Positions 1-47,135 of a stretch of DNA of 47,135 nucleotides are shown here, piece by piece. The translations under genes were made by a program, and so were the position numbers. Location of the stretch: NCBI GenBank assembly GCA_023476565.1, contig JAMCVZ010000032.1, positions 1 to 47,135 on the forward strand. The letters run 5' to 3'. How positions within the stretch are numbered: the first letter of the stretch is position 1; the number at the start of each line of letters is the position of its first letter. Under the pieces are notes generated by a model. The model made no database searches, was not told the origin of the DNA, and worked only from the letters and a program-made list of their open reading frames with translations. Source of the DNA: Nitrospirota bacterium (GTDB lineage: Bacteria > Nitrospirota > Thermodesulfovibrionia > Thermodesulfovibrionales > Dissulfurispiraceae).

Positions 1-83
1 CGCCGGTGGGGGTGAACGAGTACCGCTTGTCCGGGCAATTCCAGATGCTGACAAACCATCTGAATCAGGTAAATAGAACATGA
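1..83 (+). CDS. C-terminal end of an unidentified protein (partial)
   Basis: An open frame enters from the left edge and runs from base 3 to a TGA at 81-83, giving 26 visible residues (PVGVNEYRLS...HLNQVNRT). Its stop overlaps the start of the next gene in an ATGA, the usual sign of translational coupling, which is the main reason to believe it. I do not recognise the family from so short a tail. It is probably the upstream partner of the TIM-barrel protein in an operon. Confidence 0.55.
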   Translation, partial: PVGVNEYRLSGQFQMLTNHLNQVNRT

Positions 84-940
84 TCAAATTATCTTTCAGC
101 ACCAATGCATTTGTACGCTATTCGGTCTTCAAGGCGATCGAAAAGATTGCGGACATCGGTTACGAGGGGGTGGAACTTGTCACGGATATTCCGCACCTCT
201 ACGTTTATTCGATAACAGATTCGGACATGAGAAAATTAAAGGAGACCATTGCGCGCACGCGCATTCAGGTTGCAAATGTAAATGCCAATACGGCAAAAGG
301 CTATTATGGAAGGACGTTCTGGGATCCGCTTTTTGAGCCGTCCATTGCCAATCCCGACCCTACAGTGAGGAAATGGCGCATTGATTACTCAAAAAAGTGC
401 ATTGACCTGGCATTTTCTATCGGGTGTTCCAATATCAGCCTGACGTCGGGACGCATGATACCGGGAGTGGACCTAAGGCAATCACTGGATATCTTGCAGG
501 AATCCTTAAGAGAGCTCCTCGATTATGCGTCGGAAAAAAATATTCGGATCGCGATAGAGCCCGAGCCGGGGTTGCTCATCGAGTATTCCAGGGAACTTGA
601 ATCGCTCCTTGAAGAGGTGGATTCTCCGCTTTTGGGCGTCAATCTTGATCTCGGGCACAGTCACGTGCTCGGCGAAGCTCCCGAAACAGTCGTTGAAACT
701 TTTTCAGGGAAAATTTTCCATGTCCATATCGAGGATATACGCGCCAGAAAACATTATCACCTCATTCCCGGATTGGGCGATATGGATTTTGAAATGCTTT
801 TCGGCCTTCTCGATAAATATTCATATGACGGATTTGTTACTGTTGAACTCTATACCTATCCGTACCAGCCTGATGAGGCTGCGAGGAAGTCTTTCAGCTT
901 CCTGAAGGGGCTCTCGTTCTGGTCATCAGTAAAGGTATAG
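80..940 (+). CDS. Sugar phosphate isomerase/epimerase-like TIM-barrel protein
   Basis: This 286-residue protein belongs to the xylose isomerase-like / AP endonuclease 2 TIM-barrel superfamily, which isomerises or epimerises sugars using a divalent metal. The family pattern is visible as strand-end motifs: IAIEPEPG (metal-binding Glu), NLDLGHSHV (Asp/His), FHVHIEDI (His-x-His), GDMDF and VTVELY. The start overlaps the stop of the upstream frame by 4 bp, with a weak AGG about 11 bases before it. The substrate cannot be told from sequence; relatives include hydroxypyruvate isomerase and inosose dehydratase. A second, divergent member of the superfamily lies at 42921-43679. Superfamily is secure, reaction unknown. 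Confidence 0.85.
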   Translation: MIKLSFSTNAFVRYSVFKAIEKIADIGYEGVELVTDIPHLYVYSITDSDMRKLKETIARTRIQVANVNANTAKGYYGRTFWDPLFEPSIANPDPTVRKWRIDYSKKCIDLAFSIGCSNISLTSGRMIPGVDLRQSLDILQESLRELLDYASEKNIRIAIEPEPGLLIEYSRELESLLEEVDSPLLGVNLDLGHSHVLGEAPETVVETFSGKIFHVHIEDIRARKHYHLIPGLGDMDFEMLFGLLDKYSYDGFVTVELYTYPYQPDEAARKSFSFLKGLSFWSSVKV

Positions 941-1098
941 GCAGTGCGCATTATTGAGCCCCAATGCATAATGTCTCCAGGATACGTGCTTTATACACGT
1001 TATACACGGGGTCTGCTGATATCCGGCAAGACTGTGTCCCATGGGCTAACCTGCAGTCGGCGATAAGTTTAGAAAGAAAGGGGAAAATGCCTGATCTG

Positions 1099-1377
1099 TT
1101 ATTTGAGCATCTTAAAAAGAATCTGCGCCAGTACCTTCCTTTCATCAGAAGAACTGACATCCCACATCTCCTTGAGGAGCTCCTCTTCCTTTGATGAGGG
1201 ACAGACTTTCTCATTAAGGAAATGGCCGACCTGAACCGCCATTTCCTGTATTTCGTCATCCGATGCGCCGAACTGTTTTGCAGCGGATATGCCCTCATGC
1301 AGCGTCTTTCTGAAATTCTGCCAATCCTTCATAAAATCCATTTTCTCAACACATTTTGTCATAGTTTCCGTAGCCAT
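1099..1377 (-). CDS. DUF3243 family protein
   Basis: This 92-residue acidic, helical protein has the DUF3243 pattern: WQNFRKTLHEGISAAKQFG, then DDEIQEMAVQVGHFLNEKV, then EEELLKEMWDVSSSDERKVLAQILFKML. The family is small, cytosolic and of unknown function. A strong ribosome site (GGGAGG, about 5 bases before the ATG) fixes the start. It is transcribed divergently from tyrS and is separated from the preceding gene by a 158-bp spacer in which I see nothing but a short TTATACACG direct repeat. It appears to be a lone gene. Family assignment is from memory of the consensus. Confidence 0.75.
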   Translation of the reverse strand: MATETMTKCVEKMDFMKDWQNFRKTLHEGISAAKQFGASDDEIQEMAVQVGHFLNEKVCPSSKEEELLKEMWDVSSSDERKVLAQILFKMLK

Positions 1378-1570
1378 AGATACCTCCCTTTAATAGGCGC
1401 TGTCAGGCAAAGTCTTCCCCTCTCTTATCTAAAACAGAACATCTTATGCGCCTGCCTGCTTGAAAGCATATGGATTGTGCGTAAACTCCCCGATGGTGAA
1501 AGGAGTACGATCTCTGATTAAATTATACCCCTATTTTTGAAACACGGAAAGTAGATATTTGAGCAAACAA

Positions 1571-1599
1571 TTGACCTTAGCCGCCGGTACGTTTTATTA
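1571..1599 (+). promoter_or_regulatory. Candidate tyrS promoter, possibly leaderless
   Basis: TTGACC (1571-1576) is followed after 17 bases by TTATTA (1594-1599). A second possible -10, TATAAT, sits at 1598-1603 with a 21-base spacing. The tyrS ATG is at 1608 with no Shine-Dalgarno sequence, so the transcript may begin at or within a base or two of the start codon. Confidence 0.4.
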
Positions 1600-1607
1600 T
1601 AATTGTC

Positions 1608-2819
1608 ATGCTTACACCGGAAAAACAGCTTGAAATAATTAAAAGGGGCGCCGTTGAAATAATCCTCGAAAAAGAGCTCCTTCACAAACTGGAAAAACCT
1701 TGCACAGAGAACAGGCCCTTGAGGGTCAAAGCAGGGTTTGATCCGACGGCCCCCGATATCCATCTCGGGCACACTGTCCTCCTCGAAAAGATGAGGCAAT
1801 TCCAGGAACTGGGGCATGAGGTAATATTCCTCATCGGGGATTTTACCGGAATGATAGGCGATCCTACGGGCAAATCCGAAACAAGGAAGCCGCTCACAAA
1901 GGAAGACGTTGCACGGAATGCCGAAACATACAAGGAGCAGGTTTTTAAAATCCTCGATCCTGAGAAAACAAAAATACGCTTCAACAGCGAATGGCTTGCA
2001 CATATGTCCGTTATGGAAATTGTGAGCCTCGGCTCTATGCAAACAGTGGCCAGAATGCTTGAGCGCGAGGACTTCAAAAAGAGGTTCACCAGCCAACAGG
2101 ATATAACCATCCTGGAGTTTTACTATCCACTTTTCCAGGCGTACGATTCCGTCCACCTAAAGGCTGATGTAGAGCTGGGGGGAACCGATCAACGCTTTAA
2201 TCTCCTGATGGGCAGGACCTTGCAGAAAAAGTTCGACCAGGAGGAGCAGGTAGTTATAATGATGCCCTTACTGGAGGGGACCGACGGTGTCCAGAAGATG
2301 TCGAAAAGCCTGGGCAACTATATCGGCATTTCCGAACCGCCGAAAGATATGTTCGGCAAGCTCATGTCCATCAGCGATGAGCTGATGATCAAGTATTACG
2401 AGCTGTTGAGTCATATAAGCAACGAGGAGCTCAAGGCGCTTAAAGATGGGCTGAAGTCAGGAACGGTGCATCCTAAAAAGGCAAAAGAAACCCTGGCATT
2501 TGAGATCGTGGAGAGGTACTGGGGAAAAGAGGCCGCTCTCCATGCCAAAGATGAGTTTGAGCATATCTTCAAAGATAAAGGCCTTCCTGACAAAATTCTT
2601 GTGTTTGCGCTTGTTTGGGAAGAAGAGGATATGTGGCTTCCCAGGATAATGAAGCTGTCCGGCCTTGTTTCAAGCACAGGTGAGGCGATAAGGCTGATAA
2701 AGCAGGGCGCTGTCGCTATTGATGAGCAGAAAGTCAATGATCCGGACACGACACTGAAAAAAGGGAATTATCTCATCAAAGCAGGCAAACGGAAGTTCCT
2801 CAAAATAACACCGGCCTAA
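1608..2819 (+). CDS. tyrS: Tyrosyl-tRNA synthetase
   Basis: This 403-residue class I aminoacyl-tRNA synthetase charges tRNA-Tyr in the cytosol. The HIGH-type motif is HLGH in [13 protein letters not shown] (near residue 50), the KMSKS motif is exact ([11 protein letters not shown], near residue 230), and the C-terminal 60 residues form an S4-like RNA-binding domain ([18 protein letters not shown]). Length and motif context fit the TyrZ-like bacterial branch. The N-terminus [14 protein letters not shown] matches the usual start, so the ATG is trusted although no ribosome site precedes it. It is convergent with the Fic gene; the 47-bp gap holds a run of nine C. Confidence 0.95.
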
Positions 2820-2866
2820 AGCCGTCTACCCTGCATATGATCGCTTCGTCCCCCCCCCGGCCTTAT

Positions 2867-3616
2867 TTATATCTTTATGAGATTTTCTACTACTTTCTTC
2901 AGGGCCTTCATTTCCTCGCAAATAACGCTTGTTATTAAGTTTCTCAGCATACTAAGATCACCCTGGTTAGCTTTCCTCATTGCAGCTATATACTCCGCCC
3001 TTCTTATAGGGGGGATGATAACCGGACAGTAGCCGTTTTTTATTGTTAAGAGACTAATAAGAAGCCTGCCGATTCTTCCATTTCCATCGATAAAAGGATG
3101 GATTGACTCAAATTCAGCATGTAAGTCGCTTGCCCATTCAATGGGATGTTTGCCTTTTGACCCCCTGTTGATATTATTAATATTCCTTTTCATAAGCATG
3201 GGAATTTCTCGATAGTCCGGCGGCAAATAATCAGTTCCCGTAATAATTACGTTCCCTTTCCTGTAGCTGCCTGCATTGTCAGGATCTATCTTTTCAAAGA
3301 AAAGCTTGTGCAAAAACAAAATATCGTTCTCGGAGACGATCTCTTTGCTTAAAAGTGAATAAATATGATCATATGCCTTTGCATGTCCAATGGCCTCTTC
3401 ATGCTCTCTGAGAGACTTCCCTCCAATTGTAATTCCATCCTCTATAACAACTTTGGTTTCTGATTCGGTAAGCGTATTGCCCTCTATCGCATTTGAAGTG
3501 TAGGTTAATCCTATACGATAATAATCTTTAAGCTGGTTAACAACGTTTATAGGAAATGGCCTGTATCTGTCGAGTATTGTCTTTATAGCATCTATTTTTT
3601 CTAAGGTGTTTCTCAT
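2867..3616 (-). CDS. Fic family protein (probable AMP transferase)
   Basis: This 249-residue Fic-domain protein carries the catalytic loop HPFIDGNGRIGR (His173 to Arg184), the signature of enzymes that transfer AMP or related groups to target proteins. Near the N-terminus, SNAIEGN (41-47) fits the (S/T)xxxE(G/N) inhibitory helix, so it is predicted to be a class II, self-inhibited Fic protein. The C-terminal third is helical and probably a substrate or DNA-contacting segment. I chose the ATG at 3616, two bases after the stop of the small upstream gene, with GAGGAA as ribosome site; a longer frame to 3727 only shadows that gene. The target is unknown. Confidence 0.85.
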   Translation of the reverse strand: MRNTLEKIDAIKTILDRYRPFPINVVNQLKDYYRIGLTYTSNAIEGNTLTESETKVVIEDGITIGGKSLREHEEAIGHAKAYDHIYSLLSKEIVSENDILFLHKLFFEKIDPDNAGSYRKGNVIITGTDYLPPDYREIPMLMKRNINNINRGSKGKHPIEWASDLHAEFESIHPFIDGNGRIGRLLISLLTIKNGYCPVIIPPIRRAEYIAAMRKANQGDLSMLRNLITSVICEEMKALKKVVENLIKI

Positions 3617-3618
3617 AA

Positions 3619-3813
3619 TTATTCCTCGTCGCCCTTCATCGCGAGCACAATCTCTTCGTGGCCCTTGCCCGGTTTTACCACCCTGCCCTTTTCTCCCGGT
3701 TTTAAAACACCGTAAATCATATAGCACACACGGCTGCCGGTGTCCTCAAACCCGAGGATGTGCTCACCGCTTTCGGATATCTGCGCTTTTGCCTTCAATT
3801 CAAATCTCTTCAT
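3619..3813 (-). pseudogene. Truncated cupin-like protein
   Basis: This 64-residue frame begins MKRFELKAKAQISESGEHILG and ends LKPGEKGRVVKPGKGHEEIVLAMKGDEE. That reads like the first half of a small cupin: the GHEEI...GD metal-side motif is present, but the second half of the barrel is absent because a stop follows immediately and Fic begins 2 bp later. It may be a decayed gene whose 3' end was replaced by fic, or a genuinely short protein coupled to Fic. The start at 3813 is preferred over 3834 because MKRFEL looks like a native N-terminus. Confidence 0.5.
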
Positions 3814-3853
3814 TTTTTGCCCGTTACCCGTCACTGATCACGCGTTGCTGTCT

Positions 3854-5065
3854 TTACGTCCTGTACCCGGCATTTATCTTCACGTAATCCCCGGTCAGAT
3901 CACAGGTCAGCACTTTTGCGCTCCCTTCACCGAGATGGAGATCGATACTTATTTTAATCTCTTTGCTCCTCAGCTTTTCATTCGCCTCTTTATCCCTGCC
4001 TGTGCTCATCCCCTTGCTTGCCGTCTTAACTCCGTTCAAGGCTATATCAATCTTTCCCTCTTTAATTGCCATGCCCGAGCACCCAAGCGCCGCCATCAGC
4101 CTGCCCCAGTTCGCGTCGTTGCCGTAAAGAGCCGTTTTTACAAGCATGGAGTTCGCAATGGCAAAGGCCCCTTTTTCCGCATCGGCATCGTTCCTTGCAT
4201 TCTTGATCTCTACTTCCACAAATTTAGTCGCGCCCTCTCCGTCCTGCACTATGAGCTTGCTCAACGCATAAGATACTGCTGCAAGCGCAGAGGCAAAGGC
4301 ATTAAACGCAGGAGACTTCTTTTCGATCAGCTCATTGCCTGCCATGCCGTTTGCCATGACCAATACCGTATCATTCGTAGACATATCACCATCAATGGTG
4401 ATCCTGTTAAACGATTTCCGCACCGCACCCTTCAAAGCCGTATCGAGAGCCGATTTATCTATACGGGCATCAGTCATAATAAAGCAGAGCATCGTGGCCA
4501 TAGCGGGGCATATCATCCCTGCGCCTTTGCAAACACCTGAAATCATAACTGTCTTGCCGCCGAGCTTTATTCGCCTGCTCACTATTTTCGGGAAAGTGTC
4601 GGTTGTCATTATGGCAGCGGCCGCATCGTCGATAGTCGCTTTGCCGAGATTACGCGCAAGCTCTCCGATTTTGGGACGTATCCTCTCCATCGGCATCGGC
4701 GTACCGATGACCCCCGTCGAACAGACATATACTCTGCTTTCTTTCAATTTCAGGGAGGAAGCCGTTATCGCCGCCATCTCCCTGGCATCCCTCATCCCCT
4801 GTTCGCCTGAGCAGGCATTGGCATTGCCGCTGTTGATGATAATCGCCTGCCCTTTCCCTGTCTTGACCCTTTTCATATCGAGCTTGACGGGAGCCGCCTT
4901 GACAGCGTTTGTAGTGAACATGCCGGACATGACGCATTCCCTTTCCGAGCAGATAAGGGCGAGGTCTTTCCTGCCGGGCTTTTTGATCGCCGCCTCTGCG
5001 GTTGAGAAGAGAAAGCCTTTGGGAATTTTGGTATTCATATTCAGCATCTGATAGGATAATTTCAT
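3854..5065 (-). CDS. argJ: Bifunctional ornithine acetyltransferase / N-acetylglutamate synthase
   Basis: This 403-residue ArgJ recycles the acetyl group from N-acetylornithine to glutamate, and in bifunctional forms also acetylates glutamate from acetyl-CoA, in arginine synthesis. The self-cleavage site is visible as MATMLCF near residue 190, whose Thr becomes the nucleophile of the beta chain. GDMSTNDTVLVMANG and NDANWGRLMAALG are also characteristic, and the C-terminus NAGYRT is typical. Two ATGs lie close together at the N-terminus (MKLSYQMLNMNTK), neither with a strong ribosome site. It lies 125 bp downstream of argC on the same strand and is probably co-transcribed with it. Confidence 0.95.
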   Translation of the reverse strand: MKLSYQMLNMNTKIPKGFLFSTAEAAIKKPGRKDLALICSERECVMSGMFTTNAVKAAPVKLDMKRVKTGKGQAIIINSGNANACSGEQGMRDAREMAAITASSLKLKESRVYVCSTGVIGTPMPMERIRPKIGELARNLGKATIDDAAAAIMTTDTFPKIVSRRIKLGGKTVMISGVCKGAGMICPAMATMLCFIMTDARIDKSALDTALKGAVRKSFNRITIDGDMSTNDTVLVMANGMAGNELIEKKSPAFNAFASALAAVSYALSKLIVQDGEGATKFVEVEIKNARNDADAEKGAFAIANSMLVKTALYGNDANWGRLMAALGCSGMAIKEGKIDIALNGVKTASKGMSTGRDKEANEKLRSKEIKISIDLHLGEGSAKVLTCDLTGDYVKINAGYRT

Positions 5066-5190
5066 CAGTGGTTATTTTGCAACGCTTTTATTTTACATAA
5101 CAGGTTATGCTTCAAGCCCGGCTATCCCCGGGGTCACCGGCTTCCCTCTTACAAGATACTCATTATCCGCAAGCTCCCTAAATCCCGCAA

Positions 5191-6231
5191 TTACGGAAAC
5201 AGCGCCGGCGCTTCAAGCCCTGCAGTCTCTTTGAATCCCATCATAATATTCATGTTCTGCACAGCCTGGCCCGATGCGCCTTTCACAAGATTATCCAGGG
5301 CAGAGACAATGATCACTGTGTTGGTCCGCTTGTTTACCTTGAGCCCTATCTCGCAATAATTGCTGCCCCTGACATTCTTCGCGTTCGGGAAAATATTTTC
5401 ATCAAGAACATTCACGAACGGCTCTGAAGCGTACAGCCCTTTGTAGATCGACACAATATCGGCGGTTTCCGCCTTCTTCATCATTTTTGCATATATGGTG
5501 GACAGTATCCCCCTGTCCATGGGAACAAGATGGGGAGTAAAATCTATCGTGAGCTTTTTGCCGGCGATTCCCGATAGCTCCTGCTCTATTTCCGGAGTAT
5601 GCCGGTGCGCCGCAATCCCGTAGGCCTTAAACCCGTCGTTCACCTCGCAATATGAGAATGCCGTATCAGCCTTCCGTCCCGCCCCTGACGCCCCCGACTT
5701 GGAATCAACGATGATATTTTCAGTATTGATGATCCCCTCTTTGAGTGCGGGATACAGGCCGAGTATCGTACTGGTAGGATAGCAGCCGGGATTGGCAACA
5801 AGGCCGGCCTTTTCGATTCGTTCGCGATGGAGCTCGGGAAGGCCGTAAACAGCCCCTTCCAGCGTTTCTTTATAATTATGTGGTGTTTTGTACCATTCCT
5901 CGTAAACCGCCGCATCCGCTATGCGGTAGTCCGCAGAGAGGTCTACGACCTTTTTCCCTTTCCTAAAGAAATAATCTACCGCTTCCTGTGATGCTGCGTG
6001 GGGCAGGGCCATAAAAAAGAGGTCGGCTTTTTTGAGGACTTTCTCTTTGGCCAGCGGCTCATAGATCAGGTGGGCATACCGTTTGAGATGCGGGAAAATA
6101 TCCGTTACCCGCTTCCCTGCCGACTTCTCAGAGGTGACCGCTGTAATCTCCACTTCAGGATGAAGCAGAAGTATCCTGAGGAGCTCCGCCCCTGTATAAC
6201 CGCTCCCACCGCAAATCGCTGTTTTCAACAT
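5191..6231 (-). CDS. argC: N-acetyl-gamma-glutamyl-phosphate reductase
   Basis: This 346-residue enzyme reduces N-acetylglutamyl phosphate to the semialdehyde with NADPH, the third step of arginine synthesis. The N-terminal Rossmann motif [19 protein letters not shown] and the catalytic cysteine in [11 protein letters not shown] (about residue 149) are clear, and [13 protein letters not shown] is the conserved His region. Length is normal. argJ follows on the same strand, so the two form a short arginine operon lacking argB, argD and argF here. Confidence 0.95.
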
Positions 6232-6275
6232 GTCGTATTCCCCAATTTTTAAACTTCGTATTTCCCTCTAAATAT

Positions 6276-6300
6276 AAGGCCCGTTCAGGGAACGGGCCTT
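6276..6300 (-). terminator. Hairpin between rpsI and argC
   Basis: AAGGCCCGTTC (6276-6286) and GAACGGGCCTT (6290-6300) form a perfect 11-bp stem with a 3-base loop. On the minus strand, the direction of rpsI, it is followed only by a U-poor TATATTTA; on the plus strand GTTTT follows. It is likely the end of the rplM-rpsI transcript. Confidence 0.65.
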
Positions 6301-6334
6301 GTTTTCCATACTCTCTATGAATAAACTGCCTGTA

Positions 6335-6727
6335 TTATCTCTTGGAGAACTGGAATCTCCTTCGTGCGCCCTTCTGCCCGTACTTCTTTCTCTCGACCTC
6401 TCTCGGATCTCTTGTCAGAAGTCCTTCTTTCTTCAGCTTCGGCTTCAGGTCTGCATCAACCGTGACCAGGGCCCTGGCAATCCCGTGTCTCAATGCCCCG
6501 GCCTGGCCGCTCAACCCGCCGCCGATGACCTTTGCCACAACATCATATCTGCCGACCATCCCCGTAACATTGAGGGGCTGCCTGATGATCATTCTCAACG
6601 TCTCCCTGGGAAAATAAGTCTCGAACTCTTTCTCGTTGATCGTAATAGTGCCTTTGCCTGGAACCAAGGTGACTCGTGCTATGGATCTCTTTCTTCTTCC
6701 TGTTGAATTGTATTTTATCGCAGCCAT
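6335..6727 (-). CDS. rpsI: 30S ribosomal protein S9
   Basis: This 130-residue S9 is a 30S head protein whose basic C-terminal tail reaches the P-site t[15 protein letters not shown] at the N-terminus, [19 protein letters not shown] in the middle and the tail [17 protein letters not shown] are diagnostic; the terminal Lys-Arg pair is intact. It begins 10 bp after rplM, the classic L13-S9 pair. Confidence 0.98.
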
Positions 6728-6737
6728 CGAATACTCC

Positions 6738-7172
6738 TTATTTTGTTATTTCTATGATTTCTGGTTTCTGGGCAGCATGGTCATGTTCGGAACCACGATA
6801 CACCTTTAATTTCTTTATCATCACCCTGCCGAGCCTGTTCTTGGGGAGCATCCCCCATACGGCGTCCTCTATTACTTTCTCAGGTTCGCTGTTCATCCTG
6901 TCCTTCAGGCTCTTTTCCTTCAGGTTTCCGATATACCCCGTATGATGGTAGTAAATCTTGTCCGTAAGCTTGTTTCCGGTTACTTTAACCTTATCGGCGT
7001 TCACAACTATAACAAAATCTCCTGTATCCACATTCGGAGTAAATACAGGCTTATGCTTTCCGCGCAGATAAGATGCAATTCTGGATGCCATTCTTCCAAG
7101 TACCTGGTCCTTTGCATCGATAACGTACCATTTACGCTCAACCTCGTCTCTTTTAGTGAATCTGGTCTTCAT
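6738..7172 (-). CDS. rplM: 50S ribosomal protein L13
   Basis: This 144-residue L13 is an early-assembling 50S protein. [19 protein letters not shown], the [16 protein letters not shown] segment and the C-terminal [10 protein letters not shown] are characteristic. It is first in a two-gene operon with rpsI. A sigma-70-like promoter lies 54-83 bp upstream, back to back with a promoter for thiD. Confidence 0.98.
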
Positions 7173-7225
7173 CTATACACCTTCCCTTATAATTTGTGGA
7201 TACAAATCAGCACATTGAGTCTTAT

Positions 7226-7255
7226 AAAATAATAGATATCACATGTATTTGTCAA
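7226..7255 (-). promoter_or_regulatory. Promoter of rplM-rpsI
   Basis: Read on the minus strand: TTGACA (7250-7255), an 18-base spacer, then TATTTT (7226-7231). The start codon follows 53 bases later, so the leader is about 45 nucleotides. The -35 box shares five bases with the -35 box of the divergent thiD promoter. Confidence 0.6.
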
Positions 7256-7278
7256 TATCAAGCCCTGCCTGCTATAAT
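7249..7278 (+). promoter_or_regulatory. Promoter toward thiD
   Basis: TTGTCA (7249-7254), an 18-base spacer and a consensus TATAAT (7273-7278). The 78 bases between it and the thiD ATG hold an AT-rich dyad (CAAAATGCAAA against TTTGCATTTTG) and no clear ribosome site. I found no TPP riboswitch. Confidence 0.55.
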
Positions 7279-7356
7279 AAAAAACAAAATGCAAAGAGAA
7301 AGATTAAAAACCATGGGATTCCTTAATTTTGCATTTTGCTTTTTGCCTTTTGAACT

Positions 7357-8133
7357 ATGAAAGTTGCCCTGACCATAGCAGGCTCCGATCCTACAGGCGG
7401 GGCAGGAGCGCAATCGGACCTGAGGGTTTTCCATCATTTCGCTGTTTACGGCCTTTCCGTACTATCCGCTCTTACGGCGCAGAACACTCTTAAAGTCAGT
7501 GCGGTTTCGGCAGTCAGGGGAGATTTGTTAGAGGAGCAGTTGAACACCCTTCTCAACGACATCAGGCCGGATGCCCTGAAAACAGGGCTGCTCTTCTCCA
7601 TGGACGCAATAATGACGGCAGCGAAAATCATCAGAGCCCATGACCTGCGGAATGTTGTCATCGATCCGGTTATAGCATCGTCAACGGGAACGGACCTGAT
7701 GGAAAGAGGGGCGCTGGATATCATGAGAAAGGACCTGCTGCCCCTGGCAAGGGTGATAACGCCCAATATCGCAGAAGCATCCGCCCTTTCAGGGGTTCGG
7801 ATCTCGGACGAAGAGGATATTGAAGAGGCTGCACGGGAGTTGAAACAGTTCGGGCCGGAAGTAATCGTGATAACAGGTGGTCACCTGCCGGCAGCGAAAG
7901 AGCATGAAACTCTGGAACTGATATACGATGGAAAAGATTTCCACCGCATCCGGGGTAAAAAGATCAAGGGTGAGTACCACGGAACGGGCTGTGCGTTTTC
8001 TGCTGCTATTACAGCCCTTCTGGCAAGGGGCTCATCTGTTACGGATGCCGTCAGGCAAGCCAGGGAATTTATGGATAAAGCCATAAAAAACGCCCATAGC
8101 ATCGGCAAAGGAATGAAACTGCTTGATGTCTGA
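7357..8133 (+). CDS. thiD: Hydroxymethylpyrimidine / phosphomethylpyrimidine kinase
   Basis: This 258-residue ribokinase-fold enzyme phosphorylates HMP and HMP-phosphate in thiamine synthesis. The substrate-binding start AGSDPTGGAGAQSDL (residues 8-22), VVIDPVIASSTGTDLM in the middle and the anion hole/catalytic loop GTGCAFSAAITA (near 208) are all in place. No Shine-Dalgarno sequence is evident before the ATG; the preceding bases are a run of TTTTGC-type words. radA follows 29 bp after its stop and may be co-transcribed. Confidence 0.93.
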   Translation: MKVALTIAGSDPTGGAGAQSDLRVFHHFAVYGLSVLSALTAQNTLKVSAVSAVRGDLLEEQLNTLLNDIRPDALKTGLLFSMDAIMTAAKIIRAHDLRNVVIDPVIASSTGTDLMERGALDIMRKDLLPLARVITPNIAEASALSGVRISDEEDIEEAARELKQFGPEVIVITGGHLPAAKEHETLELIYDGKDFHRIRGKKIKGEYHGTGCAFSAAITALLARGSSVTDAVRQAREFMDKAIKNAHSIGKGMKLLDV

Positions 8134-8162
8134 AGCATCTGCGGACAATATGAGGTTGAGTG

Positions 8163-9521
8163 ATGTCTAAAATAAAAACCGTTTTTCAATGTCAATCCTG
8201 CGGGTATGTGAGCCCGAAATGGCTTGGCAAATGCCCTGATTGCGGGGCATGGAGCAGCTTCTCCGAGGAGAAGCAGGACCCCAGAGCGCTGAAATCATCC
8301 AATCCGCGCGGGAGCGCTGAAGCACAGCCTTTGAGCAAGGTTACCGGCGGCAGGGAAAAGAGACAGGTCATCGGCATCAAGGAGCTCGACAGGGTCCTGG
8401 GCGGAGGGCTTGTAAACGGGGCGATCACTCTTATCGGGGGCGACCCCGGGATAGGGAAGTCCACCCTGATCCTCCAGGCCCTGTCAAAGATAGCTGAAAA
8501 GTACGGCGCCGTGCTCTATGTCTCCGGGGAGGAATCTCCCGAACAGATAAAATTGAGGGCTGAACGGCTTTCAATAGACTCGGATTCCATCATCCTGCTC
8601 CCCGAGACGCTGGTGGAGAATGTTATCGCAGTTGCCGGGAATATGAGACCGTCCGCCCTGGTGATCGATTCCATACAGACGGTCTTTACCGAAGACCTGA
8701 CATCGGCCCCCGGTTCTGTCGGCCAGATAAGGGAATCAGCGGCAAAGCTGATGATTTTTGCAAAAAAATCACAGGTGCCGGTATTCCTTATTGGCCATGT
8801 AACGAAAGAGGGGGCGATTGCAGGCCCCAGGGTTCTGGAGCATATCGTCGATACGGTGCTCTATTTCGAGGGCGACAGGGGACATTCTTACCGTATCCTC
8901 CGCACAGTAAAAAACAGGTTCGGCTCGACAAATGAAATAGGTATTTTCGAAATGAGAGACAACGGCCTTACGGAAATAGACAACCCGTCGGAACTGTTTC
9001 TCTCGGAGAGACCCGTCGATGCCTCGGGCTCTGCCGTCATTGTAAGCATGGAAGGCACCCGGCCGCTTCTGGTTGAAGTGCAGGCGCTGGTTTCCCCGAC
9101 TACCTTCGGGATGCCCCGGAGGACAAGCATCGGCGTTGATTTCAACCGTGTGAATCTCCTCATCGCAGTGCTCGAGAAAAAGGCCGGAATGCATCTGGGC
9201 GGCATGGACGTGTTCACGAATATTGTCGGCGGGTTAAAAATAATCGAGCCCGCATCCGACCTCGGAATAATTGCCGCTATAAGCTCATCGTTCAGGGAGT
9301 CGCCGGTAAATTCGAAGACCTGCCTCTTCGGGGAGGTCGGGTTATCAGGCGAGATAAGGGCGGTCGCCCGGAGTGAGACAAGATTGAAAGAGGCTGCGAA
9401 GATAGGTTTTAAAAATGCGATAATTCCGAAGAGCAACGCAGAGAGGCTGAAGACCGATTTCGGATTAAACATCACAGGAGTGAAAGATGTTGAGGAAGCG
9501 ATTGAACACATCAGGATATAA
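8163..9521 (+). CDS. radA: DNA repair protein RadA
   Basis: RadA is a RecA-related, DnaB-like helicase that drives branch migration during recombination. The 452-residue protein shows the N-terminal zinc finger CQSCG...KCPDCG (10-27), Walker A GGDPGIGKST (near 91), the RadA-specific KNRFGS motif (near 249) and a Lon-protease-like C-terminal domain (GEVGLSGEIRAV). The reading frame also has a GTG one codon upstream; ATG at 8163 is preferred, with GAGG about 9 bases before it. Its 3' end overlaps the next gene by 35 bp. Confidence 0.96.
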   Translation: MSKIKTVFQCQSCGYVSPKWLGKCPDCGAWSSFSEEKQDPRALKSSNPRGSAEAQPLSKVTGGREKRQVIGIKELDRVLGGGLVNGAITLIGGDPGIGKSTLILQALSKIAEKYGAVLYVSGEESPEQIKLRAERLSIDSDSIILLPETLVENVIAVAGNMRPSALVIDSIQTVFTEDLTSAPGSVGQIRESAAKLMIFAKKSQVPVFLIGHVTKEGAIAGPRVLEHIVDTVLYFEGDRGHSYRILRTVKNRFGSTNEIGIFEMRDNGLTEIDNPSELFLSERPVDASGSAVIVSMEGTRPLLVEVQALVSPTTFGMPRRTSIGVDFNRVNLLIAVLEKKAGMHLGGMDVFTNIVGGLKIIEPASDLGIIAAISSSFRESPVNSKTCLFGEVGLSGEIRAVARSETRLKEAAKIGFKNAIIPKSNAERLKTDFGLNITGVKDVEEAIEHIRI

Positions 9522-10290
9522 GGAACAGAAGTCAGAAGCCGGAACACGGACCAAGAACAGCAAGCAAGGGTTCAGCCTGCCCTCTGTCCTCTGCCTTCTG
9601 CTCTCTGCAGTCTTGCTTCTGGCATCCGCCTCCTGCGCGCCCAGGTATGCCGAGAAGCCAGCTCACAAGGGGATCCCGCTCGACAGGGTCCTCTCGGAAT
9701 TCAGGAGCATATCGTCCATAGAGGCGGTCCTCTATGTCGAGTATGAGAAAAACGACAGCGTAATGGGCGGCGATGCGTTCTTAACCCTCTCGGAAGACAA
9801 ACTGAATCTGAGACTTTATTATTTAGGCTTTCCGGCAGGAGAGGTCAGCGAGGATAACGGGGTTATCAAAAGCAAGCCGAAACTCAACAGGAATAAAAGC
9901 ATAATCCTCGTCGACGGGCTTAAGAACAGCTTTTTATGGTGGACTATAAAAGATTATGCAGTGCAGGAAAAAGATAACCTGTATATCCTGAAAAATTACA
10001 ACAGGAAGATCCTTATCAGCAAGGAAACGCTGCTGCCCGTCCAGCAGACGATCGAGCTCGATAACGGCGATGAACTGAGTATAAATTACGATTCACCGGC
10101 GAAACAGGGAGCAGGCGGCACAGCACGGAATGGAGAGCAAGAAATGGAGAAGCCGGTCTCTGCCGGGAACCGGGAATTCGCTCCTGAATCCCCGACCATG
10201 TGGTATCAGTCCAAACTCTCGATCAAATTCAAGAATCATGTCGTAAGGGTCAGGGTAAAATCCTATTCGGTTTTTAAAAATAAAAGCTAA
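9487..10290 (+). CDS. Predicted outer-membrane-type lipoprotein
   Basis: This 267-residue protein has a lipoprotein signal peptide: a basic start, a hydrophobic stretch (LPSVLCLLLSAVLLLASAS) and a lipobox cysteine in ASASC near residue 50. The mature part is rich in beta-strand pattern (VLYVEYEKND, DAFLTLSEDKLNLRLYYLGFPAGEV) and recalls LolB/DUF4292-like lipid carriers, but I cannot assign it firmly. No other in-frame start codon exists before the hydrophobic core, so the ATG lies inside radA. The bases encoding the signal peptide are unusual: AGAAGTCAGAAG and CTCTGTCCTCTGCCTTCTG form a loose dyad like the intergenic repeats elsewhere. Confidence 0.75.
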   Translation: MLRKRLNTSGYKEQKSEAGTRTKNSKQGFSLPSVLCLLLSAVLLLASASCAPRYAEKPAHKGIPLDRVLSEFRSISSIEAVLYVEYEKNDSVMGGDAFLTLSEDKLNLRLYYLGFPAGEVSEDNGVIKSKPKLNRNKSIILVDGLKNSFLWWTIKDYAVQEKDNLYILKNYNRKILISKETLLPVQQTIELDNGDELSINYDSPAKQGAGGTARNGEQEMEKPVSAGNREFAPESPTMWYQSKLSIKFKNHVVRVRVKSYSVFKNKS

Positions 10291-10328
10291 AAAAAGTGAA
10301 ATTGAGGAATTCCGCTGTTTTGACTTTT

Positions 10329-11558
10329 TCATTTTAAATTCTGAACTTTTACATTCGGCCCCCCGCCCTTCACCGTCCGGAGGATAGCAAGCCCGATCAG
10401 GAAGAACAGAGCGATGGAAAGCACCGCAGGCCGCTGGCTGCCGAAGGTCGAGGATAAGTACCCGAAAACAAGGGGGCCGGCAATTGCCGAGGATTTGCCC
10501 ACAAGCGAATAGACGCCGAAGTATTCGGACTCCTGACCCTCAGGTATAAACTGCGCATAGAATGCCCTGGTCGCTGCCTGGACCGTCCCGAGACCCAATC
10601 CCGCAATCGAAGCGACAATAAAGAAATGCCACTTCTCAATGACGAAAAAGGCTGCAATTGACACAATAACCCACAGGCACAAAGATAGGGAGGCCACCTT
10701 CTTCGGTCCCCGGTAATCCGTGGGTTTGGCCATCAAGAATGCACCGGCAAGGGCCGTAGCCTGGACGATAAGATACACCAGTATCAACTCCGTTGGGGTG
10801 AAGTGGAGCGTCGTTGCCGCGAAGATGCTCGAAAAGACAATGACCGTGTTCACTCCGTCTTCGTAGATGAGGTACGCGATCAAAAACTTTTTCTGCTCCC
10901 TGTTCGACCATATCTTTCTGAAGGTCTTCCCTGTGTATCTGAACCCGGCGGCTGCTGCATGGAATACCCCTGTCCTCTCCTTTCCGTCTTCGGGCAGGAA
11001 TAAAAAAGCGGGCAGGGAGAAGATTGCAAAGAACAGGGCTACCATAAGCCATGTCATATTCAGGAGGCCTTTATTGATAAGATAAAGAGCAAGGATCAAG
11101 GAGGCGATAGAGCCCGCATATCCAATTGCAAACCCCCATGCGGATACCCTGCCCTGATAGGCCGGCCCGGCTATTTCGGGCAGAAAGGAATTGTAAAATA
11201 CGAGGCCGCCTTCCATGCCCATGTTGGCGAGAATAATAAGAGCAAACCCTTCAACCACCATGCCCTTATGGAGAAACGAAAGAGAGGAAACAGCGAGGAT
11301 ACAGACAACGGTGTACAAAAATAACAATCTCTTTCTTATCTTTGCATAATCGGCGATTCCCCCGAGAAAAGGGGAACTGACTGCAACAAGGGCCATGCTT
11401 ACCGCTATCGCCCTCCCCCACCATACATCGCCCTGGCCGGATGCATTACCGACTATCCGGTTTGCATAATAAACAGGAAAGATCACGGCAGCTATCACAG
11501 CGGAATAGCTTGAATTGGCAAAATCAAAAAGGCACCACGAGAGGATTTTTTTATTCAT
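10329..11558 (-). CDS. MFS transporter, UMF1 / Atg22-like family
   Basis: This 409-residue integral membrane protein has about 12 hydrophobic segments. The opening ILSWCLFDFANSSYSAVIAAVIFPVYY is the hallmark of the UMF1 branch of the major facilitator superfamily, as are GGIADYAKIRKRLL (loop 2-3) and GLGLGTVQAATRAFYAQFIPEGQESEYFG in the second half. Members are related to yeast vacuolar amino acid effluxer Atg22; bacterial substrates are mostly unknown. It is convergent with the lipoprotein gene and is followed upstream by a 58-bp AT-rich repeat-like spacer before rnc ends. Confidence 0.88.
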   Translation of the reverse strand: MNKKILSWCLFDFANSSYSAVIAAVIFPVYYANRIVGNASGQGDVWWGRAIAVSMALVAVSSPFLGGIADYAKIRKRLLFLYTVVCILAVSSLSFLHKGMVVEGFALIILANMGMEGGLVFYNSFLPEIAGPAYQGRVSAWGFAIGYAGSIASLILALYLINKGLLNMTWLMVALFFAIFSLPAFLFLPEDGKERTGVFHAAAAGFRYTGKTFRKIWSNREQKKFLIAYLIYEDGVNTVIVFSSIFAATTLHFTPTELILVYLIVQATALAGAFLMAKPTDYRGPKKVASLSLCLWVIVSIAAFFVIEKWHFFIVASIAGLGLGTVQAATRAFYAQFIPEGQESEYFGVYSLVGKSSAIAGPLVFGYLSSTFGSQRPAVLSIALFFLIGLAILRTVKGGGPNVKVQNLK

Positions 11559-11616
11559 AACCGTTTTGAATTTTAGATTTTTGGATTTTGGAATTTTAGA
11601 ATTTCGTGCTTAGAAT
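11559..11616. repeat. AT-rich word-repeat spacer
   Basis: The spacer consists of near-repeats of TTTTAGATTT, TTTTGGATTT, TTTTAGAATTT and TTAGAATTTAGGATTT. The same vocabulary, on the opposite strand, fills 13790-13895. No gene or promoter is recognisable in it. Confidence 0.5.
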
Positions 11617-12324
11617 TTAGGATTTAAGCAGTCTCTCCAGCGCCTCTTTGGCCGCGGACATCTGGGCTTCCTTCTTGCTTTTCCCTGTGCCGCTTCCGTA
11701 CAACTGTTTGTTGATATAGACTTCAGCGGTGAAGGTCTTCTTATGCTCCTCGCCTTCCTGTTTGACTATCCTGTACTCAGGCAGCAGCCCGAACAGGCTT
11801 TGTGACTCCTCCTGCAACTCGCTCTTGAAGTCGTACCCCTCTTTTTTTGAAATAACGCTCGGGATCTTTTCACTGAAGAGTTTAAGGACAATGCTCCGCG
11901 TTGTCGCGTAATCGCTGTCAAGGAATATTGCGCCGACCAGCGCCTCAAGCGCATTTGACAGAACGGACCTTTTCTGACGGCCCCCGGTGGATTCCTCGCC
12001 TTTTCCGAGTCTCAGGTACTTTCCCAATGCCAGTTTCGAGGCCATCTCGAAAAGAACCGACTCCTTCACAAGATAAGACTTCATCTTGGACATATCAGCC
12101 TCTGTAAACAAGCCCCTGTGAAGGAAGAGCGTTTCAGCTATGATAAGGCCCAGCACGGAATCTCCGAGAAATTCGAGCCTTTCATTATAATTGTAGGTCT
12201 TATCGGAGCTTTCGTGGTGAAATGATTTATGGGTAAGGGCGTCAGTTAAAAATTTTTTGTTTTTAAAAGCATACCCTAAAGAATTTTCAATTTCCTTTAT
12301 ATTTTCCGAAGATGAGACAGGCAT
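11617..12324 (-). CDS. rnc: Ribonuclease III
   Basis: This 235-residue RNase III cleaves double-stranded RNA, including the rRNA precursor. The catalytic signature [14 protein letters not shown] (near residue 47) and a C-terminal double-stranded RNA-binding domain ([15 protein letters not shown] to [15 protein letters not shown]) are complete. I place the start at the ATG of [10 protein letters not shown] (12324), which has GGTGGA seven bases upstream; an upstream ATG would only add residues read from within fabF. The start lies 38 bp inside fabF, so translation is probably coupled to it. Confidence 0.93.
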
Positions 12325-13537
12325 TCGTTCCACCAAAACCAAAGGAATTGGATATTGCATACTCAACATCCATGTGTCGCGCATTTTTCGGTACGTAATC
12401 AAGATCGCATTCCGGATCAGGATTGTCGAGGTTGATTGTGGGAGGCACTATGCCGCGGTAAATACTCAGGATCGAAAATATGGCCTCCACGCCCCCGGCA
12501 GCTCCCAGGAGATGACCGGTCATGGATTTTGTAGAACTGACGCATAATTTATATGCGTGGTCCCGGAATACTTTTTTTATTGCCGCGGTCTCAAGTTCAT
12601 CCCCGTATTTCGTGGATGTGCCGTGGGCATTCACATAACCGATCCGTTCCGGATCAAGCCCGGCATCTTTCAATGCCGCTTTAATGCACCGGGCAGCGCC
12701 CTCCCCCTCAGGCGCCGGTGTCGTCATATGATAGGCATCGCTTGACATGCCGTAGCCTATTATCTCGGCATAGATCTTCGCGTTCCTGGAACGGGCGCTC
12801 TCAAGGCTCTCAAGGACCACTATCCCTGCCCCCTCTCCCATGACAAATCCGTCCCTTCCGGCGTCAAAAGGCCTGCTCGCCCTTTCAGGTTCGTCATTTC
12901 TGGTTGACAGCGCCTTCATAACCGCAAAGCCCCCGATGCCGAGGGGGGTTATTACCGATTCCGTCCCCCCTGCAATCATGGCGTCAGCATCGCCCCTCTG
13001 GATTAGTCTGAAGGCATCGCCGATGGAATGGCTGCCTGTAGCGCATGCGGTAACAGCAGAGGAGTTAGGCCCTTTTGCCCCGAATTTAATCGAAACATTA
13101 CCGGATGCGAGGTTGAGTATGACCATCGGGATAAAAAACGGGGAGATCCTCCTGTGCCCTTTTTCCAAAAACGCCTTGTGGTTATGCTCAATGGCGGGCA
13201 GCCCCCCCATGCCGGCGCCGATAATTACCCCGACTCTCTCGGCGTTTTCAGCGTTTATCTTCAGCCCGGAATCTTCAACCGCCATTGTTGCAGCGCCTAT
13301 GGCAAAATGGATGAACCTGTCCATCTTCTTTATCTCTTTGGCATCGATATACAAGCCGGGATCAAAGCCCTCGACCTCCCCGGCAATACGCACCGGGAAT
13401 GATGCTGCATCAAAACGCGTAATAGGCCCTATTCCGGACTTGCCCTGAACGGCAGCGCTCCATGACTGCTCGACCCCGATACCGAGAGGGGTGATAAGAC
13501 CCAACCCGGTAATAACTACTCTTCTTTCTCCGATCAT
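12287..13537 (-). CDS. fabF: 3-oxoacyl-ACP synthase II (KAS II)
   Basis: This 416-residue condensing enzyme extends acyl-ACP with malonyl-ACP in fatty acid synthesis. The catalytic triad is visible as [15 protein letters not shown] (Cys near 165), [11 protein letters not shown] (His near 303) and [12 protein letters not shown] (His near 340), with the C-terminal [11 protein letters not shown] glycine-rich strand. Its start overlaps the acpP stop by 4 bp (ATGA) and rnc begins inside its 3' end. The order fabG-acpP-fabF-rnc is the common bacterial arrangement. Confidence 0.97.
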
Positions 13538-13764
13538 CCTACCTTCTTGGAAATGTAATCGACTGCATCTTTGACCTTTGCTATCTTTTCAGCATCCTCG
13601 TCAGGTATCTCGATATTGAACGCCTCTTCAAAAGCCATTACCAACTCAACGGTATCCAGCGAATCAGCGCCGAGGTCTTCCACGAACGACGCGTCCGGGG
13701 TCACCTCCGACTGATCTACTCCAAGCTGCTTCGATATAATCTCTTTTACTTTTGCGTCTACCAT
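13534..13764 (-). CDS. acpP: Acyl carrier protein
   Basis: This 76-residue acidic carrier protein holds growing acyl chains on a phosphopantetheine arm. The attachment site is the Ser of [10 protein letters not shown] (residue 35). A good ribosome site (GGAGGAA) precedes the ATG. The 138-bp gap to fabG upstream is filled by AT-rich word repeats. Confidence 0.98.
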
Positions 13765-13789
13765 TATTCTTCCTCCATACTTTGTTTTT

Positions 13790-13895
13790 TAGATTCAACA
13801 TTCAGAAATCCTAAATTCTAATATCCAAATCCCAAACAAATTCAAACCCCAAATTTAAAAAGATATTCAGGATTTGGCGCTTAGGGTTTGGAGCT
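13790..13895. repeat. AT-rich imperfect dyad between fabG and acpP
   Basis: The left half is built from AAATCCTAAATTC, ATATCCAAATCCC and CAAATTCAAACCCC; the right half carries GGATTTGGCGCTTAGGGTTTGG, which is roughly the complement. The result is an imperfect hairpin inside the fabG-acpP transcript. Its vocabulary matches the spacer at 11559-11616. Confidence 0.5.
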
Positions 13896-13902
13896 TGTTC
13901 AG

Positions 13903-14637
13903 CTACATATACATTCCGCCGTTAACATGCATCACCTGGCCCGTTACATACCCCGCATCAGGTGACGCAAAAAATGCGACCGAAGCCGCAACATCCTCAA
14001 CGGTCCCGAACTTGTTCATCGGTATGGACTTGAGCATCTCCTGCCTTACAGTATCAGAGAGCGCATCTGTCATGGCCGTTGTAATAAAGCCGGGGGCAAC
14101 GGCATTCGCCGTGATGCCCCTGCCTGCATATTCCTTCGCTATGGTCTTTGTGAGTCCCACGATTCCCGCTTTGGAAGCGCTGTAATTGGCCTGGCCGGGG
14201 TTTCCCATAAACGCCACAATCGATGCAATATTTATGATCCTGCCGTACCTCTGTTTTGCCATCACCTTTACCGCTTCCTTCGAACAAAGAAAGGTGCCTT
14301 TCAAATTGACATTGATTACCGCATCCCAGTCCTCTTCTTTCATCCTCAGCAGAAGACCGTCCCTTGTTATGCCCGCATTATTGACAAGTATTTCTATTTT
14401 ACCAAATTCCTTCACGGCGCTGTCGATAATGCCGCTCACATCCGATGAATTTGAAACATCGGCCTTTAAAGGGAGGCTCTTCACTCCGAGCCTTTCCATC
14501 CCGGATGCCGTCTCCCGTGCTATATCGAGATTAACGTCGACCACAACTATGTTCACTCCCCTTCCGGCAAGCGATTCTCCTATGGCCTTGCCGATACCGC
14601 GCCCCCCGCCTGTTATCACTGCTGTGTGTCCTTTCAT
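13903..14637 (-). CDS. fabG: 3-oxoacyl-ACP reductase
   Basis: This 244-residue short-chain dehydrogenase reduces 3-oxoacyl-ACP with NADPH. It shows the cofactor motif TGGGRGIGKAI (near residue 10), NNAG (near 88) and the catalytic YSASKAG (Tyr near 152) with an upstream Ser in NIASIVAFMG. The C-terminal GQVMHVNGGMYM is typical of FabG. GGGAGG precedes the ATG. It is first in the cluster fabG-acpP-fabF-rnc; fabD and fabH are not in the window. Confidence 0.95.
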   Translation of the reverse strand: MKGHTAVITGGGRGIGKAIGESLAGRGVNIVVVDVNLDIARETASGMERLGVKSLPLKADVSNSSDVSGIIDSAVKEFGKIEILVNNAGITRDGLLLRMKEEDWDAVINVNLKGTFLCSKEAVKVMAKQRYGRIINIASIVAFMGNPGQANYSASKAGIVGLTKTIAKEYAGRGITANAVAPGFITTAMTDALSDTVRQEMLKSIPMNKFGTVEDVAASVAFFASPDAGYVTGQVMHVNGGMYM

Positions 14638-14783
14638 TATTCACACCTCCCCCGAGCAAAAACCGGCTAACATTTTAACAGAGAGTTATTTTTATTTTCC
14701 AGTCAATTCTCCGATTGATAATTTATGATTTCGGATTTCAGATTTGAAAACCATCAATCATAAACCTGCAAGCGTCAATATAT

Positions 14784-15281
14784 TTACCGGTAATTCGCAA
14801 ACTGAATATGCACGCCGAAGTCCTTTTCCTTAAGCTGGACCATGATCGCCTGGAGATCGTCGATTTTCTTCCCTTTTACACGGACCTGGTCTTTCTGGAT
14901 CTCCGCATTCACTTTGAGTTTCATATCCTTGATCAATTTCACTATCTCCTTTGCCTTCTCCTGGGGGATCCCCTGCTGGAGCGTTACCGTCCGGCGGACC
15001 GTATTTCCCGCCGCAGGCTCCACTTTCCCGTAACTTAAGGCTTTCAGGGCTATGCCGCGCTTGACCAGTTTTGTCTGCAGGATATCTGCGACACTTTTCA
15101 ATTTAAGCTCATCATCGGAAATCAAGGTAATGACACCCTTGCCCTTGTCGAGCTCGATAGCGCTCTTGCTTCCCTTGAAATCAAATCTCTGGCTTATCTC
15201 CTTCACTGCCTGGTTTACGGCGTTTAATACCTCTTGCATATCCACGTCGCAGACAATGTCAAATGAATGTTCATCCGCCAT
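14784..15281 (-). CDS. YajQ family nucleotide-binding protein (DUF520)
   Basis: This 165-residue protein starts [40 protein letters not shown] and ends [15 protein letters not shown], both nearly invariant in the YajQ family. Members bind nucleotides; in Xanthomonas a relative binds cyclic di-GMP and modulates a transcription factor (established for that protein, only inferred here). AGGAGG gives a strong start. Its 5' leader contains a large perfect dyad at 15298-15378. A diguanylate cyclase gene begins 400 bp away on the other strand. Confidence 0.92.
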
Positions 15282-15297
15282 GTATACCTCCTAAAAA

Positions 15298-15378
15298 CGT
15301 TATAGCGTTCATCGCGTTATAGAGTACAGGGTCTGAATCCTTTGCGCTATAACGCTCAACGCGATGAACGCTATAACG
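15298..15378. repeat. Large dyad with 21-bp perfect arms
   Basis: The arms 15298-15318 and 15358-15378 are exact inverse complements (21 bp). Inside each, the words CGTTATAG and CGTTCATCGCG recur, and a third partial copy (GCTATAACGC) lies near 15345. The dyad sits 16 bp upstream of yajQ and would form a long hairpin in its leader transcript. Confidence 0.8.
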
Positions 15379-15422
15379 GTCTTTTACTTGTTCAAGCTTC
15401 TGCGCCATGATGGATACATAGA

Positions 15423-15445
15423 GTTCCCCCTGATCCAGGGGGAAC
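15423..15445. repeat. Perfect 10-bp hairpin
   Basis: GTTCCCCCTG and CAGGGGGAAC are separated by three bases. It lies 8 bp beyond the stop of the possible minus-strand mini-gene. No T-run follows on either strand, so a role as intrinsic terminator is doubtful. Confidence 0.5.
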
Positions 15446-15453
15446 ACATGCCC

Positions 15454-15528
15454 TCAGCCGGAACAGCACCCACAGAACTCAAGCGGTTCCTGACAGGCAG
15501 GACATATTTCCCCGGCCGTTTCGGGCAT
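15454..15528 (-). CDS. Possible 24-residue zinc-knuckle mini-protein
   Basis: The frame MPETAGEICPACQEPLEFCG, followed by CCSG and a stop, has a CPAC pair and a CGCC group, the spacing of a small zinc ribbon. It lies in the otherwise empty 400-bp gap between yajQ and the diguanylate cyclase. A TATAAT lies 9 bases before the ATG and there is no real ribosome site. It could equally be chance. Confidence 0.25.
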   Translation of the reverse strand: MPETAGEICPACQEPLEFCGCCSG

Positions 15529-15576
15529 ATCGCACCATTATACTACACTGCGTTGTATTTATTCATTAAATATGTA

Positions 15577-15606
15577 TTGACAGAATTGTTTTTTTACAGG
15601 TACTAT
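15577..15606 (+). promoter_or_regulatory. Promoter of the diguanylate cyclase gene
   Basis: A consensus TTGACA (15577-15582), an 18-base spacer and TACTAT (15601-15606) lie 74 bases before the ATG at 15681. Confidence 0.55.
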
Positions 15607-15680
15607 TGAAACCGTATTAGTATAATACTTTCTCGTATCAGCCCTCTCGTAAAAGGCTGCTGCTTACAGGATGAACATCC

Positions 15681-17705
15681 ATGAATCTTGAATTTATCGA
15701 TATTCAGTCGCTCTCCGCGATGCGCAATGCGATTTCGGAAATCACCGACCTTTCCTTTTCCATCTACGACAGTATGGGGGGCTTGCTGACACCCCCGAAA
15801 AACGGGGACAGGCTGCTCTCCCAGATTACATCCTACAGCTCGGGCAGGGAGGAGTACGAAGCCTTCATCCGGAAAGGAATATCAAAAGCAGCAATAAGGA
15901 ACGATACCTCCATACTTATGGGGCCCGCAGCCCAGCACTACCTGTTTATACCCATCAACCTCAGCAACCTGATCCTTGTCCTGGTGAGCAATCCGTTCTA
16001 TCTCCAGAAAAACGACTTCGAACAGTTCCTGGCGAAGAACGGCCCGCGTTTCGGCATATCGCTGTCATCCCTTGAATCATGGTCCGGTCTAATCAGGATT
16101 ATAGATTACGCATCCGTTCAGAAGATGTCGCAACCCGTAAAATTCCTCTTTGAGGCCATTCTTAAAAGCAGCTATGAGCGGAATCTGAACCATAAAAGAT
16201 ACCAGTGGACCAAGACCCTGATAGACGTGCTGTTCAATATCCAGCTCCCCGTGCCGAGCGAAGAGGTTTATTCGCTGGTTCTCGATGCAATATTATTTCT
16301 CTTCAATGTAGATACGGCCTCTATAATGATCAGGGAAAAGGGCTCTTTCAAAACCGCCATGGCGTCGGGAAGACTCAGGGAGGATACAGGCTCTTTACGC
16401 ATAAAGGACAATAAGCTCCTCTCCCAGTCCATAGAGACCCTCAGGCTGGCCTCCACGAACGATATTATGGAAATCTCGGCGCTCGGCTTCCCCGACAGCG
16501 TGACATCAGTGCAGATTTTCCCGCGTATCAGTTGCGATAATACATACGGCATACTGCTCGTATACAATTCCATCCTGTCGCGGGAGGAGTCCTACAGCAT
16601 ACTGGAGTTTCTGAAGATCGTAAGCCTTGTCCTTAAAAATCTCTCCCTCCAGAACGCATACAATAAATGCGTCAACAGCATTGAAGTGCTGAATATCGCG
16701 TCTGCAAGGCTGTGCCCGAAACTCCATGATCCTGACGGGCTCTATGAGGCCATCGTAGATACGGCCACCGACCTCATAAAAGCCGAAAAGGGATCTCTTA
16801 TGCTGCCGGAAAACGACGGTCTGACTATCAAAGCGGTAAAAGGCATCAATAAATGGCTTACGCAGGACATAAGGATTAACGCAGGAGAGGGGGTTGCGGG
16901 CAAGGTATTCAACGAGGGCAAACCGTTCCTCGCCAAAGACGTGGAGACCCTTGATCCCCTGTACCCCAAACCCAGGCGCCATTACAAAACCGGGTCCTTC
17001 ATCAGCGTGCCCCTGACATGCAATGCCGAGAGGATGGGCGTTCTCAACGTCTCGGATAAAACTACAGGGGAAGAATTCACCGAACTGGATCTGAACCTGC
17101 TTAACTATTTCGCATCTTATGCATCGATTGCCCTGAAGGTATCCGGCTATCGCAATCTCGCCGAGCATATGAAGGAGCTCTCCATTACCGACCACGTAAC
17201 AGGGCTCTTTAACAGGCGGTATCTGGAGGAGCGTTTCACCGAGGAAATAAACCGTTCGGAGCGCTACAATCTGTCCTTTTCATTCGGGATATTCGATATA
17301 GATGATTTCAAACTCTTCAACGATACCGAGGGGCATCTTGCAGGAGACGCCATCCTGAAAGAGCTGGCCCGCATATCCCTCGCCAGCTCAAGAGTATATG
17401 ACGTCATATGCCGGTACGGCGGAGAGGAGTTCGCCATACTTATGCCCCAGACAGGCAAAGACGAGGCATCCCATATCGCAGAGAGAATAAGGAAGAACAT
17501 CAAGGAAGGTTTTACGGCCAGGTGGGAAAAATTTCCCCGCAGCAGCATAACGATAAGTATGGGCATAGCCTCATTTCCCGAAGACGGAAAGAGTGCCGGC
17601 GAACTGACCAAGAACGCCGACGCAGCGCTTTACAAGGCAAAGGCCTCGGGCAAAGATAAAACCATCATACACAAAAAACAAACCGAATCCTCAGACTCCA
17701 TTTAG
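15681..17705 (+). CDS. GAF-GGDEF diguanylate cyclase
   Basis: This 674-residue cytosolic protein makes cyclic di-GMP. The C-terminal GGDEF domain (about 505-660) has the active-site loop RYGGEEF near residue 577 and an RVYD product-inhibition site five residues before it, so feedback control is predicted. A GAF domain occupies about 345-490 (SLMLPENDGLTIKAVKG, GEGVAGKVFNEGKPFLAKDV). The first 330 residues contain a second, weaker GAF-like segment (about 195-320) and an N-terminal sensory region I do not recognise. No membrane segments or signal peptide are seen. A 96-bp gap separates it from the sensor kinase gene on the same strand. Confidence 0.9.
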   Translation: MNLEFIDIQSLSAMRNAISEITDLSFSIYDSMGGLLTPPKNGDRLLSQITSYSSGREEYEAFIRKGISKAAIRNDTSILMGPAAQHYLFIPINLSNLILVLVSNPFYLQKNDFEQFLAKNGPRFGISLSSLESWSGLIRIIDYASVQKMSQPVKFLFEAILKSSYERNLNHKRYQWTKTLIDVLFNIQLPVPSEEVYSLVLDAILFLFNVDTASIMIREKGSFKTAMASGRLREDTGSLRIKDNKLLSQSIETLRLASTNDIMEISALGFPDSVTSVQIFPRISCDNTYGILLVYNSILSREESYSILEFLKIVSLVLKNLSLQNAYNKCVNSIEVLNIASARLCPKLHDPDGLYEAIVDTATDLIKAEKGSLMLPENDGLTIKAVKGINKWLTQDIRINAGEGVAGKVFNEGKPFLAKDVETLDPLYPKPRRHYKTGSFISVPLTCNAERMGVLNVSDKTTGEEFTELDLNLLNYFASYASIALKVSGYRNLAEHMKELSITDHVTGLFNRRYLEERFTEEINRSERYNLSFSFGIFDIDDFKLFNDTEGHLAGDAILKELARISLASSRVYDVICRYGGEEFAILMPQTGKDEASHIAERIRKNIKEGFTARWEKFPRSSITISMGIASFPEDGKSAGELTKNADAALYKAKASGKDKTIIHKKQTESSDSI

Positions 17706-17801
17706 CAGATCCCGGATGCAGCCACAGTAAGTACGGAAAGCTTTTCCATAAAGATCCCCCCTCGCCCGCCCTTCGGATATTCTCCCTGGACTAGGGCGTT
17801 T

Positions 17802-19595
17802 ATGGTATACTTTCTCATAGAGACGTATCAGGCACAGCGAGTTTACATGCGAGGACAATTCCCAAAGATCAGGACTTTGAGGCTAACCCTTAACCTCAAA
17901 TTCATCATAGGCTGCAGCGCAACCCTCATCACAGCCCTCGGCATCTCCTTTTCCATCATTGCCCATCACCAGGAAAAACTCATCATGGGGCAGGTGGAGA
18001 ACGAGGCGCGCGCGATATTCCGGCATACGGTAATAACGCGAAAGTGGATATCCGACCACGGGGGTATTTTTGTGGAAAAGCTCCCGTGGACCAAGGCCAG
18101 CCCCTACCTGCCGAATTCCGAAATCCATGCCAAGGGCAAACGGTACATCAAAGAGACCCCCGCAATGGTTACAAAAGAGCTTTCGAAATATGCACGGGAC
18201 AAGGGCGCCTATTGGTTCCATATAACGAGCCTTAAACTTACAAACCCGGAAAATGCCCCCGACCCGTTGGAGAGGAAAGCCCTCCTGGAGTTTGAAAACA
18301 AAGGTAAAAAAGAGTTCCTGTCCATAGATACCATTGATAATTCCAGGTACCTGCGGTATATAGCGCCGCTTTATGTGGAAGATACCTGCCTGAAGTGCCA
18401 TGCCAAGCAGGGGTACAGGATCGGGGACGTAAGGGGCGCTATCAGCGTAACCGTCCCGGTTGACAGGACCTTTACCGAGATATCGGCGAACCGGAAAAGG
18501 ATGTTTGTAGCCGCCCTGCTCACGGTCGTGTCTCTTATGGCCGCCATGTTTTTGATGATGAGAAATCTTGTCCTCACCCCCATGCGGAAGCTGAAATCCT
18601 CCATAGAGCAATTTTCCGACGGCACGTATAACCCGGAGAGCATGCTCAGGACAGGCGATGAGTTCGAGGATCTCTGCCGTACCTTTTCTGAAATGGCGGG
18701 TGCGCTCACGGAATACCACAACTGCCTGAACGACAATATCCGGGCAGCAACACAAGATATCGAAAGTACGAACAGAAAATTAATCGAAGCGAACAGGATG
18801 CTCAGTGAGGCGAATGTAAGGAAGTCCGATTTTATAGCGCGGGCGTCTCATGAGTTGAGGACCCCCCTGACCGCAATCAAGGGAGCTATGGATTACATTT
18901 CCGCAAAACTCTCCTCCATTCCTCCCGAGAAAACGGAGGGGACACCGATAGACGATCTCTATATTTTTTTCCAGGTAATCAAGAAAAACTCGGAGCGCCT
19001 CATACGCATGGTAAGCCTGATGCTCGACATCGAGAGGATAGAAATGGGTGGGGCTGAATTGCAGTTCAGCACCGTAAACCTCTCTTGCCTGATAGCGGAA
19101 ACCATGGCATCCCTGCAGGTCAATGCCGATGAGAAAGGCATAGCGCTCCATGCAAGCCTCCCGGACAGCCTTCCCGCCTGCGTTGACGAGGACAGAATAA
19201 GACAGGTCCTTGTCAATCTTCTGTCCAATGCCATAAAAATCAGCCCGGAAAGGTCTGAGATAACTGTCAACGCTTTTTCCGAAAAGGGCTTTATAGTCAC
19301 CGAGGTCTGTGACAGGGGGCCCGGCGTGCCGGAATCGGAACAGGAAAAGATTTTCGAAAAATTTTACAAGAAAGGGGACAGGGAGGGGGCAGGCCTCGGG
19401 CTTGCCATATGCAAGAGCATCATAGAGGCGCATAACGGCGCCATAGGCGTCGCAGGCAATGGAATGGAGGGGAGCCGTTTTTATTTCAAACTGCCCCGTA
19501 CTGAAGGCCCGCAGGAAGACTTCTCAAGCAAAGATTCCCTCGAAACCGGGCAGAGCAAATTACTCGAGATAGCAAGGAACATATCGCTATGCTGA
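17802..19595 (+). CDS. Haem-binding sensor histidine kinase (Tll0287/DUF3365-like sensor)
   Basis: This 597-residue membrane kinase has a first membrane segment at about 34-54, then a periplasmic domain with a CLKCH motif near residue 195 that should attach a c-type haem, and PEDP-like surroundings of Tll0287/DUF3365 sensors. A second membrane segment (about 230-252), a HAMP domain and a coiled coil lead to the HisKA box SHELRTPLTAIKG (His near 349) and a HATPase domain ending in GAGLGLAICKSI. It probably reports redox state or a small ligand. An alternative start at MRGQFPKIR (17847) would shorten it by 15 residues. The response regulator gene overlaps its end by 7 bp. Confidence 0.9.
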   Translation: MVYFLIETYQAQRVYMRGQFPKIRTLRLTLNLKFIIGCSATLITALGISFSIIAHHQEKLIMGQVENEARAIFRHTVITRKWISDHGGIFVEKLPWTKASPYLPNSEIHAKGKRYIKETPAMVTKELSKYARDKGAYWFHITSLKLTNPENAPDPLERKALLEFENKGKKEFLSIDTIDNSRYLRYIAPLYVEDTCLKCHAKQGYRIGDVRGAISVTVPVDRTFTEISANRKRMFVAALLTVVSLMAAMFLMMRNLVLTPMRKLKSSIEQFSDGTYNPESMLRTGDEFEDLCRTFSEMAGALTEYHNCLNDNIRAATQDIESTNRKLIEANRMLSEANVRKSDFIARASHELRTPLTAIKGAMDYISAKLSSIPPEKTEGTPIDDLYIFFQVIKKNSERLIRMVSLMLDIERIEMGGAELQFSTVNLSCLIAETMASLQVNADEKGIALHASLPDSLPACVDEDRIRQVLVNLLSNAIKISPERSEITVNAFSEKGFIVTEVCDRGPGVPESEQEKIFEKFYKKGDREGAGLGLAICKSIIEAHNGAIGVAGNGMEGSRFYFKLPRTEGPQEDFSSKDSLETGQSKLLEIARNISLC

Positions 19596-20287
19596 AAAAC
19601 AACGAGATACCTGTCATACTGGTGATCGATGATGACGAGGATATCCTGAAGGTCCTGAAAGCGAACCTTGAGTTCCACTCGTTCAAGGCGCTGACGGCAA
19701 GCTCCTGGTCCGGGGGGAAAAAGGTGATATCGACCGCCCTGCCCGACCTCATCATATTAGACCTTACGCTTCCCGACGGCGACGGCGTTGATATATGCAG
19801 GACACTGCGGAAACAGCACCCCTGGCTGCCTATAATCATGCTGACCGCCCGGGATAAGATATCGGATAAGGTCATCGGCCTTGAAAGCGGCTCAGACGAT
19901 TACGTAGTCAAACCGTTCGAGACGCTGGAATTGATTGCACGGATAAAGGCATGCCTGAGGAGATCGAGACCGTCCGCGCACGAGGAACAAATAACGATAG
20001 GCGATATCACTATAGACTACAAAAGGAGAATCGTCAAAGTCAGGCATAAAGAGATAGTCCTGACACCCAAGGAATATGACCTGCTCTGCTTTCTGGTTGC
20101 CAACAGGAGCGGCGTAATAGACAGGGATGATATAAGAGAGCACTTGTGGGAGGAATCGAAAATATATTCCTGGAGCAGGGTCATTGATGTCCATATTCAG
20201 CATTTAAGGCAGAAGATCGAAAAAAATCACTCTGACCCCGAATATATCATTACCGTTCCGGGCGTCGGCTACAGGTTCAAGGAATGA
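19589..20287 (+). CDS. OmpR/PhoB-type response regulator
   Basis: This 232-residue regulator has a receiver domain (acidic pocket VIDDDED at 11-17, phospho-acceptor Asp in LIILDLTLPDGDG near 57, VVKPFE lysine near 108) and a C-terminal winged helix (LTPKEYDLLCFLVANRSGVI, then VIDVHIQHLRQKIE and VPGVGYRF). Its ATG lies within the last codons of the kinase gene, so the two are coupled. It ends 10 bp from the end of napH, transcribed toward it. Targets are unknown; the nap-onr cluster is an obvious candidate by position. Confidence 0.94.
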   Translation: MLKNNEIPVILVIDDDEDILKVLKANLEFHSFKALTASSWSGGKKVISTALPDLIILDLTLPDGDGVDICRTLRKQHPWLPIIMLTARDKISDKVIGLESGSDDYVVKPFETLELIARIKACLRRSRPSAHEEQITIGDITIDYKRRIVKVRHKEIVLTPKEYDLLCFLVANRSGVIDRDDIREHLWEESKIYSWSRVIDVHIQHLRQKIEKNHSDPEYIITVPGVGYRFKE

Positions 20288-20297
20288 AGGATGAAAT

Positions 20298-21092
20298 TCA
20301 AAATTTAAAGGAGAGCGGCCCGCCCCCGCCTCTCGTTTTTGCACAGGCATCAATGCATGCCCCGCAATTGTGGCAGAGGGGATAGAGTCCCTTGCCCATC
20401 GGGTCCAGTCCCAGGCGGCATGCTTTTGCGCACGCAAGGCACCTGCTGCAACTATGTTGCTTATCCTCTGCAAACGCGACTTTCATTGTCTTTCCGAATC
20501 TGAAAATTCCAAGGAAACTGCCGACAGGACAGATATAATTGCACCATGCCCGCCTCACAACAAAAAGCTCGAAAAGGATAATAACACCGATCAGCCCGAG
20601 TTCAAGGCCGACTGCTCCCTCATAAATATATTTCGCTGTCTGAACCGAGATTATTCCCGGTGCGGAAACAAGGGTTGCAACAGGGAATCCGGCCAGAGGC
20701 GCTGAAACAAGCAGGCAGGCCATGATCACATATCTCGACCTCACGGCAAGGTGTAAACTCTCAAATCTCTTCACCCCAAGCCTTTCAGATATATAATCGA
20801 ATATTTCGGATATGGTGTTTTGGGGACATACCCAACTGCAAAATACCCTCCCGAAGATGAGCGCCGGGAGCACCGGAATCAGAATCGAAAACAGGAGTAC
20901 GCCGTCCACCGCCGGCGAGGCTATCATTGCCTGCACCCCGCTTAACGGGTCCGTTATCCGTAAAGGTCCGATTGCGAGGGAGTAAAGACTCCCCATGAGC
21001 ACAGTTATTCCTTTCCTGTTCAAGACAGGTATCGCGGCTATCAACGCGAATGTGGAGGCCTGTACAGCACGCCTCAGCAATCCGGTTTTCAC
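20298..21092 (-). CDS. napH: NapH-like quinol dehydrogenase membrane subunit
   Basis: This 264-residue membrane iron-sulphur protein is predicted to oxidise quinol together with NapG and feed periplasmic nitrate reduction. Four to five hydrophobic segments are seen, with two CxxxCP motifs facing the cytosol (FCSWVCPQNT near 85, CNYICPVGSF near 185) and two C-terminal 4Fe-4S sites (CSRCLACAKACRLG, CHNCGACIDAC). This is the MauN/NapH pattern. The start overlaps the napG stop by 4 bp. It is the last gene of the nap operon. Confidence 0.9.
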   Translation of the reverse strand: MKTGLLRRAVQASTFALIAAIPVLNRKGITVLMGSLYSLAIGPLRITDPLSGVQAMIASPAVDGVLLFSILIPVLPALIFGRVFCSWVCPQNTISEIFDYISERLGVKRFESLHLAVRSRYVIMACLLVSAPLAGFPVATLVSAPGIISVQTAKYIYEGAVGLELGLIGVIILFELFVVRRAWCNYICPVGSFLGIFRFGKTMKVAFAEDKQHSCSRCLACAKACRLGLDPMGKGLYPLCHNCGACIDACAKTRGGGGPLSFKF

Positions 21093-21568
21093 ATCCTGCT
21101 CCAGGGGGCTACAACAATGGCGGCAGGATCAACAGGGCATACGTTTTCGCAAATACCGCAGCCCACGCACTTCTTCCGGTCCACAACGGGTCTCAACTCG
21201 CTGTCCATTTTTATCGCTTCGTCAAATACAGGGCAGCTCTGGTAACAGCTTCTGCATATCGTACCCTGCCATGCAAGGCACTCGTTCCGGTTTATGAGGG
21301 CTGTCCCCATCCTTACATCCTGTTTCCTCTTCAATCTGCGATCAAGGGCCCCGGAAGGACACACAGGCGGACACTTCATACAGAGATAGCACGGGACCTC
21401 CCTCGCTTTTATGACCGGGGTGCCCATAAGCGCCAGCCCGTCCAGCAGGCCCGCTATCCTTATCGCCCTGTACGGACAGGCCTGCGCGCACATGCCGCAT
21501 CTGATACACCTGGCAGCGAAATCTATTTCATCGGCGGCCCCGGGGGGGCGTAATAGTTTTCTATTCAT
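21089..21568 (-). CDS. napG: NapG-like ferredoxin, without an export signal
   Basis: This 159-residue protein carries four 4Fe-4S motifs: CIRCGMCAQACPY, CYLCMKCPPVCP, CRSCYQSCPVF and CVGCGICENVCPVDP, in the order of MauM/NapG. Typical NapG is longer and begins with a twin-arginine signal; here the protein starts at MNRKLLRPPGAADEIDF, which corresponds to the region just after that signal. The upstream bases encode napD in another frame, so no extension is possible. It overlaps napD by 8 bp and napH by 4 bp. It may therefore work on the cytosolic face, or have lost export. Confidence 0.88.
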   Translation of the reverse strand: MNRKLLRPPGAADEIDFAARCIRCGMCAQACPYRAIRIAGLLDGLALMGTPVIKAREVPCYLCMKCPPVCPSGALDRRLKRKQDVRMGTALINRNECLAWQGTICRSCYQSCPVFDEAIKMDSELRPVVDRKKCVGCGICENVCPVDPAAIVVAPWSRM

Positions 21569-21785
21569 CCCCTGCGAAAACCGGATAAACCCCTGTTATT
21601 TTCTCAAGGGCGTAGATACTCTTCATCGTTTCCTCTACAGCACTCATGTCAGCCCCTTCGATAACCGCAACAATCTGGTTATCCTTAATTCCGTAAACAG
21701 TTACATTATCAATGCGAGCGAGGCTGCTCAGGACAGCCTCGCTCGCATCGTCTTTAAATTCAACAACCACGCTGGTGACAGCCAC
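21561..21785 (-). CDS. napD: NapD-like chaperone of nitrate reductase
   Basis: NapD binds the twin-arginine signal of NapA and holds back export until the cofactor is inserted. The 74-residue frame VAVTSVVVEFKDDASEAVLS ... IVAVIEGADMSAVEETMKSI ... ITGVYPVFAGDE has the small ferredoxin-like fold pattern of the family. The best start is a GTG at 21785, with GGGGAGGAG five bases upstream; the longer frame to an ATG at 21866 would begin inside napA. It lies 53 bp after the napA stop. Confidence 0.85.
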   Translation of the reverse strand: MAVTSVVVEFKDDASEAVLSSLARIDNVTVYGIKDNQIVAVIEGADMSAVEETMKSIYALEKITGVYPVFAGDE

Positions 21786-21838
21786 AACAACTCCTCCCCA
21801 GGGCGCTGGTTCCTCAAAACTTGTCTTTTGTGTGCAGC

Positions 21839-24142
21839 TTAAACCTTTTCCACCTTCACCGCGCATATCTTGAATTCAGGCTGCTTCGACATTGCATCGT
21901 ATGCATCGGTAGTGAGCATGTTGATGAGCTTGTCGGGATAATGCATGGGGACAAACACGAGACCGTCCCTCGGCACATCGACCACCTTCGCCTCAAGCAC
22001 GATCGAACCCCTCCGGGAAGTAAGTTTTACCTTATCCCTGCTCTTGATGCCGAGTTTCAGGGCATCGCGGGGATTGATCTCGACATATGCGTCCGGAGCC
22101 GAGCGTTTCAGCTCAGGCACCTTGAGCGTCATGGTCCCCGTATGCCAGTGCTCTATCTGCCTGCCTGTCGTAAGCGCAAACGGATACTCCGCATCGGGCG
22201 GCTCGGCAGGACCTTTATAAGGCCTTAACCATACCGTGGCCTTGTTCCCATCCGCCTTTGCACCATAGAAAGAGATATCGGCGGCCTGCGGGTCGAACTT
22301 CTTCAAGAGAGGGTCCCCGTATTTCGCTGTATACCGCCGGACCGTACCGGGATGGTCTTCAGTCGGACACGGCCATTGGACGCCGTGCGCCTTCTTCATC
22401 CTCGCCCGTGTCATGCCCATGAAATCATAGGCCGTTCCCTTCGAGCACTGCCTGATCTCATTCCACACCTCTTCGGAGTTCTTGAAGTTGAACAATCTCT
22501 TCGCTTCATCCTCCCTGCCCAAAGCCTTGAGCAGCCTGTTCGCAAACTCGACCATCACCATCAGGTCCGGCCGCGCCTCACCCTGCGGCTCCACCGCTTT
22601 TTCGAGGTACTGGTAACGCCTCTCGGATTGCCCGTATGTGCCGTCCTTTTCGACCCATAAAGCCGCGGGCAGCACCAGGTCGGCAAGCTCCGACGTCCTC
22701 GTGGGATGATACGCCTCCGATACGACAAGGAAGGTATCTTTCCCTTCCATGCCCTTTCTGTAAGGAGTTAAATTGGGGAGGCTCTGGCCGGGGTTGGTGC
22801 ATGCAACCCACAGCGCCTTTATCTCACTCTTATTAAACGACCTGAAGATATCGACTGCGGTAGGTCCGGGCTTCGGTTGTATCCGGCCCTTCGGAATACC
22901 CCAGAACTTCTCCATCTCCTCCCTGTCTTTTTCATTGGCGATAAGCCTTCCGTAGGGGAGCAGATGGCTCAGGAGGCCGCCGTCCCTTACGCCGCCGCAG
23001 GCGTTCGGCTGTCCGGTAAGAGAGAAGGTTGTCGCTCCGGGCCTGCATATCTGCCCCGTGAGGAGGTGAAGATTATGCACCAGATTATTGACCCAAACGC
23101 CTCTCGTCCTCTGGTTCAAGCCCATGCACCATAAGCTCATGGTCGCCTTTGACCGGGCAAACCACCGGGCAGCTTTGATAATATCATCCTTTGGGCACTT
23201 CGATATCTTTTCAGCCGTTTCAGGGGTGTATTCGTCGAGGAATTTAACGTATTCCTCAAAGCTGACCTTTGCCGGTTTGTCATCCTTGACGGTCTTAAAT
23301 ACCAGATGGTTGCTGACGAAGTCCCTGCTGTAGAGATTCTCTTTGATAATCACATGCGCCATGGCATGCAGGATCGCGAGGTCAGTGCCGGGAACAAAGC
23401 TCATGTGCAGGTCGGCAATCCGGGCTGAAAGGGTTTTCCGGGGATCGACCATGATGATCTTTACATTCCCGCCCTTCTGCTTCCTCTCGTTCACCAGCCT
23501 GAAAATAACGGGATGGGCCTCCGCCATATTCGAGCCGATAATAAAGAAACAGTCCGAATGGTAGATATCGTCGTATGCGCCCATAGGCTCGTCTTTCCCG
23601 AACGTAGAGACATACCCCACAGCCGCCGAGGCCATGCAGAGCCTCGGATTGCCGTCGATATTATTCGTTCCGAGACCGCCCTTGAAAAACTTGTTCATGA
23701 AATAGGATTCTTCAGTATATGCCTGCCCCGAGCCGTAAAAGGCCACGGAATTGGCTCCATTTTTCTTTATGGTTTCGGCAAATCTTCCGGTCATCAGGTC
23801 CATTGCCTCTTTCCACGAGATCTTAACGAACTCATCCCCCCTTTTCACCAGGGGATATTTCAGACGGTCATTCGCATAGAGAATCGAGGGCAGATAATAT
23901 CCTTTAATACAGAGGAACCCTTTGTTCCAGTTGTCCCTGTCCCCCTGTACCGCAACGACTTTGCCCTTGCTCACTCCGGCATAAACACCGCATCCGGCGC
24001 CGCAGTACCTGCATACCGCCTTTACCCATTTTTCAGCCTGTGCAGCGCCGACTCCTTGCGGCAACGGCAGTTCGAGGCCTATAGCGGATGCTGCTGCAAG
24101 GGCCGCCGAATATTTGAGGAGCTGTCTCCTGGTCACATTCAT
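21839..24142 (-). CDS. napA: Periplasmic nitrate reductase catalytic subunit
   Basis: This 767-residue molybdopterin enzyme reduces nitrate to nitrite. It has a twin-arginine signal (TRRQLLKYSAALAAASAIG), a 4Fe-4S site (CRYCGAGCGVY then GFLCIKG near 77) and a cysteine molybdenum ligand in GNPRLCMASA (near 146); Cys rather than Ser or Asp supports NapA over formate or other relatives. The C-terminal cofactor-binding domain includes FALTTGRQIEHWHTGTMT. GGAGGG before ATG 24142 fixes the start. It is somewhat shorter than proteobacterial NapA and resembles the monomeric sulphate-reducer type, consistent with the absence of napB and napC here. Confidence 0.95.
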   Translation of the reverse strand: MNVTRRQLLKYSAALAAASAIGLELPLPQGVGAAQAEKWVKAVCRYCGAGCGVYAGVSKGKVVAVQGDRDNWNKGFLCIKGYYLPSILYANDRLKYPLVKRGDEFVKISWKEAMDLMTGRFAETIKKNGANSVAFYGSGQAYTEESYFMNKFFKGGLGTNNIDGNPRLCMASAAVGYVSTFGKDEPMGAYDDIYHSDCFFIIGSNMAEAHPVIFRLVNERKQKGGNVKIIMVDPRKTLSARIADLHMSFVPGTDLAILHAMAHVIIKENLYSRDFVSNHLVFKTVKDDKPAKVSFEEYVKFLDEYTPETAEKISKCPKDDIIKAARWFARSKATMSLWCMGLNQRTRGVWVNNLVHNLHLLTGQICRPGATTFSLTGQPNACGGVRDGGLLSHLLPYGRLIANEKDREEMEKFWGIPKGRIQPKPGPTAVDIFRSFNKSEIKALWVACTNPGQSLPNLTPYRKGMEGKDTFLVVSEAYHPTRTSELADLVLPAALWVEKDGTYGQSERRYQYLEKAVEPQGEARPDLMVMVEFANRLLKALGREDEAKRLFNFKNSEEVWNEIRQCSKGTAYDFMGMTRARMKKAHGVQWPCPTEDHPGTVRRYTAKYGDPLLKKFDPQAADISFYGAKADGNKATVWLRPYKGPAEPPDAEYPFALTTGRQIEHWHTGTMTLKVPELKRSAPDAYVEINPRDALKLGIKSRDKVKLTSRRGSIVLEAKVVDVPRDGLVFVPMHYPDKLINMLTTDAYDAMSKQPEFKICAVKVEKV

Positions 24143-24144
24143 GG

Positions 24145-24498
24145 TTATTTCCCTCCTTTCATATGGAACCGTGCTGTTACCGAGTGGGCGTCGTGGCACA
24201 AAAAACAGTCCCGTGCCTTCGGAGGGAGTTTTTTCTCCACATCCTCGACCTTTTCACCATGACATCCCCTGCAGCGGTAAATATCCGGCTTCGGCACAAA
24301 GTTCTTATCCGTCGAACCGTGGCATACCAGGCACTTGACGCCCATCAGCCCGTGTTTTCCCTCCTGCCATGCCTGCATCTGGGCGCCGTGGCACTCGGAG
24401 CATTCCTGGTCCTCTGAAGTCTTTATATGTTTTTTTTCTTTTGCAACAGCCGTAACCGGCAGGGCAAGCATAAGAAGGAGAATGATTAATTTTTTCAT
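24145..24498 (-). CDS. napM: Tetrahaem c-type cytochrome NapM
   Basis: This 117-residue secreted cytochrome has a Sec signal peptide (MKKLIILLLMLALPVTAVA) and four haem attachment sites: CSECH, CLVCH, CRGCH and CFLCH. Position directly before napA (the stop is two bases from the napA ATG) and size match NapM of the napCMADGH operon known from Desulfovibrio desulfuricans. It probably delivers electrons to NapA. A structured 121-bp gap separates it from the upstream octahaem gene. Confidence 0.85.
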   Translation of the reverse strand: MKKLIILLLMLALPVTAVAKEKKHIKTSEDQECSECHGAQMQAWQEGKHGLMGVKCLVCHGSTDKNFVPKPDIYRCRGCHGEKVEDVEKKLPPKARDCFLCHDAHSVTARFHMKGGK

Positions 24499-24514
24499 AA
24501 GACCCCCATTAAAA

Positions 24515-24579
24515 GAGTGTCAGTGTCAGTAAAGGATTCTTTCACTCCTTTACTGACACTGTTCACTGGCACTGACACT
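24515..24579. repeat. Nested hairpin between onr and napM
   Basis: A 16-bp perfect stem (24521-24536 with 24546-24561, loop of nine) is enclosed by a second pairing AGTGTCAGTG (24516-24525) with CACTGACACT (24570-24579). Two direct copies of CACCGGCGCT follow (24591-24600 and 24604-24613). It lies within the presumed operon transcript and could be a processing or stability hairpin; it has no T-run. Confidence 0.7.
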
Positions 24580-25607
24580 TTATTTGCTGACACCGGCGCT
24601 AAACACCGGCGCTCACTATTTATTTTGCCGCCGCTGCGGTCTTGGCAGTCATGGCATCGTCAAGAATCTTGATGCCTTTCTGTGATTCATCAACAGACCT
24701 GGTAAGGGACTCCCTTGCCATCTCAGGGTTGTGGAAGCCGTCCGAATTTTCGGCAGTCCAGTATTCCCAGAGAACATGGGCCCTCAGGTGCTGGTCCTGG
24801 GCCTTCTTGATGGCGCCTGCGTCAACGCCGGCCTTTTTGGCTTCGACTATCTTGTCGATCAAGGCCGACAGCCAGAACTCGGCCTTTCTCATTTTGCCTT
24901 TCGTATATGCCTTTATGGAATCGATGGTATATCTCGCCTGCTCCTCCGTCCATTTCGGATGGCACTTCAGGCAGGTCTCTTTAAGCTGGACCCTCGGGGT
25001 CACGGCAAAATGCGAAGTATAGACCTTCCCGGTCTTCTTGTCCTTCATTTTCGGTGTATGGCAGCTGTCGCATCCGGCGCCGGCCCTGGCATGTTTTGAA
25101 TTGTAGAATGTCTCCGATTCCGGATGCTGCGCCTTCCAGAGCAGGCCGCCGGTCAGTGTGTGCTTGAAGTCAAGGAAGCCGACCTTATTGACGTAATGAT
25201 CGTACAGGCCGAAAACGTCTTTGTAGGGGAAGTGGTTTGTCCGCCTGTCGGCCATGGTCACGCTGTATTTCGATGTGTCGGGGTTTTTCGGATCATACCC
25301 CGGGTTACAGTTGTACTCAACATGGCACTGGCCGCACTGGAGCCTTGTATCGTATTTATCGAGCAGGGCGATTTTTCTTGTATATCCCCGTATTCCCATT
25401 TCAATAACTCTAATCCCCGTCCTCTTCGGGTCCTTGTGCCAGAGGGTGTCTCCATCCGGCCTCGTAAGGGCATCGATAAGCCCGTCTCTCACTATTCTCG
25501 GCTTTGCGGCATGGGGATCATGGCAGGTGAAGCAGCTCAGCCCGTGCTGCAAAGACCTGGCTAAATCGACAACGTTTGAGGTCCTCGACCACTTCGCTCC
25601 CTTGACA

Positions 25608-26292
25608 GGGTCTCCCATATACGCCCAATCAAGAATATGGTCCTGGGTTTTGCATTGGAGACAGACCGGGTTGGCTGCTGCCGCGCTCTGGGGGATAAAC
25701 GGCTTATGTTCATTCGTATTGGGATATTTGTCCGTGAGAATATCCCAGGCCTTGCCGCTTTCCAATACATATTGCCAGCCGTCCTTCGGCTGGAACCTTC
25801 CACCGTATGCCCTGTCAACCACCAGATGATCGACAAGCATCCACACATGGCTTCTGGTGAGATTATGCTCTTTCGTAAACCCGTGTCCCATCATGAGCTT
25901 ATCCCAGAAGGGATTCGGCGCCCTGTTGGTAAGCTGCGATTTCTCATCCCGCGCAGGCCTGTGATATGCCTCTTTCATAAAGGATTCCATCTGCTCCTTA
26001 TGACACTGACCGCAGGCCTGCCATGAAGTATCGGTTACAGGCCGCGTATCAGGCCCCGGTGCGCTGAGATGCTTTTCAAGCCCCTTATGGCAGTTTGAAC
26101 AGTTTACCTTTGCGTGCTTGCCCATGGTGTGCAGCTCTTTGATCTGCGCATGACATCCATAGCACGCTTCCACTTTCACAGCCTTTTCTTTGACGGATAC
26201 TTTTGGGGCATCCGCATTTTTGTACCGGGCATCGGCATTCGTGTAGTAACTCCCGCCTGCAAGCGCCAAAGCGAGGACTGCCACGATAAATG
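25608..26292. repeat. Tandem duplication, copy A (685 bp)
   Basis: This copy is in frame with the 3' half of onr. It repeats at 26293-26977 with an offset of exactly 685 at both ends, and every stretch I compared is identical. It covers the signal peptide through haem 4. There is no extended homology at the endpoints. Confidence 0.93.
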
Positions 26293-26977
26293 GGGTCTCC
26301 CATATACGCCCAATCAAGAATATGGTCCTGGGTTTTGCATTGGAGACAGACCGGGTTGGCTGCTGCCGCGCTCTGGGGGATAAACGGCTTATGTTCATTC
26401 GTATTGGGATATTTGTCCGTGAGAATATCCCAGGCCTTGCCGCTTTCCAATACATATTGCCAGCCGTCCTTCGGCTGGAACCTTCCACCGTATGCCCTGT
26501 CAACCACCAGATGATCGACAAGCATCCACACATGGCTTCTGGTGAGATTATGCTCTTTCGTAAACCCGTGTCCCATCATGAGCTTATCCCAGAAGGGATT
26601 CGGCGCCCTGTTGGTAAGCTGCGATTTCTCATCCCGCGCAGGCCTGTGATATGCCTCTTTCATAAAGGATTCCATCTGCTCCTTATGACACTGACCGCAG
26701 GCCTGCCATGAAGTATCGGTTACAGGCCGCGTATCAGGCCCCGGTGCGCTGAGATGCTTTTCAAGCCCCTTATGGCAGTTTGAACAGTTTACCTTTGCGT
26801 GCTTGCCCATGGTGTGCAGCTCTTTGATCTGCGCATGACATCCATAGCACGCTTCCACTTTCACAGCCTTTTCTTTGACGGATACTTTTGGGGCATCCGC
26901 ATTTTTGTACCGGGCATCGGCATTCGTGTAGTAACTCCCGCCTGCAAGCGCCAAAGCGAGGACTGCCACGATAAATG
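26293..26977. repeat. Tandem duplication, copy B (685 bp)
   Basis: This copy is directly adjacent to copy A and in frame with the onr start codon. The junction lies at 26292/26293, where the GGGTCTCC that begins the unit meets the ATAAATG that ends it. Confidence 0.93.
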
Positions 26978-27029
26978 CATAAACCTTTCTGCTCATTGAA
27001 TACCTCCGTTTTTGAGATTTATACCGCAA

Positions 27030-27285
27030 AGCTCATGACCGGGAAAGGGGCATTCCCTTGTCTCTCCCTTGCATAACCGCAAACCAACCGGCTTTATATT
27101 AACTGCAAACAGGGTAAATTTACTGTTATAAGGCGGTAAATCTTTTGTAAATTTATGGTGGACTTAAAACTATAATAGAAAAAAGAGCAATGCTAAACGT
27201 TCAAAATCAATTATTGAAAAGCACCCCTATTCAAATCAACCAAATGATGTAGCCTACGGTTGATTTAAGCATTCGGCGATAAAAA
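27030..27285. promoter_or_regulatory. Control region between onr and the small gene pair
   Basis: This 256-bp AT-rich gap should contain the onr-nap promoter. Seen in it: a perfect palindrome GTAAATTTAC (27114-27123), GTAAATC (27136-27142) and GTAAATTTA (27147-27155), plus an inverted repeat AAATCAACC/GGTTGATTT (27233-27241 and 27258-27266). These are candidate regulator sites. I see no convincing sigma-54 or FNR consensus. Confidence 0.4.
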
Positions 27286-27543
27286 ATGATACAATACGTA
27301 ATGAAATGTACACAATACTTTTCATTCATCAAACAGTGTCCGGATAGGGCAGTTATCAAAGAGGAATGGATATCGGATACCATTAAGAAACCTGTGAAAA
27401 CAAAAGTTCAGACTGATGGAAGAATAAGGAAGTGGAAATTTATCGAAGAAGTCGGGAAATACTTAAGAGTAATCCTTTTAGAGGACGGCGAAACCGTTCA
27501 TAATGCTTTCTTTGATAGAAACTTTAAGGAGGAAGAAAAATGA
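27286..27543 (+). CDS. Small DUF4258-like protein
   Basis: This 85-residue basic protein contains CPDRAVIKEEWISDTIKKP and VGKYLRVILLEDGETVHNAFFDRNF, a pattern of small proteins often found beside DUF2283 genes. Some related families are RelE/ParE-fold, so a toxin-like role is possible but unproven. A second ATG at 27301 is an alternative start; neither has a clear ribosome site. It overlaps the next gene in an ATGA. Confidence 0.65.
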   Translation: MIQYVMKCTQYFSFIKQCPDRAVIKEEWISDTIKKPVKTKVQTDGRIRKWKFIEEVGKYLRVILLEDGETVHNAFFDRNFKEEEK

Positions 27544-27746
27544 AAATTCGCTATTTCCCGGATACAGATACAGCGTTGATTGAGTTTTCAAATGTTTCTG
27601 TCGTTGAGACAAAAGAAATATCAGAAAATCTCTACATTGACCTGGATGAAAAGGGCAATCTTGTAAGCATGACCATTGAACATGCGAAAGAAAAAGCGGG
27701 AATGTCAGAAGTTTCTTTTCTGCAAATGGAAAAGACAAGCGCATAG
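27540..27746 (+). CDS. DUF2283 family protein
   Basis: This 68-residue protein, MKIRYFPDTDTALIEFSNVS followed by ENLYIDLDEKGNLVSMTIEHAKEK, fits DUF2283: a YxxxxD(T/A)xxI start and a D-x-G-x-(I/L/V)-x-x-(I/M)-(D/E)-I-(E/L) type centre. AAGGAGGAAG before the ATG gives a strong start. It is translationally coupled to the upstream small gene, and the pair behaves like a candidate toxin-antitoxin module of unknown activity. Confidence 0.75.
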   Translation: MKIRYFPDTDTALIEFSNVSVVETKEISENLYIDLDEKGNLVSMTIEHAKEKAGMSEVSFLQMEKTSA

Positions 27747-27782
27747 CGCAAGATATAATCAAAAAATGTTAACCTGTATCAT

Positions 27783-27938
27783 ATGGAAACCCCATTTAAA
27801 ACCATCCATAAAATAATAAACGGCGATAGCCGACAAATAGACCTTATCCCTGGTAAACCGGTTCATTTGATAGTTACCTCCCCTCCATATCGGCAATTAA
27901 AAGACTAAAAAAGACTATGGGACAGAAACACAATTCGG
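27783..27938 (+). pseudogene. Remnant of a DNA (N4-C or N6-A) methyltransferase
   Basis: From ATG 27783 the frame reads METPFKTIHKIINGDSRQID, then LIVTSPPYRQLKD and a stop at 27906. HKIINGDS and the catalytic TSPPY are the opening of a class beta-type DNA methylase. A 10-bp near-duplication (TAAAAAAGAC) at the stop breaks the frame; beyond it DYGTETQFG continues the expected sequence for a few residues, after which similarity ends. About 10% of a normal gene remains. Confidence 0.75.
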
Positions 27939-28003
27939 TTCCCTCTATTTTGTTTCGCAAGCTTAATTCTACCTGTTTGAGGCTTCCGTTCTAAAACTTA
28001 TTT

Positions 28004-28033
28004 TTGACAAGTCTGATAATACGATGGTATACT
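28004..28033 (+). promoter_or_regulatory. Sigma-70-like promoter before the kinase remnant
   Basis: TTGACA (28004-28009), an 18-base spacer and TATACT (28028-28033), four bases before the ATG at 28038. Confidence 0.5.
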
Positions 28034-28037
28034 TAAA

Positions 28038-28377
28038 ATGATAGTCGTAAAGATTAAACAAGAAGGAAAAGGTTGCTCTGAAGCTCCGCATGATGAGAGG
28101 GCAGTGAATTCCGGACGGTATTATTTAACAGGCATTGTTCTCTCCACGCTCATTGTTACTGCGCTGCGCTTTTCCGTTATCTGGAGAAATCCCTTTCTCC
28201 TTGAAATCATCAGAGAATTCTATTATGTGCCCTTGCTTCACGACAAAAGCCTTCGGCGCCGGCCTTGGACTCGAGATCGCACGGAAGATCATCGACGGGC
28301 ATTGCGGCAGGAAAACGCTGGACGGTAAACTCGGGACCGGCGACGAGGTGAAAACAGAGGTGTCTTACAAATGTTGA
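28038..28377 (+). pseudogene. Histidine kinase remnant (two ends joined out of frame)
   Basis: The first frame (28038 to about 28225) reads RYYLTGIVLSTLIVTALRFSV ... EIIREFYYVPLL, a typical start of a membrane sensor kinase. In the next frame, from about 28223, CFTTKAFGAGLGLEIARKII and DGHCGRKTLDGKLGTGDEVK are the G2 box and end of a kinase ATPase domain. The middle of the gene is missing and the ends are joined in different frames, so it cannot encode a working kinase. Confidence 0.75.
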
Positions 28378-28533
28378 AATCAGACCTATCTCCACCTCTC
28401 TATTTAAAGAAATAGGGACAGTTCCTTTCTTCCTCTTTGCCCTGCCGGATCGGTTTTGGAATACAAGCTCATAGGGGCTTTTCATGCGCTTTCCTGTGAG
28501 GGGGCATAGGAAGAGCTTATCAACATTTGAGCT

Positions 28534-28656
28534 TCTTGCAAAAGTATTGCTTATCTGTCATTCTCGCGAAAGCGGGAAGCCAGAAGGCAGTGTTTTTATA
28601 GAATACTGGATTCCCGAAAAAGACATCGGGAATGACAAACGTAGACTTTTGCAAGA
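28534..28656. mobile_element. MITE-like inverted-repeat element
   Basis: Outer arms TCTTGCAAAAGT (28534-28545) and ACTTTTGCAAGA (28645-28656) are perfect complements. Inner arms begin TGTCATTC (28556-28563) and end GAATGACA (28630-28637), with GCGAAAGCGGGAAGCCAG facing CTGGATTCCCG inside. Words like GTCATTCCCG...CGGGAATGAC are widespread as short non-coding repeats in bacteria. No transposase is nearby. It ends 40 bp before the first DHA2 transporter gene. Confidence 0.7.
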
Positions 28657-28695
28657 CCCTCATTTGCAACTTTTGTATCTGAGGTGGCAAAAATC

Positions 28696-30615
28696 ATGAG
28701 CAATAATGTGCAAGTTTTACGGACAAATTTTTCCTCACGCCCAAGCTGGAAGTGGTTCATTCTTTCCACTGTTCTGATGGGCGCCACCATGTCGGCCCTG
28801 GACGTAAGCATCGTAAACGTAGCCATGCCGACCCTCAAGAACACGTTCAATGTCTCCATGGCGGTAATCGAATGGATAGCGATGGCATATATGCTTACGC
28901 TGACCATTTTCCTGCCGCTGTTTGGGAGGCTGTCCGACATGTACGGCAGGTCGAAGCTCTATAATATCGGGTTTGTGGTGTTTTCCGTAGGCTCGCTGCT
29001 GTGCGGAATGTCGCCCACGGCCGGCTTCATGATCGTCTCGCGCGTCATCCAGGCGATAGGGGCCGGGCTTTTGCAGGCCAACTCCGTCGCCATTATCACC
29101 CATGCTTTCCCGGCAAACGAGCGGGGCAAGGCTATCGGTATTCAGGGCGCAATCCAGGCGATTTCCATGTCAGTGGGTCCTTTTGTCGGAGGCATCCTGA
29201 TAGCCACGGTAGGCTGGCGGGCCATTTTCTATATCAACATCCCGATCGGCATACTGGGGACCCTGGCCGCCCTTTTCATCCTTCCTCCTAACCAGAAGGT
29301 TAAGGAAAAGGAGAAGGTTGATTATCTCGGGGCCGCTTTTTTCGCGTCCGGGCTCGCTTTCCTGGTACTGGCCTTCAATGAGGGCGTGAAACTTGGCTGG
29401 GCCTCTCACACGATCATCATGTATTTCCTCTCCAGCACCGTACTGCTGTCCCTTTTCATCATCACGGAGTTGAGGGTTGAGCACCCGCTGATAGACCTCA
29501 AGCTCTTCAAGAATGCCACCTTCCTCATCGGCAACCTGACCGGCATGCTGTCGTATTACGTCCTGTTCGCAATCATGTTCCTGATGCCCTTTTACTTGGA
29601 GAAGGTATTGGGCTACAGCGTTGCGCTCACCGGCTCCCTGCTGACCCCCATCCCGCTTGCGATGGCGGTGGTCGCCCCGTTTTCGGGCCACATCTCGGAT
29701 AAGTACGGCTCAAGGATAATGACCACCTCGGGGATGCTCATCTCCGCCCTGGCCTGCTTCTCCCTTCTGTTCATGGGAGTATCGGCGCAACTGCCTCTGC
29801 TGGTGGCCGTGCTGATCCTCCTCGGGGTTGGAATGGGATTGTTCACCCCGCCGAACAACAGTGCGATCATGGGCTCAGCCCCGAGGGATAAATTGGGTGT
29901 GGCCGGAGGCGTCCTGAACATGATGCGCTCTCTGGGGCTTATCTTCGGGGTAGATATATCCGGCGTAATATTCACCACCCTGGAGCACCGGTACCTGGCC
30001 GAAAAAGGATATCCCAATGCCCAGCATGTATTCAGCAACACCAGCATTCCTGTTTCCATCAAGGACAATGCCTTCATGCACGGCTTCATCGTCGTGATGG
30101 GCGTCCTCCTGCTCCTCAACCTCCTTTCGGCTTTCCTTTCAGCCGCCAGGAGAGGCAAAACGGTCGCGATTATAGACCATGAAGTGGCTGGAACAGTCGT
30201 TATTTCTTCAGGTTTCTTTAATGGCTTCGGCCAGGAGACCGCGGGGATGGCGATATTCGTAATGCTCATCCTCTTTACCGGGTTCATAGGCGCTTTCGCC
30301 TTTTCCAGATTGAGGAGCGAGAACCCTTTTATCCCGCAGACCGTGCAAAGCGCTCCGTTGTACGCAGGCCGTTGCGCGTCAGGGCAAGAACAGGCCGTTT
30401 TAGAGGCAAGAAAGCTTGCCCTGGATTACTATGCAAAAAAGTACAATGACACGGATGTCTCCATTGATGTAAGGTCCCTTGGTGACCACATGGAGGCTGA
30501 TATAAGGAAAAGGGGTCTCCTTGCAAAAAAGCTCTTCATTCAGGGGGATAAGGTTACCGAAGAGAAGACAGGCATACGTAATTGGGTCTTTGATCTTTTT
30601 ACCAATGCAAATTGA
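28696..30615 (+). CDS. DHA2-type MFS transporter with an extra C-terminal domain
   Basis: This 639-residue EmrB/QacA-like drug:proton antiporter has 14 predicted membrane segments. LDVSIVNVAMPTL in segment 1, GRLSDMYGRSKLYNIGF (motif A) and the GPFVGGILIATVGWRAIFYINIPIG region are diagnostic. After LLSAFLS it diverges from its neighbour: a new membrane segment (MAIFVMLILFTGFIGAFAF) and about 95 soluble residues (QAVLEARKLALDYYAKKYND ... GIRNWVFDLFTNAN) that I do not recognise. ATG 28696 is chosen (GAGGTGG upstream); a GTG at 28684 is also in frame. Bases 28727-30141 recur identically in the next gene. Confidence 0.88.
   Translation: MSNNVQVLRTNFSSRPSWKWFILSTVLMGATMSALDVSIVNVAMPTLKNTFNVSMAVIEWIAMAYMLTLTIFLPLFGRLSDMYGRSKLYNIGFVVFSVGSLLCGMSPTAGFMIVSRVIQAIGAGLLQANSVAIITHAFPANERGKAIGIQGAIQAISMSVGPFVGGILIATVGWRAIFYINIPIGILGTLAALFILPPNQKVKEKEKVDYLGAAFFASGLAFLVLAFNEGVKLGWASHTIIMYFLSSTVLLSLFIITELRVEHPLIDLKLFKNATFLIGNLTGMLSYYVLFAIMFLMPFYLEKVLGYSVALTGSLLTPIPLAMAVVAPFSGHISDKYGSRIMTTSGMLISALACFSLLFMGVSAQLPLLVAVLILLGVGMGLFTPPNNSAIMGSAPRDKLGVAGGVLNMMRSLGLIFGVDISGVIFTTLEHRYLAEKGYPNAQHVFSNTSIPVSIKDNAFMHGFIVVMGVLLLLNLLSAFLSAARRGKTVAIIDHEVAGTVVISSGFFNGFGQETAGMAIFVMLILFTGFIGAFAFSRLRSENPFIPQTVQSAPLYAGRCASGQEQAVLEARKLALDYYAKKYNDTDVSIDVRSLGDHMEADIRKRGLLAKKLFIQGDKVTEEKTGIRNWVFDLFTNAN
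28727..30141. repeat. Direct repeat, copy 1 (1,415 bp MFS core)
   Basis: Identical, as far as compared, to 30692-32106 with an offset of 1,965. The flanks on both sides are unrelated between copies. The encoded core proteins are identical residue for residue. Confidence 0.92.
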
Positions 30616-30660
30616 TATAATACCAGGTTTTTAAAATTCTCTTTATAGGAGTGATTTCAA

Positions 30661-32178
30661 ATGAGTAGAACTTTGCAGTTTCCTCATCCGCATTTTTCCT
30701 CACGCCCAAGCTGGAAGTGGTTCATTCTTTCCACTGTTCTGATGGGCGCCACCATGTCGGCCCTGGACGTAAGCATCGTAAACGTAGCCATGCCGACCCT
30801 CAAGAACACGTTCAATGTCTCCATGGCGGTAATCGAATGGATAGCGATGGCATATATGCTTACGCTGACCATTTTCCTGCCGCTGTTTGGGAGGCTGTCC
30901 GACATGTACGGCAGGTCGAAGCTCTATAATATCGGGTTTGTGGTGTTTTCCGTAGGCTCGCTGCTGTGCGGAATGTCGCCCACGGCCGGCTTCATGATCG
31001 TCTCGCGCGTCATCCAGGCGATAGGGGCCGGGCTTTTGCAGGCCAACTCCGTCGCCATTATCACCCATGCTTTCCCGGCAAACGAGCGGGGCAAGGCTAT
31101 CGGTATTCAGGGCGCAATCCAGGCGATTTCCATGTCAGTGGGTCCTTTTGTCGGAGGCATCCTGATAGCCACGGTAGGCTGGCGGGCCATTTTCTATATC
31201 AACATCCCGATCGGCATACTGGGGACCCTGGCCGCCCTTTTCATCCTTCCTCCTAACCAGAAGGTTAAGGAAAAGGAGAAGGTTGATTATCTCGGGGCCG
31301 CTTTTTTCGCGTCCGGGCTCGCTTTCCTGGTACTGGCCTTCAATGAGGGCGTGAAACTTGGCTGGGCCTCTCACACGATCATCATGTATTTCCTCTCCAG
31401 CACCGTACTGCTGTCCCTTTTCATCATCACGGAGTTGAGGGTTGAGCACCCGCTGATAGACCTCAAGCTCTTCAAGAATGCCACCTTCCTCATCGGCAAC
31501 CTGACCGGCATGCTGTCGTATTACGTCCTGTTCGCAATCATGTTCCTGATGCCCTTTTACTTGGAGAAGGTATTGGGCTACAGCGTTGCGCTCACCGGCT
31601 CCCTGCTGACCCCCATCCCGCTTGCGATGGCGGTGGTCGCCCCGTTTTCGGGCCACATCTCGGATAAGTACGGCTCAAGGATAATGACCACCTCGGGGAT
31701 GCTCATCTCCGCCCTGGCCTGCTTCTCCCTTCTGTTCATGGGAGTATCGGCGCAACTGCCTCTGCTGGTGGCCGTGCTGATCCTCCTCGGGGTTGGAATG
31801 GGATTGTTCACCCCGCCGAACAACAGTGCGATCATGGGCTCAGCCCCGAGGGATAAATTGGGTGTGGCCGGAGGCGTCCTGAACATGATGCGCTCTCTGG
31901 GGCTTATCTTCGGGGTAGATATATCCGGCGTAATATTCACCACCCTGGAGCACCGGTACCTGGCCGAAAAAGGATATCCCAATGCCCAGCATGTATTCAG
32001 CAACACCAGCATTCCTGTTTCCATCAAGGACAATGCCTTCATGCACGGCTTCATCGTCGTGATGGGCGTCCTCCTGCTCCTCAACCTCCTTTCGGCTTTC
32101 CTTTCAACCGCCAATAAAAGCAGTGTTGTTGACGCGGAAGCCGCTGAAGCGGCAAAGGAGTTTGTGGACGGGGCATAA
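30661..32178 (+). CDS. DHA2-type MFS transporter
   Basis: This 505-residue, 14-segment EmrB/QacA-like exporter has normal family length, unlike its extended neighbour. Only the first 10 residues (MSRTLQFPHPH) and the last 19 (TANKSSVVDAEAAEAAKEFV...) differ from copy 1; the 471 residues between are the same. TAGGAGTG lies eight bases before the ATG. A strong terminator follows. Exporters of this kind usually need an EmrA-like adaptor, which is not in the window. Confidence 0.92.
   Translation: MSRTLQFPHPHFSSRPSWKWFILSTVLMGATMSALDVSIVNVAMPTLKNTFNVSMAVIEWIAMAYMLTLTIFLPLFGRLSDMYGRSKLYNIGFVVFSVGSLLCGMSPTAGFMIVSRVIQAIGAGLLQANSVAIITHAFPANERGKAIGIQGAIQAISMSVGPFVGGILIATVGWRAIFYINIPIGILGTLAALFILPPNQKVKEKEKVDYLGAAFFASGLAFLVLAFNEGVKLGWASHTIIMYFLSSTVLLSLFIITELRVEHPLIDLKLFKNATFLIGNLTGMLSYYVLFAIMFLMPFYLEKVLGYSVALTGSLLTPIPLAMAVVAPFSGHISDKYGSRIMTTSGMLISALACFSLLFMGVSAQLPLLVAVLILLGVGMGLFTPPNNSAIMGSAPRDKLGVAGGVLNMMRSLGLIFGVDISGVIFTTLEHRYLAEKGYPNAQHVFSNTSIPVSIKDNAFMHGFIVVMGVLLLLNLLSAFLSTANKSSVVDAEAAEAAKEFVDGA
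30692..32106. repeat. Direct repeat, copy 2 (1,415 bp MFS core)
   Basis: Partner of 28727-30141. The last common base is 32106; after one mismatch six more bases match before the ends diverge completely. Confidence 0.92.
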
Positions 32179-32219
32179 TAGGCCTGTCTGAAGAGACCGG
32201 GGATTCGTCGTTTTTCCGG

Positions 32220-32245
32220 GAGGGCTGCCATGGCAGCCCTCTTTT
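32220..32245 (+). terminator. Intrinsic terminator after the MFS genes
   Basis: A perfect 11-bp palindromic stem, GAGGGCTGCCA/TGGCAGCCCTC (32220-32241), is followed by TTTT. Confidence 0.8.
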
Positions 32246-32330
32246 CACTCCCCCTCAAAGCAGGCGGTTTTTATTTTTCCGGCTTTGCGACAATGGCTGA
32301 CAGGCAGATCGGGTTGAACTGATTCGGAGC

Positions 32331-32933
32331 TCAGGAAGAGACCTGCATTTTTTCCACGATAGACACATCTATTTCATATCCGAAATTCAGATGCGCCCTT
32401 TTTATGAACTGCTGAATTTCCCTGATATCTACTGATTTTTCGAAAAAAACCTTGCGTATTCCATTTTCCGTGTCAATTAAAAAATGATATTTAGCCTGGA
32501 ATATGTCGGCCAAAAGCCAGAGACCTATCCCGATCATGAGCCAAAGGGTAATCGGGATCAGGGGGAGCACCGAACCTCCGGATTGATTCTGGATGAGCGA
32601 ACCGCCTCCCGCACTCGCAATAAAGATCACGATCACTCCGATCAGCCCAAGCGAAAGCAGGGTAAAACCGAGGAAGAATTGACAGAACGGGTTCTTGGCG
32701 CCCGTATCATAAGAGAGCTTGATCTGCCGGATTTGTTCTCTTGGGACGGTGATGACGACCCTATCGCCGTCAAGCTCACTGATTCTGGTTCCCGAAATTT
32801 CCACTTTCGAGCACCTGATCGAATTATAATCGGGGTCAATAACCACTCTATTACAAGAATTATCCCTGTATTCAGTTCGACACGGCATGCACGAGATATA
32901 GTTTGAACAACGCCTGAAAAAATAGTACAACAT
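32331..32933 (-). CDS. Hypothetical membrane protein
   Basis: This protein of about 200 residues has an N-terminal beta-rich part containing IRCSKVEISGTRISELDGD and VVITVPREQIRQIKLSY, two membrane segments (FFLGFTLLSLGLIGVIVIFI and PLIPITLWLMIGIGLWLLAD) and a C-terminal cytosolic part (FLIDTENGIRKVFFEKSVD). I do not recognise the family. Starts at 32951 (TTG), 32933 (ATG) and 32888 (ATG) are all possible; none has a strong ribosome site. It is convergent with the MFS genes and divergent from argS. Confidence 0.65.
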   Translation of the reverse strand: MLYYFFRRCSNYISCMPCRTEYRDNSCNRVVIDPDYNSIRCSKVEISGTRISELDGDRVVITVPREQIRQIKLSYDTGAKNPFCQFFLGFTLLSLGLIGVIVIFIASAGGGSLIQNQSGGSVLPLIPITLWLMIGIGLWLLADIFQAKYHFLIDTENGIRKVFFEKSVDIREIQQFIKRAHLNFGYEIDVSIVEKMQVSS

Positions 32934-32977
32934 CAATCCATTTAAAAGCAATCTTCAAACAATTCAGAAATATACAG

Positions 32978-33036
32978 CAGGCAAGAGGCTATAGGCTTCA
33001 TATTCCTTTGCCTCTATACCTGTAGCCCCTTGCCTG
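32978..33036. repeat. Imperfect dyad upstream of argS
   Basis: CAGGCAAGAGGCTATAGG (32978-32995) faces CCTGTAGCCCCTTGCCTG (33019-33036): 18-bp arms with two mismatches. The words AGGC and CTATA recur inside. It has the same architecture as the dyads at 15298 and 24515, with different sequence. Confidence 0.7.
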
Positions 33037-33050
33037 TTGCCTGCAGTGTG

Positions 33051-33080
33051 TTGACATTCAACGGACAAGATGCTTAAACT
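33051..33080 (+). promoter_or_regulatory. argS promoter, possibly near-leaderless
   Basis: TTGACA (33051-33056), an 18-base spacer and TAAACT (33075-33080). The ATG at 33089 is eight bases after the -10 and has no Shine-Dalgarno sequence. Confidence 0.45.
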
Positions 33081-33088
33081 TAAAAGCT

Positions 33089-34771
33089 ATGGAAAGAATT
33101 CTCAGGGAAATACTGTCAAAAACCAGGATTAATGATCAGCAGCCATCGACTGATTCCATCGAAATAGAGATACCCAAAGGAGAAGGTCACGGCGATTTAT
33201 CGACGCCTATGGCTATGGGCCTTGCCCGGCAGCTCAAAAAACCGCCGAAGAAAACAGCCGAGGATATCGTTAATGCAATCGAAAATAAAGAGATCTTCGA
33301 CAAGATCGAAATAGCGGGCCCCGGCTTTATCAACTTCGTATTTACCAGAGCATTCCTGTGCAGCGAGATAAAATCTTTGCTTAAGGAGCGGGAAGCTTTT
33401 CTTACCGAGGACATCGGCAAGGGGAAAAGAATACAGATCGAATTCGTAAGCGCCAATCCCACAGGACCCATGCATCTGGGCCACGGGAGGGGAGCAGCGC
33501 TTGGGGCCGCGCTCTCCAACCTGCTCACCGAAGCAGGCTATAAGGTAGAAAAGGAATTCTATATAAACGATGCCGGCGGGCAGGTCAGGCAGCTCGGCCT
33601 GTCCGTATTCGCAAAATACAAACAGCTCTGCGGGGTGGACTATCCCTTCCCCGAAGGCGGCTACCGGGGCGATTACGTCGAAGACCTTGCAAGGGAATTA
33701 AAAGATAAGTACGGGGATGAATTTGCCCGTAAGGATTTCGATGAGGTGTCGCAGACAATAATCGATTTCTCTTATCTCAAGATGCTCGCGGCCCTCAGGA
33801 AAGATCTCGAGGACTTCGGCGTGTTCTTCGATTCATGGCAGAGCGAAAGGGAGCTGTATGCGCAGGGAGAGGTCGTTAAGGCAATAGACGATCTCAGAGA
33901 GCGCGGCTATATCTATGAAGAAGACGGGGCAACATGGTTCAGGTCAACGGCTTTCGGAGATGATAAGGACAGGGTCATCGTCAAGAAAGACGGCGAATAC
34001 ACTTACTTTGCCCCTGATATCGCCTATCACAGGAAAAAGATAGAGAAGGGTTTTGACGAGTTGATCGATATCTGGGGCGCCGACCACCACGGATACATTC
34101 CGAGAATGCAGGCGGTCATTCAGGCATTGGGTTGTCCCAGGGACAGTCTGCGCGTGCTCCTTGTGCAGATGGTATCGCTCCTGAAGGGGGGCCGGCCCGT
34201 TCAGATGTCGAAACGCGCGGGCGAATTCATCACGCTCAGAGAGGTCATGGACGATATCGGCGCCGATACCACAAAATTCCTGTTCCTGACCCGGCGCCCG
34301 GACAGCCATCTGGAGGTCGACATCGAAGTGGCAAAGGCGCAATCTTCTGAAAATCCCGTCTATTACGTGCAGTATGCTCATGCCAGGATTAACAGCATCT
34401 TTGAAAAGGCCGGGCAAGAGGCTGAAAAACCTCAAGACTCAAATTCGAAATTAAACCCGTTACCCGTTACCCGTTACCCGTTACTTGATTTCAATGGTGA
34501 ATTGTTTAACGAAGAGGAGATGCGGATAGTCAAAAAGCTCCTGTACTATCCCATGCTCTTAAAGAGCGCCGCTCTGGCGCATGAGCCCCACCGGATAACC
34601 TTTTATCTCCAGGAACTGGCAGGCATGTTCCACCCCTATTACCATAAATACAAGGTGGTTACGGAAGATGCGGAACTGTCCAGGGCGCGTCTTGCGCTCT
34701 GCTCGGCGGTACAGGTTGTGTTGCGTCACGGCCTGAAAATACTCGGAGTCGAAGCCCCCGAGCGGATGTAG
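33089..34771 (+). CDS. argS: Arginyl-tRNA synthetase
   Basis: This 560-residue class I synthetase has the N-terminal Add-1 domain (GEGHGDLSTPMAMGLARQLKK), HIGH motif HLGH in NPTGPMHLGHGRGA (near 128), KMSK-type VQMSKRAGEF (near 372) and the C-terminal DALR anticodon-binding domain ending LKILGVEAPERM. An odd linker (about residues 449-467, KPQDSNSKLNPLPVTRYPLL) precedes the DALR domain; it is encoded by four exact copies of CCCGTTA plus flanking AAATTCGAAATT, the vocabulary of the intergenic repeats. Length is still normal and the frame is open. Confidence 0.95.
   Translation: MERILREILSKTRINDQQPSTDSIEIEIPKGEGHGDLSTPMAMGLARQLKKPPKKTAEDIVNAIENKEIFDKIEIAGPGFINFVFTRAFLCSEIKSLLKEREAFLTEDIGKGKRIQIEFVSANPTGPMHLGHGRGAALGAALSNLLTEAGYKVEKEFYINDAGGQVRQLGLSVFAKYKQLCGVDYPFPEGGYRGDYVEDLARELKDKYGDEFARKDFDEVSQTIIDFSYLKMLAALRKDLEDFGVFFDSWQSERELYAQGEVVKAIDDLRERGYIYEEDGATWFRSTAFGDDKDRVIVKKDGEYTYFAPDIAYHRKKIEKGFDELIDIWGADHHGYIPRMQAVIQALGCPRDSLRVLLVQMVSLLKGGRPVQMSKRAGEFITLREVMDDIGADTTKFLFLTRRPDSHLEVDIEVAKAQSSENPVYYVQYAHARINSIFEKAGQEAEKPQDSNSKLNPLPVTRYPLLDFNGELFNEEEMRIVKKLLYYPMLLKSAALAHEPHRITFYLQELAGMFHPYYHKYKVVTEDAELSRARLALCSAVQVVLRHGLKILGVEAPERM
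34456..34484. repeat. Heptanucleotide tandem repeat inside argS
   Basis: Four perfect CCCGTTA units plus one C. Gain or loss of a unit would shift the argS frame. A related GCCCGTTACCCGTCAC stretch lies in the spacer between argJ and the truncated cupin (near 3820-3835). Confidence 0.9.
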
Positions 34772-34930
34772 AGCCGGCAGGGAGCTCCAGATCATTCTAC
34801 CTTCCCGGCATGCGGTAAAAGCCGGATAACATACAAGATAGAAAACCGGTCTGCCCATCCGTGCTTCCATCCAATGGTGGAAATTATATATGATATGAGC
34901 GTACGATAGAGAAAAAGGGAGGATAAGCAC

Positions 34931-35131
34931 ATGAAACACGGGCATAAATATGAGCCGCTGTTCCACCACGGCGTTACTTCCGACGTGATGGAGCTCGGCA
35001 TCCAGGCCGCTGAAATCAGAAAATGCAAAAAATGCGAGAAGCAGGCGGTTTTTGTCCTGACTAAGAAAGGCAGATGGGTCCCGCTCCTTGATGAACAGGA
35101 AGCCGAAGGGAAAGACGTTCTGCTGGCTTAG
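34931..35131 (+). CDS. Small hypothetical protein with a CxxC pair
   Basis: This 66-residue protein, MKHGHKYEPLFHHGVTSDVM ... IRKCKKCEKQAVFVLTKKGR ... ends EAEGKDVLLA. One CxxC pair and several His could bind a metal. AGGGAGG lies seven bases before the ATG, a strong argument that it is a gene. I do not recognise the family. The 159-bp gap before it shows no clear feature. Confidence 0.65.
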   Translation: MKHGHKYEPLFHHGVTSDVMELGIQAAEIRKCKKCEKQAVFVLTKKGRWVPLLDEQEAEGKDVLLA

Positions 35132-35250
35132 ATGCGGTGTTGTGTGGGCAGGTAATAATTTCCGTGGGCCCGGAATAAAATCTTCTTCAGATAAAATGAG
35201 AGCAGGGATAAAAGGCCCGCTCACCTGCCCCTGCTGTCCGATAAGACTCG

Positions 35251-35583
35251 CTAAAAATCCGGGAACATCTTTATGGCAAGCTCTTTCCCGTTTTCCATCA
35301 CGGCCTTTGCGGAGAGTATCCCCCCTTCTATGTAACTGAGAGCAAAATCCTTGAACCCGGAATCCACAAATTCCAGCGCATTGGCGGGGCACCCTTCTTC
35401 ACAGCCCGCGACACCCCTGACCATTCCGGGGAGGAGCCCTTTTATATCCAGGCCGTTCAGCCCGGAGCCCTTTGAAGAAACGAAATGATCAATTTTCCCC
35501 ATAATTGCATCAAGGTCAAGGTGGAAGGGATTTTCCACAGGGATTGAGAGGGAATCATTCTCCATGCTTACATCGATTTCCAT
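35251..35583 (-). CDS. Hypothetical protein with CEEGCP motif
   Basis: This 110-residue acidic protein has GCEEGCPANALEFV near residue 72, resembling half of a ferredoxin cluster site (CxxxCP), in an otherwise non-ferredoxin context. The ATG at 35583 has GGAGGC nine bases upstream and is preferred over the one at 35613. No signal peptide or membrane segment is seen. I do not recognise the family. It lies between icd and the small CxxC protein, convergent with the latter. Confidence 0.6.
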   Translation of the reverse strand: MEIDVSMENDSLSIPVENPFHLDLDAIMGKIDHFVSSKGSGLNGLDIKGLLPGMVRGVAGCEEGCPANALEFVDSGFKDFALSYIEGGILSAKAVMENGKELAIKMFPDF

Positions 35584-35683
35584 GAAATCTGCCTCCGTAT
35601 TATCAATTAACATAAAAAAGTGAAGAGGATGAAAGGCAGGACGTGCTATTAGTTAAGTCCTGTCTGCTTATAGAGACGTAAAG

Positions 35684-36895
35684 TTAGATCGCCTTTCTCA
35701 ACCTCTCTGCGACCGCACCGATAAATTCTTCGGTGCGGGCATATTGTGCCACGGGCGGGTTTGCGATCAGCATCAGGTCCTTTGTCATGATGCCGCTCTC
35801 CACCGTCCGGATAACGATATTTTCAAGTGCCTTTGCGAATTTGACCACGTCGGGCGTATTGTCGATTTCGCCCCTCTTTGCAAGCGCCCCGGTCCAGGCA
35901 AAGATAGATGCGATGGAATTTGTCGAAGTCGGGTTGCCTTTCAGATGTTCATAGTAGTGCCTGACCACCGTGCCGTGGGCCGCCTCAAATTCATATTTGC
36001 CGTCAGGTGACACCAGAACGGATGTCATAAGCCCGAGGCTTCCGAAGCCGGTAGCCACCAGGTCTGACATGACATCGCCGTCGTAATTCATACATGCCCA
36101 GAGCATGCCGCCATCCGACTTTATCACCTGCGCGACCGCATCATCGATAAGCAGATAGCGGTACTGTATCCCGGCCTGCTGTATCTTGTCTTTGGCCTTT
36201 TCCACTTCCTCCGCAAAAATGTCCCTGAAAAAACCGTGGTATTGCTTCGAGATGGTATCTTTTGCGCCGAACCAGAGGTCGATCCTCTCACCAAGGGCGT
36301 AGTTGATGCATGACCGGGCAAAGCTCCTGACAGACGCTTCCGTATTGTGCATTCCCATGACAACACCCCGTCCCTTGAAATCATGGATATTCAGGACCGC
36401 CTTCTCACTTCCATCCGCAGGGGTGAAGACGATCTCTGCACTGCCGGGCCTGTCGATAACGCACTCGACGTTCTTATAGATATCTCCGTATGCATGGCGG
36501 CCGATGATGATCGGCTTCTTCCATTTGTGCACAGCAGGAGGGATATTCTTTATGATAATCGGCTTCCTGAATACCGTTCCGTCGAGAATCGAGCGGATCG
36601 TCCCGTTCGGGCTCTTCCATTGCTGCTTGAGATTGTATTCCTTTACACGGGCCGCATTGGGCGTTATGGTGGCGCATTTGACGCCGACGCCGAATTCCTT
36701 AAGGGCGTTCGCGGCATCGACCGTGACTTTATCGTCGGTCTCGTCCCTGTGCTTTATGCCGAGGTCGTAATATTTTAAATCGATATCAAGAAAAGGCGTT
36801 ATAAGTTCCTCTTTTATGAGGGACCAGATAATCCTGGTCATTTCATCGCCGTCCATCTCGACTATGGGACTTCTAACTCCAATCTTGCCAGACAC
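35684..36895 (-). CDS. icd: NADP-dependent isocitrate dehydrogenase
   Basis: This 403-residue enzyme of the homodimeric type II branch converts isocitrate to 2-oxoglutarate in the citric acid cycle, or the reverse in a reductive cycle. [19 protein letters not shown], the [16 protein letters not shown] segment, [20 protein letters not shown] and [16 protein letters not shown] are characteristic. It starts at a GTG (36895) with GGGGGT five bases upstream. Further gene fragments follow on its 5' side rather than an operon partner. Confidence 0.95.
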
Positions 36896-36930
36896 GTTTA
36901 CCCCCGATTCTTAATAGATAAAAGGATAAT

Positions 36931-37095
36931 TTAAATTGAATCGTGCGGTGTTGTCAACGGAAATAACCCGCATTTCATAAGATAGTCCTCCATGTCCACA
37001 ACTCCCGGAGCATACTTCGCGATGTTCATGACTGTATGGTAAACAGGCGCCTTTCCGGAAAGCGTGACCTTGCCGTTGTCGACTTTTACATCTAT
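36931..37095 (-). pseudogene. BON-domain fragment
   Basis: Reading toward a TAA at 36931, the frame gives GIDVKVDNGKVTLSGKAPVY, HTVMNIAKYAPGVVDMEDYL and a short tail. This is the second half of a BON (OsmY-like) domain. A stop lies just upstream in frame and there is no start codon, so it is a fragment. It abuts an unrelated fragment on the other strand at about 37096. Confidence 0.65.
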
Positions 37096-37100
37096 GCCTC

Positions 37101-37190
37101 AGCATCAAGCAGGGCGGAAGCACTATCACGCAGCAGCTCGCCAAAATGATTTTAAAAGATGCCGAAAGGAGCATAAGAATCAGTCTTTTA
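37101..37190 (+). pseudogene. Transglycosylase (GT51, PBP1-type) fragment
   Basis: The plus-strand frame SIKQGGSTITQQLAKMILKD, continuing AERSIRISLLREIPAGK, contains GGSTITQQLAK, the best conserved motif of GT51 peptidoglycan glycosyltransferases. Nothing of the rest of the gene is present; the fragment runs into the end of the TRIC gene, overlapping it on the opposite strand. Confidence 0.65.
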
Positions 37191-37785
37191 AGGGAAATAC
37201 CGGCAGGGAAAGGTTCCATCGTATTGCTGCGAGCCTGAGTCCCAGGATCACCAGAACCGATGCATAGATATTGAAATGCATGCTTGAATGAAAAGGGGAC
37301 AGACCTACAAACGCTGAAGCGCCGCATAATGAAGCCGTGGCATAAATCTCGGCCCGGAGGATAAGCGGAATCTCCCCGGTCAGCAGGTCACGTATCATAC
37401 CGCCGGCAACGCCTGTCATAACCCCCATTATCACGCTGATGACCGGCGGAACCCCGAGGCCCATTGCTTTCTGTGTCCCGATAACGGTAAATACGGCCAG
37501 GCCGAAGGCATCGGCTATCTGAAGGACTTTATCAAGACGGTTAATAAACCGCGCCAGCACAAAGGTCAAAAGAGCGGCCCCGGAGCCTACATAAATATAG
37601 GTGGGGTCGGCTATCCAGAAGACCGGGTGGACTCCCAGTACCAGGTCGCGAAGGGTGCCTCCTCCAAGGGCCGTCGCAAGTGCGACAACGATGACACCGA
37701 AAAGGTCCATATGCTTCTTTCCCGCTGCCAGGGAGCCGGTAATGGCAAATACGATCACCCCGAACAGATCAAGCACATAAATCAT
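37180..37785 (-). CDS. TRIC-type cation channel family protein (UPF0126)
   Basis: This 201-residue membrane protein has two tandem glycine-rich repeats of the UPF0126/TRIC family: FGVIVFAITGSLAAGKKHMD with GGGTLRDLVLG, and FGLAVFTVIGTQKAMG with GGMIRDLLTGEIP, about seven membrane segments in total. Bacterial TRIC homologues form trimeric monovalent cation channels. The ATG at 37785 (MIYVLDLFG) has GGGAGCGG upstream and is preferred over 37827. Its 3' end overlaps the GT51 fragment, so the C-terminus may be newly acquired. Confidence 0.9.
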   Translation of the reverse strand: MIYVLDLFGVIVFAITGSLAAGKKHMDLFGVIVVALATALGGGTLRDLVLGVHPVFWIADPTYIYVGSGAALLTFVLARFINRLDKVLQIADAFGLAVFTVIGTQKAMGLGVPPVISVIMGVMTGVAGGMIRDLLTGEIPLILRAEIYATASLCGASAFVGLSPFHSSMHFNIYASVLVILGLRLAAIRWNLSLPVFPLKD

Positions 37786-37909
37786 AGAACACCGCTCCCG
37801 GGGAAAACCAAAAGTTCTCTGCCACATGCTGTCTGAATCCCGTTCCCCATTCCTCTATTATATAAAAATCATTGCCTGTAAAACCCGGCATATTTTAAAC
37901 ACTGAGTAA

Positions 37910-37922
37910 GGGGACTGTCCCC
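37910..37922. repeat. GGGGACTGTCCCC palindrome
   Basis: A 13-bp perfect palindrome of the kind found in REP-like elements. A related GGGACGGTT/AACCGTCCC pair occurs at 46863-46929 and a GGGACAGTTCC at about 28418. Confidence 0.5.
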
Positions 37923-37941
37923 AGCGCACATGTTCAGCAAT

Positions 37942-37999
37942 CCGGCATAAAAAAAGGCGGTAAGCAGGAGACCCTGCTTACCGCCTTTTTTTATGCCGG
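37942..37999. terminator. Bidirectional terminator with a 27-bp perfect stem
   Basis: The arms 37942-37968 and 37973-37999 are exact inverse complements around an AGAC loop. The stem contains A7 on one side and T7 on the other next to GGCGGTAAGCAGG, so it reads as a terminator in both directions. It ends the SWIB/H1-like gene on the minus strand. Confidence 0.85.
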
Positions 38000-38021
38000 C
38001 TATGGAGTACTGGTTTGAGAA

Positions 38022-38453
38022 TTAGCTCAAATGCTGATTGATCAGCTTGGTCATCTCGAACATCGATACCGTGCCTTTGCCGCCGAAAACCGCCTTGAGA
38101 TTCTCATCAGCATTGATGTTCCTCTTGTTCACTTTATCCTGAAGGTTGTTCTTCCTGATATATTCCCAAACCTTCTTCGTCACCTCTGTCCTCGGAAGCG
38201 GCTTGCTTCCGACTACCATAGCCAGTTCAGGACTGATGTTCATGGCCTTCATGAACGCCGGGTTCGGGGCTCTCTTGGCTTTTGCAGCCGGTTTCTTTGC
38301 TGCCGGCTTCTTTACCGTTGCCTTTTTCGCTGTCGTCTTCTTTGCCGTTGTCTTCTTCGCTGTCGCCTTCTTTGGCGCCGGTTTCTTTGCTGCCGGCTTC
38401 TTTACCGTTGCCTTTTTCGCTACCTTCTTCCCTGCAGCCTTCTTTGTTGCCAT
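38022..38453 (-). CDS. Histone H1-like / SWIB domain protein
   Basis: This 143-residue, very basic protein has an N-terminal third made of repeating AKKATVKKPAAKKPAPKKAT units typical of H1-like DNA-compacting tails, and a C-terminal SWIB/MDM2 domain (PRTEVTKKVWEYIRKNNLQD, then NINADENLKAVFGGKGTVSMFEMTKLINQHL). Similar fusions are known in chlamydiae and scattered environmental bacteria. It probably binds DNA and affects nucleoid structure. AAAGGAGG before ATG 38453 is a near-perfect ribosome site. It has its own strong terminator. Confidence 0.9.
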   Translation of the reverse strand: MATKKAAGKKVAKKATVKKPAAKKPAPKKATAKKTTAKKTTAKKATVKKPAAKKPAAKAKRAPNPAFMKAMNISPELAMVVGSKPLPRTEVTKKVWEYIRKNNLQDKVNKRNINADENLKAVFGGKGTVSMFEMTKLINQHLS

Positions 38454-38563
38454 TCCTGCCTCCTTTGATTTACGGTTCATAAACGGACTTAATATACTTA
38501 CGACTATAAAATAGTACCAGCATTGAAAATATGCGTCAAGTATAAAATGTCATCAACGCCCTC

Positions 38564-41233
38564 TCACCCTTGAAGTCCTTTCAGATATGCACTGGCCTGG
38601 CCGTAAACAGCCGGGCTGTCCTTTTCGGAAATATTATGCACAATGCGCTCCAGGGCCGCATGGACTTTCTCCCGCAAATGCGGTCTTAATTTTCCGACAT
38701 GCTGGAACGTATTGAGCAGCCTGCCCGTTGTGGTTGCGTTAATCGGCGCAAGCGCTATTACGGTATCCGCAACCCATCCGATGCCCCTGTCCGTCCAGAC
38801 CATTTTATTATTGACCGCCATAGGCAGGAAGAGCGCACGGCTCCAGGTCGGCTGGGTTATATCAAAGCCCGGCCGCTTCTTTTCCTTCTCGATCATGGCA
38901 AAAACATCGTCGCGTGTTCCGCTTGCGATGATACGGAGGTAATTTGCATAGCCGCTGAGGTGTGTATGCCAGGCCTCATACACGTTTTCCAGCACTTCCA
39001 GGCGCGCGGGAGCGGAGCTGCGGTTAAGGGCCGTCAAAGCGGCTACACGGTCGGTTGCGGTGGTTGCCCCGTCAAAATGATCCAGTATCAGTGCGTGGCT
39101 CTCATCAGAGTCATCGATAGTTGTCAACTCAAGAAGGACGCTCTTCAGCAGGCGTTCCTCAATGCCGTCTTTGGGCGTTCGTCTTTTGGATACGGAGTAG
39201 GTATCCAACGCCTCGAACTGCTCAAGGAGCTGTTTACGGTAGAGCCGGTTTACAGCCTTCATCAACATCTCGCGCACTGCCACAAGCTCCTGGTACCATG
39301 TCGAATAGGTACGGTCCATGGGCTGCTCGTCGATACGCAGGAAGTACGCCTTCAAAGAGGCGGGCAGGCCCTGATCGGAAAGCACCTTCCCGTACAGATC
39401 AAGCCAGAATTCACTGACATCGCCGTCGGGATTGTGGAGGAGCTTGATGCGTTCCTGGTCAGTCAACTGGCGCATGGCATCAACCCGGTTATAGGCATTG
39501 GGGTCAAGCCTGGCCTGCAAAGACCTGGTGACAGGGGTCGCGTTTTTATACTGGAAGGTGCCGTAAAAAGAATAATCGCGGTGCATTGACGGGAACGCGG
39601 GCGGCTCGGCAATATTCTCAAGGACCAGTTCTGCATCAGCCTCCCTGAGCTGGAATATCTGCCGTGTTCCCTTTATATCCTGCCCTCTCCCGTCAACCAG
39701 GGCCAGTTCTACAGGAAGGTGAAAAGGGGATAGGCCCGGCGGCGCTTCCTGGTGAAAACGGATACGGTAGCGCTGATCGGCCGGCTCGTATTCCGCTGAA
39801 GCAGTCACTTTCGGATAGCCGATAGTATAGAGCCAGCCTTTTTTGAACTGCTCGAGAGAGACCCCCGACACCTCTTCAAAACACTCGAAAAACTGGTCCG
39901 TTGTGGCATTGCCGTTATGGTAGCGGGAAAAATAGAGGGTCTTTCCTCCACGGAACACCTCGGGCCCGAGTATCAGGCGCAGCATCCTGATGACTTCCGC
40001 GGCTTTAACGTAGGTGACCCCGTCGATCAGTTCATCCGGATTATTGAAGCCCTCCCGCACTATCCGCCCTGCGTGGCCGCCGTCCTCGATAGCCAGGGGG
40101 CCGAGGAGCGGATTGCGGATGCCGTCGACCTGATGCAGCCGCATAAACGAGGGGGTAAAGGTATCCGCCATGAACTGCCTTTCGACATCAACCGTGTATG
40201 CCTCGTTCAGCCAGACATCAAAAGGGGTGTCCATCGTGGTCTCGCTGCCGCACTGGTTATGCTCGAATTCATGGACAATGACCGCATGGGCGTACAGCAG
40301 GGCAAAATCGAGGGTATGTTCATTGATAAGCGCGGCATCGGTGACGATAGTTGTATTGCCCACGTTTTCCATGCCGCCGAAATTGGACTTATTCATGCAA
40401 ATGGTGCGATAGGTATCACCGGTGTATTCATAATCCTGTGTTTCCCTTATCCAGAGTATCGAATTTTTAAGGATCTCGACGGGGATGCGGACTTCGTTCA
40501 CCGAGCCCGGAGGCGCCAGGTACTCAAGGCGCACCACGCGGCCGGACTTATAGACAACATTGTCCGAAAGCGCATCCCATGTCCCAGCGCAGGCTATAAA
40601 CAGGTAGGGGGCCATGGGGACGGGATTCTCAAAGGTGATGATCTGCCTTCCGGGGTCATCCGGCTTCGGGACAGGCCTGCCTCCGGGATTCAGGCTGCGG
40701 TCGATATTCCCGTTGCTGATAAGATGGGTATAAGCCCTGTCCGCTTCAATGGTGGTGGTCATGGTGCACTTGGCGCGGCAATCATCAAAGATGGGCATAA
40801 TGCGCTGGAAGCCCCATTGCTGGCATTGCGACATATACTGCTGAGGAGCCCCTGGGGGGGTAGCATCTTTATATATTCCCTCCAGAATATGGTCGGAAGG
40901 GAAACAGCGGGTAAACGTCCTTACGAAGAACCTCTCACCGGCCTTCACCTGCAGGGGAAGTTTAACGACAAGCTTGTTTGCCTCACGGGCATATTCATAA
41001 TGCAAAGGGGTTCCCCCCCTGTCCGAAGGTCCGGCAACCCGCTCAACCTGTATGATCTCAAGGCTGTTTGCATCCAGTTGGATCTCACGCAGGTCATACT
41101 CGGCGGTCATCTCGAGACAATTGCCCGCCTCCACACTGTTATTGATAAAATTAAGATAGATGGTCAGATGATGAAGCTTTACCGGAAGAGGTCCGAAGTC
41201 CTCCCTCCTGTACTTGTAGCGCCGCTCAGCCAT
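38564..41233 (-). CDS. pepN: Aminopeptidase N (M1 family)
   Basis: This 889-residue zinc aminopeptidase shows the exopeptidase motif GGMEN near 295 and HEFEH-x18-E (zinc ligands; HEFEHNQCG near 320 and NEAYT after it). Total length, the following beta-domain and the long helical C-terminal domain (from about 560) match the PepN type rather than shorter M1 enzymes. Substrates are N-terminal residues of cytosolic peptides. AAGGAG precedes the ATG. There is no signal peptide. Long open frames antisense to it reflect codon bias only. Confidence 0.95.
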   Translation of the reverse strand: MAERRYKYRREDFGPLPVKLHHLTIYLNFINNSVEAGNCLEMTAEYDLREIQLDANSLEIIQVERVAGPSDRGGTPLHYEYAREANKLVVKLPLQVKAGERFFVRTFTRCFPSDHILEGIYKDATPPGAPQQYMSQCQQWGFQRIMPIFDDCRAKCTMTTTIEADRAYTHLISNGNIDRSLNPGGRPVPKPDDPGRQIITFENPVPMAPYLFIACAGTWDALSDNVVYKSGRVVRLEYLAPPGSVNEVRIPVEILKNSILWIRETQDYEYTGDTYRTICMNKSNFGGMENVGNTTIVTDAALINEHTLDFALLYAHAVIVHEFEHNQCGSETTMDTPFDVWLNEAYTVDVERQFMADTFTPSFMRLHQVDGIRNPLLGPLAIEDGGHAGRIVREGFNNPDELIDGVTYVKAAEVIRMLRLILGPEVFRGGKTLYFSRYHNGNATTDQFFECFEEVSGVSLEQFKKGWLYTIGYPKVTASAEYEPADQRYRIRFHQEAPPGLSPFHLPVELALVDGRGQDIKGTRQIFQLREADAELVLENIAEPPAFPSMHRDYSFYGTFQYKNATPVTRSLQARLDPNAYNRVDAMRQLTDQERIKLLHNPDGDVSEFWLDLYGKVLSDQGLPASLKAYFLRIDEQPMDRTYSTWYQELVAVREMLMKAVNRLYRKQLLEQFEALDTYSVSKRRTPKDGIEERLLKSVLLELTTIDDSDESHALILDHFDGATTATDRVAALTALNRSSAPARLEVLENVYEAWHTHLSGYANYLRIIASGTRDDVFAMIEKEKKRPGFDITQPTWSRALFLPMAVNNKMVWTDRGIGWVADTVIALAPINATTTGRLLNTFQHVGKLRPHLREKVHAALERIVHNISEKDSPAVYGQASAYLKGLQG

Positions 41234-41448
41234 GGTTCATTCTCCTTTCATATATGTAGTTTGATTGCCCGGACACACCCTGCACCTATACTACATAATA
41301 TCTGCCCGGGTTCCTTACCTAAACTTACGGGCAACATCTGCCCTTACGTACTATTTTAACCCATAAGGCAGGAACTTGGCTCATTTATCGGGGCCTCTGT
41401 ATTTAAGTGAAAAAAATCCGCACAGCCTGACCGGACAGACAGCAAACC

Positions 41449-41477
41449 TTGACTTATTAAATTTAATACCTTATTAT
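41449..41477 (+). promoter_or_regulatory. Promoter and operator of the toxin-antitoxin pair
   Basis: TTGACT (41449-41454), a 17-base spacer and TATTAT (41472-41477). A perfect 14-bp palindrome, TATTAAATTTAATA (41455-41468), fills the spacer and is a natural site for antitoxin autorepression. Confidence 0.6.
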
Positions 41478-41485
41478 AATTAATA

Positions 41486-41758
41486 ATGTGGCGTATTCAG
41501 GAACACCGCGACATCGGAAAAACATGCCGGAAATTGCCAGAGGCGGTTGTTAAGAAATACGAGCTTTGGAAAGACCTCGTGCTTCGGCATGGACCGGAAA
41601 AGTTGAAAGAGTTTCCCGGCTTCCATGATGAAAAGCTCAAAGGAGAACGCGCAGGACAACGATCATCACGGTTGAGCTTACAATATAGAGTTGTCTATGC
41701 CGTGGAGCGTGATATTGTCACTGTTTTCGTTTTAGAAATAACACCGCACGGTTATTAG
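41486..41758 (+). CDS. RelE/HigB-like toxin
   Basis: This 90-residue basic protein has the RelE/ParE-superfamily end YRVVYAVERDIVTVFVLEITPHGY, with a Lys/Arg-rich centre (KEFPGFHDEKLKGERAGQRSSRLS). Such toxins usually cleave mRNA on the ribosome. Toxin-first order with a downstream XRE antitoxin is the HigBA arrangement. The ATG has no ribosome site, which would favour antitoxin excess. Confidence 0.85.
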   Translation: MWRIQEHRDIGKTCRKLPEAVVKKYELWKDLVLRHGPEKLKEFPGFHDEKLKGERAGQRSSRLSLQYRVVYAVERDIVTVFVLEITPHGY

Positions 41759-41771
41759 AAGAGGAGGATAT

Positions 41772-42050
41772 ATGAGAGCACATAGGAAGACAGAATTTGT
41801 TTCGGCAAAACCGCATGTTGCAATAACCACAGGCGAGGTCATACGAATGCTTCGTGAATTGAAAGGCTGGACCCAGGCCGAGCTCGCCAGACGCTGCGGC
41901 ATCACCTCGACAAATATCAGTCTCCTGGAAAACGAAAAAGTTGAAATCGGCAAAAAACGCGCAGAGCAGTTAGCAAAAGCCTTTGGTATCCATCCTGCTA
42001 TTATCATGTTTCCCGAGTATGAGGGAAATGAAATCAAAAAAGTGGCCTAA
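41772..42050 (+). CDS. XRE-family antitoxin (HigA-like)
   Basis: This 92-residue protein has a helix-turn-helix at about 22-75 (GEVIRMLRELKGWTQAELAR, TSTNISLLENEKVEIGKKRA). A strong GAGGAGG precedes its ATG, 13 bp after the toxin stop. It should neutralise the toxin and repress the shared promoter through the 14-bp palindrome upstream. Confidence 0.88.
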   Translation: MRAHRKTEFVSAKPHVAITTGEVIRMLRELKGWTQAELARRCGITSTNISLLENEKVEIGKKRAEQLAKAFGIHPAIIMFPEYEGNEIKKVA

Positions 42051-42128
42051 CAAATAAGGCCGCCCGGTAAACTATGTCAATCCTGACTGGTACTGTAATC
42101 ATATCAGCACCTTGTGACAAAATAAAAA

Positions 42129-42168
42129 TGCATCAGGCGTGAGGGGGGAATACATCACGCCTGATGCA
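42129..42168. terminator. 14-bp hairpin at the edge of the dnaK fragment
   Basis: TGCATCAGGCGTGA (42129-42142) pairs perfectly with TCACGCCTGATGCA (42155-42168) around a 12-base loop. It stands 78 bp beyond the antitoxin stop and could end that transcript; A-rich sequence precedes it, giving a U-run only for the minus strand. Confidence 0.5.
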
Positions 42169-42366
42169 ATATGCCTCTTTCAATCTCTGCAGCGCTATCT
42201 TGTCCGATTTCAGGTCTATGCCGTTTTCTTTTTTGAATTCATCTGACAGCAGGCCGATTACCCTCGCGTCAAAATCATCGCCGCCCAGGTAGGTGTCACC
42301 GTTGGTCGATTTTACTTCAATGATGCCTTCGCCGATTTCAAGCACAGTTATAGTATCAAACGATAT
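42169..42366 (-). pseudogene. DnaK (Hsp70) fragment
   Basis: The minus-strand frame gives [60 protein letters not shown] and KEA. This is the stretch of the DnaK nucleotide-binding domain containing the phosphate-2 loop region and LGGDDFD. Both ends are cut: upstream the expected GGGT is lost, downstream the sequence turns into the hairpin. It is an isolated piece of about 65 residues. Confidence 0.8.
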
Positions 42367-42435
42367 GCCAAGGAATTTATCTCTTTATTTTCAAAATGTT
42401 GCAATATCAAGACTTATTCAGGGAGATAACAATCA

Positions 42436-42489
42436 GGTCATTATGTCCTCTGTTTAATGGGCCATTATGCCCCATAGGTCACTTTGCCC
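42436..42489. repeat. Three GGYCAYTWTGYCC boxes
   Basis: GGTCATTATGTCC (42436-42448), GGCCATTATGCCC (42460-42472) and GGTCACTTTGCCC (42477-42489) are variants of one 13-bp partly palindromic box. They lie upstream of the fmdB promoter and may be binding sites of a dimeric regulator. The remainder of the 252-bp gap 42367-42618 shows only that promoter. Confidence 0.55.
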
Positions 42490-42555
42490 TAACTGAAGAG
42501 ATATCCCGAAGGTATTAAATTTCACGGTACTTCATCCCCGGTGCAATTCGTTCCC

Positions 42556-42585
42556 TTGACCTGAGTGCCCCTGCTCGATTATATT
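42556..42585 (+). promoter_or_regulatory. Promoter of the fmdB gene
   Basis: TTGACC (42556-42561), an 18-base spacer and TATATT (42580-42585), 33 bases before the ATG at 42619. Confidence 0.5.
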
Positions 42586-42618
42586 TATATGTTACACTAG
42601 AAATGAGGAGTACTACAT

Positions 42619-42924
42619 ATGCCTATTTACGAATATGAATGCCTCAAATGCGGGAAAAACCATGAGGCAATGCAGAAATTCAGCGATGCGCCCTTAACGG
42701 TATGCCCGGACTGCAGCGGGGAGCTGAAAAAACTTATATCCAGCACTTCTTTCGTTCTGAAAGGGAGCGGTTGGTATGCTACGGACTACGCATCCTCCGA
42801 CCGGAAGAGGGCCATAGAAGCCGAGAAGGGGTCGAACGGCTCAAAAAAACCCGACAAAAAAACAGAGTCGAAAACAGAGGCAAAACCGGAACCCAAAAAA
42901 GAAACCCCTACTGCTGATAAATGA
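42619..42924 (+). CDS. FmdB family zinc ribbon protein
   Basis: This 101-residue protein begins MPIYEYECLKCGKNHEAMQK and continues VCPDCSGELKKLISSTSFVL with KGSGWYATDY, the FmdB/CxxC_CXXC_SSSS pattern with four zinc-binding cysteines. The C-terminal 35 residues are a low-complexity Lys/Glu/Pro tail. The role is thought to be regulatory but is unclear. GAGGAG precedes the ATG. It is coupled to the next gene by an ATGA overlap. Confidence 0.92.
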   Translation: MPIYEYECLKCGKNHEAMQKFSDAPLTVCPDCSGELKKLISSTSFVLKGSGWYATDYASSDRKRAIEAEKGSNGSKKPDKKTESKTEAKPEPKKETPTADK

Positions 42925-43679
42925 CAGCCCCTCATATTCACGTTCCCTATGAAAACATAGGCGACCACATTCAGTTCATACTCGATAACAAGCTGAATCT
43001 TGAAATATACTTTAATGCCGAAACCCTTGATTCCCTGAGCACGGACTCCGTCCGCGCACTCAGGGCTACGCTCGCTTACAAACCCTCGCTTTCATTCCAT
43101 GCGCCGTTCATGGACCTTTGTCCCGGGGCTGTGGATTCCCGGATCAGGGGGATAACCGTCGAGAGATTTAACCGGACCCTGGACCTTGCAGAGCTACTGA
43201 AACCCGCATGTATCGTCTTTCACTCGGGGTATGAAAAATGGAAGTATGCGCTGCAGACGGACCTGTGGCTGAGGAAGAGTCTCGAAACGTGGCAGCCGCT
43301 TAATGAGCGGGCTGAAAAGCTCGGGGTAAAAATCGCTATCGAAAATATATTCGAAGACGAACCATCAAATCTGAAGCTTCTTGCGGAAAGGATGATCTCC
43401 GGCAATTTCGGCATATGTTTTGATGCGGGGCACTGTAATTTATTTAGTGCGGTCCCCATGAGCACATGGCTTGAAGACCTCAAGCCGTACATAATTGAAC
43501 TGCACATCCATGATAACGATAAAAGCGCAGACCAGCATCTCCCCATAGGCGATGGAAATGTTGACTTCCACGCTTTATTTGCCGCAGTGAACGGCAAGGA
43601 TTGTGTCTATACCATTGAAGCACATAATCCTGAAGATGTGCTGAAGAGCATCGAGAGATTGAAGGCATTCACATCATAG
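42921..43679 (+). CDS. Sugar phosphate isomerase/epimerase-like TIM-barrel protein
   Basis: This 252-residue xylose isomerase-like TIM barrel has LSFHAPFMDL, VFHSGYEKW, IAIENIFEDE (metal Glu), ICFDAGHCNLF, IIELHIHDND and IGDGNVDFHALF in the expected order. The metal-binding residues appear complete. It is shorter than, and only distantly similar to, the protein at 80-940. It is co-transcribed with fmdB and overlaps the end of midA by 6 bp, transcribed toward it. Substrate unknown. Confidence 0.87.
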   Translation: MTAPHIHVPYENIGDHIQFILDNKLNLEIYFNAETLDSLSTDSVRALRATLAYKPSLSFHAPFMDLCPGAVDSRIRGITVERFNRTLDLAELLKPACIVFHSGYEKWKYALQTDLWLRKSLETWQPLNERAEKLGVKIAIENIFEDEPSNLKLLAERMISGNFGICFDAGHCNLFSAVPMSTWLEDLKPYIIELHIHDNDKSADQHLPIGDGNVDFHALFAAVNGKDCVYTIEAHNPEDVLKSIERLKAFTS

Positions 43680-44801
43680 CCGCTTTGCCTGGTTCCTGAT
43701 GCTGAAGCCGCTGAGGTTCATCCCGCCCTCCCCTTTGTACTGGATCATCACCTGATGCGATTCTCCCATCCCCTGCGGCAGGACCAGGCCTTTTATTTTT
43801 GCGGTCTCAAAAGGGTCGGGGTGTTCTCCGTAGAGCTCTTTTATGACCTCATCGATACCGAGCGAGACGAGATAGGTGCCCTGGGAACTGAACCCGGCGG
43901 TCTTGAGGCCTATTTCCTCCCCCCATTTTTTCAGGGAGGAAAAGTTAATGTGCGCGGTCAAGTCCTGCTCCCCGATATTCCGGTACGGATCCTCATTTAC
44001 CCGGTGGCGGTGATAACAGAGGAGTGTCCCCCTGCTCCTGTCATCGCTGTAATAATCCCGTGCAGCATAGCCGTAATCTACAGTCAGAATAAACCCTTTC
44101 AGCAGCTTGCCGTTCACATCGTGCAGCCAATCTCTTATCCTCAGGTTCACTTCAGTCCTGTAGCCTTCCGGCGGCCCTATTGAGAACTCCTTAAAATACT
44201 CTGCTATCTCCCTGCTGCCCGGCTTTTTTATTTCAACGAGACCCCTCTCAGGGTCATATGCCACATATATTTCCGTCAGTTCATCTTCCATCTCCACCAG
44301 CCTTACAGGAAAGGCGTCCAGAAGCTCATTGGACAAAAGACATCCTGAGAAGGGTTCGATATCTTTCAATTCAGAAACCCACTCCACCCTATTGAGGTGG
44401 TCATTAAGCAACGTTTGCTGAGCCGCTTTGATTGAGGGGTTCAGCTCAACAAGCACATACCTGATGCACCGTAAAAAATCCTCTCTCCTGCGCGATCCCT
44501 TTAAATACTCAAGCAGGTCCCTGGCAAGGTACCCCATGCCGGCGCCCATTTCAACGACATGAAATATGCCCGGTTTCCCCATGAGATTCCACATCTCTTC
44601 CATCTGCCTCCCTATCATTGCACCGAATACGGGGTGGAGATGCGGACTCGTATAGAAATCTCCGGTCCTGCCTATTTTTGTCGATTCTTTAGCGTAGTAA
44701 CCATGACCGGGATAATAGAGGGCAATTTCCATGAATTTCTCAAAATTGATAGGGCCTTCCGCTCTGATCTCTTCGATGATCTTTTGTTCGAGGTGGGACA
44801 C
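43674..44801 (-). CDS. MidA/NDUFAF7-like SAM-dependent methyltransferase
   Basis: This 375-residue protein fits COG1565. The SAM-binding glycine motif is VEMGAGMGYLARDLL (near 84), GHGYYAKESTKIGRTGDFYTSPHLHPVFG at the start is a family marker (positions about 30-58), and CLLSNELLDAFPVRLVE is also conserved. The mitochondrial relative methylates an arginine of a complex I subunit; bacterial targets are not known. It lies 84 bp downstream of nadA, with an AT-rich word-repeat spacer between. Confidence 0.9.
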   Translation of the reverse strand: MSHLEQKIIEEIRAEGPINFEKFMEIALYYPGHGYYAKESTKIGRTGDFYTSPHLHPVFGAMIGRQMEEMWNLMGKPGIFHVVEMGAGMGYLARDLLEYLKGSRRREDFLRCIRYVLVELNPSIKAAQQTLLNDHLNRVEWVSELKDIEPFSGCLLSNELLDAFPVRLVEMEDELTEIYVAYDPERGLVEIKKPGSREIAEYFKEFSIGPPEGYRTEVNLRIRDWLHDVNGKLLKGFILTVDYGYAARDYYSDDRSRGTLLCYHRHRVNEDPYRNIGEQDLTAHINFSSLKKWGEEIGLKTAGFSSQGTYLVSLGIDEVIKELYGEHPDPFETAKIKGLVLPQGMGESHQVMIQYKGEGGMNLSGFSIRNQAKRL

Positions 44802-44885
44802 GACTGAATCAATTAAAAATATAAAATGAAAAAATCAAAATTATGGAACTCCGTAACTTTTCACTTTTCATTTTGAATTTTGCAC
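44802..44885. repeat. AT-rich word-repeat spacer between nadA and midA
   Basis: AATATAAAATGAAAAAATC faces TTTTCACTTTTCATTTTGAA, an imperfect dyad of AAATGAAAA-type words. It has the same style as 7281-7352 (AAAATGCAAAG against TTTTGCATTTTG) and 10290-10350. Confidence 0.5.
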
Positions 44886-45872
44886 TTATTTGATCTCGAG
44901 CATCCTGTCCAAGGCCCTTTTGGCGGGGAGCCTTATTTCTTCAGGGACTTTAATTACGTTCTTCATCTCTTTCAGTTCCCTGAGAATACTGTTCAGTGTG
45001 GTCTTTTTCATGTTGGGGCATATCATATCCTTTCTCAGGGGATAGAAAACCTTGTCGGGATTTTCTTTCCCGAGCCTGTGCATGATGCCCACCTCAGTTC
45101 CTACTATGAATTCCTTTGCACCGGACGCCTTTGCAAATCTGAGCATCCCCGATGTGCTTGTCACATGATCTGCGAGTTCAAGGACCTCAGGCCTGCATTC
45201 CGGATGGGCCATGAGAAGGGCATGGGGATGCTCCTTCCGTGCCGTCAGGATATTGTCCTTCGTAACCCTGTCGTGGACATGGCAAAAGCCGTCCCATGCG
45301 ATTATCTGCTTTTTTGTATTCTTTGCCGCCCACATCGACAGGTTCCTGTCGGGTATGCATATGACCCTTTCATCCGGCAGGGATTCAATGACCTTTACCA
45401 CATTTGCCGAAGTGCAGCATATATCGCTCTCTGCTTTCACCTCAGCAGTGGTATTGACATAGGCAACGACAGGCACGCCCGGATACTTTGCTTTGATATC
45501 TCTCAAAGTGAACTCATGGGGAAAAACAAAAGTCGGCTGGACCTCATATCCGGCGAATACTCTCCGGACCGACCTCGGCATGCTGACCTGAATCATTTCA
45601 GCCATCGGACACGATGCATCCATTTCGGACAGGAGCACGGTCTTTTCCGGAGAGAGAATCGAAGCGCTTTCCGCCATAAAATCGACACCGCAGAAAACAA
45701 TCACCTCGCAGTCCATTGTCGCGGCATTTCTTGAAAGTTCGAGGGAATCACCCACGAAGTCGGCAATGTCCTGTACCTCCTCCCTTTGATAGTTATGGGA
45801 CAGGATTACCGCCTTCCGTTCCTCTTTAAGCCTTAATATCTCTTCTTTCGTCTTCTCAATATCAACAGGCAT
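44886..45872 (-). CDS. nadA: Quinolinate synthase
   Basis: This 328-residue 4Fe-4S enzyme condenses iminoaspartate with dihydroxyacetone phosphate in NAD synthesis. VILSHNYQREEVQDIADFVGDSL at the start (His near 26), and the three likely cluster cysteines in DASCPMAEM, AHPECRPEV and ICPNMKKTTL, are all present, as is STSGML. nadB and nadC are absent from the window. It starts 10 bp after the slt stop, so slt-nadA-midA form one operon. Confidence 0.95.
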   Translation of the reverse strand: MPVDIEKTKEEILRLKEERKAVILSHNYQREEVQDIADFVGDSLELSRNAATMDCEVIVFCGVDFMAESASILSPEKTVLLSEMDASCPMAEMIQVSMPRSVRRVFAGYEVQPTFVFPHEFTLRDIKAKYPGVPVVAYVNTTAEVKAESDICCTSANVVKVIESLPDERVICIPDRNLSMWAAKNTKKQIIAWDGFCHVHDRVTKDNILTARKEHPHALLMAHPECRPEVLELADHVTSTSGMLRFAKASGAKEFIVGTEVGIMHRLGKENPDKVFYPLRKDMICPNMKKTTLNSILRELKEMKNVIKVPEEIRLPAKRALDRMLEIK

Positions 45873-45882
45873 TTAAAAAACC

Positions 45883-46647
45883 TTATTTCTCGAGGTATGA
45901 ATGGGCAAGGTAAGAATTGGTAAAAAGCATTGTACCGTCTTCTAAGACCAGCCTCTTTATTCTGCTGTATTCCCTTTTTATCTCTTTTTGTATCTCCTGT
46001 GAACTTGCCTTGAGCGCTACGCCGCCGTTCCCGGTATAGTACGCCAGGACCCTTTTCACATACGCCACGGTTTCAGGAATCGACGGGACGGTCCCTCTCT
46101 TTTCCACCAGTTTCGGACCTGCATTGTATGCGGCAAGCGCAAGGGTCATATTACCGCTGAATCTCCCCATTAGATATTTCAGATACCTGACGCCGCCGTC
46201 GATATTTTCCACCGGGTCGAACGGGTTTCCGACACCCAGGAGCAAAGCAGTGGACGGCATCAGTTGCATAAGGCCCAGGGCCCCTTTGGGAGATACTGCT
46301 CCGGGATTCCAGTTCGATTCAGCCTTTATGACCGCCTTCACAAGCTGGGGATCTACGTTATGCTGCATAGCCTTTTCTTCCGCTATGCTGTGAAACGATT
46401 CACTTGAGCTGTACGTAACGGGCCCGTTACCATGCTTCGTGCCATCCCTCTGCACTTTGGCGGCCTTATGAAGCGGCTTGTTCTCCCTCACCACAACCTT
46501 GCCGCCGGCGTTCATGCGTGTGTTGGTAAAGACAATAACCCCGTCTCCGGACTCATATTTATAAATATCAGCCCGGGTCTCGAGTCCGGGAAAAAGCACA
46601 ATAAGAGCTGTAATCAATAAAACGTGCATTTGTTTGAATGATACCAT
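45883..46647 (-). CDS. Lytic transglycosylase (SLT domain, DUF4124-like N-terminus)
   Basis: This 254-residue periplasmic enzyme cleaves the glycan of peptidoglycan. A signal peptide (MVSFKQMHVLLITALIVLFPGLETRA) is followed by IYKYESGDGVIVFTNT (DUF4124-like), then the SLT domain: catalytic Glu in KAESNWNPGAVSPKGA, GLMQLMPSTA, LALAAYNAGP and PETVAYVKRVLAYY. The ATG at 46647 fits the signal peptide; the frame extends to 46770 but that part runs through the CRISPR remnant. It leads the slt-nadA-midA operon. Confidence 0.9.
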   Translation of the reverse strand: MVSFKQMHVLLITALIVLFPGLETRADIYKYESGDGVIVFTNTRMNAGGKVVVRENKPLHKAAKVQRDGTKHGNGPVTYSSSESFHSIAEEKAMQHNVDPQLVKAVIKAESNWNPGAVSPKGALGLMQLMPSTALLLGVGNPFDPVENIDGGVRYLKYLMGRFSGNMTLALAAYNAGPKLVEKRGTVPSIPETVAYVKRVLAYYTGNGGVALKASSQEIQKEIKREYSRIKRLVLEDGTMLFTNSYLAHSYLEK

Positions 46648-46715
46648 GCAAATACATTCTTGTTCAAGCTGCCGAATTGCATCATGCAATTGGGTGTAAT
46701 CAAAAGTGCGGCTGA

Positions 46716-46855
46716 GTGCTCTCAGACCACGGAAAGGCAGGGGAAGACACGCTTGGAAAGATGGTTTCAATCCTTGTTTTTATGGATAGTGCTCTCAGAC
46801 GGAACGAGGAAAGAGGCCCTCACCGCTTGTATTGCTGTTTCAATCCTTGTTTTTA
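46716..46855. CRISPR. Collapsed CRISPR array: one full repeat, two partial repeats, two spacers
   Basis: A full 37-bp repeat at 46764-46800 begins GTTTCAATCCTTGTTTTTA and ends AGTGCTCTCAGAC. Its last 13 bases recur exactly at 46716-46728, and its first 19 bases recur exactly at 46837-46855. The unique sequences between are 35 bp (46729-46763) and 36 bp (46801-46836), normal spacer lengths. GTTTCAATCC-type repeats are known from type I and III systems. No cas gene is in the window. The outer repeats are truncated, so the array looks degenerate. Confidence 0.82.
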
Positions 46856-46862
46856 GGTAAAG

Positions 46863-46929
46863 GGGACGGTTCTATTTATTCTCTTTCCCCCACCTTTTCT
46901 TCTTTTCATCATTTAAATAGAACCGTCCC
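46863..46929. repeat. Inverted repeat beside the CRISPR remnant
   Basis: GGGACGGTTCTATTTA (46863-46878) and TAAATAGAACCGTCCC (46914-46929) are perfect 16-bp complements around a 35-base pyrimidine-rich loop. It resembles REP-type elements that carry GGGAC...GTCCC ends. Confidence 0.7.
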
Positions 46930-47135
46930 AACACTGTTCGGCATAGCACTTGCTTGTCTTGTACGAAATTAACAAAAGGTCTCTACGTGTGCAGGAAAAA
47001 GGAATACTCCGGAAAAGATGAAATGAGCGATAAGAGGAAGAGACGAAAAATGGGCGCACCACTTCCTTTGCGCCTCAAAGGATTGAGTGCCCCTATCCCC
47101 TTACAAAATGTTCTTTTTTGCTTCGGCCTCTTTGA
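46930..47135. other. No recognisable feature to the right edge
   Basis: I see no convincing frame, promoter or RNA in these 206 bases. Short frames on both strands lack ribosome sites and family motifs. Confidence 0.4.

Follow-up and report, generated by a model that had tools for sequence, protein, structure and literature searches.

The octahaem nitrite reductase of Thioalkalivibrio (TvNiR; PDB 2zo5 and 2ot4) has eight haems, the fourth of which is bound by a CxxCK motif. Head-to-tail copying of a chromosomal stretch has been described for spontaneous bacterial tandem duplications: in Salmonella, the confirmed duplications had at least 11 bp of homology at the junction, and random ligation chimeras showed little, short homology being used as their mark (PMC3411829). 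Among the errors documented in metagenome-assembled genomes (MAGs) are incorrect repeat numbers and duplicate sequence that persists where pieces were joined (PMC7111523).

The onr gene described here lies in a window of 47,135 nucleotides, which is the whole of contig C28 in a draft assembly of 73 contigs and 2,672,780 bases. The names of the nearest loci, L023-L027 among others, suggest that the organism belongs near Nitrospirota. As assembled, this octahaem cytochrome c nitrite reductase gene (24620..26996, minus strand) is interrupted by a tandem copy of part of itself. Direct base comparison found 25608-26292 identical to 26293-26977 at 685 of 685 positions, with zero bases separating the copies; the preliminary description had noted this adjacency and identity, and at base level chance is ruled out for an exact abutting repeat of this length. 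The junction (ATAAATG/GGGTCTC, 26292..26293) has no bases shared at the join.

In gene order, the first copy (26293..26977) covers codons 7-234, downstream of the native ATG, and the second, exactly identical copy (25608..26292) is in frame with the rest of onr and lacks the native start. Since 685 leaves a remainder of 1 when divided by three, the repeat shifts the reading frame. The minus-strand frame opening at the ATG at 26996 is native for residues 1-234, shifts at the junction, shortly beyond haem 4 (CLQCK), and terminates at 26085, giving a truncated product of 303 aa (26085..26996); the loss of frame after haem 4 had been read correctly before. The second copy and the remaining gene form an uninterrupted minus-strand frame without any stop (24620..26290, residues 8-563), the first seven codons being the only part missing. 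With a single copy, the gene has a stop-to-stop frame of 575 codons and encodes 563 aa from the ATG.

In order, the haem motifs of the encoded protein are CYGCH, CSNCH, CGQCH, CLQCK, CFTCH, CGQCH, CDSCH and CLKCH, that is, seven CxxCH and one CxxCK in the fourth place (HHHKHHHH), the pattern of the ONR/TvNiR group. A Tyr-x-Cys pair, also characteristic of this group, is present by sequence as YNC in the segment CHVEYNCNPG, which aligned to the same segment of TvNiR. Homology to TvNiR is full-length: the match to 2zo5_A (E 8.1e-164) extends over residues 36-553 of the 556-aa query, and 2ot4 represents the same enzyme. The protein also matches Pfam PF02335 (Cytochrom_C552). Both the identification as an octahaem nitrite reductase and the features predicted for the gene with one copy removed (563 residues, eight haems, CxxCK fourth, Tyr-x-Cys) thus held when examined. 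What sets the locus apart from TvNiR is the interruption, found in the assembled gene only; the protein it encodes is typical of the family and, judged from its sequence, onr is an ordinary TvNiR-type octahaem nitrite reductase gene.

Three genes are located downstream of onr on the same strand: a small multihaem c-type cytochrome adjoining onr (24145..24498), with weak NrfH/Cytochrom_c3_2 matches; a NapA-like molybdopterin oxidoreductase with a TAT signal (21839..24199), scoring below the NCBIfam NapA cutoff; and a NapH-like ferredoxin-type quinol dehydrogenase subunit (20298..21092), also below its NCBIfam cutoff. The order onr-cytochrome-napA-like occurs in related loci L005, L006, L042, L048, L053, L060, L061 and L099, among others, several of which also carry the NapH-like gene. 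Because of these neighbours and their recurring order, the cluster is predicted to take part in reducing nitrate to ammonium. The onr frame is uninterrupted over at least 500 codons in 98 of 99 related loci, a set that includes a few genes entered twice; the one exception, L089, starts near a contig end. No full-length onr match was found in the same-genus genome G001. Several related onr genes (L034, L047, L056, L074-L081 and others) have seven standard haem motifs only; in these, one haem motif perhaps has a different spacing.

The meaning of the 685-bp repeat changes because nine others of its kind occur in this draft genome. A census covering 2,667,601 of the 2,672,780 assembly bases found ten abutting exact tandem duplications (in 2.667 Mb), with units of 166, 206, 320, 372, 651, 685, 821, 827, 837 and 1026 bp, 5,911 bp in total; all pairs are 100% identical, with zero mismatches. 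They are located on contigs C2, C5, C12, C15, C19, C28 (onr), C30 (twice), C45 and C64. When the genome was compared with itself, hardly any abutting tandem pairs of intermediate identity accompanied these exact ones.

Two more pairs are nearly abutting. The repeat at C19:12394-14274 (945 bp, 99.8% identity, offset 936) is near-exact and lies upstream of a pnp-like gene. At C67:52667-53902, a 609-bp exact repeat with copies 18 bp apart is in frame inside a secreted-looking repeat protein, and could be either a genuine domain repeat or another case of the artefact discussed below. The window itself holds a further repeat: adjacent DHA2-type MFS transporter genes (28684-30615 and 30661-32178) share 1415 identical bases (28727-30141 = 30692-32106) and differ at both ends. 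This pair looks real, since G001, of the same genus, also carries it, with 79% identity over 739 bp; here the two genes were homogenised either by the assembler or through gene conversion.

The bases shared at the ten junctions number zero in six cases, one in three and five in one. Random joins in this genome would be expected to share zero bases in 56% of cases and one base in 28%, and the ten junctions are close to this expectation; homology in excess of random joins was found neither at the onr junction (0 bp) nor across the ten (0-5 bp). The duplications resemble the spontaneous ones of bacteria in being head-to-tail copies of a chromosomal stretch, but differ from them in lacking homology of at least 11 bp, the onr junction having none, and in being ten in one genome (PMC3411829). 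Replication slippage was rejected as a source, the junctions being without homology. In 6 of the 10 units GG directly follows the junction, compared with a frequency of 0.068 for GG in the genome; an artefact gives no explanation for this start.

No exact abutting repeats of 100 bp or longer were found in 1.2 Mb of comparison loci from other genomes (L004-L102, from mixed assembly pipelines). Had such duplications been as frequent there as in this genome, the 1.11 Mb of L023-L102 should have contained about 4.2 of them (P about 0.015). The support that this control gives to an artefact falls short of settling the matter, given the modest P value and the mixed pipelines behind the loci. Several exact abutting duplications in one genome and none in the comparison loci is the distribution expected of a systematic artefact.

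The duplications also disregard reading frame and gene conservation, as a systematic artefact would. The unit length is not a multiple of three, and so breaks the frame, in 6 of 10 cases, with 6.7 expected in the absence of selection. The genes interrupted include, besides onr, an NtrC-type regulator, an M16 peptidase, a YifB-type ATPase and a PilB/GspE-like ATPase, all of these except onr being named by reading the translations. The corresponding match is one longer open frame in 8 of 8 relatives searched for the M16 peptidase, in 5 of 5 for YifB, and in all three relatives with a full-length match for the PilB/GspE-like protein.

Ten exact duplications, random-like junctions, no frame preference, broken conserved genes and none in the comparison loci together point to the 685-bp copy being a systematic local artefact of assembly or library in a short-read MAG. 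We give this reading a probability of roughly 0.93, with one intact onr gene of 563 residues most likely present in the organism; the reads would then be expected to show a single onr copy. The preliminary description had left the choice between a very recent event and an assembly artefact; the ten cases of the genome-wide census strongly favour the second and count against the first.

At many contig ends, exactly 127 bp recur at the end of another contig, which indicates a short-read de Bruijn assembly with k=127. The assembly path would have crossed a stretch of 166-1026 bp twice at about ten places, joining points without shared sequence. Candidate steps are a de Bruijn graph loop arising from chimeric read pairs, local assembly or gap closing where ends overlap, or a joining step of another kind. 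The fusion of two contigs through a shared k-mer was rejected as the immediate source, as contig-end overlaps are 127 bp and not 166-1026 bp. For a repeat to exceed k in a de Bruijn graph, reads must span the junction or a joining step must follow later. Some molecules bearing the junction may therefore exist, which counts against an artefact, as does the one junction with 5 bp of homology. The local errors described in MAGs are similar in that an exact duplicate is left at a join, locally, several times per genome and with genes broken; they differ in that the joins here have no run of N (PMC7111523). For this exact artefact, the literature provided general descriptions only.

The existence of junction molecules would be accommodated if the assembler had carried minority duplication variants of a natural population into the consensus, the molecules being real and the consensus wrong. 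A de Bruijn loop normally requires junction k-mers, and clonal cultures often contain small duplications (PMC3411829). Against this, the junction homology fits random joins rather than the longer homology of confirmed spontaneous duplications, and the unit sizes are confined to the narrow range of 166-1026 bp; we consider such an origin improbable, if slightly less so than the two that follow.

Bacterial tandem duplications arise and revert. This, together with the perfect identity of the copies and the frame shift, would fit a real and very recent duplication that became fixed in the strain, inactivated onr and could be undone if the 685-bp copies recombined. Such a history is very unlikely: it would require one genome to have fixed ten independent duplications, alike in size and equally fresh, at junctions without homology and with several conserved genes broken, and no such duplication was seen in the comparison loci. 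The suggestion that the lineage may toggle onr off and on has no support, the census pointing to an artefact. Equally hard to credit is that all ten duplications are real, in a lineage that is unusually prone to tandem duplication without homology and reversibly switches off genes such as onr, perhaps through end joining with a GG preference on one side.

If the 685-bp copy is an artefact, as we favour, the biological weight of the interruption is small: onr is ordinary and most likely intact. The draft genome is listed as 96% complete, yet at least ten exact duplications in it look false, and these break or lengthen genes; for this reason its gene losses and domain repeats should receive no evolutionary reading before they have been checked against the reads.
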